Assembly: GCF_004209755.1 (NCBI RefSeq) | Contig: NZ_CP035913.1 | Coordinates: forward strand, 5,084,001 to 5,148,000 | Reading direction: 5' to 3' | From: Pseudoduganella lutea | Lineage (GTDB): Bacteria > Pseudomonadota > Gammaproteobacteria > Burkholderiales > Burkholderiaceae_D | Length of the DNA: 64,000 nt | Part shown: positions 1 through 64,000 of the stretch, in pieces | Position numbering within the stretch: the first letter of the stretch is position 1 | How the letters are laid out: each line of letters starts with the position of its first letter | Made by a program: the position numbers and the translations under genes | The notes under the pieces: model-generated | Told to the model about the DNA's origin: nothing | The model's database searches: none | What the model saw: the letters and a program-made list of their open reading frames with translations, nothing else

Positions 1-1
1 C

Positions 2-154
2 GCGCAGATCCTGTTTACATCCGGCTACGCGGAAGGCGTGCTGACGCATGAGGGCCGGATGGACCCGAGCATCAGCCTGCTGCCAAAGCCCTATAACCCG
101 GACGTGCTGAGCGCACGGATCCGGCATCTGCTGCGGCGGCGCAAGGCCGCCTGA
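2..154 (+). CDS. C-terminal end of a response-regulator receiver domain (probably hybrid histidine kinase), partial
   Basis: Only the last 50 codons are in the window, open at the left edge and ending at a TGA. The visible residues read ILFTSGYAEG, then LLPKPYNPDVLSARIRHLL. This matches the last third of a CheY-like receiver: the beta-4 strand with its switch Ser/Thr, then the conserved Lys-Pro before alpha-5. Receivers with a 'FTSGY' strand and no output domain after the KP motif are common at the C-terminus of hybrid sensor kinases, so that is the likely context. The kinase part lies outside the window. The divergent-tail arrangement with the response regulator at 191-649 does not imply co-transcription. 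Confidence 0.7.
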   Translation, partial: AQILFTSGYAEGVLTHEGRMDPSISLLPKPYNPDVLSARIRHLLRRRKAA

Positions 155-190
155 CCGGAACCCGGCAACCCCGGGAAAGAACGGTAGCGG

Positions 191-649
191 TCAGCCGATC
201 GGGCGCATGTAGCGCTGCGAGCCGGGTGGTGGTTCGTTCAGCACTGCCCAGAAGATGCCGAGGTCGGAGATCGCACGCACGAACTCCTTGAATTCGACCG
301 GCTTCACGACATAGGCATTCACATTCAACTCGTAGCTGCGGATCAGGTCCTGCTCCTCGCGCGACGAGGTCAGCATCACCACCGGCAGCGCCCGCAGGTC
401 GGGCGTAGTGCGGATCTCATTGAGCACTTCGAGCCCGTCCACCTTCGGCAGTTTCAGGTCGAGCAGCACGACGGCGGGGTTGCCTTTCTGCCGCTGCGCA
501 TATTCGCCCCGGCAGAACAGGTAATCCAGGGCTTCGGCACCGTCGCGAACGACGATCACCTCGTTGGCAAGCTGGCTCTTTTCCAGCGCGATCAGGGCCA
601 GTTCGAGGTCATGCGGATTGTCTTCCACGAGCAGGATGGGCTTTAGCAT
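191..649 (-). CDS. Single-domain response regulator paired with bacteriophytochrome (Rcp1-like)
   Basis: A 152-residue stand-alone receiver with no output domain. The acidic pocket is visible at E9-D10, the phospho-acceptor at D64 (VLLDLKLP), the switch Thr in VVMLTSS and the Lys in VVKPVEF. The long loop between beta-2 and beta-3 is typical of the Rcp1 class that accepts phosphate from phytochrome kinases. It starts 5 bases after the stop of the phytochrome gene on the same strand, so the two are almost certainly co-transcribed and form a kinase/regulator pair. The start is the ATG giving MLKPILLVEDN; the longer reading frame upstream only shadows the kinase gene. With no DNA-binding domain, the output is probably protein-protein signalling. 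No partner is identifiable here. Confidence 0.9.
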   Translation of the reverse strand: MLKPILLVEDNPHDLELALIALEKSQLANEVIVVRDGAEALDYLFCRGEYAQRQKGNPAVVLLDLKLPKVDGLEVLNEIRTTPDLRALPVVMLTSSREEQDLIRSYELNVNAYVVKPVEFKEFVRAISDLGIFWAVLNEPPPGSQRYMRPIG

Positions 650-654
650 ACGAT

Positions 655-2877
655 CTATAACGTGTTGGGAATGGAAAATGTAAAGGTGGCGCCCTGGCCG
701 GGCACCGCGGCGGCGGTGACGGCGCCGCCATGGCGTTCCACGATGCGGCGCACGTTGGCCAGGCCAATGCCGGTACCCTGGAAGTCTTCCATCCGGTGCA
801 GGCGCTGGAAGACGCCGAACAGCTTGTGCACGTAGTCCATGTTGAAGCCGATGCCATTGTCGGCCACCGTGAACACCGTCACGGCGGCTTCGCGCCGGCC
901 GTCGACGCGGATCACGGCGGGATCTTTCTTGCCCGTGAACTTGACCGCGTTGGACAACAGGTTGTAGAGCGCCAGCTGGAGGAACGTGGGATCGGCGACA
1001 ACCGGCGGCAGGTCGGCCACGTGCCACTCGACGCGGCGGTCGCCGGTATCGAGGGCCAGCTTGTCGATGCATGATTTCACCAGCTCGTTCATGTCGATGC
1101 GCACGGGGCGCAGCGAGGCGCGGCCCATCTGGGAAAAGCTCAGCAGGTCGTCGACGAGCTTGCCGGCCAGCCGTGCCGATTCCTTGATGTTGACGAGGAA
1201 GCGCTGCTGCTTTTCCGGCGAGCCGGTGCCGGCCGTTTCCAGCAGCAGGTCGGAAAAGCCGACGATGTGGCGCAGCGGCGCGCGCAGGTCGTGCGACACG
1301 GAATAGGAAAACGCCTCTAGCTCCTTGTTGGCGCGGCCCAGTTCCTCGGCCAGTTCGGCCATCTGCTCGGCGCGCTCCAGCGCGATGCCCAGCAGCGCCG
1401 TGCGAAATTCCAGCGCCATCTCGATTTCGCCCGGGTGCCACGGCGCGGCGGTGCCATGCACCGTTTCGCGCCATGACGCAAAGCTGGTGCGGGGACTGAG
1501 CTGCGTCGGCGCGCCGGGTGCCGCTTCCTTGGCGTGGGGGTTCCCGGCCCAGTCGATCGTGTACACGAACTCCGGGCGGAACCACAGCAGGTAATGCTTG
1601 TGGATGCGCGAGATCGGCATCGCCAGCAAGCCGCTGGCACTTTGCCGATAGGCCCCGGCGGGCGGGAATTCGGCGGCCAGCCGGTCGGTGTGATACAGGT
1701 CTTCATGCGTGTTCACCTGCAGCCAGCCGATCAGTTCGCGCAGCTGCGCCTCGTCCGGCGTGTCGCCATAGCTGACGATGCGGTCGTCGACGATGATCGC
1801 GGCGCCGCCGGCGCGCGCGAAATGCAGCAGCTGCGGGAAGACGCTGCCCATGTTCTCGATGAAGTTGGCGCCCTGCGTGAGCCCCGCCAGCACCGACACC
1901 ATGATGCGCCGCACTTCCAGCCGGAACTGCAGTTCGTCGCGCACTTCCCGGCTCTCCACGCGCAACGCCAGGATCTGCCCCAGCTGTTCGCAGGCGGTGC
2001 GCTTGTCGAAGGCCACGTGGCAGGGCGCCGCATTGTGGCAGGAGATCAGCCCCCACAGCTCGCCCTTGACCATCAGGGACACGGACATCGACGCGAGCGT
2101 GCCCATGTTGCGCATGTATTGCAGGTGCACCGGCGACACGCTGCGCAGTGCCGCGAACGACAGGTCGTTCGGTGTGCCGGTCAGCGGATTGTCGGGCGGG
2201 ACCAGCCGGGCAGGGGCATAGTTCGCATCGTGGATCAGCCGGATGCGGTTGGCCGCATACAGCTCCCTGGCCTGGCGGGGAATGTCGGACGCGGGAAAGC
2301 GCTGGCCGAGGCACGCGGGCAGCACGCCGTCATTACTCTCGGCGAACACGTGTCCGTGGCCTTCGGCATCGAACTTGTAGACGAGCACCCGGTTGAAGCC
2401 GGTCACGGCGCGGATCTCGTCCGCCGCACGGGCACCCATCGACGCCACCGAGTCGGTATCGTCCAGCTGCTGCAGGAAATTGCCGACCAGCGGATACAGG
2501 TGGCGGAAGTCGGCCGCGCCGGCGCGTTGCACGGCTTCGAATTCCAGCAAGAGCAGCGCATCGTGGCGATGCACCAGCACGTCGAAGGCCCTGTCCGCCA
2601 GCCGCACGGTGGCCGCGAACGATGGCCGCTCGCCGGCGCCCGGCAGTTCCGGCGCCAGCATGCCTGCCGCTTCGGCGCCGAGAATGTCCGCCAGCGTGCG
2701 CCCCAGCGCGGCCGCCGGGGCCAGGCCCAGATGGCGCTCGATGTTCTCGCTCACTTGCACGATGAAACCTTCCGGCGACAGCGCCAGCAGGCAGCCGTGC
2801 GGCTGGATGCTGCCCGGCATGCGGATCGCTTCCCGGTCGCAACTGCCGAGGTCTATCGGAGGACTCGCTTGTGTCAT
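655..2877 (-). CDS. bphP: Bacteriophytochrome histidine kinase (PAS-GAF-PHY-HisKA-HATPase)
   Basis: A 740-residue red/far-red light sensor kinase. The N-terminus carries Cys13 just before the PAS signature IRMPGSIQPHG, the position where bacteriophytochromes attach biliverdin. The GAF domain shows the PASDIP motif and RLIHD. The PHY tongue is present as PRTSF then WRETVHG. The C-terminal kinase has the H-box SYSVSHDLRAPL and an HATPase with DNGIGF and GTGIGL boxes, ending near residue 740. The order and length fit the classical photosensory-kinase family. Start at ATG 2877; no strong ribosome site is seen. The cognate regulator is directly downstream. No heme oxygenase (bphO) for chromophore synthesis is next to it. 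Light-controlled behaviour is inferred from family knowledge only. Confidence 0.93.
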   Translation of the reverse strand: MTQASPPIDLGSCDREAIRMPGSIQPHGCLLALSPEGFIVQVSENIERHLGLAPAAALGRTLADILGAEAAGMLAPELPGAGERPSFAATVRLADRAFDVLVHRHDALLLLEFEAVQRAGAADFRHLYPLVGNFLQQLDDTDSVASMGARAADEIRAVTGFNRVLVYKFDAEGHGHVFAESNDGVLPACLGQRFPASDIPRQARELYAANRIRLIHDANYAPARLVPPDNPLTGTPNDLSFAALRSVSPVHLQYMRNMGTLASMSVSLMVKGELWGLISCHNAAPCHVAFDKRTACEQLGQILALRVESREVRDELQFRLEVRRIMVSVLAGLTQGANFIENMGSVFPQLLHFARAGGAAIIVDDRIVSYGDTPDEAQLRELIGWLQVNTHEDLYHTDRLAAEFPPAGAYRQSASGLLAMPISRIHKHYLLWFRPEFVYTIDWAGNPHAKEAAPGAPTQLSPRTSFASWRETVHGTAAPWHPGEIEMALEFRTALLGIALERAEQMAELAEELGRANKELEAFSYSVSHDLRAPLRHIVGFSDLLLETAGTGSPEKQQRFLVNIKESARLAGKLVDDLLSFSQMGRASLRPVRIDMNELVKSCIDKLALDTGDRRVEWHVADLPPVVADPTFLQLALYNLLSNAVKFTGKKDPAVIRVDGRREAAVTVFTVADNGIGFNMDYVHKLFGVFQRLHRMEDFQGTGIGLANVRRIVERHGGAVTAAAVPGQGATFTFSIPNTL

Positions 2878-2938
2878 GGACAGAATTTTACCGGCAAACG
2901 GGCCGGACTGCGCAATACCAACACGGTACGGAGGCGGT

Positions 2939-3610
2939 TCAACGCACGCTCTGCAACAGGAACGAGGGCTGGCCGCAACTCTTTTGCGAACCCTTGATCT
3001 CGGCGTCGCCACAGCTGCGCGACGTGCCATCCTTGCGGTAGCAGACGCGGATCTCGCGCAGGAACCGCCCCGCGCCGCCGCAGAACGGTACGATCGCATT
3101 CCCGGCCAGCCGCGGATTGGCGGCGCGGAACGCATCCTGGAACTGCGCCATCGTCACGCGCACGGGCTGCTCCGGCGCCCGGTAAGCGGCGGGCACCACC
3201 ACGCTCTCCTTGAGCTTCGCCGACAGCGCCAGGTACTGTTCCGCCGACAGCCCGGAGCAGGTGCCGTGCTTCTTCCATTCGTGCCCGATCAGCTTGGGCG
3301 ACGGGTAGATGGCCTCGTACTTGCGGCGCAGGTGATCCGGCATCGGCTCGCGCGAGCAGTTCTGGGGATAGCCTTTTTCATATTGCGGCCACAGGCCGTG
3401 CAGCACGAAGCCGAGCCGGCGGCCACTGCCGCACTGGTTCGGGTCGCGCCCGCCATTGGTGGCGCAATAGGACGGCGACCACGACAGGGCCAGCGCGTAG
3501 TAGTCGAATTCGCCCGGTTCGCCCACGCTCTTGTTCCTGGCGGCGTGCGCGCCGCCGCACAGCAGGGCGGCCAGCAGCAGGGTGGTGCGGGTGATGGTCT
3601 TGGTCAGCAT
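2939..3610 (-). CDS. Ribonuclease T2 family protein, secreted
   Basis: A 223-residue protein with a signal peptide (basic start MLTKTITR, hydrophobic stretch, cleavage near GGAHA). Both conserved active-site segments of RNase T2 are present: CAS I as LHGLWPQ and CAS II as HEWKKHGTC, each with its catalytic His, plus the YALALSWSPSYC strand. Several Cys residues could form the family's disulfides. The predicted role is endonucleolytic cleavage of single-stranded RNA to 3'-nucleotides in the periplasm or outside the cell, as in E. coli RNase I. It starts 22 bases after kynA on the same strand, so it may be read through from the kyn operon. No functional link to kynurenine is known to me. Confidence 0.93.
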   Translation of the reverse strand: MLTKTITRTTLLLAALLCGGAHAARNKSVGEPGEFDYYALALSWSPSYCATNGGRDPNQCGSGRRLGFVLHGLWPQYEKGYPQNCSREPMPDHLRRKYEAIYPSPKLIGHEWKKHGTCSGLSAEQYLALSAKLKESVVVPAAYRAPEQPVRVTMAQFQDAFRAANPRLAGNAIVPFCGGAGRFLREIRVCYRKDGTSRSCGDAEIKGSQKSCGQPSFLLQSVR

Positions 3611-3632
3611 GGTTGTGGAAATCCTGGATCGT

Positions 3633-4469
3633 TTACAGTTCGGTGCGCAGCGCGAACAGCTCGGGGAACAGCACCACGTCGAGCATCTTGCGCAGGTAGC
3701 TCACGCCCGCCGTGCCGCCGGTGCCCGTCTTGAAGCCGATGATGCGTTCGACGGTCGTCACGTGCCGGAAGCGCCAGAAGCGGAATGCCGTTTCCAGGTC
3801 CACCAGCTTTTCGGCCAGCTCGTACAGGGCCCAGTGCTTCGACGGGTCGCGGTACACCGCCAGCCACGCCGCCTTCACGGAATCGTCGGCCACCGTCGGC
3901 AGCGTGGGGTCGACGCCCAGCCGGGCGCTTGAGACGGGCAGGCCGTTGCGGGCCAGCAGCCGGATCGCCTCGTCGTACAGGGAAGGCGCGTGCAGCGCGC
4001 GGTGCAGGATCTCGTGGGTGGCCGGCGTGGCCTCGTGCACGGTCAGCAACTGCGCATTCTTGTTACCGAGGATAAACTCGATCTCGCGGTACTGGTACGA
4101 CTGGAAGCCGGAGGACGCCCCCAGGTAGGGCCGGATCGCCGTGTACTCGGGCGGCGTCATTGTTGCCAGCACGTCCCAGGCATGTACCAGCTGGTCCATG
4201 ATGCGCGCGACGCGGGCCAGCATCTTGAACGCGGGCGGCAGGTCGTCGCCGCGCAGGTGCTCGCGCACCGCGTGCATCTCGTGCAGCATCAGCTTCATCC
4301 ACAGTTCGCTCGTCTGGTGCTGCACGATGAACAGCAGTTCGTTGTGGTTCGGCGACAGCGGGTGCTGCGCGGTCAGGATCTGTTCCAGGCCGAGATAATC
4401 GCCGTAGCTCATCGACTTTGAAAAATCCATCTGCGCGCCGTGCCACTGCGCGTTCTTTTCTTCGCTCAT
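3633..4469 (-). CDS. kynA: Tryptophan 2,3-dioxygenase
   Basis: A 278-residue heme enzyme that opens the indole ring of L-tryptophan to give N-formyl-kynurenine, the first step of the kynurenine pathway. Family blocks are visible: [13 protein letters not shown] near the start, [14 protein letters not shown] in the active site, [17 protein letters not shown], and [22 protein letters not shown] near the end, which carries the proximal heme His. Length is normal for bacterial enzymes. It lies 10 bases downstream of kynU in the same orientation, so the two form one transcript. The formamidase step (kynB) is not encoded beside them. Confidence 0.97.
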
Positions 4470-4479
4470 CGCGGGTCCC

Positions 4480-5724
4480 TCAGGTTACCGTGCCGCGCGC
4501 GGCGTTCACGTCGTAGGCGTTGTCGTCGAGGATGTGCTTGAGGATCTCCACCGCATCCCAGACCTCGGCAAAGCTGGTGTACACGGGCGTGAAGCCGAAG
4601 CGCATGATGTGCGGCTCGCGGTAGTCGCCGACCACGCCGCGCGCGATCAGCGCCTGCATCACCGCGTAGCCATGCGGATGGGTGAAGCTGACGTGGCTGC
4701 CGCGCCGGGCATGGTCGCGCGGCGTCACGAGGCCGAGCGGGTGGCCGGCGCAGCGCTCCTCGACCAGCGCGATGAACAGGTCCGTCAGCGCCAGCGACTT
4801 GGCGCGCAGCGCCGCCATGTCCGTCTGCGCGAACACGTCGAGGCCGCACTCGACGAGTGCCAGCGACACCACGGGCTGGGTGCCGCACAGCGCGCGGCCG
4901 ATGCCGGCGCACGGCGCGAACGACGGCGCCATCGCGAATGGCGTGGCATGGCCCCACCAACCGGACAGCGGTTGCATGAACGCTCCCTGGTGCCGCTCGG
5001 GCACCCAGATGAAGGCGGGCGCGCCGGGGCCGCCGTTCAGGTATTTATAGGTGCAGCCAACGGCGAAGTCGGCGTTCGCGCCGTGCAGGTCGACCGGCAC
5101 CGCGCCGGCCGAATGGGCCAGGTCCCACACTGTCAGTGCGCCATGTTCGTGGGCGAGCGCCGTCAGCGCGGCCATGTCATGCATGTGGCCGGTGCGGTAA
5201 TTCACGTGCGTCAGCAGCAGCACGGCCGTGTCGGGGCCGAGCGCGGCCGGAATGTCTTCCGGGCTGTCCACCAGGCGCACGGTGTGCCCGCGCCGCAGCC
5301 AGCCGGCCAGGCCTTCGGCCATATAGATATCGGTGGGGAAATTGCTGCGCTCCGTCACGATCGTCGTGCGGCATGGGTCGGCGGCCTGCATGGCCACCGC
5401 GCCGGCCAGTGCCTTGAACAGGTTGACCGACGTGGTATCCGTGACGGCCACTTCGCCCGGCAGTGCGCCGATCAGTGGCGCCAGCTTGCCGCCCAGCCGT
5501 TTCGGCATGTCGAACCAGCCGGCCGTGTTCCAGCTGGTGATCAGGTCGGTGCCCCATTCGCGGGCAATCACATCGGCCGCGCGGGCCAGCGCCGCTTTCG
5601 GGCGCGCGCCCAGCGAATTGCCATCCAAATAGATGATGCCGGCAGGCAGGTCGAAGCTGTCGCGCAGCGGTGCCAGCGGATCGGCGGCATCGCGTGCCAC
5701 GCAATCGGTGCGGGAGATATCCAT
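4480..5724 (-). CDS. kynU: Kynureninase
   Basis: A 414-residue PLP-dependent enzyme that splits L-kynurenine into anthranilate and alanine. Landmarks: YLDGNSLGA near residue 32, [23 protein letters not shown], the Asp of [11 protein letters not shown], the PLP lysine in [16 protein letters not shown], and the C-terminal [11 protein letters not shown]. Fold type I, cytosolic. It is the first gene of a kynU-kynA(-RNase T2) transcript running leftward from the AT-rich intergenic region. The three 15 bp direct repeats 137 bases upstream of its start could be its control site, shared with or instead of flhDC. No KynR-type Lrp regulator is adjacent. Confidence 0.97.
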
Positions 5725-5860
5725 GCTTGCTCTCGTATCAGGTCGTCCGTCGGACGAAGGCGGGAGTGTAGCACGGCAGGGATGTCATATCGGCATCGCG
5801 TTATGTTCGCCATTTCAGAGATTATTGGCGAACCGACATTGATAAAGTTATATGTGAATG

Positions 5861-5901
5861 AATGACAATTGAATAAATGACAGTTGAGTGAATGTCAATT
5901 G
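5861..5901. repeat. Three direct repeats of AATGACAATTG with exact 15 bp period
   Basis: Copies at 5861-5871 (AATGACAATTG), 5876-5886 (AATGACAGTTG) and 5891-5901 (AATGTCAATTG), each one base off the consensus at most. The 15 bp spacing places alternate copies on the same face of the helix. The layout resembles an operator for a multimeric regulator. It sits between the kynU start and the flagellar promoters, so the target gene is not certain. Confidence 0.6.
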
Positions 5902-5957
5902 CTAAAAGAGCCAGCAAAAGTGCGTAAAGAAATCTACAAATTTTTTAAAAGAATTCC

Positions 5958-5984
5958 TAAAGTTCCCGGCCGACCTGCCGTTAC
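5958..5984 (+). promoter_or_regulatory. Sigma-28 (FliA)-type promoter, upstream copy
   Basis: TAAAGTTC at 5958-5965, an 11-base spacer, then GCCGTTAC at 5977-5984. The established enterobacterial FliA consensus is TAAAGTTT-N11-GCCGATAA, so spacing is exact and 14 of 16 positions match. It points toward flhD, 366 bases downstream. It belongs to a module repeated 109 bp further on. Confidence 0.7.
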
Positions 5985-6066
5985 CCCATCCAGATATCCG
6001 GAAAAGCGCCTTTGTTCGTTGCATTGGATGACAGGAAAAAATTCTAAAATTTTTTGCTGATCACCC

Positions 6067-6093
6067 TAAAGTTTCCAGAACGGCTGCCGTTAC
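6067..6093 (+). promoter_or_regulatory. Sigma-28 (FliA)-type promoter, downstream copy
   Basis: TAAAGTTT at 6067-6074, an 11-base spacer, then GCCGTTAC at 6086-6093. The -35 element is a perfect FliA match and the -10 differs at two positions. It lies exactly 109 bp after the first copy. Shared flanks (AAATTTTTT at 5938 and 6047; AAAAGCG at 6002 and 6111) keep the same offset. It is 257 bases upstream of the flhD start. Confidence 0.75.
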
Positions 6094-6184
6094 CGGTTCA
6101 GATGTCGCTAAAAAGCGTCAGCCCGGCATCTTTTTACTGGTGGGATGCAAGGTGTTTTTCGCCCGCCACAACAATCCGCAAAGC

Positions 6185-6247
6185 CGCGCCAGCACTGGCG
6201 CGCCGCCATGACCGCCCTGCGTTTGTCAGACAAACGCTGACAGGGCG
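6185..6247 (+). promoter_or_regulatory. Two strong hairpins in the presumed flhDC leader
   Basis: Hairpin 1: CGCGCCAG (6185-6192) pairs with CTGGCGCG (6195-6202). Hairpin 2: an outer stem CGCCCTG (6213-6219) with CAGGGCG (6241-6247) encloses a perfect inner stem CGTTTGTC / GACAAACG (6220-6236). There is no T-run after them, so they are not a standard terminator. Lying between the promoters and flhD, they may be a structured 5' leader or part of a small RNA. The function is inference. Confidence 0.5.
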
Positions 6248-6349
6248 CGCTCGCTATTTCCCTACCTCAAATACAGACGGCTGCCTCTTCTCGTGCTCGG
6301 GGCCCTACAGCAGAATGTGTCTCAACGGAAACGCTTTGAGGAGCACACA

Positions 6350-6667
6350 ATGACTGCGAACGACATGATGGCCGAGATCCGCGACGCGAATCTCTCCTAC
6401 CTGATGCTGGCCCAGCAGATGATCCGCGCGGACAAGGTCACTGCGATCTTCCGCCTGGGCATCTCCACCGACATCGCCGACCTGATCGAAGGCATGAGCA
6501 ACGCTCAGATCCTGAAACTGGCAGGCGGCAACATGATGCTGGCCCGCTTCCGCTTCGACGACAGCGCCATCCTGGGCATGCTGACCAATTACAACAAGGA
6601 CCGCTCGCTGGCCCAGTCGCACGCGGCGATCCTGATGGCTGGACAGGGCGTCGAAGAAATCGCCTGA
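6350..6667 (+). CDS. flhD: Flagellar master regulator subunit FlhD
   Basis: A 105-residue protein matching FlhD over its whole length: LSYLMLAQQMIRADKVTAIFRLGI near residue 15, then the helical dimer core and LARFRFDD. With FlhC it forms the hexameric activator that turns on class II flagellar genes with sigma-70. The start at ATG 6350 is set by the GAGGAG ribosome site 7 bases upstream and gives the usual MTANDMMAEIRD beginning; a longer in-frame start at 6293 is rejected. flhC follows 39 bases later. Promoters for it appear to be in the 600 bp leader, including two FliA-type sites, which is unusual for a master regulator. Confidence 0.96.
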   Translation: MTANDMMAEIRDANLSYLMLAQQMIRADKVTAIFRLGISTDIADLIEGMSNAQILKLAGGNMMLARFRFDDSAILGMLTNYNKDRSLAQSHAAILMAGQGVEEIA

Positions 6668-6706
6668 GCGCTACACTGCGGACACGAGACGGACGGGAGC
6701 GGGAAC

Positions 6707-7258
6707 ATGAGTAATGCCGGGAAAAAAAGCGTGGTCACGGAAGCACAGGAAATCGGGCTTGCCATCGAGCTGATCAACCTGGGCGCGCGGCTGCAGTTGC
6801 TGGAATCGGAAGTATCGCTGTCGCGCGAGCGCCTGCTGAAGCTGTACAAGGAATTGAAGGGCGTGTCGCCGCCGAAAGGCATGCTGCCGTTTTCCACCGA
6901 CTGGTTCCTGACCTGGCAACCGAACATCCATGCTTCGCTGTTCATCAACATCCACGACTTCCTCGTGCAGCACGCCGGCGCCACCGGCATCCGCGCCGTG
7001 ATGAAGGCTTACCAGCTGTACCTGGAGCAGATGCCGCCGGCGCCGGGCGAAGAGCCGCTGCTGTCGCTGACGCGGGCGTGGACCCTCGTGCGCTTTTTCG
7101 GCAGCCGCATGCTCGAACTGAAGGCTTGCAGGAAATGCCAGGGCAAGTTCGTCGTCAACGGCATGGACCTGAACGGCGATTACCACTGCGGCCTGTGCCA
7201 CATGCCTTCGCGGGCCGGCAAGACCCGCAAAGCCAAAGAAGAGTCCCTCACCGCGTGA
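6707..7258 (+). CDS. flhC: Flagellar master regulator subunit FlhC
   Basis: A 183-residue DNA-binding partner of FlhD. The central part (RAWTLVRFFGSRMLELKACRKC) and the four-cysteine zinc site (CRKC ... CGLC, around residues 135-160) are those of FlhC. The C-terminal tail is basic, typical for the family. Co-transcribed with flhD. Downstream lies an unusual methyltransferase gene before motA, rather than motA directly. Confidence 0.96.
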   Translation: MSNAGKKSVVTEAQEIGLAIELINLGARLQLLESEVSLSRERLLKLYKELKGVSPPKGMLPFSTDWFLTWQPNIHASLFINIHDFLVQHAGATGIRAVMKAYQLYLEQMPPAPGEEPLLSLTRAWTLVRFFGSRMLELKACRKCQGKFVVNGMDLNGDYHCGLCHMPSRAGKTRKAKEESLTA

Positions 7259-7298
7259 CCTTCCTCTACCGTTCCGTGACGGAAAGCCGGGGTGGCGC

Positions 7299-8063
7299 AT
7301 GACGCCAGCCCGGCTTTTTCGTTTGCCGGCCGTGCGCGCGCTGCTGGCGCAGCTCGTGGCTCTGGTGCCCACCGCCGCACTGGCGGTCGCGCTCGACACC
7401 TTCGGCCGCGGCCCCACCTTGCTGGAGGCCGCCGCGCTGCAGGGCGCCATGGCCATGCTGATTACGTGGAGAATCGGCCTGGCACCGTGGTGGCGCATCA
7501 TCCAGCTGCTGTTTCCCGTCGCACTGCTGGCGGCGCTGGGGCTGCAACTGCCGCCGGTGCTGTTCCTCGTGGTATTCGTCGTGTTGCTGGGCTGGTACTG
7601 GTCCACGTTTCGCACCCAGGTGCCGTACTTTCCATCCAATCCGGCCGTCTGGCGTGCCGTCGAGTCCCTGCTGCCGGCCCGGCCCGGGGTGCGGGTGATC
7701 GATGTCGGCAGCGGGCTGGGCGGCTTCACGCTGCACCTGGCGCGGGCCCGGCCGGATGCCGACTGCACCGGCATCGAGCTGGCGCCCGTGCCCTGGCTGT
7801 ATTCGAACTGGCGCGCCCGATTTACCAAAAGCCGCGCACGATTCATCCGCGGCGATTATGAAAAGATTCATTTCGGCGATTATGACGTGGTCTTTGCTTA
7901 TTTATCACCGGCGGTCATGTCGGGCTTATTCGACAAGGCGCGGCGCGAAATGAAAGTTGGCAGTCTGTTAGTGAGTTATGAATTCACTATCCCTGGTTTC
8001 AAACCGGACAAGACCATCCATACCACAGAGGGAGCACCACTACTATTTGTTTGGGTGTTTTGA
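7299..8063 (+). CDS. Membrane-anchored class I SAM-dependent methyltransferase
   Basis: A 254-residue protein. The first ~100 residues are very hydrophobic with about four membrane-spanning stretches (for example LVALVPTAALAVAL and VLFLVVFVVLLGWYW). The cytosolic domain has the SAM-binding motif VIDVGSGLGGFTLHLA from residue ~133, an acidic ribose-binding residue in GIELAP, and a post-motif strand YDVVFAYLSP. The substrate is not recognised. It lies 40 bases after flhC and before motA, same strand, so it may be expressed with the motility genes. The last 200 bases are noticeably richer in A+T than the rest, which might mark a junction. The methyltransferase fold is secure; a role in motility is only suggested by position. 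Confidence 0.8.
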   Translation: MTPARLFRLPAVRALLAQLVALVPTAALAVALDTFGRGPTLLEAAALQGAMAMLITWRIGLAPWWRIIQLLFPVALLAALGLQLPPVLFLVVFVVLLGWYWSTFRTQVPYFPSNPAVWRAVESLLPARPGVRVIDVGSGLGGFTLHLARARPDADCTGIELAPVPWLYSNWRARFTKSRARFIRGDYEKIHFGDYDVVFAYLSPAVMSGLFDKARREMKVGSLLVSYEFTIPGFKPDKTIHTTEGAPLLFVWVF

Positions 8064-8153
8064 TTGGCTTTCTCTTGCGAGCCCGTCTTTCTCACGCTAT
8101 TGTAGTTCCTTGTGGAATTATTTCGCTGTGCTTCTTTATAGGAGATTGCAGGC

Positions 8154-9014
8154 TTGCTATTAATCATTGGTTATATCGTTGTCTGCGCCAGCGTGTTCGG
8201 CGGCTACGCAATGTCTGGTGGACATCTTGCGATCTTGTTCCAGCCATTGGAATTGGTGATGATCGGCGGTGCTGCCGTGGGCGCCCTTTTCGTCGGCAAC
8301 AACAACAAGTCCCTGAAGGCCACGATGGCCGCGCTGCCAACGCTGCTCAAAGGCTCGCGTTATACCAAGGAACTCTACATGGACCTGATGTCGCTGCTGT
8401 TCGACATCCTGTCCAAGGTGCGCAAGGAAGGCCTGATGTCGATCGAAGGCGACATCGAGACGCCGGAGCAGAGCCCGCTGTTCTCCAAGTACCCGTCGGT
8501 GCTGGAGGATCACCATATCGTGGAATTCATGACCGACTACCTGCGCCTGATGGTGTCCGGCAACATGGATGCGTTCCAGATCGAAAACCTGATGGACAAT
8601 GAACTGGAGACCCACCACCACGAGGGCGCCGTGCCGGCGCACGTGATCGCCAAGCTGGGCGATGGCCTGCCGGCCTTCGGTATCGTGGCCGCGGTGATGG
8701 GCGTGGTGCACACGATGGAATCGGTGGGCATGCCACCCGCCGAGCTGGGCCTGCTGATCGCCAAGGCGCTGGTCGGCACGTTCCTCGGGATCCTGCTGGC
8801 CTACGGTTTCGTCGGCCCGCTGGCCAGCCTGCTGGAGCAGAAGCTGGAAGAATCGTCGAAGATGTTCCAGTGCGTAAAGGTCACGCTGCTGGCCAGCCTG
8901 AACGGTTATGCACCGGCGCTGGCGGTCGAATTCGGTCGCAAGGTCCTGTACTCGACCGAACGCCCCACGTTCGCCGAGCTCGAAGACCACATCAAGAAAT
9001 CCAAGTCGAAGTAA
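8154..9014 (+). CDS. motA: Flagellar motor stator protein MotA
   Basis: A 286-residue proton-channel stator subunit with four membrane segments. The sequence aligns from the first residue with E. coli MotA (LLIIGYIVVCASVFGGYAMSGG, then PLELVMIGGAAVGALFVGNN). The cytoplasmic loop contains KVRKEGLMSIEGDIE, where conserved charges contact FliG, and the last two helices carry GDGLPAFGIVAAVMGVVHTM and LVGTFLGILLAYGFVGP with the key prolines. The start is TTG at 8154, supported by AGGAGA at 8140-8145 and by this alignment; no ATG fits. motB follows after 21 bases. Confidence 0.97.
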   Translation: MLLIIGYIVVCASVFGGYAMSGGHLAILFQPLELVMIGGAAVGALFVGNNNKSLKATMAALPTLLKGSRYTKELYMDLMSLLFDILSKVRKEGLMSIEGDIETPEQSPLFSKYPSVLEDHHIVEFMTDYLRLMVSGNMDAFQIENLMDNELETHHHEGAVPAHVIAKLGDGLPAFGIVAAVMGVVHTMESVGMPPAELGLLIAKALVGTFLGILLAYGFVGPLASLLEQKLEESSKMFQCVKVTLLASLNGYAPALAVEFGRKVLYSTERPTFAELEDHIKKSKSK

Positions 9015-9035
9015 TGGCCAGCGGAGGTAGGCACC

Positions 9036-9980
9036 ATGGCTGATGAAGGCCTGCGGCCCATTATCGTCAAGCGCATCAAGAAAGGCGGCGGCGGTCACCA
9101 CGGCGGCGCCTGGAAGATCGCGTATGCCGACTTCGTGACGGCGATGATGGCCTTTTTCCTGTTGATGTGGCTGCTCGGTTCGACGACGAAGGGCGACCTG
9201 AACGGCATCTCGGAGTACTTCAAGACACCGCTGAAAGTGGCGATGCAGGGCGGCTCGGGCAGCGGCGACAGCTCGTCCGTGATTCCCGGCGGCGGCAAGG
9301 ACCTGACCCGCAAGGATGGGCAGGTCAAGGGCGGCGACGACCCCGCCACCAGGAAGAAGACGTTCAACCTGACGGCCGCCAAGCAGGCCATGGAGCGGGA
9401 AGAAACACAGCGCCTGCAGGGCCTGAAGGAAAAGCTGCAGCAGAAGATCGAGAGTTCCGCGGCCCTGAAGAAATTCAAGGACCAGCTGTTGCTCGACTTT
9501 ACCAGCGAGGGCTTGCGGATCCAGATCGTGGATGAGCAGAACCGTCCGATGTTCCCGTCCGCCAGGGCCGAACTGGCGGGCTACACGCGCGAAATCCTCA
9601 CGGAGATCGGCCCGATCCTGAACGATGTGCCGAACAAGATCGGCCTGTCGGGCCACACGGATGCCACGCCCTACTTCTCGGAGAACGGCTACAGCAACTG
9701 GGAACTGTCGGCCGATCGCGCCAATGCGTCGCGGCGCGCGCTCGTTCAAGGCGGGATGCAGGACAATAAGGTCATGCGCGTCGTGGGCCTGGGCTCGGCC
9801 GTGAACCTGGACCGCAAGGATCCGTTCAATCCGATCAACCGCCGCATCAGCATCATCGTGATGAACAAGAAAACGGAAGAGGGCCTGATGCGCGACGCCG
9901 GCAAGCTGGAAATCGGCACCGGCGCCGCGCAGGAGGGGGCAGCGGAACTGGAACCGGGGCCGCCGCAGGCCCGGCGCTAG
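9036..9980 (+). CDS. motB: Flagellar motor stator protein MotB
   Basis: A 314-residue stator subunit: basic cytoplasmic N-terminus with a GGGGHHGG stretch, one membrane helix (KIAYADFVTAMMAFFLLMWLLG) with the proton-carrying Asp at position 32 as in E. coli, a plug/linker, and a C-terminal OmpA-like peptidoglycan-binding domain (GLSGHTDATPY ... NWELSADRANASRRAL ... NRRISIIV). It anchors the MotA ring to the cell wall. The acidic, Pro/Ala-rich tail after residue ~290 is a local extension. Co-transcribed with motA. Confidence 0.97.
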   Translation: MADEGLRPIIVKRIKKGGGGHHGGAWKIAYADFVTAMMAFFLLMWLLGSTTKGDLNGISEYFKTPLKVAMQGGSGSGDSSSVIPGGGKDLTRKDGQVKGGDDPATRKKTFNLTAAKQAMEREETQRLQGLKEKLQQKIESSAALKKFKDQLLLDFTSEGLRIQIVDEQNRPMFPSARAELAGYTREILTEIGPILNDVPNKIGLSGHTDATPYFSENGYSNWELSADRANASRRALVQGGMQDNKVMRVVGLGSAVNLDRKDPFNPINRRISIIVMNKKTEEGLMRDAGKLEIGTGAAQEGAAELEPGPPQARR

Positions 9981-10023
9981 CGGGTAGCCGGGCAACCAAG
10001 CAAAAGAGTCAACGCGAGATCAC

Positions 10024-10572
10024 ATGAACAGAAAAAAAATCCTCGGTTCCCACGTGAAGCGCCTGCTGTCCGGTGTGTCGGACCACGGCAAGCGGCACCT
10101 GACGGAGGTGGAAACGGACCTGCTGCAGACCAACCTGCTGCTGGAAGAGGCGATCGAGAAGCTGTCGCGCAACTTCATGGCCATCCATGCCGCCGTCAAC
10201 GACCAGCAGGGCACGATCCGGCTGCTGCTCGACGGCGGCACGCCGTCGGTCGAGGACAAGGAAAAGCTCGAGGCGATGAACGAGCAGGTCGGCGCGCATG
10301 TCAACGCGGCGATCACCAGCATGCAGTTCCAGGACATGACGAGCCAGCTGATCGACCGCACGCTGAAACGGGTGACGGGACTGCGCGAGTTCCTGGCCAC
10401 GCTGGGGGCGCATGGCGCCGAGATGAGCCCGGACAGCGACAACGATGAAATGGTGGAGCTGCTGGGCAAGGTCAGCATGGCGCTGGCGATCCAGAGCCTC
10501 GAGTTGCGCAATGTGCTGCGCAAGGCGGTCAGCCAGAAGCACCTCGAGAGCGGCGACATCGAACTGTTCTGA
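10024..10572 (+). CDS. CheZ-type chemotaxis phosphatase paralogue (predicted CheY-P phosphatase)
   Basis: A 182-residue all-helical protein between motB and cheY. Residues 100-108 read MQFQDMTSQ and are followed by LIDRTLKRV. CheZ catalysis uses Asp and Gln in a D-x-x-x-Q pattern (DLTGQ in FQDLTGQVIKRV), and here D104 and Q108 are kept in the same frame. The true CheZ of this cluster lies at 18973-19620 with D146/Q150, so this is a second, shorter member. It does not end in the CheZ CheY-binding tail LLDSLGF but in SGDIELF, almost the same as the tail of CheD in this cluster (AGEIELF). Phosphatase activity is inferred from the conserved pair. A scaffold role without catalysis is the main alternative. 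Confidence 0.72.
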   Translation: MNRKKILGSHVKRLLSGVSDHGKRHLTEVETDLLQTNLLLEEAIEKLSRNFMAIHAAVNDQQGTIRLLLDGGTPSVEDKEKLEAMNEQVGAHVNAAITSMQFQDMTSQLIDRTLKRVTGLREFLATLGAHGAEMSPDSDNDEMVELLGKVSMALAIQSLELRNVLRKAVSQKHLESGDIELF

Positions 10573-10654
10573 GCTGTTTTCGGTACGGATTGAAAACACA
10601 GCGGGCCGTCAAGTGCCCGATATTTAGTAATAAGTAGATAAGTGAGAGAAAAAC

Positions 10655-11020
10655 ATGGCTAAAACAATTCTTGCGGTTGACGATTCCAGCTCCCTGCGCC
10701 AGATGGTGGCGTTCAGCCTGAAGGCCGCCGGCTATCAGGTCGTGGAAGCGGTCGACGGCCAGGATGGCCTGGACAAGGCAAAGCAGGGCGCCGTGGACCT
10801 GGTGCTGACCGACCAGAACATGCCGAAGATGGATGGCCTGCAGCTGATCAAGAGCCTGCGCGAATTGCCGGCCTATGCCAAGACGCCGATCCTGATGCTG
10901 ACCACCGAATCGTCCGACGAGATGAAGGCCAAGGGCCGCGCCGCCGGCGCCAACGGCTGGCTGGTCAAGCCGTTCGACCCGCAGCGCCTGATCGAGGTGG
11001 TCAAGAAGGTCATCGGCTGA
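10655..11020 (+). CDS. cheY: Chemotaxis response regulator CheY-like (first copy)
   Basis: A 121-residue single receiver: acidic pair in VDDSSS, phospho-acceptor D53 (VLTDQNMP), switch Thr in LMLTTES, and Lys in LVKPFDP. It sits immediately before cheA, the place often taken by a CheA-coupled CheY-type regulator. It differs clearly from the second CheY (18580-18969), which is closer to the motor-binding E. coli type. The first copy could be a phosphate sink or a different output. Preceded by a 36-base run of A/T-rich spacer and a GTGAGAG ribosome site. Confidence 0.9.
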   Translation: MAKTILAVDDSSSLRQMVAFSLKAAGYQVVEAVDGQDGLDKAKQGAVDLVLTDQNMPKMDGLQLIKSLRELPAYAKTPILMLTTESSDEMKAKGRAAGANGWLVKPFDPQRLIEVVKKVIG

Positions 11021-11066
11021 CCATGCGCGCTGCAAGCCTGGCATACAGCATCAGCGGAGTCGCGTC

Positions 11067-13292
11067 ATGACGATCGATATTAGCCAGTTCTTCCAGGTCT
11101 TCTTCGACGAGGCAGAGGAACTGCTGGCTGAAATGGAGCGCCTGCTGCTGGCGGTCGACGTGGACGCGCCGACCGAGGAAGACCTGAACGCGATCTTCCG
11201 CACCGCCCATTCCGTGAAGGGTGGCGCCGGCACGTTCGGCCTGACCGACATGACCGAGGTCACGCACGTGCTCGAGACCTTGCTGGACCGTATCCGCAAG
11301 GGCGAGATGGCGCTGACGCTCGACCACGTGGACGCCTTCCTGGCGGCCAAGGATGCGCTCAAGATGCAGCTCGACGGCCACCGCCTCGGCAGCACCGTCG
11401 ACCAGGATGCCGTGGGCGACGTGCGGATGATGCTGCAGCACCTCGCGCAGGACGTGCAGGTGGAGGCGATCGCCCACGTGGCGCCGGCATTCCAGGGCGC
11501 CGCCGTGGATACCGCGGCGGTCGACCACAGCGGCGGGCGCCGCTGGCGGCTCGAGCTGCCGAAGATGGCGCACCGCGAAGTGACGGCGCTGGCGGCCGAG
11601 CTGGGCCTGCTGGCCCACGTGGTCGTGACGCCGATCGACAACGACCGCAACGCGATGGTCGTCACCACGCATGAAAGCCTGGACGACATCGTGGCGATCT
11701 GCTCCTTCGTGCTGAACACGGAGGACATGGTCATTACCGAGCTGCCGCCGCTGACGGACGAGCAGGCCGCGCGCGAGCAGACGGCGCGCAGGGAGGTCGA
11801 GGACGACCTCGGCTATGGCTTCTTCGAGCCGCTCACGCCGGCCGAAACAGCTGCCGGCGCGGCAGCGGCGTCCGGCGACGGCTACGGTTTCTTCCAGCCG
11901 CTGGAAGAGATCCGCGCCAATGCCGAAGGCGCCGGCGACGCGGCGCGCGGCTATGGCTTCTTCCAGCCGGTCGAGCAGATCCGCGCCGCCGCCGGCATCG
12001 CGGAATCCTCCCCGGCCGAGCGGGTGGTCGAGGAAAAGAAGGTATTGAGGAAGGAAGTGGAAAAGGCGACCGCCGTGGCCCATGGCCAGGGCGCCGAAGC
12101 GTCGTCGATCCGCGTCTCGATCGAGAAGGTGGACCAGCTGATCAACCTGGTGGGCGAACTGGTGATCACGCAGGCGATGATCGAGCAGCGCGTCGATGCG
12201 CTCGATGCGATGGTGCACGAGAAGCTGCTCGCTTCGGTGGGCCAGCTGACCCGCAACACGCGCGACCTGCAGGAAGCGGTGATGTCGATCCGGATGATGC
12301 CGATGGACTTCGTGTTCTCGCGCTTCCCGCGCATGGTGCGCGACCTTGCCACCAAGCTGGGCAAGAAGGTCGACTTCATCACGAACGGCGCGGCGACGGA
12401 ACTGGACAAGGGCCTGATCGAGCGCATCGTCGATCCGCTGACGCACCTGGTGCGCAACAGCATCGACCATGGCATCGAAATGCCCGACGTGCGGCGCGCC
12501 GCCGGCAAGGCCGACGCGGGCCGGCTGTTCCTGTCGGCCTCGCACCAGGGCGGCAACATCATCATCGAGGTGTCGGACGATGGCGGCGGCCTGAACCGCG
12601 AGCGCATCCTGGCCAAGGCACGCCAGAACGGCTTGCCGGTATCGGACACGATGGCCGACACCGACGTGTGGCAGCTGATCTTCGCGCCGGGCTTTTCGAC
12701 GGCAGAGCAGGTGACCGACGTTTCCGGCCGCGGCGTGGGCATGGACGTCGTCAAGCGCAACATCACGGCAATGGGCGGCACCGTGGACATCCGCTCGGCC
12801 AAGGGCTTCGGCACCACGATCTCGATCTCGCTGCCGCTGACGCTGGCGATCCTGGACGGCATGTCGATCCGGGTCGGCGAGGAAGTCTACATCCTGCCGC
12901 TGGGCTTCGTGGTCGAATCGCTGCAGCCGGTGGAATCGGATGTGCGCGAGATTTCCGGCAAGGGCCGTGTGGTCAAGGTGCGCGGCGAATACCTGCCGCT
13001 GATTCCCCTGTACCAGATGTTCGGCATCGCCCCGCGCTTTGCCGAGCCGTGGGAAGGCATCCTGGTGATCCTGGAAACGGATGGCAAGAAAGCCTGCCTC
13101 TTCGTCGACGAACTGGTCGGCCAGCAGCAGGTGGTGGTGAAAAACCTGGAATCGAATTACCGCAAGGTGGCCGGCATCTCGGGCGCAACGATTCTCGGCG
13201 ACGGCGGCGTGGCCCTGATCCTGGACGTGGCGGCGCTGATCCGCTCGTCGCGCCAGCTCGTGGACGAGACGACGCTGAACACGCTGGGCTGA
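11067..13292 (+). CDS. cheA: Chemotaxis histidine kinase CheA with a triple YGFF repeat linker
   Basis: A 741-residue kinase. P1 (Hpt) carries the phosphorylated His at position 48 in FRTAHSVKGGAGTFG. A CheY/CheB-docking P2-like region follows (residues ~150-235). Then comes a linker with YGFF at residues 250, 273 and 296, an exact 23-residue period. P3 dimerisation begins near SIRVSIEKVDQLINLVGELVITQ, the P4 ATPase has N, G1 and G2 boxes (LVRNSIDHGIE, SDDGGGLN, GRGVGMDVVKRN), and P5 is CheW-like to the C-terminus. Autophosphorylates under receptor control and passes phosphate to CheY and CheB. The repeat linker is the odd element; it may be extra docking peptide. Confidence 0.97.
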   Translation: MTIDISQFFQVFFDEAEELLAEMERLLLAVDVDAPTEEDLNAIFRTAHSVKGGAGTFGLTDMTEVTHVLETLLDRIRKGEMALTLDHVDAFLAAKDALKMQLDGHRLGSTVDQDAVGDVRMMLQHLAQDVQVEAIAHVAPAFQGAAVDTAAVDHSGGRRWRLELPKMAHREVTALAAELGLLAHVVVTPIDNDRNAMVVTTHESLDDIVAICSFVLNTEDMVITELPPLTDEQAAREQTARREVEDDLGYGFFEPLTPAETAAGAAAASGDGYGFFQPLEEIRANAEGAGDAARGYGFFQPVEQIRAAAGIAESSPAERVVEEKKVLRKEVEKATAVAHGQGAEASSIRVSIEKVDQLINLVGELVITQAMIEQRVDALDAMVHEKLLASVGQLTRNTRDLQEAVMSIRMMPMDFVFSRFPRMVRDLATKLGKKVDFITNGAATELDKGLIERIVDPLTHLVRNSIDHGIEMPDVRRAAGKADAGRLFLSASHQGGNIIIEVSDDGGGLNRERILAKARQNGLPVSDTMADTDVWQLIFAPGFSTAEQVTDVSGRGVGMDVVKRNITAMGGTVDIRSAKGFGTTISISLPLTLAILDGMSIRVGEEVYILPLGFVVESLQPVESDVREISGKGRVVKVRGEYLPLIPLYQMFGIAPRFAEPWEGILVILETDGKKACLFVDELVGQQQVVVKNLESNYRKVAGISGATILGDGGVALILDVAALIRSSRQLVDETTLNTLG

Positions 13293-13378
13293 GCCGGGCC
13301 GGGTTGGGCCGGGTTGGGCCGAGTTCGGCGACGCCGCCCGGGGCACGATTGAATATTTAGGAAAGCAAAGGACACAAC

Positions 13379-13861
13379 ATGGCAGACGCAAACCAGCAGG
13401 CCGACATCGCGGGCCACGAATTCCTCGCCTTCACGCTGGGCAAGGAAGAATACGGCATCGATATCCTCAAGGTGCAGGAGATCCGTGGCTACGAAGCGGT
13501 GACCCGCATCGCCAACGCGCCGGAGTTCATCAAGGGCGTGATCAACCTGCGCGGCATCATCATTCCCGTGGTGGACATGCGCATCAAGTTTCGCCTGGGC
13601 GAACCGGTGTACGACCAGTTTACCGTGGTGATCATCCTGAACATCAACGGCCGCGTGGTGGGCATGGTGGTCGACAGCGTGTCCGACGTGATCACGCTGG
13701 AGCCGGAGCAGATCAAGCCGGCGCCGGAAATGGGCACGGTGTTCTCTTCCGAGTACATGACCGGCCTGGGCACGGTGGCCGAGCGGATGCTGATCCTGAT
13801 GGACATCGACAAGCTGATGTCGAGCCCGGAAATGGGCCTGATGGACAACATCGCGGCATAA
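13379..13861 (+). CDS. cheW: Chemotaxis adaptor protein CheW
   Basis: A 160-residue SH3-like scaffold that links receptors to CheA. Family landmarks: [27 protein letters not shown], then [19 protein letters not shown] and the closing [11 protein letters not shown] with a final helix. It lies 86 bases after cheA in the same direction. The gap to the next gene contains short repeats of CAGCAGTAA and no coding potential. Confidence 0.97.
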
Positions 13862-14013
13862 GCAGGACAACGCAGGAATTCGCAATAAGCGACAGCAACA
13901 GGCAGCAGTAACAAGCATCAGTAATAAGCAGCAGTAAAACAGCAGTAAAACAATACGGGCCGCCAGCACCCCGGCAGAGGGCGTGGCGCCACATCGAGAG
14001 AACGGGATTGAAA

Positions 14014-15723
14014 ATGAGTGTACGTAACTACAAGATCGGTACACGCCTCGGCATCGGGTTCGGCATCATCCTGCTGATCCTGGTGGCGCTGGTGCTGACC
14101 GCCAACGGACTGAATCACCGCAACAAGTCGCAGCTGAACGAGGGCCTGGAACTGACCAGCGCCAAGACCCGCGCGGCCACGGCGATGAAGAGCGCGATGC
14201 TGGAATCGGGCATCGCCATGCGCAACATCGGCCTGCAGTCGGACGTCGAGCTGATGCAGAAGGAAGAAGCCAAGGTGAAGGCGCAGCAGGCGCGCTACGT
14301 CGAAGCGCTTGGCAGGCTGGAAAAGCTGGGCCTGGACGCTGCCGAGAAGCAGACGCTGGCAGAACTGGCAGTGCTGGACAAGGACGTGGATGTCGCGTTC
14401 AAGGAAGCGATGGCGCAGGTGATGGCCTTCAATGCCGAGGGCGCGACCAAGATCATCTCGGGCCGCATCGACCCGCTGAACACGCGCACGCTGGCGGACC
14501 TGAATCGCCTGCTGGACATGCAGCAGGCGGCGCAGAAGACATTCCAGCAACGCTCGGTGGAAGCGGACAGGCGCGTGCTGATGCTGACCCTGCTGCTGGG
14601 CGCGCTGGGCGTGGCCGCCGGTATCGTCTGCGCGATCTTTACCACGCGTTCGATCACCGTGCCGCTGGCTGGTGCCGTGCAGGTGGCGAAGCGGGTCGCC
14701 GCGGGCGAACTGACTTCGCGTGTCGTCGTCGAGGGCAGGGATGAAACCAGCGAACTGCTGCAGGCGCTGAAGGACATGAACGACAGCCTCGTGAAGACGG
14801 TGGGCCAGGTGCGCAGCGGCACCGAGACCATCGCCCTGGCGTCGCAGGAAATCGCCTCGGGCAATGCCGACCTGTCGTCGCGCACCGAAACGCAGGCCAA
14901 CTCGCTGGGCGAGACGGCCAGCGCGATGGGCACGCTGACGTCCACGGTGAAGCAGAACGCGGACAACGCGCGCCAGGCGAACCAGCTGGCCGTGTCGGCG
15001 TCGTCGGTGGCGGAAAAGGGTGGCCAGGTCGTTTCGCAGGTGGTCGATACGATGGGTTCGATCAAGGCCAGTTCTTCGAAGATCGTCGACATCATCGGCG
15101 TCATCGACGGCATCGCCTTCCAGACCAACATCCTGGCGCTGAACGCGGCCGTGGAAGCGGCACGCGCCGGCGAGCAGGGCCGCGGCTTCGCCGTGGTGGC
15201 TTCCGAAGTGCGCAACCTGGCGCAGCGTTCGGCCAGCGCGGCCAAGGAAATCAAGGCGCTGATCGACGATTCCGTGACGAAGGTCGACGCCGGCGGCAAG
15301 CTGGTCGACGAAGCCGGCCAGACGATGGAACTGATCGTCACGTCGATCCGCCAGGTGACCGACATCATGGGCGAGATCACCGCCGCCACCCAGGAACAGA
15401 GCAGCGGCATCGAGGAAGTGAACATGTCGATCGCGCAGATGGACGACATGACGCAGCAGAACGCCGCGCTCGTGGAACAGGCCGCCGCGGCTGCCGAAAG
15501 CATGCAGGACCAGGCCCAGCGCCTGGCCGAGGCGGTGGCGATCTTCAAGCTGGGCGGCGAGGCGGTGGCCCTGCCCGTGGCCGCAGCGAAGCCTGTCACC
15601 AGGCCCGCCGCGAAGCCGCTCGCCAGACCCGCCGTGCCCACTGCACGCGCGGTGACGGTGGCCAAGGCACCGGCGAAGAAGTCCGCGCCGGCACCGGCCG
15701 GCGACGACTGGGAAGAGTTCTGA
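14014..15723 (+). CDS. Methyl-accepting chemotaxis protein
   Basis: A 569-residue transmembrane receptor. TM1 is near residues 9-31 ([20 protein letters not shown]), then a ~150-residue periplasmic four-helix region, TM2 near 187-210, a HAMP domain, and the long signalling coiled coil with the invariant hairpin tip ([29 protein letters not shown] region). After an Ala/Pro-rich linker it ends in DDWEEF, close to the NWETF tether that recruits CheR and CheB to high-abundance receptors. The start is ATG 14014; an in-frame TTG two codons earlier is less likely. The ligand cannot be read from the sequence. Confidence 0.95.
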
Positions 15724-15736
15724 TTCCCCGGGAGCG

Positions 15737-16597
15737 ATGATGTCCAGAGATACCGTCAAGGAATTCGACTTCAATGGCCGCGACTTCGAACGCGTGCGTG
15801 GACTGATCTACAAGCGGGCCGGCATTTCGCTGGCCGACAGCAAGCAGGAGATGGTCTATTCGCGCCTGGCCCGGCGCCTGCGGGCAACCGGCATCGTGTC
15901 GTTCGCCAGGTACCTGGACGACCTGGAGGCGGGCCGCATGCCCGATGAGTGGGAATCGTTCACCAACGCGCTGACGACGAACCTGACGTCGTTCTTTCGC
16001 GAGGCGCACCATTTCCCGCTGCTGGCCGAGCACGTGAAGAAGCACAAGGGTGAAACGCTCAACATCTGGTGCTCGGCCAGTTCCACCGGCGAGGAGCCGT
16101 ATTCGATCGCGATCACCGTGTGCGAGGCGCTGGGCACCCTGACGCCGCCCGTGCACATCATCGCCACCGACATCGATACCAACGTGCTGGCGACCGCCGC
16201 CAATGGCATCTATCCGCTCGAACGGATCGAGAAGCTGACGGCGGAGCAGCAGCGCCGCTTCTTCCTGAAAGGGAAGGGCGACAAGGCCGGCATGGTGCGC
16301 GCGCGCCCGGAACTGCGCCAGCTGATCACGTATCGTCCATTGAACCTGCTGGAAGAACGGTGGGACATCCGCGGGCCGTTCGACGTGATCTTTTGCCGCA
16401 ACGTGATGATCTACTTCGACAAGGCCACGCAGCGCAAGATCCTGTCGCGCTTCGTGCCGCTGATGAAGCCCGATGGATTGCTGTTTGCCGGGCACTCCGA
16501 GAATTTCCTGTACGTGTCGGAATCGCTGAAACTGCGCGGCAAGACCGTGTACGAGCTGGATAACGCCGCGCGGGCAGCCGTGCAGCAGCGGGCCTGA
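15737..16597 (+). CDS. cheR: Chemotaxis protein methyltransferase CheR
   Basis: A 286-residue enzyme that methylates receptor glutamates using SAM for adaptation. The N-terminal helical domain is followed by the catalytic part with LTTNLTSFFREAHHFPLL, the SAM loop WCSASSTGEEPYSIA, ATDIDTNVL, and DVIFCRNVMIYFD. It starts 13 bases after the receptor gene; the first of two adjacent ATG codons is used here. The beta-subdomain typical of pentapeptide-dependent CheR appears present, in keeping with the DDWEEF receptor tail. Confidence 0.97.
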   Translation: MMSRDTVKEFDFNGRDFERVRGLIYKRAGISLADSKQEMVYSRLARRLRATGIVSFARYLDDLEAGRMPDEWESFTNALTTNLTSFFREAHHFPLLAEHVKKHKGETLNIWCSASSTGEEPYSIAITVCEALGTLTPPVHIIATDIDTNVLATAANGIYPLERIEKLTAEQQRRFFLKGKGDKAGMVRARPELRQLITYRPLNLLEERWDIRGPFDVIFCRNVMIYFDKATQRKILSRFVPLMKPDGLLFAGHSENFLYVSESLKLRGKTVYELDNAARAAVQQRA

Positions 16598-16625
16598 AAC
16601 GCGCCCGCAACGAGAAAGACTCACG

Positions 16626-17225
16626 ATGGACAATGAACATATCGCCACCAACGTCTACTACGACCGCACGTTCGACTGCCAGGCGGCGAAGATCCTGCCG
16701 GGCGAGTACTACTTCACGCAGAAGGACATGCTGATCGTGACGGTGCTGGGCTCGTGCGTATCGGCCTGCATCCGCGACCGCGTGACGGGCCTGGGCGGCA
16801 TGAACCACTTCATGCTGCCGGACGGCGGCGCGGACGCGAACAGCCCCGTCTCGGCATCGGCCCGCTATGGCACGTATGCGATGGAAATCCTGATCAACAG
16901 CCTGCTGAAGTCGGGCGCGCGGCGCGACAACCTGGAAGCGAAGGTCTTCGGGGGCGGCGCGGTGCTGAAGGGTTTCACGGCGATGAACGTGGGCGAACGC
17001 AATGCGGCATTCGTGCAGACTTTCCTGCGCAATGAACGGATCCGCGTGGTGGCCGAGGACCTGAACGACGTATATCCGCGCAAGGTGTATTTCTTCCCCC
17101 GTACCGGCAAGGTGCTGGTGAAAAAGCTGATGCAGTCGCATAACGACACGCTGGCGAAACGCGAAATCGAATACGCCAGCCGCCTGAAGGTGCAGCCGGT
17201 GGCCGGCGAAATCGAGCTGTTTTGA
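16626..17225 (+). CDS. cheD: Chemoreceptor glutamine deamidase CheD
   Basis: A 199-residue protein with the deamidase core TVLGSCVSACIRDR (nucleophilic Cys) and GGMNHFMLP (catalytic His), plus FGGGAVLKGF. It converts receptor glutamines to glutamates that CheR and CheB can then work on. It ends in VAGEIELF, a tail nearly shared with the CheZ-like protein at 10024-10572. It lies between cheR and cheB with short gaps, so it is part of the same operon. Confidence 0.96.
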   Translation: MDNEHIATNVYYDRTFDCQAAKILPGEYYFTQKDMLIVTVLGSCVSACIRDRVTGLGGMNHFMLPDGGADANSPVSASARYGTYAMEILINSLLKSGARRDNLEAKVFGGGAVLKGFTAMNVGERNAAFVQTFLRNERIRVVAEDLNDVYPRKVYFFPRTGKVLVKKLMQSHNDTLAKREIEYASRLKVQPVAGEIELF

Positions 17226-17251
17226 CTTGAAGCATTTCTGACGAGGTTTGC

Positions 17252-18322
17252 ATGAAGACCAAGGTGTTGGTCGTCGACGATTCCGCACTGATCCGGAGCG
17301 TGATGACCGAAATTATCAATAGCCAGCCGGACATGGAAGTGGTGGGCACGGCCCCCGATCCATTGGTGGCGCGCGAGCTGATCAAGCAGACCAATCCGCA
17401 CGTGCTGACGCTGGACGTGGAAATGCCGAAGATGGATGGCCTCGATTTCCTGGAAAAGCTGATGCGCCTGCGGCCGATGCCGGTGGTCATGGTGTCGTCG
17501 CTGACCGAACGCGGTTCGGAAATTACGATGCGGGCGCTCGAACTGGGCGCCGTGGATTTCGTGCAGAAACCGAAGATGTCGATCCAGACCGGCATGCGCG
17601 ACTATGCCGACCTGATCGCCGACAAGATCCGCGCCGCGGCCAAGGCGCGCATCCGTGCCCGCACGCTGCCCCAAGCGGGCGCCGAAGGGCAGGCACCCCT
17701 GCCACAATTACGCAATCCACTGATGTCGTCCGAAAAACTGATCATCATCGGTGCGTCGACCGGTGGAACGGAAGCGATCCGGGAGTTCCTGTTGCAGATG
17801 CCGTCCGACTGCCCGGGAATCCTGATCACGCAGCACATGCCGGAAGGCTTCACGCGATCGTTCGCGAAGCGCCTGGATTCGCTGTGCAGGATTTCCGTGC
17901 AGGAGGCGCAAGGCAACGAGCGCGTGCTGCCGGGCCATGCCTACATCGCGCCCGGCCACTCGCACCTGATGCTGGCGCGGTCCGGCGCGAACTACATGAC
18001 GAAGCTCGACCAGGGGGAGCCCGTCAACCGTCACCGCCCCTCGGTCGACGTGCTGTTCCGCTCGGCGGCGCAGCATGCGGGCAAGAACGCGGTGGGCGTG
18101 ATCCTGACCGGCATGGGCAAGGATGGCGCGGCAGGGATGCTGGAGATGAAGACGGCCGGGGCGTATAATTTTGCCCAGGATGAGGCCAGTTGCGTGGTGT
18201 TCGGCATGCCGCGCGAAGCGATTGCCGTCGGTGCCGCCCACGAGGTGGGCGCATTGCTGGCGCTGCCGGGCATGGTGCTGGGACACCTTGCGCAACACGG
18301 CATGCGGGCCTTGCGCGTGTAA
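17252..18322 (+). CDS. cheB: Chemotaxis protein-glutamate methylesterase CheB
   Basis: A 356-residue adaptation enzyme: an N-terminal receiver with D55 ([11 protein letters not shown]), a linker, and the C-terminal methylesterase with the catalytic triad in [10 protein letters not shown] (Ser), [10 protein letters not shown] (His) and [10 protein letters not shown] (Asp). Phosphorylation by CheA activates removal of methyl groups from receptors. Last gene before a 257 bp gap, with a modest CAGGGC/GCCCTG hairpin just after its stop (18327-18344) that lacks a clear T-run. Confidence 0.97.
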
Positions 18323-18367
18323 AGAACAGGGCTCATCGGCCCTGCCGGTGGATACTGGCAGCGTACG

Positions 18368-18410
18368 ATTGGCGTCGAGCTTTGGTCGAATTGGCGTCGG
18401 ATTGGCGTCG
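18368..18410. repeat. 11 bp tandem repeats of ATTGGCGTCG between cheB and cheY
   Basis: Exact ATTGGCGTCG copies at 18368, 18390 and 18401, with a worn copy at about 18379, so the units fall on an 11 bp period, one helical turn. The 257 bp gap (18323-18579) otherwise holds the weak hairpin after cheB and no reading frame of note. It could be a phased operator or only replication slippage. Confidence 0.5.
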
Positions 18411-18579
18411 AATGTGCGCCGGGTTTGCATGATAGATACGGATGTGGCTTTTTAGGGAGCATTTGGGCTTGTTTCATTCCCTTGAGGCAACTTAAATGCT
18501 ATCCTTTCCGGATGCTGGTGGCGCGACCCAAAACGACACTCACTATTTATAACCGCGTAGAGAAACAACGGAGCAATTC

Positions 18580-18969
18580 ATGGCTGATCCAAAGATGAAA
18601 TTTCTGGTAGTAGACGACTTCTCGACGATGCGCCGCATCGTCCGGAATCTGTTGAAAGAACTGGGTTATGCCAATGTGGACGAAGCCGAGGATGGCGTGA
18701 TGGCGCTGGCCAAGCTGCGCTCGGAACAGTTCGACTTCGTCGTGTCCGACTGGAACATGCCGAACATGGATGGCCTGACGATGCTGCAAAACATCCGTGC
18801 CGACCCCGCGCTGGCGAAATTGCCGGTGCTGATGGTGACCGCCGAGGCGAAGAAGGAAAACATCATCGCCGCAGCCCAGGCCGGCGCCAACGGCTATGTC
18901 GTCAAGCCTTTCACGGCGGCCACGCTGGATGAAAAGCTGAACAAGATTTTCGAGAAAATCGGAGTCTGA
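18580..18969 (+). CDS. cheY: Chemotaxis response regulator CheY (second copy, motor-binding type)
   Basis: A 129-residue receiver closely following E. coli Che[24 protein letters not shown], phospho-acceptor D57 ([13 protein letters not shown]), switch Thr in [13 protein letters not shown], and K in [11 protein letters not shown]. This is the form that binds FliM and reverses the motor. It is followed after 3 bases by cheZ, the usual partner, so this pair is most likely the main output of the pathway. Confidence 0.97.
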
Positions 18970-18972
18970 TCG

Positions 18973-19620
18973 ATGGTTGAGCAAGCCCCCGGCGCCGTCG
19001 CGGACGGCGCGGACTCGCATGAAGAGTTCCTGGCGCGCATCGGCCACATGACCCGTGCGCTGCACGAGAACCTGCGTGGTCTCGGGCTGGACAAGTTGAT
19101 CGAGAAGGCGGCCGAGGATATCCCGGATGCCCGCGACCGTCTCGACTACGTGGCGCGTCTCTCCGAAACCGCGGCGCAGAAGGTGCTCAATGCCACCGAC
19201 GAGGCCGGCCCCCTGCAAGACCGCATCTGCAGCGATGCCAAGGAACTGTCCGGTGCCTGGCAGGCGTTGCTGGACGGTGAGGGCGGCAACGGGGCCGACT
19301 GGCGCGCGCTGGCCCAGCGCACGATCGCCACGCTGGCCGCCACCACCGATGCCACGGGCGCCACGAAGGGCCACCTGATGGACATCATGATGGCGCAGGA
19401 TTTCCAGGACCTCACGGGCCAGGTCATCAAGCGCGTGACCGGTATCGCGCAAAACCTCGAGAAGCAGCTCGTGCAGACGCTGATCGATTTCGCGCCCGAG
19501 GAACTGAAGAAGGAACTCGACAACGGGCTGCTGAACGGGCCGCAGATCGACAAGACGAAAGACGGCGTGGTGGCCGACCAGAGCCAGGTCGACGACCTGC
19601 TCGACAGTCTCGGCTTCTGA
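18973..19620 (+). CDS. cheZ: Protein phosphatase CheZ
   Basis: A 215-residue helical protein that dephosphorylates CheY-P. The catalytic stretch MMAQDFQDLTGQVIKRV places Asp at 146 and Gln at 150, and the C-terminus QVDDLLDSLGF is the known CheY-binding tail. It starts 3 bases after cheY, indicating translational coupling. It is one of two proteins in this cluster with the D-x-x-x-Q signature. Confidence 0.97.
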   Translation: MVEQAPGAVADGADSHEEFLARIGHMTRALHENLRGLGLDKLIEKAAEDIPDARDRLDYVARLSETAAQKVLNATDEAGPLQDRICSDAKELSGAWQALLDGEGGNGADWRALAQRTIATLAATTDATGATKGHLMDIMMAQDFQDLTGQVIKRVTGIAQNLEKQLVQTLIDFAPEELKKELDNGLLNGPQIDKTKDGVVADQSQVDDLLDSLGF

Positions 19621-19623
19621 TCC

Positions 19624-19690
19624 GGCGGGCAAGCTGCCCGCTGCTTCTTAACCCGCCGGGCAAGCTGCCCGCTGCTTCTTAACCCGCCGC
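19624..19690 (+). terminator. Tandem 31 bp hairpin units after cheZ (possible terminator)
   Basis: Two nearly identical 31 bp units start near 19624 and 19655. Each contains GGGCA-AGC-TGCCC (19627-19639 and 19658-19670), which folds into a short stem, followed by GCTGCTTCTT. A decayed third piece follows up to about 19690. The pyrimidine tail is not a pure T-run, so termination is plausible rather than certain. Confidence 0.45.
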
Positions 19691-19743
19691 TTCTTGACAG
19701 CTGCCTCTTCACAGCCGCTTCTTCGCCGGCCATTTTTCCTTCT

Positions 19744-20952
19744 ATGCACCAAACGCATTTTCTCGTCCGCGAGCCGTTGCTGGACCCGCAACAGCGCGTG
19801 GTCGGCTACGAGCTCGCCTGGCAGCACGATCCCGCTGCCACGCCCGCGCTGGCCGAACTGGAAGACCTGGTCGCCTTCGTGGCCGCCCACGTCAACGATG
19901 CCGACCGCGGCTGGCTGCTCCGCGACAAGACGCTGTTCCTGCAGGCCGTGCCGGGCATGCTGTCGACGGATGCGCTGCATGAGCTGCCGCCGCAGCATAC
20001 GGTGCTGTCGATCCGTGCGGCCGAACTGGCCAATCCCGACACGCTGGCCGCCGTGCGCGCGCTGCGCGCCGGCGACGTGGGCATCCTGTTGCGCAACTGC
20101 GACCTGGCGCGTGCCGGCAACAGGCTGCCAATGATCGCCTCCTATGTCGAAGTGCGCTTCACCGGCGCCGACGTGGCGGACCAGGCACGCGCCTATGCGG
20201 CGTTGAAGCAGTCGTCCGTACGCATGGTCGGCCGGCCCGTGTCGACGTGGGAGGATTTCGACGCGTGCGCCGCGCTGGGCATCGACGCCTTTGTCGGCAA
20301 GCTGCACCTGACACCGCGCCCCGGGCCCGAAGCAAAAGGCTTGAACCCGGCGCAGACCACGATCCTGCAGCTGATGCAGATGGTGCAGGCGAATGCCGAC
20401 GTACAGAAGATCGAGAGCGTGCTCAAGCGCGATGCCGCGCTGTCCTACAAGCTGCTCCGCTACATCAACTCCGCCGGGTTCGGCGCCGGCCGCGAAATCC
20501 AGTCGCTGAAGCAGGCCATCACGCTGCTGGGCTACCAGCCGCTGTACCGCTGGCTGACGCTGCTGTTGGCAACGGCAAGCACGAGCGGCTACTCGCCGGT
20601 ACTGCTGGAAACGGCCGTGGTGCGCGGCCGCCTGGCCGAACTGCTCGGCCAGGCCACGCTGGGCCGGGCCGACGCGGAAAATGTCTTCGTCGCCGGCATG
20701 TTTTCGCTGCTCGACCGGCTGCTGGGCATTCCAATGACGGATGTGCTGGACACCATTCCGCTGTCGGCGGAAATCGTCGCGGCACTGCTGGAGCGGAGCG
20801 GGCGCTTCGGCCCCTACCTCGCGCTGGCCGAGGCGTGCGAGCTCAATTCCAGCCTGGTGTCGTCGCTGGCCGCGTCGCTGCAACTGACGCCCGAAGACGT
20901 CAACAAGGCCCACCTGTCGGCGCTGGCCTGGACGCAGAACGTGACCAGCTGA
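19744..20952 (+). CDS. EAL-HDOD domain signalling protein
   Basis: A 402-residue protein. The N-terminal ~200 residues have the EAL fold outline (FLVREPLLDPQQRVVGYELAW ... VGRPVSTWEDF) but the catalytic metal-binding residues are missing, so it should not hydrolyse cyclic-di-GMP. Residues ~205-395 form an HDOD domain (ILQLMQMVQANADVQKIESVLKRD, SYKLLRYINSAGF). This two-domain arrangement is widespread beside chemotaxis and motility genes and is thought to act through protein binding. It lies downstream of cheZ on the same strand after the hairpin units. The domain call is firm and the role unknown. Confidence 0.88.
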   Translation: MHQTHFLVREPLLDPQQRVVGYELAWQHDPAATPALAELEDLVAFVAAHVNDADRGWLLRDKTLFLQAVPGMLSTDALHELPPQHTVLSIRAAELANPDTLAAVRALRAGDVGILLRNCDLARAGNRLPMIASYVEVRFTGADVADQARAYAALKQSSVRMVGRPVSTWEDFDACAALGIDAFVGKLHLTPRPGPEAKGLNPAQTTILQLMQMVQANADVQKIESVLKRDAALSYKLLRYINSAGFGAGREIQSLKQAITLLGYQPLYRWLTLLLATASTSGYSPVLLETAVVRGRLAELLGQATLGRADAENVFVAGMFSLLDRLLGIPMTDVLDTIPLSAEIVAALLERSGRFGPYLALAEACELNSSLVSSLAASLQLTPEDVNKAHLSALAWTQNVTS

Positions 20953-21038
20953 CCAGCCGGACATCTGTCGAAGATCGACAAGACGAACACCGGCCGTGGT
21001 TCCGCAGGGAAGTTCCCCGGGTTGACGCGAACAGCGCC

Positions 21039-21980
<942 letters not shown>

Positions 21981-22871
21981 TCATGCCGGAGAATACGCGA
22001 GACGCACGTAGATGGGCGCAAATGGTTCGGCCTGGGTAATTTCAATCAGGGTTTCTTTCGCCAGTTCCAGCATCGCCACGAAATTGACGACGATGACCGG
22101 CACGCCGCCAGCTACGTCGAACAGATCGGCAAACTCGACGAACCGCTGGGATTGCAGCCGGCGCAGGATATTCGTCATGTGCTCGCGCACCGACAATTCC
22201 TCGCGCGTGATCCGGTGGTGCTGCTTGAGCGTTGCCCGCTTCAGCAGATCGCGCCAGGCTGCCTGCAGGTCGCCTGCGCTGACGTCGGGCCACACGGGCG
22301 CGAGGCTCTGCTCGATGTAGATCTGCGTGCGCACGAAATCCCGGTCGACCTGCGGCAATGCATTCAGGTCGTAGGCGGCCAGCTTGATCTGCTCGTAGTC
22401 GAGCAGCCTGCGCACCAGTTCGGCGCGAGGATCCTCGGCTTCGATCTCGACGTCGTGCGGGCGCTGCGGCAGCAGCATGCGCGACTTGATCTCGATGAGC
22501 ATGGCCGCCATCAGCAGGTACTCGGCCGCCAGTTCAAGATTGGACAGCCGGATCTGCTCCACGTACTTCAGGTATTGCAGCGTGACCTGGGCCATCGGAA
22601 TGTCCAGGATGTTGAAGTTCTGGCGGCGGATCAGGTAAAGCAGCAGGTCCAGCGGGCCTTCGAACGTGTCGAGGAAGATCTCCAGTGCATCTGGCGGAAT
22701 ATACAGGTCGTTCGGCAGCTTCAGCAGGGGCTCGCCATACAGGCGTGCGAAAGCAGCGCCCTCGGCAGGTACCGTGGCGCTGCTTTCAGCCGGTTGCGCC
22801 CCGGTTGGGACATCCGGCGCCGCGGTGGCCACGCTGTCTTGCGCGTCGCCCCCCGCATCCTGTGGCAGCAT
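21981..22871 (-). CDS. scpA: Segregation and condensation protein A (kleisin)
   Basis: A 296-residue kleisin that bridges the SMC heads with ScpB for chromosome compaction. The core begins FEGPLDLLLYLIRRQNFNILDIPMAQVTLQYLKYVE and continues with NLELAAEYLLMAAMLIEIKSRMLLP; the C-terminal winged helix ends near ITQAEPFAPIYVRL. An Ala/Glu-rich N-terminal extension of about 50 residues is common in Burkholderiales. It is transcribed with the small DUF3460 gene upstream and panC downstream. Confidence 0.95.
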   Translation of the reverse strand: MLPQDAGGDAQDSVATAAPDVPTGAQPAESSATVPAEGAAFARLYGEPLLKLPNDLYIPPDALEIFLDTFEGPLDLLLYLIRRQNFNILDIPMAQVTLQYLKYVEQIRLSNLELAAEYLLMAAMLIEIKSRMLLPQRPHDVEIEAEDPRAELVRRLLDYEQIKLAAYDLNALPQVDRDFVRTQIYIEQSLAPVWPDVSAGDLQAAWRDLLKRATLKQHHRITREELSVREHMTNILRRLQSQRFVEFADLFDVAGGVPVIVVNFVAMLELAKETLIEITQAEPFAPIYVRLAYSPA

Positions 22872-22889
22872 GTGTGCCGTCCCGAAGGA

Positions 22890-23102
22890 TCAGAGCTTGT
22901 TCTGGTAAACGTAAGCCTGTTGTGCAATGCGGGAATCGCGCTGGCGGGCTTGCTCGTCCAGCGACGTGGGTTCCTTGTCCCACAGCAGGGAGCGGCCTTG
23001 CTGCTGGCCTGCTTCGATGGTCGGATTCTTTTCCTTGAGCGCCTTGATGAACTGGGTGTGATCGGACTCGTAACCGCGGTGTTGTTTGAACAGGAGTTTC
23101 AT
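22890..23102 (-). CDS. Small conserved protein, DUF3460 family
   Basis: A 70-residue soluble, charged protein (KLLFKQHRGYESDHTQFIKALKEKNP ... LLWDKEPTSLDEQ...QRDSRIAQQAYVYQN). I recognise it as the DUF3460 family, which in Burkholderiales is usually found beside scpA and panC, as here. No catalytic motif. Start taken at ATG 23102; a TTG 21 bases upstream is possible. Function unknown. Confidence 0.85.
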   Translation of the reverse strand: MKLLFKQHRGYESDHTQFIKALKEKNPTIEAGQQQGRSLLWDKEPTSLDEQARQRDSRIAQQAYVYQNKL

Positions 23103-23243
23103 ATCGTGAAGGGTAGGTGACAACCAGCGGGTATTCTACCGCGCTGCGGCATGCTCAAGGGAATTTCCGGAATATCGGGGCATTCCGGCCAGCATTTCTG
23201 GCGCATCTGCAACGGCTTGCCGGATCGGTTATTCTTTCCTGCA

Positions 23244-24149
23244 ATGAATTCACGCCTGACACCCCACACAGCTTTCCTGCTGACCCTTGCACCGCTGCTG
23301 TGGGCGGGCAATGCCATCGTCGGCCGTCTCGTGCATGACCTCGTGCCGCCGATGACGTTGAATTTCCTGCGCTGGCTGATCGCACTGCTGATCCTGCTGC
23401 CGCTGGCCGGCCCGGTATTTCGCCGTGACAGCGGCTTGTGGCGGCACTGGCGTCGCTACGCGGTCCTGGGCCTGCTTGGCGTGGGCATGTATAACGCGCT
23501 CCAGTATCTGGCACTGCAGAGCAGCACGCCGATCAATGTGACGCTGGTGGCGGCAGGCATGCCCGTCTGGATGATGGCAACCGGCTGGCTGTTCTTCGGC
23601 GCGGCCATTTCGCGCCGGCAAATCATCGGTGCGGTGCTGTCCATCGGCGGCGTATTGGTGGTATTGGCGCGCGGCGAATGGCATCATTTACTTGAATTAA
23701 GGCTCGTTGCCGGAGACTTATTCATGATTCTCGCAACGATCGCGTGGTCCCTGTATAGCTGGCTGTTGATCCGGACCACCGAGCCGGCACCGCTGCGCGC
23801 GAACTGGGCTTCTTTCCTCGTTGCCCAGGTGGGATTCGGCGTGGCGTGGTCCGGTTTGTCCGCCGCCGGAGAATGGGCTTTCCTCGCCCCGGCAATCCAC
23901 TGGAATGGCACGCTGGTCGCGGCGCTGTTATATGTGGCCATCGGCCCGGCCATCATTGCATTCCGCTGCTGGGGTGCCGGCGTACAACAAGCCGGCCCGG
24001 CCATTGCCGCATTCTTCAGTAACCTGACACCGCTGTTTGCCGCGCTGATGTCTTCCGCATTTCTGGGCGAGGCGCCGCATCTTTACCACGGCATTGCTTT
24101 CCTGCTGATCGTTGGCGGTATTGTCGTGTCATCGCGCCGATCGGCTTGA
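23244..24149 (+). CDS. EamA/DMT-superfamily transporter
   Basis: A 301-residue inner-membrane protein with about ten hydrophobic helices in two EamA halves (PLLWAGNAIVGRLVHDLVPP with RWLIALLILLP in the first, and LRANWASFLVAQVGFGVAW ... NLTPLFAALMSSAFLGE in the second). Such proteins export metabolites or amino acids by proton exchange; the substrate cannot be told. Start chosen at ATG 23244 since the longer frame adds an unlikely polar leader. It is divergent from the DUF3460 gene. Confidence 0.9.
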   Translation: MNSRLTPHTAFLLTLAPLLWAGNAIVGRLVHDLVPPMTLNFLRWLIALLILLPLAGPVFRRDSGLWRHWRRYAVLGLLGVGMYNALQYLALQSSTPINVTLVAAGMPVWMMATGWLFFGAAISRRQIIGAVLSIGGVLVVLARGEWHHLLELRLVAGDLFMILATIAWSLYSWLLIRTTEPAPLRANWASFLVAQVGFGVAWSGLSAAGEWAFLAPAIHWNGTLVAALLYVAIGPAIIAFRCWGAGVQQAGPAIAAFFSNLTPLFAALMSSAFLGEAPHLYHGIAFLLIVGGIVVSSRRSA

Positions 24150-24222
24150 TCATCGTTGCGGTGCGCCGGCCTGGTAATAGAGCTGGTATCGTGGCGCTGG
24201 TCCCTGTTCCCATGGAGGCATC

Positions 24223-24336
24223 ATGCGCAAAATGCTTGCCGCCATCGTCGCGGTGCAGTTCTTTTTGACGGCCTGCGACCAGTCCGCCCCGCCCAAACCC
24301 CCGAAACCGATTGCCGGGCAGTCCCAGTTCTCGTAA
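24223..24336 (+). CDS. Very small lipoprotein (37 aa)
   Basis: A 38-codon gene, ATG to TAA, with GGAGG 4 bases upstream of the start. The product begins MRKML, has a hydrophobic stretch AAIVAVQFF and a lipobox LTAC with Cys18, then a Pro/Lys-rich tail (DQSAPPKPPKP) ending QSQFS. A strong intrinsic terminator begins 2 bases after the stop, which together with the ribosome site makes a real gene likely. It resembles small lipoproteins of the entericidin or LptM/YifL type in size only. Usual gene finders may miss it. Confidence 0.75.
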   Translation: MRKMLAAIVAVQFFLTACDQSAPPKPPKPIAGQSQFS

Positions 24337-24337
24337 G

Positions 24338-24366
24338 AAAAGCCGGCTTTGAATGCCGGCTTTTTT
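24338..24366 (+). terminator. Rho-independent terminator after the small lipoprotein gene
   Basis: AAAAGCCGGC (24338-24347) pairs with GCCGGCTTTT (24355-24364) across a 7-base loop and is followed by T residues. A textbook intrinsic terminator, usable on both strands. Confidence 0.9.
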
Positions 24367-24400
24367 CGTCTCAACAATACGAGGCTATTTTGCTTGGAGA

Positions 24401-24445
24401 AATGTTTCCAAATTTTGGGGACTGTCCCCGAATTCAGGAAACATT
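24401..24445. repeat. Nested palindromic repeat (GGGGACTGTCCCC core)
   Basis: Outer arms AATGTTTCC (24401-24409) and GGAAACATT (24437-24445) enclose an inner palindrome GGGGAC-T-GTCCCC (24417-24429), all centred exactly on 24423. The same architecture, with a GGGGTC-A-GACCCC core, occurs at 41246-41292, so this is a dispersed repeat family. It lies in the otherwise empty 24367-24567 gap. Confidence 0.7.
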
Positions 24446-24567
24446 GCCTTACTTGCATTGGAAAGGATGCTTTACGGCCTTCTTCGTGCCATAAAGTTGT
24501 CTGATCGTGCTGGTTTCTGGCATAAGCAGTGCAAACAGGCCGTCTTGGTGTGACGGACTTGCAACGC

Positions 24568-25044
24568 TCAGCGCAGCGTGCGGCGCATGACGAGTGGGGC
24601 GGGCTCGAGCGGATTGGCGTGCGAATATTCAAGCTCTTCGGCAAGCTCGAATGCAAAGGCCGCATAAAAATCAACCAGTTTTGATTGGTCGCTGCGCACG
24701 GCAAGGCGCAATTCGCCGATGCCGCTGTCCATGCCGTGGTGAATAACGGCTTCCAGCAGATGCTGGGACAGGTTATTGCCGCGGTATGCAGGCAATATGC
24801 CCATCCTTAATATTTCCCAGCAATCCGGTTCGGTATCGTGCGGCAACCAGCGCACCGAGCCGATGGGGGCATTTGCATGCAACAAAATAAAACCGCCGCC
24901 TTGCCGCAGATGTTCTGCGACGAGGACGGCGGTTTCTCGGTGGCCACTCGATGTCACACTGACTTTACCGGCCCAAGCGTTGCGCGTGAGGCCGGCGATT
25001 ATCGGTGCATCGTCATCGGCAGCAGTCCGGACGACAAATCTCAT
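24568..25044 (-). CDS. GNAT-family N-acetyltransferase
   Basis: A 158-residue protein with the GNAT fold: acceptor-side helices after MRFVVRTAADDDAP, then strand/pyrophosphate loop EILRMGILPAYRGNNLSQHLLEAV, where R/Q-x-x-G-x-G/A is recognisable as YRGNNLS, and the C-terminal LVDFYAAFAFEL. The substrate is unknown. It lies 17 bases after the metG stop on the same strand, so it may be read through from metG. Start taken at ATG 25044; an alternative at 25098 would overlap metG. Confidence 0.85.
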   Translation of the reverse strand: MRFVVRTAADDDAPIIAGLTRNAWAGKVSVTSSGHRETAVLVAEHLRQGGGFILLHANAPIGSVRWLPHDTEPDCWEILRMGILPAYRGNNLSQHLLEAVIHHGMDSGIGELRLAVRSDQSKLVDFYAAFAFELAEELEYSHANPLEPAPLVMRRTLR

Positions 25045-25061
25045 CGGGAATGAAAACCCTT

Positions 25062-27230
25062 TTAACGAATACGCATGCCCGGCTCGGCGCCCGGCCATGG
25101 GTTCAGGATATAAATGCCGGGACTGGCTTTTTCATCCGCGGCGGACGCGGCCAATACCATGCCTTCGGAAACGCCGAATTTCCCCATCTTGCGCGGCGCC
25201 AGGTTTGCCACCAATACCGTCAATTTACCGACGAGATCGGCCGGCTGGTACATCGACTTAATGCCGGACAAAACATTGCGGTGGCGGCCTTCGCCCACGT
25301 CCAATGTGAGGCGCAGCAGTTTCTCCGAACCTTCGACGTGTTCGCAATTGACGATCCTTGCGATACGCAAATCGATTTTCACGAAATCGTCGATCTTGAT
25401 TTCAGGCGCCAATTCTTCGATGCCGGTGGCCGACACCGCATCGGCAACGGGCGCAGCGGCAGCCGCGGCAACGGGCGCGGCTGCCGGGGCCACGGCAGCG
25501 GCGGCCGGCTTCGGCGCATCGAACAGCTCGTCGATCATCTTGGCATCCACGCGCGTCATCAGGTGGTTGTAGGCGCCGATCGTGCGGCCCAGCATGGCCG
25601 ACGATGCCGCTTCCACGCCCGTATCGGCCCACGTCAGGCTGGCGTCGTTCAGGAATGCCTGCACCTTCGTGGCCACACCCGGCAGTACCGGCGACAGCAG
25701 GATCGTCAGCTGGCGGAACAGGATCAAAGCCGTCGTGCACACGTCGTGCAGCTCGGCCAGCTTTGTTTCATCCTTGGCCAGCACCCATGGCTTGTTTTCA
25801 TCGACGTACAGGTTCGTCACGTCGGCGATTTCCATGATCTCGCGCAGTGCCTTGCCGAACTCGCGGTTTTCGTAGCTCAGCGCGATCGAATCGGCGCGGA
25901 CATGGCCTTCCGCATTCGTCAGCGCACGCCTGATCCAGCTCAGCGACGTGTCGGACAAGTGCGCGGACAGCTGGCCATTGAATTTCTTGGCGATGAAGCC
26001 GGCGCAGCGGCTGGCGATATTGACATACTTGCCGATCAGGTCGGAATTGACGCGGGCAACGAAGTCCTCGCCCGTGAAATCCAGGTCCTCGACCTTGGAA
26101 TTGAGCTTGAACGCGATGTAGTAACGCAGCCATTCCGGGTTCATGCCCAGGTTCAGGTAGCGCAGCGGCGAGATGCCGGTGCCGCGCGACTTGGACATTT
26201 TTTCATTGTTCACGGTGAGGTGGCCGTGCACGTTCACCTTCAGGTTGTCGATCACCGGGTGGCCGGCGAATTTCAGCATCGCCGGCCAGAACAGCAGGTG
26301 GAACGACACGATATCCTTGCCGATGAAATGGATCTGCTCGGTGGCCGGATCGCGCAGGAACGCGTCGTAGTCGATGCCGTTCTTGCTGAAATAGTTTTTC
26401 AGCGATGCCAGGTAGCCGACCGGCGCATCCAGCCATACATAGAAGAACTTGCCCGGCGCATCGGGAATCGGAATGCCGAAATACGGCGCGTCGCGGGAAA
26501 TATCCCAGTCCGCGAGCTTTTCGCCCGCTTCGCCCAGCCATTCCGAGACCTTGTTGACCATTTCAGGCTGCAGGCGGCCCGGCGTATTGAGCCAGTCGCG
26601 CAGGAATTCAAAGCAGCGCGGGTCGGACAGCTTGAAGAAATATTGTTCGGAAGGCTTCAATACCGGCGTGGCATTGGTGAAGACCGAATACGGATTCACC
26701 AGGTCGGTGGGCTGGTAGGCGGCGCCGCAGACTTCGCAATTGTCGCCATACTGGTCCTTGGCGCCGCATTTCGGGCATTCGCCCTTGATGTTGCGGTCGG
26801 CCAGGAACATGCCCTTCACCGGGTCGAAGAAGCGGTCGACGGTCTTGGTCTGGATCAGGCCACTGTCGCGCAGCTTGCGGTAGATGCCCTGGGACAGCTC
26901 GACGTTTTCCGGCGAATCGGTGGAATACCAGTTATCGAAGGCGATATGGAAACCGTCCAGGTACTGGGCGCGGCCGGCGGCGATCTTCGCCACGAATTCC
27001 TGCGGCGTGATGCCTTCCTTTTCGGCGGCGATCATGATCGGCGTGCCGTGCGTATCGTCGGCACCGACGAAATGCACTTCGCGGGGCCGAAGCTCACCTG
27101 CCACCGCATCGCGCTGCATTCGCTGGAAACGGACCCAGATGTCGGCCTGGATGTATTCCATCATGTGACCGATATGGAAGGCGGCGTTTGCGTAGGGCAG
27201 GGCGGTGGTGACGAACAGCTTGCGAGTCAT
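25062..27230 (-). CDS. metG: Methionyl-tRNA synthetase
   Basis: A 722-residue class I synthetase charging tRNA-Met and initiator tRNA. HIGH motif as [15 protein letters not shown], zinc knuckle with [23 protein letters not shown] motif as [10 protein letters not shown], an anticodon-binding helical domain, then an Ala-rich linker and the C-terminal Trbp111/EMAP-like tRNA-binding domain ([21 protein letters not shown]). Start ATG 27230 ([15 protein letters not shown]). Divergent from apbC, the usual neighbour arrangement in proteobacteria. Confidence 0.98.
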
Positions 27231-27364
27231 GGTCAGCGCTAGGTTGGTTGTATAAAAGGACCATTTTACCAGCCCATGCGGCGGTGTGCGGCGCTGCGCG
27301 GGCTCCTCGCCCCATGCCCGCGGCCGATTTGCGCTAGACTTCCGCTTCAATCACGGAGATTTAC

Positions 27365-28447
27365 ATGAGCATCACAGTCGAAGACGTCAAGACAGCCCTG
27401 TCCAGGGTGATCGACCCGAATACCACGAAGGATTTCATCGCCACCAAGTCGGTCCGCAACCTGAAGATCGACAATGGCACGATTTCGCTGGACATCGAGC
27501 TGGGTTATCCGGCGAAGAGCCAGCTCGAACCGATCCGCGCCAGCGTGCTGGAAGCACTGCAGGGCCTTGGCCTGCCGGTCAGCCTGAACGTCTACAGCAA
27601 GATCATCGCGCACACGGTGCAGCGCGGCCTGAAGCCGCTGCCCAATGTGAAGAACATCATCGCCGTCGCTTCCGGCAAGGGTGGCGTTGGCAAATCGACC
27701 ACCGCCGTCAACCTGGCGCTGGCGCTGGCCGCCGAGGGCGCGACCGTCGGCGTGCTGGACGCGGATATCTACGGCCCGTCGCAGCCGATGATGCTGGGCG
27801 TGTCCGGCCGGCCCATCACGAAGGATGGCAAGTCGATGGAACCGATGGAAAACCACGGCGTGCAGGTGTCGTCGATCGGCTTCCTGATCGATCCGGACGA
27901 GCCGATGGTGTGGCGCGGCCCGATGGTCACGCAGGCGCTGCAGCAATTGCTGGACCAGACCAACTGGCGCGACCTCGACTACCTCGTCATCGACATGCCG
28001 CCGGGCACCGGCGATATCCAGCTGACCCTGTCGCAGAAAGTGCCCGTGACCGGCGCGGTGATCGTGACCACGCCGCAGGACATCGCGCTGCTGGACGCGC
28101 GCAAGGGCCTGAAGATGTTCGAGAAGGTCGGCATCCCGATCCTGGGCGTGGTGGAAAACATGAGCACGCACATCTGCTCGAATTGCGGCCATGTCGAGGA
28201 AATCTTCGGCGCCGGCGGCGGCGAAAAGATGACGCAGGACTTCAAGGTCGATTTCCTGGGCAAGCTGCCGCTGAAAATGTCGATCCGCGAGCAGACCGAT
28301 TCGGGCAAGCCCACGGTGGTGGCCGACCCGGACGGCCCGGTGGCGCAGATCTACAAGGAAATCGCCCGCAAGGTCGCCATCCGCGTGGCCGAGAAAGCCA
28401 AGGACATGACCAGCAAGTTCCCCACCATCGTCGTCAAGAACGACTGA
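27365..28447 (+). CDS. apbC: Iron-sulfur cluster carrier protein ApbC (Mrp/NBP35 family)
   Basis: A 360-residue P-loop ATPase that carries [4Fe-4S] clusters. An N-terminal MIP18-like domain (residues ~5-90) precedes the deviant Walker A ASGKGGVGKSTTAVNLA, switch motifs DADIYGPSQP and DMPPGTGD, and the cluster-binding CxxC in HICSNCGH. It is next to metG in many proteobacteria, as here. The next gene overlaps its stop by one base (TGATG), so the two are translationally coupled. Confidence 0.96.
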   Translation: MSITVEDVKTALSRVIDPNTTKDFIATKSVRNLKIDNGTISLDIELGYPAKSQLEPIRASVLEALQGLGLPVSLNVYSKIIAHTVQRGLKPLPNVKNIIAVASGKGGVGKSTTAVNLALALAAEGATVGVLDADIYGPSQPMMLGVSGRPITKDGKSMEPMENHGVQVSSIGFLIDPDEPMVWRGPMVTQALQQLLDQTNWRDLDYLVIDMPPGTGDIQLTLSQKVPVTGAVIVTTPQDIALLDARKGLKMFEKVGIPILGVVENMSTHICSNCGHVEEIFGAGGGEKMTQDFKVDFLGKLPLKMSIREQTDSGKPTVVADPDGPVAQIYKEIARKVAIRVAEKAKDMTSKFPTIVVKND

Positions 28448-29478
28448 TGAAGGCTCTTGCGCTTGCCGGACTGGTTGCCGCCGCGCCGGCGTTCGCGCAG
28501 CAGGCCTGGCAACCGCAGGCCAGCGGCACGCAGGTGGAGCTGCGCGGCCTGTCCGTCGTGGGCCCCGCGGTGGCGTGGGCCAGCGGCGCGAAAGGCACCG
28601 TACTGCGCACCGTCGACGGCGGCACGTGGCAGGTGCTGGCCGTGCCGGGCGCGGAAAAGCTCGACTTTCGCGACATCCACGCGGCCGATGCTGACACGGC
28701 GATCGCCATGGGGGCCGGCCCCGGCGACGCGTCCCGCATCTACCGGACCACGGACGGCGGCGCAACGTGGCACCTGGCCATCACCAATCCCGATCCGCGC
28801 GGTTTCTGGGACGCGATCGCGTTCTGGGATGCGCGCCGCGGCATCCTGTTCGGCGATCCGGTCGATGGCCGTTTCCAGGTGCGCGTGACCAGCGACGGCG
28901 GTGCGACGTGGCAGGCCGTGGACGATGAAGGCCTGCGCGCGCTGCCCGGCGAGGGCGCGTTCGCGGCCAGCGGCACCTGTCTGGTGGTGGCCGGCAGCGG
29001 CGATGCGTGGTTCGCCACCGGCGGCGCGCTAACGCCGCGCGTGTTCCGTTCGAAGGACGGCGGCCGCACGTGGCAGGCCGCCGCCGTGCCGGTCGCCGCC
29101 GGGGCGCCCGCGCGCGGCCTGTTCTCCGTGGGCTTCCGCGATGCGCAGGTGGGTATCGCGGCGGGCGGCGACTACAAGGACGTGAACCTGGCGGGCGTGA
29201 ACGGCGCCCGCACCGAGGATGGCGGCGCCAGCTGGACGCCCGTGCAGGTGCTGCCGGCCGGCTACATGTCAGTGGTGGTGCCCGTGCTTGGCGCGGCCGA
29301 TGCGTTCGTGGCCGCCGGGCTGGCGGGATCGGGATACTCCGTCGACGCCGGCAGGAGCTGGAAGGTGCTCGACCGCACGCCCGTCAATACCGTCGGCTTC
29401 GCATCGCCGGCCGTGGGCTGGGCGGTGGGGCCGAAGGGCCTCGTCATGAAGTATGCCGGGGCGCCGCTGGTGAAGTGA
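28447..29478 (+). CDS. Secreted beta-propeller protein of the YCF48/photosynthesis-assembly-like family
   Basis: A 343-residue protein with a clear signal peptide (MKALALAGLVAAAPAFAQQ). The mature part has repeated blades with the pattern TxDGGxTW / SxDGGATW (RTVDGGTWQVL, RTTDGGATWHLA, TSDGGATWQAV, SKDGGRTWQAA, TEDGGASWTPV), like BNR/Asp-box and YCF48 propellers. No catalytic residues are evident. Its stop lies in a 14 bp tandem duplication (AAGTGACACGGTAG at 29473 and 29487). It overlaps apbC by one base, a surprising partner for a periplasmic protein. Function unknown. Confidence 0.82.
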   Translation: MKALALAGLVAAAPAFAQQAWQPQASGTQVELRGLSVVGPAVAWASGAKGTVLRTVDGGTWQVLAVPGAEKLDFRDIHAADADTAIAMGAGPGDASRIYRTTDGGATWHLAITNPDPRGFWDAIAFWDARRGILFGDPVDGRFQVRVTSDGGATWQAVDDEGLRALPGEGAFAASGTCLVVAGSGDAWFATGGALTPRVFRSKDGGRTWQAAAVPVAAGAPARGLFSVGFRDAQVGIAAGGDYKDVNLAGVNGARTEDGGASWTPVQVLPAGYMSVVVPVLGAADAFVAAGLAGSGYSVDAGRSWKVLDRTPVNTVGFASPAVGWAVGPKGLVMKYAGAPLVK

Positions 29479-29573
29479 CACGGTAGAAGTGACACGGTAG
29501 GGCGGCAACCGGCGAGCGGCAATCGTTCGGCCCGGCGCCTTGCCGGACCGTGCTCGTGGAACACGCACTGCGC

Positions 29574-31049
29574 CTACTTTGCCTTGTCGAACGCCGTATC
29601 GAGACCCGGCGCCGTGATGCGCCCGCGGTCGTTGGTGGGGGCGAAACGCAGTTGCGCTTCCATCGACGTGACGAACCAGCTGCCGTCCGGCGCCGCATGC
29701 AGCGCTTCCGTTGCGCCGTCGCGCAGCGCGACGGTGAGCCCGTCGCCACTGCGGGCGATGGTGAAGTCACCCATCCCGTCGATCACGTATTTTCCAGGCA
29801 GTGCCGCCAGCGCGGCGGCCGGCGTGGCGATGGCGGTGCGCACTTTGGCGCGCTGCGTCGGCCACTCGTAGGCGGTGGCGACGGCGCGCACCAGGTCGCC
29901 GGCCAGTTCGCCGCCGCGGTCGCCGTTGGTCATCACCACCACGCCGTCGCCCCGTTCCGTGTAGGCAACCAGCACGTTCTGGTAGCCCGCGTTGGCGCCG
30001 CCGTGGCTGAACGACTGTGCCTGGCCCGTGCCGTCGATGCGCCAGCCGAGGCCGAAGTTCTCCAGCACCGGCGTCAGCATCAGCTGCGTCATCGATTGCG
30101 ACAGGACCTTGTTCGACTGGCCCGCCGCCGACAGTTTCACTTCGATCGCCAGCTTCGCCAGGTCGGACGGCGTGGACCACAGGCCCGCGGCCGCCAGTTC
30201 CGGATACGTGTGCGGTCCGCCAGCGATCGGCTTGCCGGCCGCGTCGTGGGGCAGGGCGGCACGCGCCAGCAGTGCCGGCGGCAGCGGCTGGGCAAACGTG
30301 CTGTCGTTCATCGCCAGGGGGGCCAGCACGGCATCGTGCAGCAGCCTTGCGAAATCGCCCTTCGTGCCGCCTTTCGTATCGCCTTTCATACCGCCCTTCG
30401 TACGTTCTTCGATCACGTACTGGATGACTTCATAGCCGCCGCCCGAATAGCGCCACTTCGTGCCGGGCTTCGTCGACACATGCACGCCACGCGAATTCGA
30501 TGGCGCCGCGCCATTCAGCAGCTGCACCAGCGTGGGCACCTTCGCGCCCGCCGCGTAGCCGGGAAAGCCGTGCACGGTGGTGCCGGCCGTATGCGACAGC
30601 AACTGGCGCAGCGTGACCGGGGAAGCGTCGACATTGTTCGGCAGCTTCCACCACCGCGTGTAGCCGTTGATGTCCGCGTCCAGCGCCAGGGTGCCGTGTT
30701 CCACCAGCTTCAGCGCGGCCAGCGCGGTGACCGGCTTGCTGATCGACCCGGCCTGGAACAGCGTGGCCGGCGTGACGGTCGGGCCGCCCGGCGTGACCAC
30801 GCCATAGCCCTTTGCCCATTCGATCTCGCCGGCATGGATCACGGCGATGCTGGCGCCCGGCACGCCGAGCCGGGCCATTTCATCGGCCAGCCGCCGCTTC
30901 ACGGGCGGGGCACCGGCGATCGCCACGGCCGGCTGCAGGCCGGTTTCGACGGCGGCGATGCGGGCGGCGAGGCCGGGACTGTCGGCGGCCAGCGCGGGCA
31001 GTGCACAGCACAGGAGGGGGAAGAGCAGCAAACGCGATGGATGGTTCAA
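29574..31049 (-). CDS. Secreted serine hydrolase, beta-lactamase class C/penicillin-binding-like
   Basis: About 491 residues with a signal peptide ([21 protein letters not shown]). The nucleophile motif SxxK is SISK in [13 protein letters not shown], the second motif is YSG in [10 protein letters not shown], and an HGG motif occurs in [10 protein letters not shown]. This is the Beta-lactamase (PF00144) fold of esterases and peptidases; a resistance role is not implied. The C-terminal ~100 residues form an extra domain. Residues [16 protein letters not shown] are a four-fold 4-residue repeat inserted after the YSG motif. No ATG fits: TTG 31049 with GGAG seven bases upstream is preferred, TTG 31064 is possible. 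Confidence 0.88.
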
Positions 31050-31136
31050 GGGCGGGCTCCGCAAGTCTGGGGACGTCCGAGTATAAGTCAGATGCGAGTT
31101 AAAATAGCCCCTTTATACCTATCGCCCCAGACTGAA

Positions 31137-32558
31137 ATGACCTCTGCTCCAGCCAACACGCCAGCCACCCCGGTCCGTACCCGTTTTGCCCCGAGCCCGA
31201 CCGGCTTCCTCCACCTGGGCGGCGCCCGCACGGCGCTGTATTCGTGGGCCTACGCGCGCCACTTCGGCGGCACCTTCGTGCTGCGCATCGAGGATACCGA
31301 CCTGGAACGCTCCACGCCGGAAGCCGTGCAGGCGATCATCGACGGCATGCAGTGGCTGGGCCTGGACCATGACGAAGGCCCGTTCTACCAGATGCAGCGG
31401 ATGGACCGCTACCGCGAGGTGATCGGCCAGATGCTGGAAGCGGGCACCGCCTATCACTGCTACTGCACGCCGGAAGAAGTGGAAGCGATGCGCGAGCGCC
31501 TGCGCGCGGCCGGCGAAAAACCGCGCTATGACGGTACCTGGCGCCCGGAAGAGGGCAAGGCCCTGCCGGCCATTCCGGAAGGCCGCAAGCCGGTCGTGCG
31601 TTTCAAGAACCCGCTGGACGGCGACGTCACGTGGAACGACGTGGTGAAAGGCCCGATCACGATCTCCAACCGGGAACTGGACGACCTCGTCATCGCCCGC
31701 ACCGATGGCACGCCCACCTACAATTTCTGCGTGGCCGTGGATGACTGGGACATGCGCATCACCCACGTGCTGCGCGGCGACGACCACGTGAACAACACGC
31801 CCCGCCAGATCAACATCCTGCGCGCGATCGGCGCCGAGTTGCCCGCCTATGGCCACCTGCCGATGATCCTCGGTTCGGATGGCCAGAAGCTGTCGAAGCG
31901 CCACGGCGCCGTCAGCGTGATGGAATACCCGGCGCAGGGCTTCCTGCCGGAAGCGATGCTGAACTACCTGGCGCGCCTGGGCTGGAGCCATGGCGACGAT
32001 GAGGTGTTCTCGATGGCACAGTTCTGCGAATGGTTCAACCTCGAACACCTGACGGCGTCGCCGGCGCAGTTCAACAATGAAAAGCTGGCCTGGCTGAACA
32101 ACCACTGGATCAAGCAGGCCGACAATGCGCGCCTGGCTGAACTGGCACGACCGCGCATGGTCGAAGCGGGTGCGGCGTTCGATGGTGCACCTGAGGTGGC
32201 CACCGTGCTGGCGCTGTTCAAGGAGCGCGCCAATACCGTCAACGAACTGGCCGATGCGGCCATGCTGTTCTACCGCGACCCGCAGCCGGACGCCGCGCTG
32301 ATGACGCAGCACTTCACCGATGCCGTGAAGCCGGCGCTGGCCCTGTTCGCCGAGCGCATCGCCACGGTCGAGTGGACCAAGGAAGCGATCGCCGCGATGA
32401 TCAAGGAGGTACTGGCCGCCAATGGTTTGAAGATGCCACAGCTGGCCATGCCGCTGCGCCTCATCATCACGGGCCAGTTGCAGACGCCGGCAATCGACGC
32501 CGTGCTGCAGTTGTTTGGCCGCGATGTGGTGCTGGCCCGCGTGGGGAAATACCTCTGA
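31137..32558 (+). CDS. gltX: Glutamyl-tRNA synthetase
   Basis: A 473-residue class I synthetase. The HIGH-type motif is [19 protein letters not shown], followed by [10 protein letters not shown], the YCTPEEVE region, and [11 protein letters not shown] as KMSKS. The C-terminal helical anticodon domain ends near [14 protein letters not shown]. Start is ATG 31137; upstream in-frame sequence belongs to the opposite-strand hydrolase. Directly downstream is an array with three tRNA-Glu genes, the substrates of this enzyme, under a separate promoter. Confidence 0.97.
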
Positions 32559-32577
32559 AAATCTTTCATTCGGGTAT

Positions 32578-32605
32578 TTGCGTTTTCTCAAACCGCTGCT
32601 ATACT
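32578..32605 (+). promoter_or_regulatory. Sigma-70 promoter of the first tRNA array
   Basis: TTGCGT (32578-32583), 16-base spacer, TATACT (32600-32605). It lies 17 bases before the first tRNA-Ala and just after the gltX stop. Confidence 0.7.
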
Positions 32606-32622
32606 TCTGTCTCTTCGCAAAC

Positions 32623-32698
<76 letters not shown>

Positions 32699-32742
32699 GT
32701 TTGGCGAAGATGTAGAGTGGTAAAGCAGTACGGTAGTTCCGG

Positions 32743-32818
32743 GTCCCCATCGTCTAGAGGCCTAGGACATCACCCTTTCACGGTGAGTACCGGGGTTCGA
32801 ATCCCCGTGGGGACGCCA
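32743..32818 (+). tRNA. tRNA-Glu (TTC)
   Basis: 76 nt cloverleaf with GTCCCCA / TGGGGAC acceptor stem, anticodon TTC in loop CTTTCAC, TTCGAAT T-loop, encoded CCA. First of five identical copies in the window. Confidence 0.97.
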
Positions 32819-32935
32819 AGATTTGGCAGTTGTAGTGGTAGTCGAAGTTTGTTGTAACTGTCGCGGCACGTTGTAATGCCAGTCGCGGCGGTGGTAACAA
32901 AGGTCGCGAAAGCGGCTTTTATTTTGTCTGTGCCA

Positions 32936-33011
<76 letters not shown>

Positions 33012-33053
33012 ACGGCGCAGATGAAGATGTAGTGGTTGTAGCGGCAGTCCAGG

Positions 33054-33129
33054 GTCCCCATCGTCTAGAGGCCTAGGACATCACCCTTTCACGGTGAGTA
33101 CCGGGGTTCGAATCCCCGTGGGGACGCCA
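33054..33129 (+). tRNA. tRNA-Glu (TTC)
   Basis: Identical to the copy at 32743. Preceded by GCAGTCCAGG, a leader resembling that before the copy at 39121. Confidence 0.97.
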
Positions 33130-33171
33130 GCAGCATGGCAGCAGAAGTGGCATTAGATTGTCTGGTCCAGA

Positions 33172-33247
<76 letters not shown>

Positions 33248-33287
33248 CGGAGCAGACAAGCAGTAGCAGCAGTATCGGAAGTCCGCG

Positions 33288-33363
33288 GTCCCCATCGTCT
33301 AGAGGCCTAGGACATCACCCTTTCACGGTGAGTACCGGGGTTCGAATCCCCGTGGGGACGCCA
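33288..33363 (+). tRNA. tRNA-Glu (TTC)
   Basis: Third identical tRNA-Glu. It closes the first array and is followed by an intrinsic terminator. With the copy at 38944 it forms a 76 bp direct repeat flanking the oxidase operon. Confidence 0.97.
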
Positions 33364-33380
33364 GAGCAGTACCAGTGATG

Positions 33381-33403
33381 AAGCCGCCATGCGCGGCTTT
33401 TTT
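33381..33403 (+). terminator. Rho-independent terminator of the first tRNA array
   Basis: AAGCCGC (33381-33387), loop CATGC, GCGGCTT (33393-33399) running into a T stretch. It ends the tRNA transcript before the oxidase genes. Confidence 0.85.
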
Positions 33404-33554
33404 GTTGTCCGCAGCATTCTTCCGTGGCACCGCCGAGGTTCCCGCGAAGTTCCCCCGTAGTTCCCCTTCCAATAAAAAATTCTCTCCTTGCTCCGGCACG
33501 GTTCCGGCCTACACTCAAAGTATCCCTCGTTGTGCATGCATTGAGGAGGCGCAT

Positions 33555-34124
33555 ATGGAACATCACAGGCATGGAGCCAACCTCGGGTCGCATCTGGGCT
33601 CGAACTTGCGCTCGGTTCTCGGTTCATATTTCCACGGCGTGCGTCTGCAGTCGCACCGCTGGGCGGCGCGCGAGCCCGACTGGGTGATCGGCGCCCTGGC
33701 CGGCTTTGGTGCCGGCGGCATCGTGATGGTGATCGAGCTGGCCTTCGCGGCCGCCTTCGGCACCGATCCTTGGCGCACGCCGCGGCTGGTTGCCGCCATG
33801 GTGCTCGGTTCGCCTGTGCTGCAAGTGGGCGGCTACAGCCTCGAAGTGGTCGTTGCCGCGCTCTCCGTCCATTACCTGCTCGGTACCTTCTTCGGCCTTG
33901 TGCTCGCCGCGCTCATGGCACCGTTCCGTCTCGATTCCAGTGTCGTCATGGCCGTCGTGTCCGGTGCAGTGTTCGGCCTGCTGCTGTATCTGTTCAATTT
34001 CTATGTGATCACGAGCGTGCTGCCCTGGTTCGCCGAAATGCGGGGATGGGTGACCGTGCTGGGCCACGTCGAATTCGGGGTAATGGCGGGGCTCATCTAC
34101 CGCGTGCTGGAACGGCGGCGCTGA
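33555..34124 (+). CDS. Conserved membrane protein at the head of the oxidase operon
   Basis: A 189-residue protein, His-rich at the start (MEHHRHGANLGSHLGSNL) and with four hydrophobic helices (VIGALAGFGAGGIVMVIELAFAA, VLQVGGYSLEVVVAALSVHYLLG, FFGLVLAALMAPF and VVSGAVFGLLLYLFNFYVI). Start ATG 33555 is set by GAGGAGG upstream; a longer in-frame start in the tRNA terminator area is rejected. Only 7 bases separate it from the subunit II gene, so it is very probably part of the oxidase operon. I do not recognise a named family; an assembly or accessory membrane role is inference. Confidence 0.8.
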   Translation: MEHHRHGANLGSHLGSNLRSVLGSYFHGVRLQSHRWAAREPDWVIGALAGFGAGGIVMVIELAFAAAFGTDPWRTPRLVAAMVLGSPVLQVGGYSLEVVVAALSVHYLLGTFFGLVLAALMAPFRLDSSVVMAVVSGAVFGLLLYLFNFYVITSVLPWFAEMRGWVTVLGHVEFGVMAGLIYRVLERRR

Positions 34125-34131
34125 GGCGGCC

Positions 34132-35247
34132 ATGGCCATTGCGATGGCGTGGGTCCTCGTGCTGATTGCTGTCGGGGCGGTGGTGTTCCACTTCGCCAGC
34201 CCCTGGCAGGTCACGCAGATCGCGTCGAACTGGCATGCGATGGACGATGCGCTGTGGCTGACCTTCGTCCTCACGGGTGTGGCGTTCGTCGCGCTGCACC
34301 TGTTTGTCGCCTATGCGCTGGTGCGCTTTCGGCACCGCGCCGGGCACCGGGCCTCGGCCGAGCATGGCAATCGCAAGCTCGAATGGTGGCTGATCGGCAT
34401 CACCACGGCCGCCATCATCGGCCTGCTGGCGCCGGGCCTCACGGTGTATGCGCGCCTGATCGATCCGCCGCCCGATGCGCAGGTATTCGAAGTGATGGGC
34501 CGGCAATGGCAGTGGCACTACCGCTTACCGGGGCGGGATGGCAGGCTGGGCGCCGCGGAGACACGCTTCATCACGGCCACGAATCCTTTCGGCATCGATC
34601 CGCAGGATGCCCGCGGCCAGGATGACGTGCTGGTGCAGGGCGAGGAGCTGCACCTGCCACTGAACCGCCCGGTGCGCGCGCAGCTGCGCGCGCAGGATGT
34701 GCTGCACGATTTCTACGTGCCGCAATTCCGCACCCGCATGAACATGGTGCCCGGCATGACCACGCAGTTCTGGTTCACACCCGAGCGCACCGGGCGCTAC
34801 GAGGTGCTGTGCGCGCAGCTGTGCGGCGTGGGGCATTCGAACATGCGCAGCTGGGTCGTCATCGACGAACCCGCTGCATATGCGGACTGGGTGGCGAAGC
34901 AGCCGACCTTCGGCGGCGGCGCCGGGCCCGGCGGTGTGGCGGGCGCCCCGGGCGGCCCGGCGGAACCCGGCAAGGTGGGGCGGCTTCTTGCGCAGCAAAA
35001 GGGCTGCATCGCGTGCCACAGCGTGGATGGCAGCCGCGGCGTGGGGCCGTCGTGGAAAGGCCTGTATGGCAGCGCGGAGGCACTGGAAGGCGGCGGCACC
35101 GTGAAGGTGGACGATGCTTACCTGAAGCAGGCGATCAATGCGCCGCAGGCCAGCATCGTGCGCGGCTATCCGCCCGTGATGCCGCCGGCCGGGCTCAGCG
35201 ATGCGGAGCTGGCGGCCGTCGTCGAATACATCAAGTCCGTACATTGA
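34132..35247 (+). CDS. coxM: Cytochrome c oxidase subunit II with fused cytochrome c domain
   Basis: A 371-residue protein: two N-terminal membrane helices, then a periplasmic cupredoxin domain with the CuA ligands (LHDFYVPQ His; CAQLCGVGHSNM with two Cys, Glu-equivalent Gln, His and Met), a Gly/Pro linker, and a C-terminal class I cytochrome c domain with heme motif CIACH (near residue 295) and axial Met in PPVMPPAG. It takes electrons from a soluble cytochrome c and passes them to subunit I. By gene order it corresponds to CoxM of Bradyrhizobium coxMNOP; the symbol is provisional. Confidence 0.93.
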   Translation: MAIAMAWVLVLIAVGAVVFHFASPWQVTQIASNWHAMDDALWLTFVLTGVAFVALHLFVAYALVRFRHRAGHRASAEHGNRKLEWWLIGITTAAIIGLLAPGLTVYARLIDPPPDAQVFEVMGRQWQWHYRLPGRDGRLGAAETRFITATNPFGIDPQDARGQDDVLVQGEELHLPLNRPVRAQLRAQDVLHDFYVPQFRTRMNMVPGMTTQFWFTPERTGRYEVLCAQLCGVGHSNMRSWVVIDEPAAYADWVAKQPTFGGGAGPGGVAGAPGGPAEPGKVGRLLAQQKGCIACHSVDGSRGVGPSWKGLYGSAEALEGGGTVKVDDAYLKQAINAPQASIVRGYPPVMPPAGLSDAELAAVVEYIKSVH

Positions 35248-35286
35248 GTTCCGCACCAGGCTTTGCGCCGCCACCGTGGAGGGCAC

Positions 35287-37149
35287 ATGTCCGACGACAT
35301 CAAGGATCGACCCGGCGAATTGCACGACGAGGGTGAGGGCCCGGCCGGCCAGGCCGGCGGCGATGCGCACGCGGCGCACGGCCCGTCGGGGTTCTGGACG
35401 CGCTACGTGTGGAGCCAGGACCATAAAGTGATCGCCATCCAGTACACGCTGACGGCGCTGGTGGTAGGGGTGATCGGCATCGTGCTGTCCGACCTGATGC
35501 GCCTGCAGCTGGGCTTTCCCGGGAAGTTCGAGTTCATCGACCCGGCCAGCTATTACCAGTACATCACGATGCACGGCATGATCATGGTGATCTACCTGCT
35601 GACGGCGATCTTCCTGGGCGGCTTCGGCAACTACCTGATCCCGCTGATGGTGGGCGCGCGCGACATGGTGTTTCCCTACCTGAACATGCTCAGCTTCTGG
35701 TTCTACCTGGCAGCCGTGCTGATCCTCATTGCCAGCTTCTTCGTGCCGGGCGGGCCCACGGGCGCGGGCTGGACGCTGTATCCGCCGCAGGCCATCCTGC
35801 CCGGCACGCCGGGCGTGGAGAGGGGCATCGTCGTCATGCTCGTGTCGCTGCTCGTGTTCATCGCCGCCGCCACCATGGGCGGGCTCAACTACGTGACGAC
35901 GATCCTGCAGGCGCGCACCCGCGGCATGACGCTGATGCGCATGCCGCTGACCGTGTGGGGGATCTTCATCGCCACGATCCTCGCGCTGCTGGCCTTTCCC
36001 GCGCTGTTCGTGTCCGGCGTGATGATGCTGCTCGACCGCGTGGTGGGCACGAGCTTCTTCATGCCGGCGATCGTGTCGATGGGCCAGCCGCTGGGCTACA
36101 GCGGCGGCAGCCCGTTGCTGTTCCAGCACCTGTTCTGGTTTTTCGGCCACCCCGAGGTGTATATCGTGGCGCTGCCCGCGTTCGGCATCATTTCCGACCT
36201 GATCAGCGTGCACGCGCGCAAGTGCATCTTCGGCTACCGCATGATGGTGTGGGCGATCGTGATCATCGGCGCGCTGTCGTTCGTCGTGTGGGCGCACCAC
36301 ATGTACGTGTCCGGCATGCACCCGTGGTTCGGTTTCTTCTTCGCGGTCAGCACGCTCGTGATCGCCGTGCCCACGGCACTGAAGGTCTACAACTGGACAC
36401 TGACCCTGTGGCGCGGCGACATCCACCTGACCGTGCCGATGCTGTTCGCGCTGGGCTTCATCAGCACCTTCCTGATCGGCGGGCTGACGGGCCTGTTCCT
36501 GGGCAATGTCAGCGTGGACATCCCGCTGTCCAACACGTATTTCGTCGTGGCCCATTTCCACATGGTGATGGGCGTGTCGCCGGTGCTGGCCGTGTTCGGC
36601 GGCCTCTACCACTGGTACCCGAAGGTCACGGGGCGGATGTACCACGAACTGCTGGCGCAACTGCATTTCTGGATCACGTTCCTGGGCGCGTACGCAATCT
36701 TCTTTCCGATGCACTATCTGGGCCTGCTCGGCATGCCGCGCCGCTACTACGCCTACGACAACTACAACTTCATCCCGCCATCGGCGCAATCGTTGAACGC
36801 GTTCATCACCGTGGCCGCGCTCGTCGTCGGCCTCGCGCAACTCCTGTTCCTCGCAAACCTCGCGTGGAGCGCGCGGCGCGGCAAGCCCGCGGGTGCCAAC
36901 CCCTGGCGTGCCGGCAGCCTGGAATGGCAGACGCCGCAAACGCCGCCCGCGCACGGCAATTGGGGGCCGCAATTGCCCGTGGTGTACCGCGGGCCGTATG
37001 GCTACGGTCGTGGCGGGCCGGAAGAGCCCCTGTCCGAGGATTACCTGCCGCAGAACGTGGGGCCGGAAGAGCTCGACGATGAGACAGGGCGCGCCAGCAA
37101 GCCGACCCCGGGCCCGGCCGGCACGAACGAAGGAGGGCAACGAACATGA
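35287..37149 (+). CDS. coxN: Heme-copper oxidase subunit I (cytochrome c oxidase, A-type)
   Basis: A 620-residue catalytic subunit with about twelve membrane helices. Metal ligands are visible: low-spin heme His in ITMHGMIMVIYLL and FVVAHFHMVMG, CuB His in GHPEVYI, and the HH pair in WAHHMYVSGM. The Glu and Tyr of HPEVY mark the A1-type proton path. It reduces O2 to water and pumps protons. Start at ATG 35287 with GGAGG upstream. The C-terminal ~100 residues form a long hydrophilic extension. The stop overlaps the next gene (ATGA). Confidence 0.95.
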   Translation: MSDDIKDRPGELHDEGEGPAGQAGGDAHAAHGPSGFWTRYVWSQDHKVIAIQYTLTALVVGVIGIVLSDLMRLQLGFPGKFEFIDPASYYQYITMHGMIMVIYLLTAIFLGGFGNYLIPLMVGARDMVFPYLNMLSFWFYLAAVLILIASFFVPGGPTGAGWTLYPPQAILPGTPGVERGIVVMLVSLLVFIAAATMGGLNYVTTILQARTRGMTLMRMPLTVWGIFIATILALLAFPALFVSGVMMLLDRVVGTSFFMPAIVSMGQPLGYSGGSPLLFQHLFWFFGHPEVYIVALPAFGIISDLISVHARKCIFGYRMMVWAIVIIGALSFVVWAHHMYVSGMHPWFGFFFAVSTLVIAVPTALKVYNWTLTLWRGDIHLTVPMLFALGFISTFLIGGLTGLFLGNVSVDIPLSNTYFVVAHFHMVMGVSPVLAVFGGLYHWYPKVTGRMYHELLAQLHFWITFLGAYAIFFPMHYLGLLGMPRRYYAYDNYNFIPPSAQSLNAFITVAALVVGLAQLLFLANLAWSARRGKPAGANPWRAGSLEWQTPQTPPAHGNWGPQLPVVYRGPYGYGRGGPEEPLSEDYLPQNVGPEELDDETGRASKPTPGPAGTNEGGQRT

Positions 37150-37811
37150 AGATGCGCCTGCTGTGGTATTGCGATCCACGATGCCCGTTCCAGCCGGACG
37201 GCTACTGGCCCGGTTCCGGCCCGGCGCCGTACGGCACCCGCGAAGTGGGGTTGTGGACATTCATCGGTGTCGTCTGCATGCTGTTCGCGCTGTTCGGCGC
37301 GGCATACCTGATGCGTATCGGCTACGAGGACTGGCGCCTGCTGCCGCCCGTGCCGTGGCAGTTGTGGCTGTCGACGGCATTGTTGGGCGCCGCCGACGCG
37401 GCATTGCTGTTCGGGGCGCGGGCGGCGCAGCGGCGGTGCCCGCGGCGCGCCAGGCGGCTCGGCGTGCTGGGGTGGGGATTGTCCGCCACATTCGTCGCGA
37501 GCCAATCGTGGGCCTGGGCCGCCATGGCGGCGCAGCGGGTCGACATCACGGCCGGGCCGGCCGCCGGGTTCTTCTACATGCTGACCGGTTTGCATGCGGT
37601 GCACGTGATGGGTGGCATGGTGGCGGCCGCCTGGGTGCTGGCGCGTGCGCGGCAAGGCGACGATGTCCGGCTTGGCCAGGCTCTGTCGTTGTGTGCCCGC
37701 TATTGGCACGCCTTGCTCGTGCTGTGGTGTGCGGTGTTCGGCCTGCTGTTCGGCATGACGCCGGAACTGGTGCGCGACGTGTGCGCGGCGGTCGGCATCA
37801 CGGTGCGCTGA
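37146..37811 (+). CDS. Heme-copper oxidase subunit III family protein (first of two)
   Basis: A 221-residue membrane protein with about five helices. GLHAVHVMGGMVAAAWVLARA and YWHALLVLWCAVFGLLFG are the subunit III signatures (the H-x-x-H-V-x-x-G and YWH blocks). It starts with a soluble CDPRCPFQPDGYWPGSG leader and lacks the typical first helices, so it looks divergent compared with the second copy. It overlaps the subunit I gene by 4 bases. Two different subunit III genes in tandem is the pattern of coxO/coxP. Confidence 0.85.
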   Translation: MKMRLLWYCDPRCPFQPDGYWPGSGPAPYGTREVGLWTFIGVVCMLFALFGAAYLMRIGYEDWRLLPPVPWQLWLSTALLGAADAALLFGARAAQRRCPRRARRLGVLGWGLSATFVASQSWAWAAMAAQRVDITAGPAAGFFYMLTGLHAVHVMGGMVAAAWVLARARQGDDVRLGQALSLCARYWHALLVLWCAVFGLLFGMTPELVRDVCAAVGITVR

Positions 37812-37821
37812 GGGAGGCATG

Positions 37822-38520
37822 ATGTCCACACAGCCAGAAGCCGCCGCCGCGCCTGTGCCCGCGCCCGTGCCATCAGGCCGTGGCTGGCCCGCGCTTGCCG
37901 CCGACCTGTCCAGCGACCGGCAGATGTTCCACGTCCCCTGGGGCAAGGCGATGATGTGGTTCTTCCTGCTCAGCGATACCTTCATCTTTGGCACGTTCCT
38001 CACCGGCTACATGGCGGTGCGGATGGCCAGCACGACACCGTGGCCGAACCCGAGCGAGGTCTTCGCGCTGACGATCGGCGGCGCGCACCTGCCGCTGATC
38101 CTGATCGCGATCATGACGTTCGTGCTGATCTCGAGCAGCGGCTCGATGGCGATGGCCGTCAATTACGCCTACCGGGGCAACCGGCGGCGCTGCGCCGCAC
38201 TGATGGCGCTGACCGCCGCGTTCGGGGCATTGTTCGTGGGCATGCAGGTCTTCGAGTGGAGCAAGCTGATCGCGGAAGGCGTACGGCCGTGGGGCAACCC
38301 GATGGGCGCGGCGCAGTTCGGCGCCAGCTTCTTCATGATCACGGGTTTTCACGGCTTGCACGTGACGGCCGGGGTGATCTACCTCTCGATCGTGGCGCGG
38401 CGCGTGGCCCGCGGCGCCTATGAGCGCAAGGGCTATGGCATCGTCGAGATCGCGGGGCTGTACTGGCACTTCGTCGACCTGGTCTGGGTCTTCATCTTTG
38501 CCTTGTTCTACCTGTGGTAA
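37822..38520 (+). CDS. Heme-copper oxidase subunit III (second, canonical)
   Basis: A 232-residue subunit III with five to seven helices: WGKAMMWFFLLSDTFIFGTFLTGY near residue 40, FGASFFMITGFHGLHVTAGVIYLSIVA with the conserved HGLHV, and a final GLYWHFVDLVWVFIFALFYLW. It stabilises subunit I and the proton-uptake path. Two adjacent ATG codons (37819, 37822) exist; the second is better spaced from GGGAGG. Part of the oxidase operon. Confidence 0.93.
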   Translation: MSTQPEAAAAPVPAPVPSGRGWPALAADLSSDRQMFHVPWGKAMMWFFLLSDTFIFGTFLTGYMAVRMASTTPWPNPSEVFALTIGGAHLPLILIAIMTFVLISSSGSMAMAVNYAYRGNRRRCAALMALTAAFGALFVGMQVFEWSKLIAEGVRPWGNPMGAAQFGASFFMITGFHGLHVTAGVIYLSIVARRVARGAYERKGYGIVEIAGLYWHFVDLVWVFIFALFYLW

Positions 38521-38530
38521 GGAGGTCGCA

Positions 38531-38836
38531 ATGGAAGGGCAGCAGCATCCGGTAGCGTTGTACCTGAAGGTGTGGGGCCTGCTGTTCGTGCTCAGCGCCC
38601 TGTCTTATCTTGTCGACCTGCTGCACGTGCAAGGCATGCTGCGATGGACATTGATCCTGGCGCTCATGATGGCGAAGGCCGCGCTGATCGTCGCCGTCTT
38701 CATGCACCTGCGCTGGGAGCGGCTGGCGCTGGTCTGCGTGGTGGTGATTCCGCCCGCGGCGCTGCTTGTACTGGCGGGCATGATGGCGGCGGAATCCGAT
38801 TATGTCTTCGCGCTGCGTAGCGCCACTGTCCGGTAA
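38531..38836 (+). CDS. Cytochrome c oxidase subunit IV family protein
   Basis: A 101-residue protein with three membrane helices (VWGLLFVLSALSYLVDLL, LILALMMAKAALIVAVFMHL, and VCVVVIPPAALLVLAGMM). The MAKAALIVAVFMHLRWE block is the hallmark of prokaryotic oxidase subunit IV (COX4_pro/CyoD-like). The start is fixed by GGAGG at 38521. It closes the six-gene oxidase operon. Confidence 0.9.
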   Translation: MEGQQHPVALYLKVWGLLFVLSALSYLVDLLHVQGMLRWTLILALMMAKAALIVAVFMHLRWERLALVCVVVIPPAALLVLAGMMAAESDYVFALRSATVR

Positions 38837-38894
38837 GCGTGCCTCAGCAATCACAGCCGGCAACCCGCCTTGCCGGACAGTACGAGTTTCACCC

Positions 38895-38924
38895 TTGTAA
38901 CGGCGCCGAGCGCGGTGCTATAAT
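38895..38924 (+). promoter_or_regulatory. Sigma-70 promoter of the second tRNA-Glu array
   Basis: TTGTAA (38895-38900), 18-base spacer, perfect TATAAT (38919-38924), then a GC-rich discriminator and the tRNA 19 bases later. This is the stable-RNA promoter layout. Confidence 0.8.
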
Positions 38925-38943
38925 GCGCGCACGCTTTTACGAC

Positions 38944-39019
38944 GTCCCCATCGTCTAGAGGCCTAGGACATCACCCTTTCACGGTGAGTACCGGGGTTCG
39001 AATCCCCGTGGGGACGCCA
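38944..39019 (+). tRNA. tRNA-Glu (TTC)
   Basis: Fourth identical tRNA-Glu copy, first of the second array, right after its own strong promoter. Confidence 0.97.
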
Positions 39020-39072
39020 AGGTTTGCAAGAATCGGTTTATACGGTTTCATGCGGCCGGATCGAAGTCAGAT

Positions 39073-39114
39073 AAGTAAAGCCAGATCAAGTAAAGCCAGA
39101 TCAAGTAAAGCCAG
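39073..39114. repeat. 15 bp tandem repeat between tRNA-Glu copies
   Basis: AAGTAAAGCCAGATC at 39073 and 39088, then a third copy cut short at 39103-39114. It lies in the transcribed spacer between the two tRNA-Glu genes. Likely slippage within a region prone to duplication. Confidence 0.6.
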
Positions 39115-39120
39115 TCCAGG

Positions 39121-39196
39121 GTCCCCATCGTCTAGAGGCCTAGGACATCACCCTTTCACGGTGAGTACCGGGGTTCGAATCCCCGTGGGGACGCCA
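39121..39196 (+). tRNA. tRNA-Glu (TTC)
   Basis: Fifth identical tRNA-Glu copy, followed by the terminator at 39249. Confidence 0.97.
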
Positions 39197-39248
39197 AGAA
39201 TATCCAGTGATGCCGATATCGCGTCGCACTGATATCGAGTCACACTGC

Positions 39249-39283
39249 AAAAGCCGCAAAAGAGTTTTCTTTGCGGCTTTTTG
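39249..39283 (+). terminator. Rho-independent terminator of the second tRNA array
   Basis: Perfect 12 bp stem AAAAGCCGCAAA (39249-39260) with TTTGCGGCTTTT (39270-39281), 9-base loop, then T residues. Just upstream of earP. Confidence 0.92.
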
Positions 39284-39304
39284 CTTTTTCATCTTTCCCC
39301 GCTC

Positions 39305-40510
39305 ATGAGTCAACCCGTCACGCTGGCGCTGTTCTGCAAGGTCGTCGATAACTATGGCGACATCGGCATTTGCTGGCGCCTCGCGCGGCAACTGGTGCAC
39401 GAGCATGGTATCGCCGTAACGCTGTGGGTCGACGACATGCACAGCTTTGCCCGCATCTGCCCGCGGGTCGATCCGCACGTGGCCGCCCAGCAGGTGGAAG
39501 GCGTCGCCGTCTATCACTGGCGCGACCAGGAAGGCACGTACTTCGCGGAAGATGTCGCCGACATCGTCATCGAGTTCTTCGCGGTGGACATCCCGCCCGG
39601 GTACGTCACGGCGATGGCGCAGCGGCCCGTCAAGCCGGTGTGGCTGAACCTGGAAGGCTTGACGGCCGAGGAATGGGTCGAAGGCTGCCACACGCTCCCA
39701 TCCATGCACCCGCGCCTGCCGCTGACAAAGCATTTCTTTTTCCCTGGTTTCAAGGGCAAGACCGGCGGCCTGCCGCGCGAAGCCGGGCTCTTCGGCGAGC
39801 GCGACCGGTTCCAGCAGGACCCTGCGGCGGTGGCGGCCTTCCTGGGCGCCCTCGGCCTCGACGCTGCCGAGCAGGCGGCCTGCAAGGTATCGCTGTTCTG
39901 CTATCCGCATGCACCCGTGGCGAGCCTGTTCGACGCATGGCAACGGGGCGGGGCGCCGGTGGCATGCCTGGTGCCGGAGGGTGTGGCGAAGGACGAGGTG
40001 CGCGCTTTCCTTGGCGCCGAACCGGTGGCCGGCGCCGTTCGCACGCAGGGCATGCTCACGGTGCGCGTGCTGCCGTTCGTGCCGCAGCCCGATTACGACC
40101 GGTTGCTGTGGGCGTGCGATGTCAATATCGTGCGCGGCGAGGATTCCTTCGTGCGGGCGCAATGGGCAGGCCGCCCATTTGCCTGGCATATTTATCCGCA
40201 GGATGAAAACCTGCACCATAAAAAACTGCGTGCCTTTATTGCACGGTATTGCGCGCCACAATATGGCGCCGCGCTGGATGGTGCCTCGCCGGATAATGCT
40301 GCTGCGGGCCGGCCGGATGCGAACGCGCTTGAACGACTCATGCTGGCCTTGAATGGCGTGGTCGAGGAAACGGATTGGCTGCCGTTGTGGCAAGCCTTGT
40401 CCGGCAGTCTCGAACCATTGGCATGCCGCTCTGCCAATTGGCAAAAAGCGCTGTTGGAAAATGGCGACCTGGCGTCGAATCTGCTGACATTCGCACGTTC
40501 CGTGCGATAG
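39305..40510 (+). CDS. earP: Elongation factor P arginine rhamnosyltransferase EarP
   Basis: A 401-residue inverting glycosyltransferase that transfers rhamnose from dTDP-rhamnose to a single Arg of EF-P. The N-terminal signature LALFCKVVDNYGDIGICWRLARQL is diagnostic, with the catalytic Asp in DNYGDIG, and the C-terminal nucleotide-sugar site reads VRGEDSFVRAQWAGRPFAWHIYPQ. The gene directly precedes efp, the standard pairing, and the partner has Arg at position 32. Start ATG 39305 (MSQPVTLALF). Confidence 0.96.
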   Translation: MSQPVTLALFCKVVDNYGDIGICWRLARQLVHEHGIAVTLWVDDMHSFARICPRVDPHVAAQQVEGVAVYHWRDQEGTYFAEDVADIVIEFFAVDIPPGYVTAMAQRPVKPVWLNLEGLTAEEWVEGCHTLPSMHPRLPLTKHFFFPGFKGKTGGLPREAGLFGERDRFQQDPAAVAAFLGALGLDAAEQAACKVSLFCYPHAPVASLFDAWQRGGAPVACLVPEGVAKDEVRAFLGAEPVAGAVRTQGMLTVRVLPFVPQPDYDRLLWACDVNIVRGEDSFVRAQWAGRPFAWHIYPQDENLHHKKLRAFIARYCAPQYGAALDGASPDNAAAGRPDANALERLMLALNGVVEETDWLPLWQALSGSLEPLACRSANWQKALLENGDLASNLLTFARSVR

Positions 40511-40577
40511 GCGCCGTATCAAGAACATGGTATGATGAGCGGTTACTGAAACCCATATTTAGTAGGTACTCCCTCTT

Positions 40578-41153
40578 ATGAAACCCGCAAAAGAAATTCG
40601 TGTTGGCAACATCATCATGGTTGACGCCAAGCCCTTCATCGTGCTGCGCTCCGACGTCAATGGTTCGAGCCGCACGGGCTTCACCTACAAGTGGAAGATG
40701 AAGAATCTTCTGACGAACGCTCCGCTGGAAAACGTCTTCCGCGGCGACGACAAATTCGACGTGGTCGTGCTGGACAAGAAGCCGGTGACCTATTCGTACT
40801 TCGCCGATCCGCTGTACGTGTTCATGGATGAAGAGTACAACCAGTACGAAATCGAAGAAGAAAACCTGGGCGACGCGCTGAACTACCTGAAAGACGGTAT
40901 GGCATGCGAAGCCGTTTTCTATGACGGCAAGGCCATCTCCGTTGAACTGCCGACCACCATCGTGCGCCAGATCGTTTACTCGGAACCGGCCGTCAAGGGC
41001 AATACGTCGGGTAACGTGCTGAAGGAAGCCAAGATCGAAAACGCGATCGAATCGAAGCAGCACACCGTGCAGGTTCCCCTGTTCGTGAGCCAGGACGATT
41101 CCATCGAAATCGATACCCGCACCAACGAATACAAGCGCGTGATCCGCAACTAA
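40578..41153 (+). CDS. efp: Elongation factor P, Arg32 type
   Basis: A 191-residue tRNA-mimicking factor that relieves ribosome stalling at consecutive prolines. The modification loop reads [10 protein letters not shown] with Arg at position 32, the residue rhamnosylated by EarP; factors modified by EpmA carry Lys or, in other groups, other residues. Three beta-barrel domains are accounted for, and the C-terminus ends [26 protein letters not shown] as in the family. An intrinsic terminator follows 22 bases after the stop. Confidence 0.98.
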
Positions 41154-41175
41154 GCCATTCGCGCCGCTTCCAAAG

Positions 41176-41203
41176 AACGCTGCCTCGCGCAGCGTTTTTT
41201 TTT
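41176..41203 (+). terminator. Rho-independent terminator after efp
   Basis: AACGCTGC (41176-41183), loop CTCGC, GCAGCGTT (41189-41196), then a run of T residues to about 41203. Confidence 0.93.
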
Positions 41204-41245
41204 CGCCCACCATAACGCGTCAGATCCGCCAATCCCCCAGTCCAG

Positions 41246-41431
41246 CAATGTTTCCTGAAACCGGGGTCAGACCCCGATTCCGGGAAACATTGCCAGCAAC
41301 CGGGGTCTGACCCCGAAGTAGAGCAATATTGCCTGAAATCGGGGTCTGACCCCGGGGTGAACGAGCACGGCGCGCACAGCGTCACGTGTTGCAAAAACTT
41401 CGGGGACAGTCCCCTCTGGAGGGACTGTCCC
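41246..41431. repeat. Cluster of nested GGGGTC/GACCCC and GGGGAC/GTCCCC palindromes
   Basis: The 320 bp gap between efp and the AraC gene carries no gene but a chain of palindromes. A complete unit at 41246-41292 has CAATGTTTCC and GGAAACATTG arms around GGGGTC-A-GACCCC, centred on 41269. Cores GGGGTC-T-GACCCC follow at 41302-41314 and 41341-41353, with CAATATTG at 41324-41331 between them. GGGGAC-A-GTCCCC is at 41402-41414 and GGGAC-T-GTCCC at 41421-41431. Same family as 24401-24445. The transcripts of both flanking genes converge here. Confidence 0.7.
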
Positions 41432-41473
41432 TGGTGTTGCTTTACAACCAGCTCAGCAGTGGAGGGCTGGACG

Positions 41474-42283
41474 TCAGGCGGGGCCGCGCCATTCGGTCAG
41501 GTAGTGCTGCGGGGTCTTGCCGAGCAGGCGCCGGAACATGCTCGTGAAGGCGCTGGGGCTCGCATAGCCGAGGGTGGCGGCAATGCTGCCCACGCTTTCG
41601 CCGCGCGCGAGCAACGGGAACGCGTGGGCGAGGTGTACCTGCTGCACCCATTGCCGGTAGTGCAGCCCGGTTTCTTTTGGAAACAGCCGGATCAGCGTGC
41701 GGGCGCTGGCGCCGGCATCGCGCGCGCGGTCTTCGAGAGGCCGGCGGCTACCAGGGTGGTCCATGATGTCGGTGCATAGCGCGCGCAGGCGCCGGTCGCG
41801 TGGCCAGGGGACGGCGATCGGCACGGTTTCCATTGATGCCAGTTCCGACAGGATCAATTGCGCCAGCTGCTCACCGCGGCCCGGGGCCGCATAGTCCACC
41901 GGCTCGGCCGACAATGCCAGGATCAGCTCACGCAGCAGGGCACTGACTTCCAGCACGCGGCACCCGTCGACAAGCCCGGCGGCGGCCTGGGCATCGATAT
42001 ACAGCGTGCGCATGTTGACGCGCGAAAGCATCGTCAGCTCGTGCACGATGCCCGGTGCGATCAGCAGCGCCCGCCGCGGCGGGATGATCCACACCCCCAG
42101 GCCCGTGCGTACCCGTACCACGCCCTCGCTGGCATACAGCAGTTGTACCCAGGGATGGCTGTGCGGCACCACGTGCTCGCCATGCTGCGCTTCGGAAGGC
42201 ACGGCGGTGACCGCGCGGGGCAGGGCTGTAAACCTGGGGCAATAGAGGGGCGAGGGCAGGAGTGTCACTTTGGCGACGATCAT
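41474..42283 (-). CDS. AraC-family transcriptional regulator
   Basis: A 269-residue regulator. The N-terminal ~130 residues form a cupin-like sensing domain (HVVPHSHPWVQLLYASEGVVRVRTGLGVWIIPPRRALLIAPG). The C-terminus has the double helix-turn-helix with GSRRPLEDRARDAGASARTLIRLFPKETGLHY and SVGSIAATLGYASPSAFTSMFRRLLGKTP. It is divergent from the MFS exporter gene at 42344, 60 bases apart, so it probably controls that exporter. The inducer is unknown. Start ATG 42283. Confidence 0.92.
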   Translation of the reverse strand: MIVAKVTLLPSPLYCPRFTALPRAVTAVPSEAQHGEHVVPHSHPWVQLLYASEGVVRVRTGLGVWIIPPRRALLIAPGIVHELTMLSRVNMRTLYIDAQAAAGLVDGCRVLEVSALLRELILALSAEPVDYAAPGRGEQLAQLILSELASMETVPIAVPWPRDRRLRALCTDIMDHPGSRRPLEDRARDAGASARTLIRLFPKETGLHYRQWVQQVHLAHAFPLLARGESVGSIAATLGYASPSAFTSMFRRLLGKTPQHYLTEWRGPA

Positions 42284-42343
42284 TGGAAGAAGCGTTCGGT
42301 CCCTACATATTACACTGGCATACCTTTCATCGATATCGCCGCC

Positions 42344-43573
42344 ATGCTCCCCGCTTCCATCGCCCCGACTGCTGTTTCGCCCCCGTCCAGCGCCACCGCC
42401 GTGTCGCCCGCACAGCAGGGTGCCGTGCTGCAGATCCTGTTCTCCGTTGCTTTCGTCCACCTGCTCAACGATTGCGTGCAGGCCGTGCTGCCGTCCATCT
42501 ACCCATTGCTGAAGGACCAGTTCGCGCTGAGTTTTACGCAAGTGGGCCTGATCACCTTGACGTTCCAGTGCACCGCCTCGCTGCTGCAGCCGTGGATCGG
42601 CCTGTACACGGACAAGCGCCCGCTGCCGTTCCTGCTGCCGATCGGCATGTGCGTGACGCTGGCCGGCGTGGGCCTGCTGGCGACCGCGAACACGTTCGGC
42701 ATGCTGCTGCTGGCCGCCGGGATGATCGGCGTCGGTTCGTCGACGTTCCATCCGGAGGCGTCGCGCGTGGCGCGGCTGGCGTCCGGCGGCCGCTTCGGCT
42801 TCGCGCAATCGCTGTTCCAGGTGGGCGGCAACATCGGCTCGGCGCTGGGCCCGCTGCTGGCCGCCGCCATCATCGTCGGCCACGGGCAGGGCAAGATCGC
42901 GTGGTTCATGCTGCTGGTACTGGTCGCGGTGGTGGTGCTGGTGAGCGTCAGTCGCTGGTACGGCAGCCACCTGAAAAGCGCGGTGCGCAAGGCGGCCGTG
43001 CAGCACGCGGCGCCGCTGCCGCGCGGCCGCGTGATTGCCGCGATGGCGGTGCTGGCAATGCTGGTATTCTCGAAATACATCTACATGGCCAGCCTGTCGA
43101 GCTATTACACGTTCTACCTGATCGAGAAATTCCACGTATCGGTCGACGCGGCGCAGATGTACCTGTTCCTGTTCCTTGCCGCGGTGGCCGCAGGCACGTT
43201 TGCCGGCGGCCCGATCGGCGACCGCATCGGCCGCAAGCGCGTGATCTGGGTATCGATCCTGGGTGCCGCGCCGTTCACGCTGGCGCTGCCGTATGTCGAC
43301 CTGGCATGGACGGCCGTGCTGTCGGTGGTGATCGGGCTGGTGATGTCGTCGGCATTTTCCGCGATCGTCGTGTTCGCGCAGGAGCTGGTGCCGGGCAAGC
43401 CCGGCATGATTGCCGGGATCTTCTTCGGGCTGATGTTCGGCGTGAGCGGCATTGGCGCCGCGGCGATGGGCCACATCGCCGACGTGTCCGGCATCGAGTA
43501 CGTCTACCGGATCGCGTCGTTCCTGCCGCTGCTGGGGTTCCTCGCGGCGCTGCTGCCGAAGATGGAGCGCTGA
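42344..43573 (+). CDS. MFS exporter, Fsr (fosmidomycin resistance protein) family
   Basis: A 409-residue inner-membrane exporter with about twelve helices. The start of the membrane part, LFSVAFVHLLNDCVQAVLPSIYPLLKDQF, and GMIGVGSSTFHPEASRVA are characteristic of the Fsr branch; the MFS loop appears as GGPIGDRIGRKRVIW. It expels small compounds by proton antiport; the actual substrate is not known. Likely under the divergent AraC regulator. Start ATG 42344, with an Ala/Ser/Pro-rich cytoplasmic leader. Confidence 0.9.
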   Translation: MLPASIAPTAVSPPSSATAVSPAQQGAVLQILFSVAFVHLLNDCVQAVLPSIYPLLKDQFALSFTQVGLITLTFQCTASLLQPWIGLYTDKRPLPFLLPIGMCVTLAGVGLLATANTFGMLLLAAGMIGVGSSTFHPEASRVARLASGGRFGFAQSLFQVGGNIGSALGPLLAAAIIVGHGQGKIAWFMLLVLVAVVVLVSVSRWYGSHLKSAVRKAAVQHAAPLPRGRVIAAMAVLAMLVFSKYIYMASLSSYYTFYLIEKFHVSVDAAQMYLFLFLAAVAAGTFAGGPIGDRIGRKRVIWVSILGAAPFTLALPYVDLAWTAVLSVVIGLVMSSAFSAIVVFAQELVPGKPGMIAGIFFGLMFGVSGIGAAAMGHIADVSGIEYVYRIASFLPLLGFLAALLPKMER

Positions 43574-43621
43574 AGACGGCGGATCGCAGGCAGGGAGCAA
43601 ACTCCCTGCATTCCTGCAAAG

Positions 43622-45028
43622 TCAGATGTCGATGAAGCGCATCTTGAAGTTGCGGCCCTTGAAGCTGCCGAAGTCGCCAGCCAGGTTGCTGGCGGCGCTC
43701 AGGCGGTCGAACGCTTCATAGGCCACGCGGCGGTCGATCGCCACATAGGTCTGGAATTCCGTCACGTTGATCTTGCCCACGTGTTCCTTGGCCAGCTTCG
43801 CATCGCCGGTCAGCGCGCCCAGCACGTCGCCGGCGCGCAGCTTGTCCTTCTTGCCGCCGCTGATGCACAGCGTGAGCATCGGTGCAGGATCGCCGTGACC
43901 AGGATCGTCTGCGTCCAGTTCCGCCAGTTCGTGCCATTCGGCCGGCGTGTTCTGGTATTCCTCGATCAGCTTGACCCACTTCTTTTCGTTCGGCGCGCAC
44001 AGCGTCAGCGACAGGCCGCTGCCACCGGCGCGACCCGTGCGGCCGATGCGGTGTACGTGCACCTCGGCGTCCTTCGACACGTCGGCGTTGATCACCGCTT
44101 CCAGGTCGGTGATGTCCAGTCCCCGCGCGGCCACGTCGGTGGCCACGAGGATCTGGCAGCTGCGGTTGGAGAACAGCACGAGGATCTCGTCGCGTTCGCG
44201 CTGTTCCAGTTCCCCGTACAGCGCCAGCGCCGAGAAGCCCTGCGCGCGCAGCGTTTCCACCAGTTCGCGGCAATGCGCCTTCGTATTGCAGAAGATGATC
44301 GCGGACGCGGGCTTGAAGTGCCGCAGCAGCCGCGCCACCGTCTCGTCGCGCGAGTCGAAACCGATCTCGTAGAAGCGCTGCTCGATCGTCAGCGACGTGT
44401 GCTGTGCTTCGATCACCACCTCCACCGGGTCGGCCAGGAAGGCTTCGGTGGCGTGGCGGATATCGTCCGGGTAGGTCGCCGAGAACAGCAGTGTCTGGCG
44501 GCGCTTCGGGCATTCCTTCACGATCGCCGCGATGTCGTCGTAGAAGCCCATGTCGGTCATGCGGTCCGCTTCGTCGAGCACGAGGGTGCGGATAGACGAC
44601 AGGTCGAGCGTCTGCCGCGACAGGTGGTCGCGGATCCTGCCCGGCGTGCCGACGACGACATGGGCACCATGTTCCAGCGAGGCGATCTGCGGCCGCATGG
44701 GCGAGCCGCCCGTCAGCACCAGCACCTTCAGGTTGGCGATGCTGCGGCCGAGCCGGCGCAGTTCGTTCGCCACCTGGTCCGCCAGTTCGCGGGTGGGGCA
44801 CATCACCAGCGCCTGTGTGGCGAACCAGGCGGGGTTGATGGTGTACAGCAGGCCGATGCCGAAGGCGGCGGTCTTGCCGCTGCCGGTCTGCGCCTGGGCG
44901 ATCAGGTCGCGGCCTTCGAGCACGGGCGGCAGGCTCTGCGCCTGGATCGGCGTCATCGTGGTGTAGCCCAGCGTGTCGAGGTTGGCGAGAAACGCGTCGT
45001 GCAGGGGCAGGGAGGCAAAGGAAGTCAT
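43622..45028 (-). CDS. dbpA: ATP-dependent RNA helicase DbpA
   Basis: A 468-residue DEAD-box helicase: Q motif TPIQAQSLP, Walker A AQTGSGKT, PTRELA, TPGR, VLDEADRMTDMGF (DEAD), SAT, then helicase C-terminal motifs IIFCNTK, ATDVAARGLD and HRIGRTGRAG. The last ~75 residues form the DbpA RNA-binding domain that recognises hairpin 92 of 23S rRNA in 50S assembly (LRAGDVLGALTGD ... VAYEAFDRLSAA). Start ATG 45028 (MTSFASLPL). It converges with the Fsr gene. Confidence 0.95.
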   Translation of the reverse strand: MTSFASLPLHDAFLANLDTLGYTTMTPIQAQSLPPVLEGRDLIAQAQTGSGKTAAFGIGLLYTINPAWFATQALVMCPTRELADQVANELRRLGRSIANLKVLVLTGGSPMRPQIASLEHGAHVVVGTPGRIRDHLSRQTLDLSSIRTLVLDEADRMTDMGFYDDIAAIVKECPKRRQTLLFSATYPDDIRHATEAFLADPVEVVIEAQHTSLTIEQRFYEIGFDSRDETVARLLRHFKPASAIIFCNTKAHCRELVETLRAQGFSALALYGELEQRERDEILVLFSNRSCQILVATDVAARGLDITDLEAVINADVSKDAEVHVHRIGRTGRAGGSGLSLTLCAPNEKKWVKLIEEYQNTPAEWHELAELDADDPGHGDPAPMLTLCISGGKKDKLRAGDVLGALTGDAKLAKEHVGKINVTEFQTYVAIDRRVAYEAFDRLSAASNLAGDFGSFKGRNFKMRFIDI

Positions 45029-45115
45029 GGCGGGCCCGTGGGCAAAAGGGTAAATCAGTCTAACAGAGCGGCAGGATTCTACCGCTACAACCATCGGTGG
45101 CTTATCGGGCCACAC

Positions 45116-45340
45116 TCAGTTTTTGCGCCAGACGGGCAGGCCGGTAACGTCCAGTTGTTCGTCGCGCTCCCAGACCGGCAGGCCGCTGGCGTCGGTCGGC
45201 TCGAGCAATTCGAGCTGTTCCTGCCGGACCGGGACGCGGCGCACGCGGGGCGCGGGCGGCACCCTGGGTTCCGGCTCCATCGGTTCGGCCGGGCCGAAAC
45301 CGGGCAGGTCGAGCGTCGCGTTGTCTTTCTTGTCTCTCAT
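45116..45340 (-). CDS. Small hypothetical protein with repeated GLPVW motif
   Basis: A 74-residue soluble, Pro- and acid-rich protein. The middle is PEPRVPPAPRVRRVPVRQEQLELLEP and the end holds two copies of GLPVW-x-R (SGLPVWERDEQ and TGLPVWRKN), 17 residues apart. No known domain. An intrinsic terminator lies only 19 bases upstream of its start on the same strand, so expression needs a very short leader, readthrough or an attenuation-like switch. It may instead not be a gene; the regular ending favours that it is. Confidence 0.6.
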   Translation of the reverse strand: MRDKKDNATLDLPGFGPAEPMEPEPRVPPAPRVRRVPVRQEQLELLEPTDASGLPVWERDEQLDVTGLPVWRKN

Positions 45341-45358
45341 CGTGTGGCGTGCAAAAAC

Positions 45359-45387
45359 AAAAGCCCGGCTTTGGCAGTCGGGCTTTT
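45359..45387 (-). terminator. Intrinsic terminator just upstream of the small GLPVW gene
   Basis: AAAAGCCCG (45359-45367) pairs with CGGGCTTTT (45379-45387). Read on the minus strand it is followed by TTTTGTTTTT, so it terminates leftward transcripts arriving from about 45.4-45.6 kb, where no protein gene on that strand is seen. The opposite orientation is also possible. Confidence 0.7.
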
Positions 45388-45620
45388 CATCTGAAGCGGC
45401 GCGCAGTGTAACACAGCGCCAACCTTTTGTGCGGCAGGCCTTCAGCGCGGGGAGCGCCGCGCCGGACCTGTCCCGCGCCCGCGAAAAATGCGCTCGCGCC
45501 GCCAATCCTTGCCATGATCGGGCGCCTGCCGAAGCCGGCTGCCGGTATCGCATCCTGCCTGTCCTATAATGTGGCTTTTTTATTAATACCAGAAGGCTGG
45601 CCACAGGCACCGTAGACAAG

Positions 45621-46409
45621 ATGACGAAACCGATCCCGCGGGACGATACCCGCGACACCTTCGTCATCGAAGGCGTCATCACCGGGCTCCAGGTGGCCCT
45701 CGACAGGGAAGCGCTGTTCGCGCAAATTCCCCCGCACGGCCCGGCCGGCGGTGCCGCGGCCAGGCCCGATGCGGTGCCGGGCGATCTGCGCGGCCAGCTC
45801 GCGGCGGCCGCGTCAATCCTGTATTACAACGAGGACACCGAATACTTCGTCTGCCTGATCGGCCAGCAGGTTGTGTATGGCGAATTTGGTGGCGCGAGCA
45901 AGTTGCCGGTCGGTCGACAAGTCAGGGCCGTGGTCGAGAAGTGCGAGGGCGTGCTGGTCGCGCATGGCATCCTCAGCGGCGATACAGGCCTGGTGTGGGT
46001 GCGTTGCCCGCGCGGCAGCGCGGCCGAGAACAGGGCCGGCTTCCAGCTCGCCTGGTGGCTCTTCTGCTTTGCCATGGCCGGCCTGGCCGCCTGCGTGTTC
46101 CTCATCGGCGTCCCGCTCGGGATGGGCAAGCTTGAAACCCTGGCATGGGGCGCGGTCGTCGCGGCCGCGCTGTGCTTCGGCATGGCGGCGTGGGACAGTA
46201 CCTCCGGGCCGGAGATCCCCGGCTCGGCTACCGACATCTTCCGCAAGCTGGGCTTTGCCGATCCCGGTCATGTGGACCTGAACAGCTACCAGTACAGCAT
46301 CGTGCATGGTCATGCACTGGTGCGCGGCACGGAGACGCGCGCCCACTATGCGGATATCCACTGCTACCAGCGGGCCGTCGAGGATGGGAAGGTGAAACTG
46401 GCGCATTAG
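45621..46409 (+). CDS. Hypothetical membrane protein with two helices
   Basis: A 262-residue protein I do not recognise. The N-terminal ~135 residues are soluble (FVIEGVITGLQVALDREALFAQIP ... EYFVCLIGQQVVYGEF), followed by two hydrophobic helices near residues 143-163 and 172-190, and a C-terminal soluble part ending YADIHCYQRAVEDGKVKLAH. A TATAAT box occurs at 45565-45570. The gene stands alone, ahead of the tRNA-fMet terminator. Paired-helix proteins of this shape occur in several export and effector contexts, but nothing here decides. Confidence 0.7.
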   Translation: MTKPIPRDDTRDTFVIEGVITGLQVALDREALFAQIPPHGPAGGAAARPDAVPGDLRGQLAAAASILYYNEDTEYFVCLIGQQVVYGEFGGASKLPVGRQVRAVVEKCEGVLVAHGILSGDTGLVWVRCPRGSAAENRAGFQLAWWLFCFAMAGLAACVFLIGVPLGMGKLETLAWGAVVAAALCFGMAAWDSTSGPEIPGSATDIFRKLGFADPGHVDLNSYQYSIVHGHALVRGTETRAHYADIHCYQRAVEDGKVKLAH

Positions 46410-46483
46410 CCGGGCGCCGCGCCACGCGCAGGAAGTTTGCAAATGCGCTTTGCAAAAGCGGTTTGCCAATGCAGCCAGCCCAT

Positions 46484-46522
46484 GAAAAAACCGCCGGCTC
46501 CATCACTGGGAACCGGCGGTTC
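46484..46522 (-). terminator. Intrinsic terminator of tRNA-fMet
   Basis: On the minus strand, AACCGCCGG (46513-46521 complement) pairs with CCGGCGGTT (46489-46497 complement) and runs into TTTTTT. It lies 10 bases after the tRNA 3' end. Confidence 0.88.
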
Positions 46523-46530
46523 TTTGAATC

Positions 46531-46607
46531 TGGTTGCGGGGACAGGATTTGAACCTGTGACCTTCGGGTTATGAGCCCGACGAGCTGCCAGACTGCTCCA
46601 CCCCGCG
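46531..46607 (-). tRNA. Initiator tRNA-fMet (CAT)
   Basis: 77 nt cloverleaf, CGCGGGG acceptor strand, anticodon CAT in CTCATAACC, three G-C pairs in the anticodon stem (GGG/CCC) and encoded CCA. The unpaired C1-A72 at the acceptor end is the initiator hallmark. Confidence 0.96.
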
Positions 46608-46619
46608 TCTGAGGCAAGA

Positions 46620-46648
46620 ATTATATATCCCACCGTCTTTTTTTGCAA
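46620..46648 (-). promoter_or_regulatory. Sigma-70 promoter of tRNA-fMet
   Basis: Read on the minus strand: TTGCAA (46643-46648), 17-base spacer, perfect TATAAT (46620-46625), then 12 bases to the tRNA 5' end. Confidence 0.85.
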
Positions 46649-46714
46649 GCCTGCATCGCGAATGCCGGAACGACAGTCTTCACGGCAGGACATTTTGCTG
46701 GCTCGGCAGAAAAA

Positions 46715-46823
46715 TTGCCAAAATTCGGGGACAGGAAGGGGTACTGCCATGCATGGCAGTACCGCTACGCCGGCGAGGAGCGATGCTCCTCGAAACTCCG
46801 GCTACGCCCCCGAATTTTGGCAA
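46715..46823. repeat. 109 bp element with perfect 16 bp terminal inverted repeats and internal palindromes
   Basis: Ends TTGCCAAAATTCGGGG (46715-46730) and CCCCGAATTTTGGCAA (46808-46823) are perfect inverted repeats. Inside are a perfect 24 bp palindrome (46740-46763, centred on ATGCAT) and an 8 bp hairpin CGAGGAGC-GAT-GCTCCTCG (46774-46792). No coding capacity. The layout is that of a MITE-like or REP-like element; no transposase is present. The left end continues GGGGACAG, resembling the palindrome family at 41402. It fills most of the gap between tRNA-fMet and the methyltransferase gene. Confidence 0.7.
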
Positions 46824-46901
46824 CATAAATAAAATCAACGGGTTGACTACATTTTCCCTCTGCCGGGCTGGTTGTAAAACAACCAAATTTTCAGACGGTG
46901 G

Positions 46902-48044
46902 TCAGGCCGCGCCGAGGCGCCACAGCGATGTCACCTCGGCCGCCCGCGCCGCATGCAGCGGATCTTCGGCATCGCCGGCCTTCGGGTGCACGGGCTTGGC
47001 GTCCTGCCGGCCCAGCACCACCAGGCCGGCCTGGGCGATCCACTCGAGCAGCTGTTCGCGTGGCCGCAGGCCCAGGTGTTCCGCCAGGTCGGACAGGATC
47101 AGCCAGCCTTCGCCGCCTTCCGCGAGGTGGTCCTTCAGGCCGGCCAGGAAGCCCTTGAGCATCCGGCTGTCCGGGTCAAACACGGCATGCTCGATCGACG
47201 AACTGGGCCGCGCAGGTACCCACGGCGGATTGCAGACGACGAGCGGCGCGCGGCCGGGCGGGAACAGGTCGGCCTCCAGCAGCTCGACCTGCTCATCCAG
47301 GTCCAGGCGGGCGATGTTGTCGCGCGCGCAGGACAGGGCGCGGCGGTCCATGTCGGTGGCGACCACGCGGGGCACGCCACGGCGCGCCAGCACGGCACTC
47401 AGCACGCCCGTACCGGCACCGATATCGAAGGCCACGGTGGTTTTCTTTGGCAGCGGCGTTTCCGCCACCAGCTGCACGTATTCCCCGCGCACGGGCGAGA
47501 ACACGCCGTAGTGCGGGTGGATGCGGGCGCCGAGCGCGGGGATCTCGACGCCGGTCTTGCGCCACTCATGGGCGCCCACGAGGCCCAGCAGCTCGCGCAG
47601 CGAGATCACGAACGCATCCTCGCCACGGCCATAGGCTTCGTTGCAGGCCAGTTTCACCTCCGGCGCACGGCGCAGCGGAATCGTGTAGCCGGGCTCGAAC
47701 GGGATCAGCAGCATCGCCAGCGTGCGGGCGCGCTGCGATTGGGCCTGCCGGTGCAGGTGGAACGCTTCGACCGGCGTGGCCGGCGCTTTCGGCGCCTTCC
47801 GCTTCGGCTTGCCATGCTTGCCGTCGGCGCGGCGCGCCAGCGCCTGCAGCAGCTGGCGTGCGTTCTGGAAATCACCGCGCCACAGCAGCGCCGTGCCTTC
47901 GCAGGCGAGGCGGTACGCCGTGTCGGCATTCAGCGTGTCGTCGGCCACCACCACGCGCTTCGGCGGCGGCATGCCCGCCTCCGAGTGCCAGCGGGCGGAA
48001 CGGTCGGTTCCTTGTTCGGTCCAGTGGAGGAGGGTGGTTTCCAT
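46902..48044 (-). CDS. SAM-dependent methyltransferase of the PrmB/RlmG-like type
   Basis: A 380-residue protein. The first ~190 residues are a variable domain. The catalytic domain has motif I VAFDIGAGTGVLSAVLARRG (residues ~220-240), an acidic loop ATDMDRRALSCARDN and the NPPW catalytic motif in VVCNPPWVPARP, typical of enzymes that methylate exocyclic nitrogens of adenine, guanine or glutamine side chains. rRNA, ribosomal protein or release factor are the likely targets; which one cannot be told. Start ATG 48044. Stand-alone gene. Confidence 0.85.
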   Translation of the reverse strand: METTLLHWTEQGTDRSARWHSEAGMPPPKRVVVADDTLNADTAYRLACEGTALLWRGDFQNARQLLQALARRADGKHGKPKRKAPKAPATPVEAFHLHRQAQSQRARTLAMLLIPFEPGYTIPLRRAPEVKLACNEAYGRGEDAFVISLRELLGLVGAHEWRKTGVEIPALGARIHPHYGVFSPVRGEYVQLVAETPLPKKTTVAFDIGAGTGVLSAVLARRGVPRVVATDMDRRALSCARDNIARLDLDEQVELLEADLFPPGRAPLVVCNPPWVPARPSSSIEHAVFDPDSRMLKGFLAGLKDHLAEGGEGWLILSDLAEHLGLRPREQLLEWIAQAGLVVLGRQDAKPVHPKAGDAEDPLHAARAAEVTSLWRLGAA

Positions 48045-48120
48045 GTTCGTCTTTTCAGTGGTGGTAAACGGCGAAACCGCCTGCACGGCGGTTTCGAACG
48101 GTGGCGCGTATTATAGCCGG

Positions 48121-48480
48121 TCAGGCTTCGTCGGCCGGCGGCGGCGTGGTCGAGATCGTCAGCGGGATGTCGCTGGCGGACGATGGCGCCGGCGCATCCG
48201 TCGGCACCTTGATCGGCATCTGCGTCTTGCCCGTCGCCTCGGCCGGTTCGGACGCGCCCGGCGGGCTCGTTGAGATCGTCAGCGGGATGTCGCTGGCGGA
48301 CGACGGCGCCGGCGCATCCGTCGGCACCTTGATCGGCATCTGCGTCTTGCCCGTTGCCTCGGCCGCGCCGGCGGGGGGCGGCGGCGTGGTGGAGATCGTT
48401 GGTGGAATGCCGCTCGCGGATGACGGCGCTGGCGCGTCCGTCGGCACCTTGATTGGCATCTGCGTCTTGTCCGTTGCCCC
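48121..48480. repeat. Three in-frame 120 bp tandem repeats
   Basis: Landmark GAGATCGT recurs at 48152, 48272 and 48392, an exact 120 bp period, within the 3' end of the gene above. The first two units differ at only a handful of bases; the third (gene-proximal) has diverged more. Confidence 0.85.
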
Positions 48481-49248
48481 GGCCGCCGATTCCGCCGCAT
48501 AGGCCTTCACGGGCGACATCGGCTCATAGATGTCGAGCGACTGCGTGTTCTTGATGAGCTGCATCAGGCGCACCGACAGGTTGCCCAGCACATCGCCATT
48601 CGCGCCATCCTTCACGTCGCCGGAAACCTGCTTGTCCATCAGCTTGAACAGGTCGCCCAGGCTGCCCGGCCACTCGATCTCGGGCATGTCGAACGTCGGC
48701 AAGGCGGTCGGCTTGTCGCCGCCGGTGCGCGCTTCCCGCCCGACGTCGCGACCAGCTTCTTCCTTGGCGGCGAAAGCGGATGACATCGATGCCTCGTACC
48801 GCACTTCGACCTCGAACTCGTATTTCGAGCCGTCAGCCAGCGTGATGGTGCCCGTGCCGAGGAAGTGCGAGTTTTCGTTGAGGCTGAACGCGCCCGCCTT
48901 GCCCACGCCATTGGCACCTTCGGCACGCGCCATGCCGGCCGACATCGACGACGACGCTTCCAGCGAGACGGAATCAAAGGCGATCGTGGCGCCCTTGGCA
49001 TCATCGCCCAGCAACTGCTGGGCGAACTTGCCGAGGAAGTTCTGCGCCAGGTCGATCGTGTTGTTGCCGAGGGAGTCGATGCGCTGCTGCAAGTCAACGG
49101 CGCCGGACGACAGCGCGACATTGCTGCGGGTTTTCTCGGCCGCCTGCGTTTGCACGGCATTGTTGTTGCCGCGAGCCGGCTGCTGCGTCGAACCGGCAAG
49201 GCCGGTGTTCTGGTACTGGCGGGTGCCGAGTGGAGTAAGCGAAGACAT
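48121..49248 (-). CDS. Hypothetical repeat protein with three 40-residue C-terminal repeats
   Basis: A 375-residue protein of unknown family. The N-terminus (MSSLTPLGTRQYQNTGLAG) is polar with no signal peptide. The middle holds helical LQQRIDSLGNNTIDLAQNFLGKFAQQLLG and a beta-rich FLGTGTITLADGSKYEFEVEVRYEAS. The C-terminal third is three consecutive 40-residue repeats built on KTQMPIKVPTDAPAPSSAS and DIPLTIST, ending at PADEA. The repeats are 120 bp apart in DNA with few changes, so they are young or kept uniform. Upstream is a small Cys-rich gene. The general shape recalls secreted or surface proteins of motile bacteria, but this is only an impression. Confidence 0.7.
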   Translation of the reverse strand: MSSLTPLGTRQYQNTGLAGSTQQPARGNNNAVQTQAAEKTRSNVALSSGAVDLQQRIDSLGNNTIDLAQNFLGKFAQQLLGDDAKGATIAFDSVSLEASSSMSAGMARAEGANGVGKAGAFSLNENSHFLGTGTITLADGSKYEFEVEVRYEASMSSAFAAKEEAGRDVGREARTGGDKPTALPTFDMPEIEWPGSLGDLFKLMDKQVSGDVKDGANGDVLGNLSVRLMQLIKNTQSLDIYEPMSPVKAYAAESAAGATDKTQMPIKVPTDAPAPSSASGIPPTISTTPPPPAGAAEATGKTQMPIKVPTDAPAPSSASDIPLTISTSPPGASEPAEATGKTQMPIKVPTDAPAPSSASDIPLTISTTPPPADEA

Positions 49249-49312
49249 GGGCTGGCCTCTTGTTTCGTCGATATCCCCCTGCAACGGCATTCCAGCCGAT
49301 TACTTGAGGAAA

Positions 49313-49522
49313 TCAGTGATGGTGGGTCCACAGGCCGTTCGAGGCCAGGTACGCCTGCACGGCGTCCGGCTGCCCGACCGCATGCAGTTTTACTTCGCCG
49401 CATGCGCACACGCCCGAATACGGGGTGATGTGCGAGCAGGCGGATACTTTCTGGACGGTCACTTTAACCGCCTTGGCGCATTTCGCGCATTTGAACGTCA
49501 GGGTGCGTGGTGCTTTGAACAT
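49313..49522 (-). CDS. Small Cys-rich, zinc-ribbon-like protein
   Basis: A 69-residue protein with CAKC near residue 12 and CAC near residue 39, plus a lone Cys29 and His residues, ending GLWTHHH. The spacing of the two Cys pairs, with a hydrophobic V-T-V strand between, suggests a zinc ribbon. No known family recognised. It precedes the repeat protein by 64 bases on the same strand. The function is unknown. Confidence 0.65.
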   Translation of the reverse strand: MFKAPRTLTFKCAKCAKAVKVTVQKVSACSHITPYSGVCACGEVKLHAVGQPDAVQAYLASNGLWTHHH

Positions 49523-49555
49523 GATTTCAACAACGGATAACGATAAGCCTTCATT

Positions 49556-52500
49556 CTAGCAGGCGACGCTTACATGGCTGCGGCCGCCTGCACCGGGCTG
49601 CACGAGGATCCGCGTGGCGATCCGTTCCGTCATTTCCTGCACGTGCGAGATCACGCCCACCTTGCGGCCCATCGCCTGCAAATTGTCGAGCGCATCCATC
49701 GCCACCCGCAGCGTTTCCGCATCGAGGCTGCCGAAGCCTTCGTCGATGAACAGCGACTCCACGCGCACGCGGTTCGACGACAGCGAGGCCAGTCCGAGCG
49801 CCAGCGCCAGCGAGACGAGGAACGATTCGCCGCCGGACAGCGAATGCACCGAGCGCAGGTCGTCGCCCATGTGCAGGTCGCGCACCAGCAGGCCCAGCGA
49901 CGGTTGCGACGGGTTGTCGATGCGCAGCAACTGGTAGCGGGGCGCCAGCTGGCGCAGGTGGGCGTTGGCATAGCCGAGCAGCACGTCGAGCGTGAATTGC
50001 TGGGCGTAATTGCGGAATTTCTTGCCATCGGCGGAACCGATCAGATCCGCCAGCCGTGCCCAGCGCCGCTCGCTGTCTTCCTGCCGCTCCAGGTCGGCCA
50101 GCATGGCGCTGGCGCGGCGACGCCGTTCGTCATCGTGCGCCAGCGCCCCTTTCAGCGCCGAGGCCTGCTCTTGCGCAACGCGGCGCTCGGCCGCCAGTGC
50201 ATCGAGCGCCTCGCGCAATGCCTGGGCGCCGCCTTCCACGCTGGCGGGCGCGCTGGCCCGATGCTGCGCCAGCTGCGCTTCGCGCTCGCGCAGCACGGCC
50301 AGCGCTTCCGCCACCGCATTGTCCAGCGCCTGCAAGGCGAGCCGTTCGGCGCGGATCGCTTCCTGCGGATGGGCGAGCAGGGCCAGCAGCTCGTCCACAG
50401 TCGCGACGCCGGCAACGGGCGCCGCGAACAGGTCCGGCTCGGCATGGGCCGCGCTGAAGGCCTCGAGCCATTCGGTCAGCCTGTGATGGGCGACACCAGC
50501 CGCCTCTTCCAGCTCGGTGGCGCGGCGCCGCGCATGCGCCAGTGCCTCTTCGCTGCGGGCGCGCTGCTGGGCCGCCTGCTGGCCGGCCTCCTGCTGCGCG
50601 CGCAAGGTTGCGTGCGCCGAGTCGCAGGCGGCGCGCAGCCGCGCTTCCACTTCGCCCACCGGCGCACCATTCCACAACGCCATGCGCTGCGCACGCGCCG
50701 CCTGCAATGCCTCGTCCGCCGCCAGGAACGCGGCGCGGGCGGCCTGCTCGTCGACGGCCACCCTGGCGTGCGCTTCCTGCAGCGCCGCCAGTTCGATATC
50801 GAGCGCGGCGATCTTCGCCGCCCGCTCGTCGATCTCGGCATGCTGTTTTTGCCACTGGCGGCTCTCGGCCTGGCGCAGCGCATGGAAATGTTCCGGGTCC
50901 TGGCGCCAGTGATCTTTCCAGCCCTCGGCGCCGTCCGGCGCGTCGGCAAAGGCGGCATCGAGATCGTCCAGCAGCGCGTCGAGATGGTGGGCGGCATCGA
51001 TGTGCTGCGATTGCAGTGCCTCGGCCTGGGCTTGCGCCTGCGCCAGCGCCGTCGTGGCGGTGGCCAGGCTGGCCTGGCCGCGCGCCTGCTCCGCGCCCGC
51101 ACGTTCGCAAGCCAGCTGGGCGCGGTCGCGCACGGTGCCGGCCTGGCGCAATGCCTGTTCTTCGCGCGTTACGTCCTGCAGCGCGGTGGCGACATCGGCG
51201 ATGCGGGCGGACAGCCAGGCAGCGCGGTCGGCCGTGGCCACCGCCTCGACCGGATTCTTGTCGTCCCCGAGCGCCGCCACGGCGATATGCCAGCGGCCTG
51301 TCAGCGCGGCGATGGCTGGTGCCAGCGCGGCCAGCTCGTCGCGCACCTGGGCCAGCCGGGCCGCGCTCGACGTGGCCAGCGCGCGTTGCGCGGCTTCGTG
51401 GCCGATCAGGCGATCCTGTTCCGCGCGCCACTGCGCCACGTCGGCACGCAGGGCATCGAGCATGCCGCGCAGCCGGTCGTTGCCGTGATACGGGTGCTCG
51501 ACCGATCCGCACACCGGGCAGGGCGCGCCGTCCTCCAGCGTGGCGCGCAACTGCTCGACGCTTTCGCCGCACGCCGCCTCTGCCAGCGCCAGCGCGCGCT
51601 CGGCCTGCGCCAGCGCCGCCTTGCCGGCCGCAAGGTCGCTGGCGGCTTTGCCGGCCAGCGCCTGCGCATCGGCGCGGGCATGGTCCAGCTGCGCCGCCTG
51701 GGCCGACAGTGCCGCATGGCGTTCGTTCCGGGCCGCCAGGTCCAGCCACGTGCGCTCGCCTTCGGCCAGGGCGGTGCGGCGCGCTTCCAGCACCGCGCGC
51801 CGCATGCCCAGCGCCTCGGCATCGAACGCGGCCAGGGCCGCCAGCGCGGCGGCCCGTTCCGCCTCGGCCACGTGCAGTTTTTCGGCCGCGCCCGCCAGTC
51901 CCGCCTGCGCGGCGATTTCCTCGTCGCGGTGCCGGCTGGCGCGGCGCTGCGCGTCGGCCAGTTTCGCGGCGATCGCCGCGCCGTGGCTGGCGGCGCGGCC
52001 CGCTTGCGTAAACAGTTCTTCCCAGCGCGGCCACTGCTGGCCCAGCACGGCCCAGTGCCGGTGGGCTTCCAGCCACGTGTGACCATAGTCCTGGGCGGCG
52101 ACGAGGTTGCGCCGCTCGTTGCGCTTGTCGGACAGCGCTGCCGCCGCTCCCGTCACGGCCGCCACGGCCGCATCGCGCGCGGCGCGCGCTTGCGCGTGCT
52201 GCGGCTGCATCGCTTCGATGCGCGCATCCAGCGCCTTTGCCCGGTCCAGCTGCGGCCCGCCGTCCCGCCGTGCCGCCTCGGCCGCTTCCACGCCCGCGGC
52301 GGCCTGTTGCTGCGCGGCGGCCGCGGCCTGCTGCGCGTGTTGCGCCGCTTCGGCTTCCGCCTGGCAGCGGGCGATGGCGGCGCGCGCCCCGGCCGTCTCG
52401 AGCGCCACGCGTTGCACGGCGTCGTGCAGCGGCCGTGCTTCCTGTACCGCATCGAGCTTGTCGAGCGCCGCGCGGCGTGGCGCCGCCGCCGCCACGTCGG

Positions 52501-53350
52501 CGATGCGCGCCTGCCGTGCCGCTTCCGCTGCGGCGATGCCGTCCGCCAGCCGCGCCGCCCCGTCGTGCCAGCGCAGGTCGGTTTCCAGCGCGACCTTGCG
52601 ACCATCGAGCACGGCCAACGCCGCATCGGCCTCGCGGGCCTGTGCTTCCACCTGCGCGCGCTCGTCGCCGGACAGCGGCTTCTGGTCCGCCAGCCGCGCG
52701 TGCATCCGCTGCAGCGCTTGCGCTTCGAGCTTGTGGCGCTCGTGCGCACGGCGCGACAGGTCGCTGTAGATCGTGCTGCCGGTCAGCGTTTCCAGCAGCA
52801 GGCCGCGCTCGTCGTCCTGCGCCTTCAGGAACGTGGCGAACTCGTTCTGTGCCAGCAGCACGGCGCGCGTGAACTGGTCGAAGTTCAAGCCGATGCGCGC
52901 CTCGATTTCCGCCTTCACCTCGGTCTTGGTGCCGCCGATCGGGTGCAGTTCGGGCAGGCGGTGCAGCGTCATCGCCGTCGGTTGCAGCGCGCCCGTGGCC
53001 TTCGTGCGGGAGCGGCGCACGCTCCAGCGCGCGCGGTACGGTATGCCGTCGCTGCCCACGAAATCGACTTCCGCGTAGCCTTCCGGCGTGCCGCGGCGCA
53101 GCAGCGTGCGCGGGTCATCCGAGCCGATCGGATCGCCCACCTCCGGCGTCTTGCCGCGCGCGTGCACGAGGCGTGGCGTGCGGTCGTACAGGGCCAGGCA
53201 CAGCGCATCGAGCAGCGTGCTCTTGCCTGCGCCGGTGGGGCCGCTGATCGCGAACAGGCCGGCATCGGCCAACGGTGCGCTGCCGAAATCGACGGAGAAT
53301 TCGTCCGCCAGCGAGGCCAGGTTGCGCCCGCCAATCCGCAGGATCCTCAT
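49556..53350 (-). CDS. sbcC: Exonuclease subunit SbcC (SMC-like ATPase)
   Basis: A 1264-residue Rad50-type protein that works with SbcD to cut hairpins and blocked DNA ends. Walker A GPTGAGKST lies at residues 37-45. Two long Ala/Gln/Glu-rich coiled coils flank the zinc hook CPVC at 611-614. The C-terminal part has the signature LSGGESFLVSLALALGLA and Walker B SLFIDEGFGSLD. Length is a little above the E. coli protein owing to longer coiled coils. It overlaps the end of sbcD by 4 bases, so the two are translationally coupled. Confidence 0.97.
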   Translation of the reverse strand: MRILRIGGRNLASLADEFSVDFGSAPLADAGLFAISGPTGAGKSTLLDALCLALYDRTPRLVHARGKTPEVGDPIGSDDPRTLLRRGTPEGYAEVDFVGSDGIPYRARWSVRRSRTKATGALQPTAMTLHRLPELHPIGGTKTEVKAEIEARIGLNFDQFTRAVLLAQNEFATFLKAQDDERGLLLETLTGSTIYSDLSRRAHERHKLEAQALQRMHARLADQKPLSGDERAQVEAQAREADAALAVLDGRKVALETDLRWHDGAARLADGIAAAEAARQARIADVAAAAPRRAALDKLDAVQEARPLHDAVQRVALETAGARAAIARCQAEAEAAQHAQQAAAAAQQQAAAGVEAAEAARRDGGPQLDRAKALDARIEAMQPQHAQARAARDAAVAAVTGAAAALSDKRNERRNLVAAQDYGHTWLEAHRHWAVLGQQWPRWEELFTQAGRAASHGAAIAAKLADAQRRASRHRDEEIAAQAGLAGAAEKLHVAEAERAAALAALAAFDAEALGMRRAVLEARRTALAEGERTWLDLAARNERHAALSAQAAQLDHARADAQALAGKAASDLAAGKAALAQAERALALAEAACGESVEQLRATLEDGAPCPVCGSVEHPYHGNDRLRGMLDALRADVAQWRAEQDRLIGHEAAQRALATSSAARLAQVRDELAALAPAIAALTGRWHIAVAALGDDKNPVEAVATADRAAWLSARIADVATALQDVTREEQALRQAGTVRDRAQLACERAGAEQARGQASLATATTALAQAQAQAEALQSQHIDAAHHLDALLDDLDAAFADAPDGAEGWKDHWRQDPEHFHALRQAESRQWQKQHAEIDERAAKIAALDIELAALQEAHARVAVDEQAARAAFLAADEALQAARAQRMALWNGAPVGEVEARLRAACDSAHATLRAQQEAGQQAAQQRARSEEALAHARRRATELEEAAGVAHHRLTEWLEAFSAAHAEPDLFAAPVAGVATVDELLALLAHPQEAIRAERLALQALDNAVAEALAVLREREAQLAQHRASAPASVEGGAQALREALDALAAERRVAQEQASALKGALAHDDERRRRASAMLADLERQEDSERRWARLADLIGSADGKKFRNYAQQFTLDVLLGYANAHLRQLAPRYQLLRIDNPSQPSLGLLVRDLHMGDDLRSVHSLSGGESFLVSLALALGLASLSSNRVRVESLFIDEGFGSLDAETLRVAMDALDNLQAMGRKVGVISHVQEMTERIATRILVQPGAGGRSHVSVAC

Positions 53351-54579
53351 CGGGCAGGCTCCGCCAGCAGCAGTTCGGCAAACGCGCTCATCTGGTCATC
53401 CGGCGCGGCACTGCCGAATTTTTGCTGGTACAGGCGGGCGAACACGTCTTCGGGCCGCAGTTGCGCAAGCTGGTCCAGCGACACGGCCGCGTCGTCCAGC
53501 GAGCCGCCCCGCTGGCTGCTGCTCGTCTCGATCTTCGCCAGGCGTACGTGCTTGCCTTCCAGGGCCGCCTCGATGCGGGCCCGCAGGCCGGGCTCCGGCG
53601 CATCGAGGCGCACCCGCACTTCCAGGTAGGGCTGGGCATAGGCGGGCGCCAGCGGAAAGTCGAGCGCTTCCAGTGCGTCCAGCACCTGTTCCAGCGGCGC
53701 GGGCCGGGTCGGCACGCGCAGCAGGTGCACCGCGCGCGGCACCGGGATCGGCACCGTTTCGCGCAACGCCTGGCCATCGAGGTCGATGCGCAGGACCTGG
53801 TGCTGGTAATGCACTTCGGAGAACGACAGCGGCAGCGGGCTGCCGCAATAGCGGATGTGGGCGTGGCGGCCGATCTGCTGCGCCAGGTGCAGGTGGCCCA
53901 GCGCGGCATACGCGATGGATGGGCCGAAGATGCCGGCCGGCAGCATCTCGGTGCCACCGATGACGATGCGGCGTTCGGAGTCGGCCGAGATCTGGCCATC
54001 CACCATGTGGCAATGGCCCATGGCCACGATCGCCTGGCTGCCCTGGCGCAGCGATTCCGCATGCGCCAGCGCCTGGCGATACAGCTCGGCGATGCCGGCC
54101 AGGTAGGGATCGCCGCCGTCCGCCACGCGCGGCACGTCGGCAGGGCGCAGGAACGGCACCGCCAGGCACCACGCGGCCACGGCCCCGTCGCGGTTCGTCA
54201 GCGGGTGCACGAGGCGCGTGACGTCGATCGCGCCGCCGGCGTCGCGCTCGACATTGCCGACGACGCGCGTGCCCAGTTCCTCGAGCAGGGGGCCGGGCGC
54301 GTCGATGCGGCCAGGCGAATCGTGGTTGCCCGCCACCAGCATGATGTCGAGCCCTGGCGCCGCCTGCTTTGCCTGCCGCAGGAACCGGTACAGCTGGCGC
54401 TGCGACGCCGCGGACGGGTTGGCATTGTCGAACACGTCGCCGGCGATCAGCAGCGCGTCGACCTGTTCGGCCACGATGGTATCCAGCAGCCAGTCGAGGA
54501 AGCACTGGTGCTCGTAATGCCGGTCGAAATTGTGGAGCGACTGGCCCAGGTGCCAGTCGGAGGTGTGCAGCAGGCGCAT
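53347..54579 (-). CDS. sbcD: Exonuclease subunit SbcD (Mre11-type nuclease)
   Basis: A 410-residue metallophosphoesterase. Motifs: TSDWHLGQSLHNFDR (metal-binding D8/H10), LLIAGDVFDNANPS, VAGNHDSPGRID and ALGHLHLAQQIG. The C-terminal capping domain carries the SbcC-contacting helices. It forms the ATP-dependent dsDNA exonuclease / ssDNA endonuclease with SbcC. First gene of the sbcDC pair; the ATG at 54579 follows a GC-rich gap without a visible strong promoter. Confidence 0.97.
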   Translation of the reverse strand: MRLLHTSDWHLGQSLHNFDRHYEHQCFLDWLLDTIVAEQVDALLIAGDVFDNANPSAASQRQLYRFLRQAKQAAPGLDIMLVAGNHDSPGRIDAPGPLLEELGTRVVGNVERDAGGAIDVTRLVHPLTNRDGAVAAWCLAVPFLRPADVPRVADGGDPYLAGIAELYRQALAHAESLRQGSQAIVAMGHCHMVDGQISADSERRIVIGGTEMLPAGIFGPSIAYAALGHLHLAQQIGRHAHIRYCGSPLPLSFSEVHYQHQVLRIDLDGQALRETVPIPVPRAVHLLRVPTRPAPLEQVLDALEALDFPLAPAYAQPYLEVRVRLDAPEPGLRARIEAALEGKHVRLAKIETSSSQRGGSLDDAAVSLDQLAQLRPEDVFARLYQQKFGSAAPDDQMSAFAELLLAEPAR

Positions 54580-54681
54580 GAAGTTACCGGACGATGCGGG
54601 GGCGGGGAAGCGCGACAGTGTAGCGCATCGCGGCCGCGGCGGGTAGCGCGCTCCCCGCCGTTGTCCGTCGGAGCAAGCCGC

Positions 54682-55404
54682 TCAGGCTGCGTTGGCGCGG
54701 CGGCGCCAGGCCACGCCGGCCAGCAGCGCCAGCCCGCCGCCCAGCATCGCGTAGGTGGCCGGCTCCGGCACGGCCAGCGCCAGGTGGTAGTCGAAGCGCT
54801 GGGCGCGGCCCGTCGCATCGCCCAGCTGCACCAGGCTGCCGTCCGGTCCCAGCGACCAGTCGGTGATCGAAAAGCCCTTCGTCAGCGGGTCCGCGTAATA
54901 CGCGGTGGCCGGCTGCAGCACCGATCCGATCGCGAACTGGTCGGCCCCGAGGAAGACATATTGCTGGATGGTGGCGAGGTCGCCCGCCGTCGACGGGTCG
55001 AAACTGATGCTCTGGTAGAAGCGTTTCGTCGTGCGGCCCGCCCCGTCGGTGTCGGACAGGATCTGCGAGCTGACCTGGCCGGTCCCGTCCAGGCTGTACA
55101 ACTGCCCGTCCAGGCGCAGCGAAATCTGCAGCGCCGCGCCGGTGGCGCTCATCCAGTTGTTGTCCGCGCTGGACAGGACATTGCCGCTGTCGAACATGCT
55201 GGTCACCGTCAGTTCGAATACGCGGCTGCCCAGCACGTCGCCTTGCGGGAAGAAACCGGGCAGGTTGAATGTCCCCGCCGGGCCCGAGGTGCGGGTCGTG
55301 ATCGTGTAGGTATCGGCGGCCGCACCGGCACAGGCCAGCGCGGCCAGCAGGGCCGCGCTGCCACGCAGCATCGGCAAACGAAAAGTGTGAAGTGCATGCA
55401 TCAT
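54682..55404 (-). CDS. PEP-CTERM sorted exported protein
   Basis: A 240-residue protein with a signal peptide (FRLPMLRGSAALLAALACAGAAA) and a beta-rich middle. The C-terminus VPEPATYAMLGGGLALLAGVAWRRR is a textbook PEP-CTERM tail: the VPEP signal, a hydrophobic helix and an Arg cluster. Such proteins are recognised by exosortase EpsH/XrtA and linked to exopolysaccharide export; no exosortase is in this window. Function of the body is unknown. Either of two adjacent ATG codons (55404, 55401) could start it. Confidence 0.9.
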   Translation of the reverse strand: MMHALHTFRLPMLRGSAALLAALACAGAAADTYTITTRTSGPAGTFNLPGFFPQGDVLGSRVFELTVTSMFDSGNVLSSADNNWMSATGAALQISLRLDGQLYSLDGTGQVSSQILSDTDGAGRTTKRFYQSISFDPSTAGDLATIQQYVFLGADQFAIGSVLQPATAYYADPLTKGFSITDWSLGPDGSLVQLGDATGRAQRFDYHLALAVPEPATYAMLGGGLALLAGVAWRRRANAA

Positions 55405-55625
55405 TATGTTCCTGACGGTCGGGCCGCGGGCGGCAATGCCGTGGAAGTGTACGGTGCCCGGCTGTGAGGTGGCGCACTGTAGCGGCCTGTACGGCCGGCC
55501 ACGCTGCCCGGATGCGCCCGGCGGGAAAGTTCTTTAGAATGGCTCGCCGCGGCCATGACGAATGCGAGCGAAGGATGCACCTTGACAGAATTGACACCGA
55601 CGTTGCCATGTGGGACGCTGCAACC

Positions 55626-56624
55626 ATGACAGCGGGCCGCGTCTTGCTCCCGCTGCCACCGGCGCCCGACCGCATCGTCGGCGCCGACGGGCTGCCGGTG
55701 CTGGGCCGCCACGCCGGCATCCTGCGCGGCTGCGACTGGGAACGGCTGGCGCCGCCGTATGTCCGCGGCCGGCTGTGGCGCCGGCTGCATCACAAGCGCT
55801 GGCATTATGCGGCCCTGTCGGCCGAGGGCATGTTCTGCGCCGTCGCCATCGTCGACCTGGGCTGGATGAGCACCTGCTTCGCCTATGCGTTCGAACGTGG
55901 CGACGGCGACATGCTGGCCAATTTCTCGCAGGACGGCTTGCCGGGCCGTCTTTCCGCCGCGGTGGCCGCGGATGGCACCGGCAACAGCACGTTCTCGCGC
56001 CGTGGCGTGTCCATCGACCTGGGGCCGGCCGGGCTGTCGCTGCGCAGCCCCTGGCTGGAAATCGACGCAAGCTTCGGCGCCGCGGCGGCGCCGGCGCTGG
56101 TGGCATCGGGCATCGTCAAGGGCGGCGGCGTGCATGCCACGCAAAAGACCGGCGGGCTGGCGCTCGAAGGCGAGGTGCGCACCTGGCGCGGCGAGTACCC
56201 GCTGCATGGCGGTACCGCCAGCATCGATTATTCGAATGGTTTGCTGGCCCGGCGCACCGCGTGGCGATGGGCCTCCGGCCATGCCGCCGATATCGGTTTC
56301 AACCTGCAGGCCGGCTATTTCGGCGCCAGCGAGAACGCACTGTGGCTCGATGGCGGGCTGTTCCCGCTGGGGCCGGCGCACTTCGTCCACGCCGCCGACG
56401 ATCCGATGGAGCCCTGGCGCATGTTCACCGAAGATGACTGCCTCGACCTGATCTTCACGCCTGTCGCCGCCCGGCGCGAGGAGCGCAATCTGCGCATCGC
56501 CGAGAGCCGCTACGTACAGCCGTTCGGCACGTTTTCCGGCTGGGTGCGCAGCACGCCGGATGCGCCGAAGCGGATGGTGGGCCACCTGGCCGGCGTCGCG
56601 GAACAACACCTGGTGCGCTGGTGA
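55626..56624 (+). CDS. DUF2804 family protein
   Basis: A 332-residue protein in which I recognise the DUF2804 family: an N-terminal DGLPVLGRHAGILRGC region, then HHKRWHYAALSAEGMFCAVAIVDLGWMSTCFAYAFERG, and the long beta-structure typical of the family with GEYPLHGGTASIDYSNGLLARRTAWRWASG. The fold suggests a lipocalin-like or attachment-type lipid enzyme, unproven. The start is uncertain: ATG 55626 is used, with ATG at 55575 or 55608 possible. It ends 4 bases before the acyltransferase gene, so the two are co-transcribed. Confidence 0.75.
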   Translation: MTAGRVLLPLPPAPDRIVGADGLPVLGRHAGILRGCDWERLAPPYVRGRLWRRLHHKRWHYAALSAEGMFCAVAIVDLGWMSTCFAYAFERGDGDMLANFSQDGLPGRLSAAVAADGTGNSTFSRRGVSIDLGPAGLSLRSPWLEIDASFGAAAAPALVASGIVKGGGVHATQKTGGLALEGEVRTWRGEYPLHGGTASIDYSNGLLARRTAWRWASGHAADIGFNLQAGYFGASENALWLDGGLFPLGPAHFVHAADDPMEPWRMFTEDDCLDLIFTPVAARREERNLRIAESRYVQPFGTFSGWVRSTPDAPKRMVGHLAGVAEQHLVRW

Positions 56625-56628
56625 CGCC

Positions 56629-59034
56629 ATGAGCATCCGCCACCTGGACCGCCTCTTCGAACCGCGCTCGGTGGCGGTGATCGGCGCCTCGCGCCGGCCC
56701 GGGCGGATCGGCACCACCGTTCTGGACAACATGGCCGCCAGCGGCTTCGCCGGCGCGCTGTGGCCCGTCAACCCGAAGTACGACACGCTGCTCGGCATTC
56801 CCTGCCACGCCAGGGTGGCCGCGCTGCCGGCGGCGCCCGATCTCGCGGTCATCTGCACGCCGGCGGACACGGTGGCGGCCCTGGTGGCCGAACTGGGCGC
56901 CCTCGGCACGCGGGCGGTGATCGTCCTGGTGGCGCTGTCGCCGGCCCAGCGCGCGGCCATGCTGAAAGCGGCGCGGCCGCACCTGTTGCGCATCCTCGGC
57001 CCCGGCGGCATCGGCCTGATCGGCCCCGCCGCCGGCATCAACGCCAGCGTCGCGCATACCGGCGCGCGGCCGGGCCGCACGGCGTTCGTGTCGCAGTCCG
57101 GCATGCTCATGACGGCCGTGCTGGACTGGGCGCGCCAGCACCAGATCGGATTTTCGCGCGTGGTATCGGTGGGCGAGGGCGGCGACGTCGACGTGGCCGA
57201 CCTGCTCGACTGGCTGGCCGGCGATGCCGATACACAGGCGATCGTGCTGCACATCGAAAGCGTGACGGATGCGCGCAAGTTCATGTCGGCGGCGCGCATC
57301 GCCGCGCGCGGCAAGCCCGTGGTGGTGCTGAAGTCGGGCCGCGGCGCAGGAAGCGACGGTGCCGAGGACCGCGTGGTGGATGCGGCGATCCGGCGCGCCG
57401 GCATGCTGCGCGTGTATTCGTCGGCCGACCTGTTCGACGCAGTGCAGACGGTGGCGCGCGCGCGCCCGCTGCCGGGCGAACGGCTGGCCGTCGTCAGCAA
57501 CGCCGCCAGCCTGGGCCTGCTGGCCACCGATGCGCTGGCGTGGACGGGCGGCACGCTGGCGCCGCTGTCGCCCGCGACGCTGCGCGCGCTGAAACCCGCG
57601 ATGGCCGATGGCGTGGCCCCCGCCAACCCCCTCGACATCGGCACCCGGGCCGATGCCGCGCGCCACCTGGCGGCGGTGCGGGCGCTGCTCGACGAACCGC
57701 AGGCCGACGCGCTGCTGCTGGTGCACGTGCCCACGCCGGCGGCCGGCAGCAGCGACGTGGCGCGGGCGCTGGTGCCCTTGGTGCGCGCCGCGCGCCAGAC
57801 CGTGCTGTCATGCTGGCTGGGCGGCGACGAGGCGACCGAAGCGAGGAGCGTGTTCGCCGATGCCGGCCTGGCCACCTACGACACGCCGGAAAAGGCGGTG
57901 CGGGCATTCCGGCAGATCGTGCAATACCGGCGCAATCAGGCATTGCTGATCGAGGTGCCCGCCGGGGTGCCGGCCGCGGGCGAGCCGGAACGGGCGGCGG
58001 CGCGCGCCATCGTCGCCGCGGCGCGCCACGCCGGGCGGTCGTCGCTGGACGACGGCGAATGCACCACCGTGCTGGCCGCCTATGGCGTGCAATGTGAGAC
58101 AAACGGCGGGGCAAACGGCGGGGCGGCGCAGGAGTGGGAGGCCGGCACCGCCCCGCAGCTGCGCATCGCCGTGCATATGGACCCCGTGTTCGGCCCGGCC
58201 CTCGAGTTCGGGCTGGGCGGCGCGGCGGGCCAGGTGGCGCGCGACCGGGCCGCCGGCCTGCCGCCGTTGAACATGGTGCTGGCGCGGGACATCGTCGCGC
58301 GTACCCGCGCCGGTGCCGCGCTGACGGCGCCCGATGCGGTCTGCCGCGCGCTGGTGCAGGTGGCCGACCTGGTGACCGACCTGGGCGAGGTGATGGCGCT
58401 GGAACTCGACCCGGTGCGGGTTGGGGAAGGGGGCGCGGTCGCGCTGCGTGCCCGCATCGTGCTTGGTCCGCCGCGGCCGGAATCGGCGATGGCGATCCGC
58501 CCCTATCCGCAAGCGCTGGCCGAAACGGTCGACTGGCAGGGCGGCCCGCTGGTGCTGCGGCCGATCCGGCCCGAGGATGCCCCGGCGCACGTGCGGTTCT
58601 TCGCGGCGCTGGACCCGGACGACGTGCGCCTGCGCTTCTTTTCCGCGCTGCGCGAATTGCCGCCGGCCCAGCTGGCGAGGCTGACGCAGATCGACTACGA
58701 CCGCGCGATGGCGTTCATCGCCACCCGGCCCGGTCCCGGCGGGCAGCCGGAAACCCTGGGCGTGGTGCGGGCCGTGGCTGATCCGGACAACCGGCGCGCC
58801 GACTTCGCGATCGTCGTGCGTTCCGACTTGAAAGGCAAGGGCCTGGGCGTGATCCTGTTCGGCAAGCTGGTCGACTATTTCCGCGCGCGCGGCACCGGCA
58901 GCCTGACCGGGGATGCGCTGGCGGAAAACGTGGGGGTGCAGAAACTGGTGCACCGCTTCGGCGGCACGGTGCAGCCGGGGAGCGAGCCGGGCATCGTGTT
59001 GCTGACCATCCCATTGCATGGGAAAACATCCTAG
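56629..59034 (+). CDS. Pat/PatZ-type protein lysine acetyltransferase (acyl-CoA synthetase-like fused to GNAT)
   Basis: An 801-residue fusion. Residues ~1-130 are a CoA-binding domain (FEPRSVAVIGASRRPGRIGTTVL). Residues ~140-470 are succinyl-CoA-ligase-like (VSQSGMLMTAVLDWA, VGEGGDVDVADLLDWLAGD, VLKSGRGAG). Then comes an ATP-grasp remnant, and from ~636 a GNAT domain (LVLRPIRPEDAPAHVRFF ... DLKGKGLGVILFGKLVDYF). This is the layout of PatZ/YfiQ, which acetylates lysines of metabolic enzymes such as Acs. The ATP-grasp part is only ~150 residues: the nucleotide-binding half between YGVQC and the MDPVFGPALEFGLGG block is replaced by a short Gly/Ala stretch. Confidence 0.88.
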   Translation: MSIRHLDRLFEPRSVAVIGASRRPGRIGTTVLDNMAASGFAGALWPVNPKYDTLLGIPCHARVAALPAAPDLAVICTPADTVAALVAELGALGTRAVIVLVALSPAQRAAMLKAARPHLLRILGPGGIGLIGPAAGINASVAHTGARPGRTAFVSQSGMLMTAVLDWARQHQIGFSRVVSVGEGGDVDVADLLDWLAGDADTQAIVLHIESVTDARKFMSAARIAARGKPVVVLKSGRGAGSDGAEDRVVDAAIRRAGMLRVYSSADLFDAVQTVARARPLPGERLAVVSNAASLGLLATDALAWTGGTLAPLSPATLRALKPAMADGVAPANPLDIGTRADAARHLAAVRALLDEPQADALLLVHVPTPAAGSSDVARALVPLVRAARQTVLSCWLGGDEATEARSVFADAGLATYDTPEKAVRAFRQIVQYRRNQALLIEVPAGVPAAGEPERAAARAIVAAARHAGRSSLDDGECTTVLAAYGVQCETNGGANGGAAQEWEAGTAPQLRIAVHMDPVFGPALEFGLGGAAGQVARDRAAGLPPLNMVLARDIVARTRAGAALTAPDAVCRALVQVADLVTDLGEVMALELDPVRVGEGGAVALRARIVLGPPRPESAMAIRPYPQALAETVDWQGGPLVLRPIRPEDAPAHVRFFAALDPDDVRLRFFSALRELPPAQLARLTQIDYDRAMAFIATRPGPGGQPETLGVVRAVADPDNRRADFAIVVRSDLKGKGLGVILFGKLVDYFRARGTGSLTGDALAENVGVQKLVHRFGGTVQPGSEPGIVLLTIPLHGKTS

Positions 59035-59067
59035 CCTGGTCGGAAACTCCGCAGCCAACCTTGCGCT

Positions 59068-59097
59068 TTGTCAAAGCGGCCATGTCGGTCTTATTTA
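59068..59097 (+). promoter_or_regulatory. Candidate promoter of the gene at 59154
   Basis: TTGTCA (59068-59073), 18-base spacer, TATTTA (59092-59097), in the short gap after the acetyltransferase gene. Reasonable but not strong. Confidence 0.35.
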
Positions 59098-59153
59098 CAC
59101 TTTGAACTTCCGCGTTTTGCGACGCTATGAAAATACCAATACCGGGAGACAGA

Positions 59154-59834
59154 ATGTTAACGGCCACTTATACGTTGGTTGCGCTGTCCGTCGAACAGGC
59201 CCATATTCGACTCAGCCTGCTTTCATTCCAGAAATATGTGCAATCGACGCTGACCCGCCAGCAGACACTGACGCTGGCCCAGCTTGAATACGCATGCGAA
59301 ACGCTGGAACGCCTGTACCAGGCGTGCAGCTGGCGCAAGGTGGAGCTGTACCTGATCCCGGCCTTGCGCCAGGCAACCCAGCGCGCCGACCAGTTGCTCG
59401 ACGAATTGTCGCGCCTGAATGGCATGGCGCTCGACGTGGTGCGCCGCCTGAAGGAAGGTGCGCAGCAGGGGGAGGCGCGCGGCGAAGGACAGGGCGCCGG
59501 GCACGTTTCGGCCTTTTGCGATGCGCTCGACAGCTTTTGCACGACGTTGCTGCAACGGCTGGAAAAAGAAGAGCAGGAATTGTTCGCCATCGCCCGCAGC
59601 GCGATCTGTGGCGATGCCTGGTTTGCCATCGCCAACAAGTTGCTGGCGCATGATGCGCAGGTTGCCGAGGCCCGCCGCAGCGTGCCCGATGCCGACGTGA
59701 TCTCGCTCGTGCCGCGGCTGGCGCCACCGGCCGAACCGGTGGCCACGATCGACATCCAGATGCCCGCCGTGCGCGACCGCGCGCGCGACCGTGCACGCAA
59801 TCCCGTGATCCTGCGCGCCGCGGGAGGAGACTGA
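59154..59834 (+). CDS. Hypothetical all-helical protein
   Basis: A 226-residue protein I do not recognise. It is almost entirely helical up to residue ~190 (LVALSVEQAHIRLSLLSFQKYV ... LEYACETLERLYQACSWRKVEL ... LLQRLEKEEQELFAIARSAICG), with a disordered, Arg-rich tail (RDRARDRARNPV). The block LEKEEQELFAIA recalls hemerythrin-like HHE domains, but the metal-binding His residues are absent. Start ATG 59154 is favoured by GGGAGA four bases upstream; ATG 59127 is also in frame. Confidence 0.6.
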   Translation: MLTATYTLVALSVEQAHIRLSLLSFQKYVQSTLTRQQTLTLAQLEYACETLERLYQACSWRKVELYLIPALRQATQRADQLLDELSRLNGMALDVVRRLKEGAQQGEARGEGQGAGHVSAFCDALDSFCTTLLQRLEKEEQELFAIARSAICGDAWFAIANKLLAHDAQVAEARRSVPDADVISLVPRLAPPAEPVATIDIQMPAVRDRARDRARNPVILRAAGGD

Positions 59835-59971
59835 CCCCGGCCGTGGCACCCGCAACCCGGCCGCCGCGCACGCCGGCGCACGGCCAGTCGCGCCGCCGGC
59901 ACAGCAGGTCGCAACGCCGCTCGACGCGGTGCTGCGCTATGATGGCGTTTTTGATCCATCCATAGCACATC

Positions 59972-62611
59972 ATGTTCGAATTCCTCTTCAAGCGGCCCGG
60001 CGACAAGGGCAACGATCCGCAGGCCGCGCAGGGGCAGAATGCGGAGGCCGGCCGCGGCGACAAAGGCAATGGCAAGAGCGATGGCGGCGGCCAGGGAGGC
60101 GACGACAAGGAAGCGCGCCGCGCCGAGCAGGCCGCGCGGGCCCGGTCGCTGGACGGCGACGAGGCCGCGGCCGTGGCGCTGATCCTGCAGAGCGAGTTTG
60201 CCGACGTGCGGCTCGCCGCGGCCGAGCATGTCGTCTCGCAGGCCGCGCTCGAGCAGGTGCACGGTGCCGTCCGCAACACGGACCGCCGCGTGGCGAAGCT
60301 GATGCAGGGCCGGCTCGATGCGATCCGCCACCGCCAGATGGAGCAGCGCCAGGCCGAAGCGACCATCACGCAGGCGCAGCGCCTGCTGCAGGATGAGAAG
60401 CTGACGCCGAACCAGGTCGCCGACCTGGACCGCCTGTGGAAAGTGATCGATGCCCCGCCGCAACTGGCCGCCGAGTTCGACCGCCTGCGTGCGGCGCTGA
60501 GCGCGCGCCTGGAAGCGCAGGTCGCCCTGCAGCGCGCGGCGATCGACGCGCTGGCCGCATTGCGCAAGCTTGCCGCCGCCCCCGGCACCGGCGAGGAGGC
60601 GCTGCAGGAACTGGAGCGCCTGGCCGCCGAGCACGCCGCGCGGCTGACCTCTCCCGAGCATGCGTCGCTGCCGCGCCACTTGCTGCCGGACACGGAAGCG
60701 GCGCTGGAAGCGGCGCGCGCCGCGCTGGTGCGCCCGGCGGTTGCGGCGGTCGAGCCGGCGCCGGTCTCGGCTGCCTCGACCGCATCCGCTGCGCCGGAAC
60801 CCTCGTCATCTCCGCTGGCTGAATCTTCCTCCGCCGTGGCAGGGACTGAACAGGATGCCGCGGCAGGCAGTGCCGGGGCGCCTGAGGCAACAACCGAACA
60901 GGGCACTGGCGGCGATGCCGTGGAGGCCCAGCCGGCACCGGCATCGGCACCGGCCCGGCCGCCGAAGGAAAAGAAAGTCACGCCGGCCGACCGCGAGGCC
61001 AATGAACGCTTCATGGCGCTGGTGGATGCGATGGAAGCGGCGCTGGCCCAGGGCCAGTTGCATACCGCGGCCGAACACGACAAGACGCTGAAGGACAGCA
61101 AGACCGGCCGGCTGACGGCCCAGCAATCGGAGCGCCTGGCACATGTGCGCGCCGAGTTCAAGCGCTTGGCGGCCTGGGCCCGCTGGGGCGGTAACGTGTC
61201 CCGCGAGGAACTGGTGCATGCCGTCGAGGAATTGCCGGCGCAAAACCTGTCGATGAGCGAGCTGGCCAAGAAAGTCAGCGCGATGCGCGAACGGTGGAAG
61301 TCGCTGGACAGCGTGTCCGGTGCGGCGCCGAAGAGCCTGTGGGAAAAATTCGACGCCGCCTGCACGGCGGCCTACGCGCCGGCCGCGGCGCATTTCCGCC
61401 ACCTGGCCGATGAGCGCCATGCCAACGCCGCCAAGGCGCAGGCCATGGTCGACGAAGTCCATGCGCTGATCGCCGACTCGCCGGCCGCGCGCGAAGACTG
61501 GCGCAGCCTGGCATCGAGCTCGCAGCGCCTGCGCCAGGCGTGGAGCCGGCTGGGCACGATCGACCGCAAGGACAAGAAGCGCCTCGACACGGCATTCGGC
61601 AAGGCGATGGAAACGCTGATGGCGCCGCTCGAGGAGCAGCGCAGGATCGAGGTGGCGCGCCGCGAACAGCTGATCGAGGAAGTCTACAAGCTCGACCCGG
61701 CCGAACGCCACACGGTGGACACGCTGCGCGGCTTGCAGGAAGCCTGGCAGGGGCATGCGAAGGCGCTGCCGCTGGAGCGCCGCCAGGAACAGGCGCTGTG
61801 GCAGAAATTCCGTGCCGCCTGCGACACGATCTTTGCCAAGCGAAAGGAATCGGCCCACGCGGCCGACCACGAGCGCAAGGCCCACCTGCACGCGCGCGAA
61901 GCGATCTGCGCGCAACTGGAAAGCTTTGTACCGGAAGGCGACGACAAGGCGCGCCAGGGGGCGATCGGCAAGGCGCTGCGCGAGGCGGCCACGGCCTGGC
62001 ATGCCAGCGGGCCCGTGCCGCGCGCCGCCGAGGCGCGCATCGAGGGGCGTTACCGCGCCGCGGTGGCCAAACTGCAGGGCGAGGCGGATGCGGTGCGCAA
62101 GCGCGCCGGTGCCGCCCAGGCCAACGCGCTGCGCGACAAGCTGCGCCTCGTGCAGGCGCTGGAACACGCCGTGGCCGCGCCCGGCCCGGTCGACGTGGAC
62201 GAGTGGAAAGGCCGCTGGGCCGCGCTGCCGCCGCTGCCGGCCGAACAGGAGCGCACGCTGCACGGCCGCTTCGACGCCGCGCTGGCCGCTGCCGGCGCCG
62301 AGGCGGGCGCACGCGGCGCCTATGCCGGCACGCTGGAAGCGAACCGTTCGCGGCTGCTGGCCGAGGTGCTGCGCCAGGAAATCGTCGCCGGCATCGACAG
62401 CGGCGCCGAATTCGCGCGCGACCGCCTCAAGACGCAGGTCGAGGTGTTGCAGGATTCGTTGAAGTCCGGGCACAAGGCCGGCGGTGGCGGCGGCGGCGCC
62501 GCGCAGGCAGCCCAGCTCGTGCAGCTGTGCGCGTTGCCCGCGCTGCTCGACGACCGCACGGCCAGCCGCATCGAGGCGCTGTTCCGCCGCATTGGCGCGG
62601 AGGGCCGATGA
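59972..62611 (+). CDS. DUF349 domain-containing protein
   Basis: An 879-residue, Ala/Glu/Arg-rich coiled-coil protein. DUF349 repeats are recognisable in the central and C-terminal parts: WARWGGNVSREELVHAVEEL, LAKKVSAMRERWKSLDSVSGAAPKSLWEKFDAACTAAYA and LWQKFRAACDTIFAKRKE, with the W-K-x-F pattern. A low-complexity region occupies residues ~250-330. No signal or membrane segment. The family has no settled function. The stop overlaps moaE by 4 bases (ATGA), indicating translational coupling to a molybdopterin gene, which is unexpected. Confidence 0.85.
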   Translation: MFEFLFKRPGDKGNDPQAAQGQNAEAGRGDKGNGKSDGGGQGGDDKEARRAEQAARARSLDGDEAAAVALILQSEFADVRLAAAEHVVSQAALEQVHGAVRNTDRRVAKLMQGRLDAIRHRQMEQRQAEATITQAQRLLQDEKLTPNQVADLDRLWKVIDAPPQLAAEFDRLRAALSARLEAQVALQRAAIDALAALRKLAAAPGTGEEALQELERLAAEHAARLTSPEHASLPRHLLPDTEAALEAARAALVRPAVAAVEPAPVSAASTASAAPEPSSSPLAESSSAVAGTEQDAAAGSAGAPEATTEQGTGGDAVEAQPAPASAPARPPKEKKVTPADREANERFMALVDAMEAALAQGQLHTAAEHDKTLKDSKTGRLTAQQSERLAHVRAEFKRLAAWARWGGNVSREELVHAVEELPAQNLSMSELAKKVSAMRERWKSLDSVSGAAPKSLWEKFDAACTAAYAPAAAHFRHLADERHANAAKAQAMVDEVHALIADSPAAREDWRSLASSSQRLRQAWSRLGTIDRKDKKRLDTAFGKAMETLMAPLEEQRRIEVARREQLIEEVYKLDPAERHTVDTLRGLQEAWQGHAKALPLERRQEQALWQKFRAACDTIFAKRKESAHAADHERKAHLHAREAICAQLESFVPEGDDKARQGAIGKALREAATAWHASGPVPRAAEARIEGRYRAAVAKLQGEADAVRKRAGAAQANALRDKLRLVQALEHAVAAPGPVDVDEWKGRWAALPPLPAEQERTLHGRFDAALAAAGAEAGARGAYAGTLEANRSRLLAEVLRQEIVAGIDSGAEFARDRLKTQVEVLQDSLKSGHKAGGGGGGAAQAAQLVQLCALPALLDDRTASRIEALFRRIGAEGR

Positions 62612-63105
62612 GTTCGCAGGAAAGCAGTATGCCGGCAGGCAGCCCGCGGCCGGGCAGGGTCCGCGTGCAGCACGAGGATTTCGACCTCACCGCCGAGGTG
62701 GCGCGGCTGCGCGCCGGCAATCCGAAAGTGGGTGCCGTCGTCACGTTCGTCGGTACCGTGCGCGACCTGAACGACGGCGCGCAGGTGGCCGCGATGGAGC
62801 TCGAGCATTACCCGGGCATGACGGAACAGTCGATCGACCGCATCATCGATGCCGCCTGCGCCCGCTGGCCCGTGGCCGATGCGGTGGTGATCCACCGCGT
62901 GGGGCCGCTGCTGCCGCGCGACCAGATCGTGCTGGTGGCGGTCACATCGGCCCACCGCGGCGAGGCCTTTGCCGCGTGCGAATTCATCATCGATTACCTG
63001 AAGACCGAGGCGCCGTTCTGGAAAAAGGAAGAGACGCCGGAGGGCGCGCGCTGGGTCGATGCGCGCGTCTCCGACGACGCGGCGCTGGACAAGTGGTCGC
63101 GTTGA
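62608..63105 (+). CDS. moaE: Molybdopterin synthase catalytic subunit MoaE
   Basis: A 165-residue enzyme that, with thiocarboxylated MoaD, inserts two sulfurs into precursor Z to give molybdopterin. Visible: VGAVVTFVGTVRDLNDG, LEHYPGMTEQSI, VADAVVIHRVGPL, SAHRGEAFAACEFIIDYLKTEAPFWKKEE with the catalytic Lys pair. About 15 extra residues at the start are unconserved. moaD is not in the window to the left. The gene overlaps the DUF349 gene by 4 bases and lies before clpB, a neighbourhood seen in other Burkholderiales. Confidence 0.96.
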   Translation: MSSQESSMPAGSPRPGRVRVQHEDFDLTAEVARLRAGNPKVGAVVTFVGTVRDLNDGAQVAAMELEHYPGMTEQSIDRIIDAACARWPVADAVVIHRVGPLLPRDQIVLVAVTSAHRGEAFAACEFIIDYLKTEAPFWKKEETPEGARWVDARVSDDAALDKWSR

Positions 63106-63168
63106 TGGCCGGCAGGGCAGGGCAACGCCCTGTCCAATGCCCTGGCGACCGCTCTTTCAACGGTATTG

Positions 63169-63199
63169 CTTGAAATAGTGCTTTCGCATCCGCACTTTA
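63169..63199 (+). promoter_or_regulatory. Candidate heat-shock (sigma-32) promoter of clpB
   Basis: CTTGAAA at 63169-63175 is a perfect sigma-32 -35 element, followed after 14 bases by CCGCACTT, a partial match to CCCCATNT. It sits 30-60 bases before the clpB start, where a heat-shock promoter is expected. Confidence 0.5.
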
Positions 63200-63228
63200 T
63201 CGTTAGATAAAATTTGGAGCGAAACACC

Positions 63229-64000
<772 letters not shown>

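Follow-up and report, generated by a model that had tools for sequence, protein, structure and literature searches.

Conserved sigma-28-type promoters upstream of flhDC suggest a direct late input to the flagellar master operon in Pseudoduganella lutea and its relatives

The flhDC locus and its duplicated promoter unit

The window analysed here, a 64,000-nucleotide stretch of the Pseudoduganella lutea genome, carries two copies of one promoter unit between kynU, which starts at 5724 on the minus strand, and flhD (6350–6667, plus strand). The name flhD rests on homologues, on neighbouring genes and on general features of the family, and kynU, flhC (6707–7258, plus strand), motA, flgF and flgG carry names given by eye from their translations. 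A strong intrinsic terminator is predicted after flhC on the plus strand at 7284–7316, followed by a T run (−26.2 kcal/mol, or −25.3 by a stricter rule). Among relatives, kynU lies upstream of flhDC in 60 of the 64 loci inspected, a methyltransferase-like ORF follows flhC in all 64, and motA is next in order where the locus is long enough. This methyltransferase-like ORF (7299–8063 in the window) stands between flhC and motA in the family; among order-level loci it is present in L130 and was not found in L131–L136.

Each unit consists of an AT tract, CCTAAAGTTY, 11 bases and GCCGTTAC, with AGAT seven or six bases further on. Promoter 1 occupies 5958–5984 (TAAAGTTC-N11-GCCGTTAC; −35 at 5958–5965, −10 at 5977–5984) and promoter 2 occupies 6067–6093 (TAAAGTTT-N11-GCCGTTAC; −35 at 6067–6074, −10 at 6086–6093), both on the plus strand, and both 27-mers stand exactly where an earlier note on this DNA had placed two FliA-type promoters with N11 spacing. 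With a −35 resembling TAAAGTTT, an 11-bp spacer and a −10 resembling GCCGATAA, both boxes have the features of sigma-28 promoters, as defined by the usual consensus; the scoring matrix came from flgM. The AT tracts, which we take to lie where an UP element would be, are found on the plus strand at 5934–5954 (with AAATTTTTT at 5938–5946) and 6043–6059 (with AAATTTTTT at 6047–6055), and both show raised conservation across 70 loci. Distance from the −10 places the predicted start of transcript 1 at about 5991–5993, with AGATATCCGGAAAAGCG as the predicted initially transcribed sequence (5992–6008, plus strand), and many relatives show an AGATR..GGAAAA-like pattern in this start region. The predicted start of transcript 2 and a terminator-like hairpin (−8.4 kcal/mol, TTTT following) together occupy 6100–6131 on the plus strand. 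The heptamer AAAAGCG occurs at 6002 and 6111, just downstream of the predicted starts, and because of these positions, one that of an UP element and the other just after the start, the AT tract and AAAAGCG are best read as parts of the promoter unit.

Strength and specificity of the sigma-28 matches

The matrix derives from 30 flgM promoters, one of which belongs to this genome. The flgM loci were fetched with this genome's FlgM protein, which matched in 44 of 45 genus genomes; 30 loci were laid out, and in every one the best site lies 74–99 bases before flgM. Scored with this matrix, promoter 1 reaches 27.0 bits and promoter 2 reaches 32.3, the training promoters themselves spanning 26.6–32.3, while the third-ranking site on either strand of the 64 kb scores 10.9 and the top score in 2000 dinucleotide shuffles of 5726–6349, both strands, is 18.9. 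At three or fewer mismatches to the sigma-28 consensus the 64 kb holds two matches against 0.07 expected. Together with the matrix and shuffle scores, this makes a chance origin very unlikely.

The same specificity is seen genome-wide, where the pattern CTAAAGNTNN(11)NCCGTWA has seven matches in 7.5 Mb. Every one lies at a flagellar gene: four precede flgM and the three fliC genes singly, a fifth falls between flgF and flgG in a second flagellar cluster, and the other two are those described here. A reversed-pattern control has one. A stricter pattern gives four matches, two of them at flhDC, with none in the control; looser patterns are unspecific (6 matches versus 5 controls, and 9 versus 28). 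The motif upstream of flhDC is shared with the accepted FliA targets of the genome, flgM and the three fliC genes; the flgM matrix gives the flagellin promoters lower scores, about 18–23 where found. The genome encodes FlgM, and two FliA-type sigma genes exceed the curated cut-off. In −35, N11 and −10 the flgM and fliC promoters of this genome and genus are identical in kind to the flhDC boxes, and in many relatives CAGATCCCGG stands in the start region of flgM as well; those promoters serve late genes, however, whereas the flhDC boxes precede the first operon.

Conservation across relatives

FlhD was matched in 45 of 60 and in 210 of 245 genomes, and loci were laid out for a chosen part of them. 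In a set of 127 loci (repeat copies L137–L140 and the 10-base L141 left out), scanned for boxes of at least 17 bits lying 100–800 bases before flhD, a same-strand box upstream of flhD is present in 99 of the 108 loci whose FlhD identity is at least 65%, with two or more in 83, and in none of the 19 loci below 65%. Over all 127 loci the same stretches hold two minus-strand boxes. Counted by genus handle, 27 of 31 have a box and four do not (g29, g51, g65 and g61, the last with only 89 bases scannable). The nine box-less loci with FlhD identity of at least 65% include all four of g51 and both of g29, and one of the nine, L268, offers only 89 bases to scan. Two boxes are found in all 18 g30 loci. 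Loss of the boxes in close relatives, which would have spoken against function, was looked for and not seen: all 41 same-genus loci, our own included, keep two.

A second set, the best 80 of 272 named loci, partly overlaps the first and is drawn mainly from Pseudoduganella, Duganella, Massilia, Janthinobacterium and Rugamonas. Two or more boxes were found in 79 of these 80 at a threshold of 15, the exception, L189, holding only 292 bases upstream; three boxes occur in eight loci and four in two, both Massilia. The closest named relative by FlhD among these best 80 of 272 is Pseudoduganella umbonata (99%), the record of our own genome possibly being absent.

The pattern of conservation was followed base by base in the 70 of 81 loci (our own plus the 80 named) that have exactly two boxes. 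Mean information is 1.8–1.9 bits in the −35 and 1.6 in the −10, columns that were not wholly free to vary since the loci were chosen with the matrix, although almost no locus failed it. The four bases before the −35 hold 1.5 bits, the AT-tract stretch 0.8–0.9, the 11-bp spacer 0.6–0.7 and sequence farther upstream 0.2. Promoter bases are thus kept while spacer and flanks are kept much less, which looks like selection on promoter function rather than a recent duplication, and the suggestion of the earlier note that the promoter bases are under selection is borne out to this extent. The boxes could in principle be chance or relic matches without function, as their absence from nine of 108 loci might hint; the gap between their scores and that of the third site, the shuffles, the conservation profile, the genome-wide matches and the 99 loci that keep a box leave this explanation with a negligible probability. 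The window boxes are real and conserved, and they are very probably sigma-28 promoters.

Size and spacing of the promoter array

The 109-bp repeat distance given in the earlier note is accurate for this genome, in which AAATTTTTT (5938/6047), the boxes and AAAAGCG (6002/6111) keep a common offset, but does not hold as a general distance, the box-to-box distance ranging from 75 to 178 bp across the 70 two-box loci. In these loci the nearest box lies at −281 to −359 from flhD, and in L221 and L223 four units repeat at 75–78 bp. The 109-bp repeat is one form of an older array, which has one to four units at variable spacing.

Distances between neighbouring boxes (L005–L224) cluster near 75–79, 86, 97, 108, 119 and 129 bp, that is, in steps of about one helical turn. 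The best period is 10.5 bp, with R of 0.47 over 110 collapsed pairs of 181, among which ancestry is shared (jitter null 0 of 5000), and R is 0.19 on 42 unique values. Whole-turn spacing changes were found in 13 of 23 independent pairs (p 0.06), which is not significant once ancestry is allowed for. An array of this kind might serve as a set of bound polymerases or decoys, the boxes binding sigma-28 polymerase without a useful transcript, and both the arrays of up to four units and the spacing steps near 10.5 bp would suit such a role. The promoter anatomy, with its AT tract and conserved start region, and the count of whole-turn changes among independent pairs argue against it, and we regard it as highly improbable.

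The leader transcript

If the boxes are used as predicted, the leaders before flhD would be about 360 nt (box 1) and 250 nt (box 2) long. The fate of such transcripts depends on early termination, for which the window holds the −8.4 kcal/mol hairpin with TTTT, 38 nt past the −10 of box 2, and a looser hairpin farther on (−11.2); L011 and L015 have a terminator-like hairpin at the same place as the window's. A first scan of 33 loci by a loose rule, which took in the inter-box stretch and 190 bases downstream of box 2, gave scattered matches, and 18 of the 33 have a hairpin just before the broken T run TGTTTGT of a palindrome nearer flhD (−6.8 to −15.8 by the loose rule) that fails a stricter rule. 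When whole leaders were scanned by the stricter rule, candidates of at least −8 kcal/mol in stability appeared in 6 of 33 and 9 of 80 loci, their positions varying. A cut-off of −6 raised these counts to 16 of 33 and 25 of 80, and the stretches between boxes gave candidates at this cut-off in 1 of 33 and 4 of 91 cases. No terminator before flhD is conserved in both place and strength among the 33 and 80 leaders, and a scan of the window by another rule found none on the plus strand between 5985 and 6350; RNA 3' ends might instead arise by processing. Although no terminator is conserved, the window has its −8.4 kcal/mol candidate, and some box-2 transcripts may stop early in this genome. Our reading is that the boxes mainly yield flhDC mRNA and that some transcripts end early.

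Terminator-like hairpins, present in the window and in some of its relatives, also fit another possibility, in which the sigma-28 promoters make a short leader RNA ending before flhD, either a small RNA or an attenuated leader, and feedback is post-transcriptional or exerted through regulated read-through, possibly with a negative sign. Most of the aligned genus retains the sequence AGATGTCGC.AAAAAG just downstream of box 2, where three Janthinobacterium rows differ, and several clades have a hairpin after box 1. An inverted repeat, GCGCCAGCACTGGCGC, lies in the leader at 6186–6201 (plus strand), upstream of a putative second promoter, and in 4 of 36 sequences both partners of one of its pairs have changed. 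The stretch after box 2 is moreover not a conserved ORF. Consensus folding yielded 13 pairs of which one is compensatory, which is weak covariation; the window leader folds no better than its shuffles (z 0.41); and a search of 5700–6700 of the window against Rfam gave no family at gathering score, its two matches reaching 15.7 of 49 and 12.5 of 80 bits. These results, and the lack of a terminator at a conserved place and strength in the scans above, lead us to regard a short leader RNA as a less likely principal product, though one to be taken seriously.

Other features of the leader were also surveyed. A 5' hairpin at +1 has a mean z of −1.06 after box 1 (n=66) and −1.07 after box 2 (n=60) versus −0.49 in the flank (n=70), and hairpin positions (192 stems, 247 boxes) are modestly enriched at nucleotide 9, where 33 stems fall, next to a strong edge effect. 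A CsrA-type hairpin with GGA in its loop follows box 1 in some clades and is absent from others. As to a translationally inert leader, accessibility of the start region is predicted to be lower on the long leader at 62 of 80 loci; the differences are small in the rows shown, short-leader values are partly missing, and the comparison was given no weight. A leaderless ORF at 6102 (ATGTCG...) was rejected, since ATGTCG reads ATGTAG in several relatives. The conserved start block, the hairpin and the one compensatory pair are compatible with a role for the leader RNA but do not establish it.

Sigma-28-dependent RNAs offer precedents for such a role. In E. coli these RNAs include FlgO, the fourth of them, and Campylobacter jejuni is not known to carry FlhDC. 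The other three RNAs of E. coli, MotR, FliX and UhpU, feed back on flagellar genes, and UhpU represses a regulator of flhDC (PMC10578931). The MotR promoter described there lies inside flhC, whereas the boxes described here stand upstream of flhD and we found no conserved 3' end. C. jejuni CjNC1 and CjNC4 are paralogous sigma-28-driven units but differ as short RNAs aimed at sigma-54-dependent genes (PMC4626219).

Elements nearer flhD

FliA needs FlhDC, so a further flhDC promoter must exist. The candidate is AAATAC at 6269–6274 (plus strand), a possible −10 of a housekeeping promoter with no clear −35, invariant in all 36 aligned sequences, together with the palindrome GTTTGTCAGACAAAC at 6221–6235; a consensus scan gave no sigma-70 promoter match. 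The palindrome, whose pattern occurs nowhere else in the genome, looks like the operator of some regulator. It is kept in most aligned loci, and in 6 of 36 a TGTAGGA..TCCTAC dyad is found instead. Closer to flhD, the alignments show a conserved leader block, GCAGAATGTGTCTCAACGGAAACG (6310–6333, plus strand), ahead of a GAGGAG Shine-Dalgarno sequence (6338–6343, plus strand). Few non-coding stretches before flhD are as well conserved as the GCAGAATGTGTCTCAACGGAAACG block, which contains a GGA motif that we take to be CsrA-like.

Since both boxes lie upstream of the unique palindrome and the invariant AAATAC block, FliA transcription might enter flhDC without raising FlhDC, or might lower it, through poor translation or through disturbance of the downstream promoter or operator, and the loop would then be neutral or negative. 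Salmonella supplies a precedent, the class 3 transcript there being a poor template for the translation of FliA (PMC4173784). The AT tracts and the arrays of up to four units look like the result of selection for output, however, and we consider a neutral or negative loop unlikely.

A proposed direct loop from FliA to flhDC

In the standard picture FlhDC stands above FliA, and in enteric bacteria export of FlgM from the cell frees FliA. The reading we favour, with a probability of roughly 0.54, is that FliA transcribes flhDC through a long leader, as a direct late-to-early positive loop. The two tandem sigma-28 promoters, each with an AT tract upstream, would fire once FlgM leaves and FliA is free; we infer that transcripts would start near 5992 and 6100, run at least partly through the long leaders into flhD and flhC, where they would be translated, and end at the terminator downstream of flhC. 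FliA would thereby give flhDC a late input gated by assembly, in addition to a separate promoter, perhaps around 6260–6285, that starts the cascade, and the circuit FlhDC to FliA to flhDC would sustain the motile state. The terminator candidates in the window and relatives and the nine box-less loci of 108 count against this reading, as does the Salmonella precedent, since a long leader may go untranslated. The earlier proposal that FliA promoters feed flhDC or a leader RNA is upheld as far as sequence can carry it, the boxes matching the genome's own flgM and fliC promoters. One to four boxes usually stand before flhDC, an arrangement which suggests that completed flagella contribute to the continued expression of their own master operon. 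The terminator after flhC speaks against transcription into motAB-che as the role of the boxes in the window; among relatives such transcription may occur, with a hairpin of −9 kcal/mol or better found in 49 of 80 loci and in some cases inside coding sequence.

Loops from a late sigma factor onto early flagellar genes are known, and P. lutea would provide a variant that acts directly on flhDC. In B. subtilis, late sigma-D transcribes swrA, the top activator, and the early fla/che operon (PD3), forming positive loops (PMC3874003). The two systems are alike in placing a late-sigma promoter upstream of a master gene on the same strand. They differ in that the B. subtilis master regulator, SwrA-DegU, is unrelated to FlhDC, and in that the cited parts of that paper describe one sigma-D promoter per locus, with no array, tested by promoter mutation and deletion. 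In Salmonella the class 3 promoter of fliAZ and the FliZ-YdiV relay let FliA feed back on the cascade, a loop required for bistability that acts on fliAZ and only indirectly on FlhDC (PMC4173784). The E. coli mapping paper PMC4183435 mentions no FliA site upstream of flhDC in the parts available to this comparison, and among the top-ranked results of a literature survey, judged by titles and abstract openings and covering few subscription journals, none describes FliA promoters upstream of flhDC in this family.

If the favoured reading is correct, direct and conserved control of flhDC by FliA would close the flagellar hierarchy into a circle in most of a bacterial family, one of soil and water bacteria, and assembly-gated memory or bistability of motility would be predicted without a FliZ-type relay. 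The family would then offer a natural panel, from zero to four promoters and with lineages that have losses, for how loop strength sets the motile fraction.

Two sigma genes and other sigma-28 boxes

The two FliA-type sigma genes lie at 4.48 and 5.61 Mb (L283, L284, L287, L288), one near the flgM/fliC cluster and the other near the second flagellar cluster, and with one such gene near each cluster either FliA might read the flhDC boxes. It is conceivable, though we think it rather improbable, that the two to four boxes of the family-wide array keep roughly the same helical phase and work cooperatively as a single late input, and that in genomes with two flagellar systems the array is perhaps read by both FliA proteins, either completed flagellum locking the FlhDC programme on.

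Sigma-28 boxes also stand before motA in several related genera (L113, L116, L118, L119, L124 and L142). No such box was found in the window (7900–8154) or, with 15 as the threshold, among the 80 named loci, of which three showed no motA; in the window and these loci alike the flhDC boxes are strong. In the flagellin genes of several relatives (L226, L228–L239), a second sigma-28-like box with an AT tract lies about 86 bp upstream of the fliC promoter, and in L230, L232, L233 and L238 a weaker box on the opposite strand mirrors this second one and faces it.
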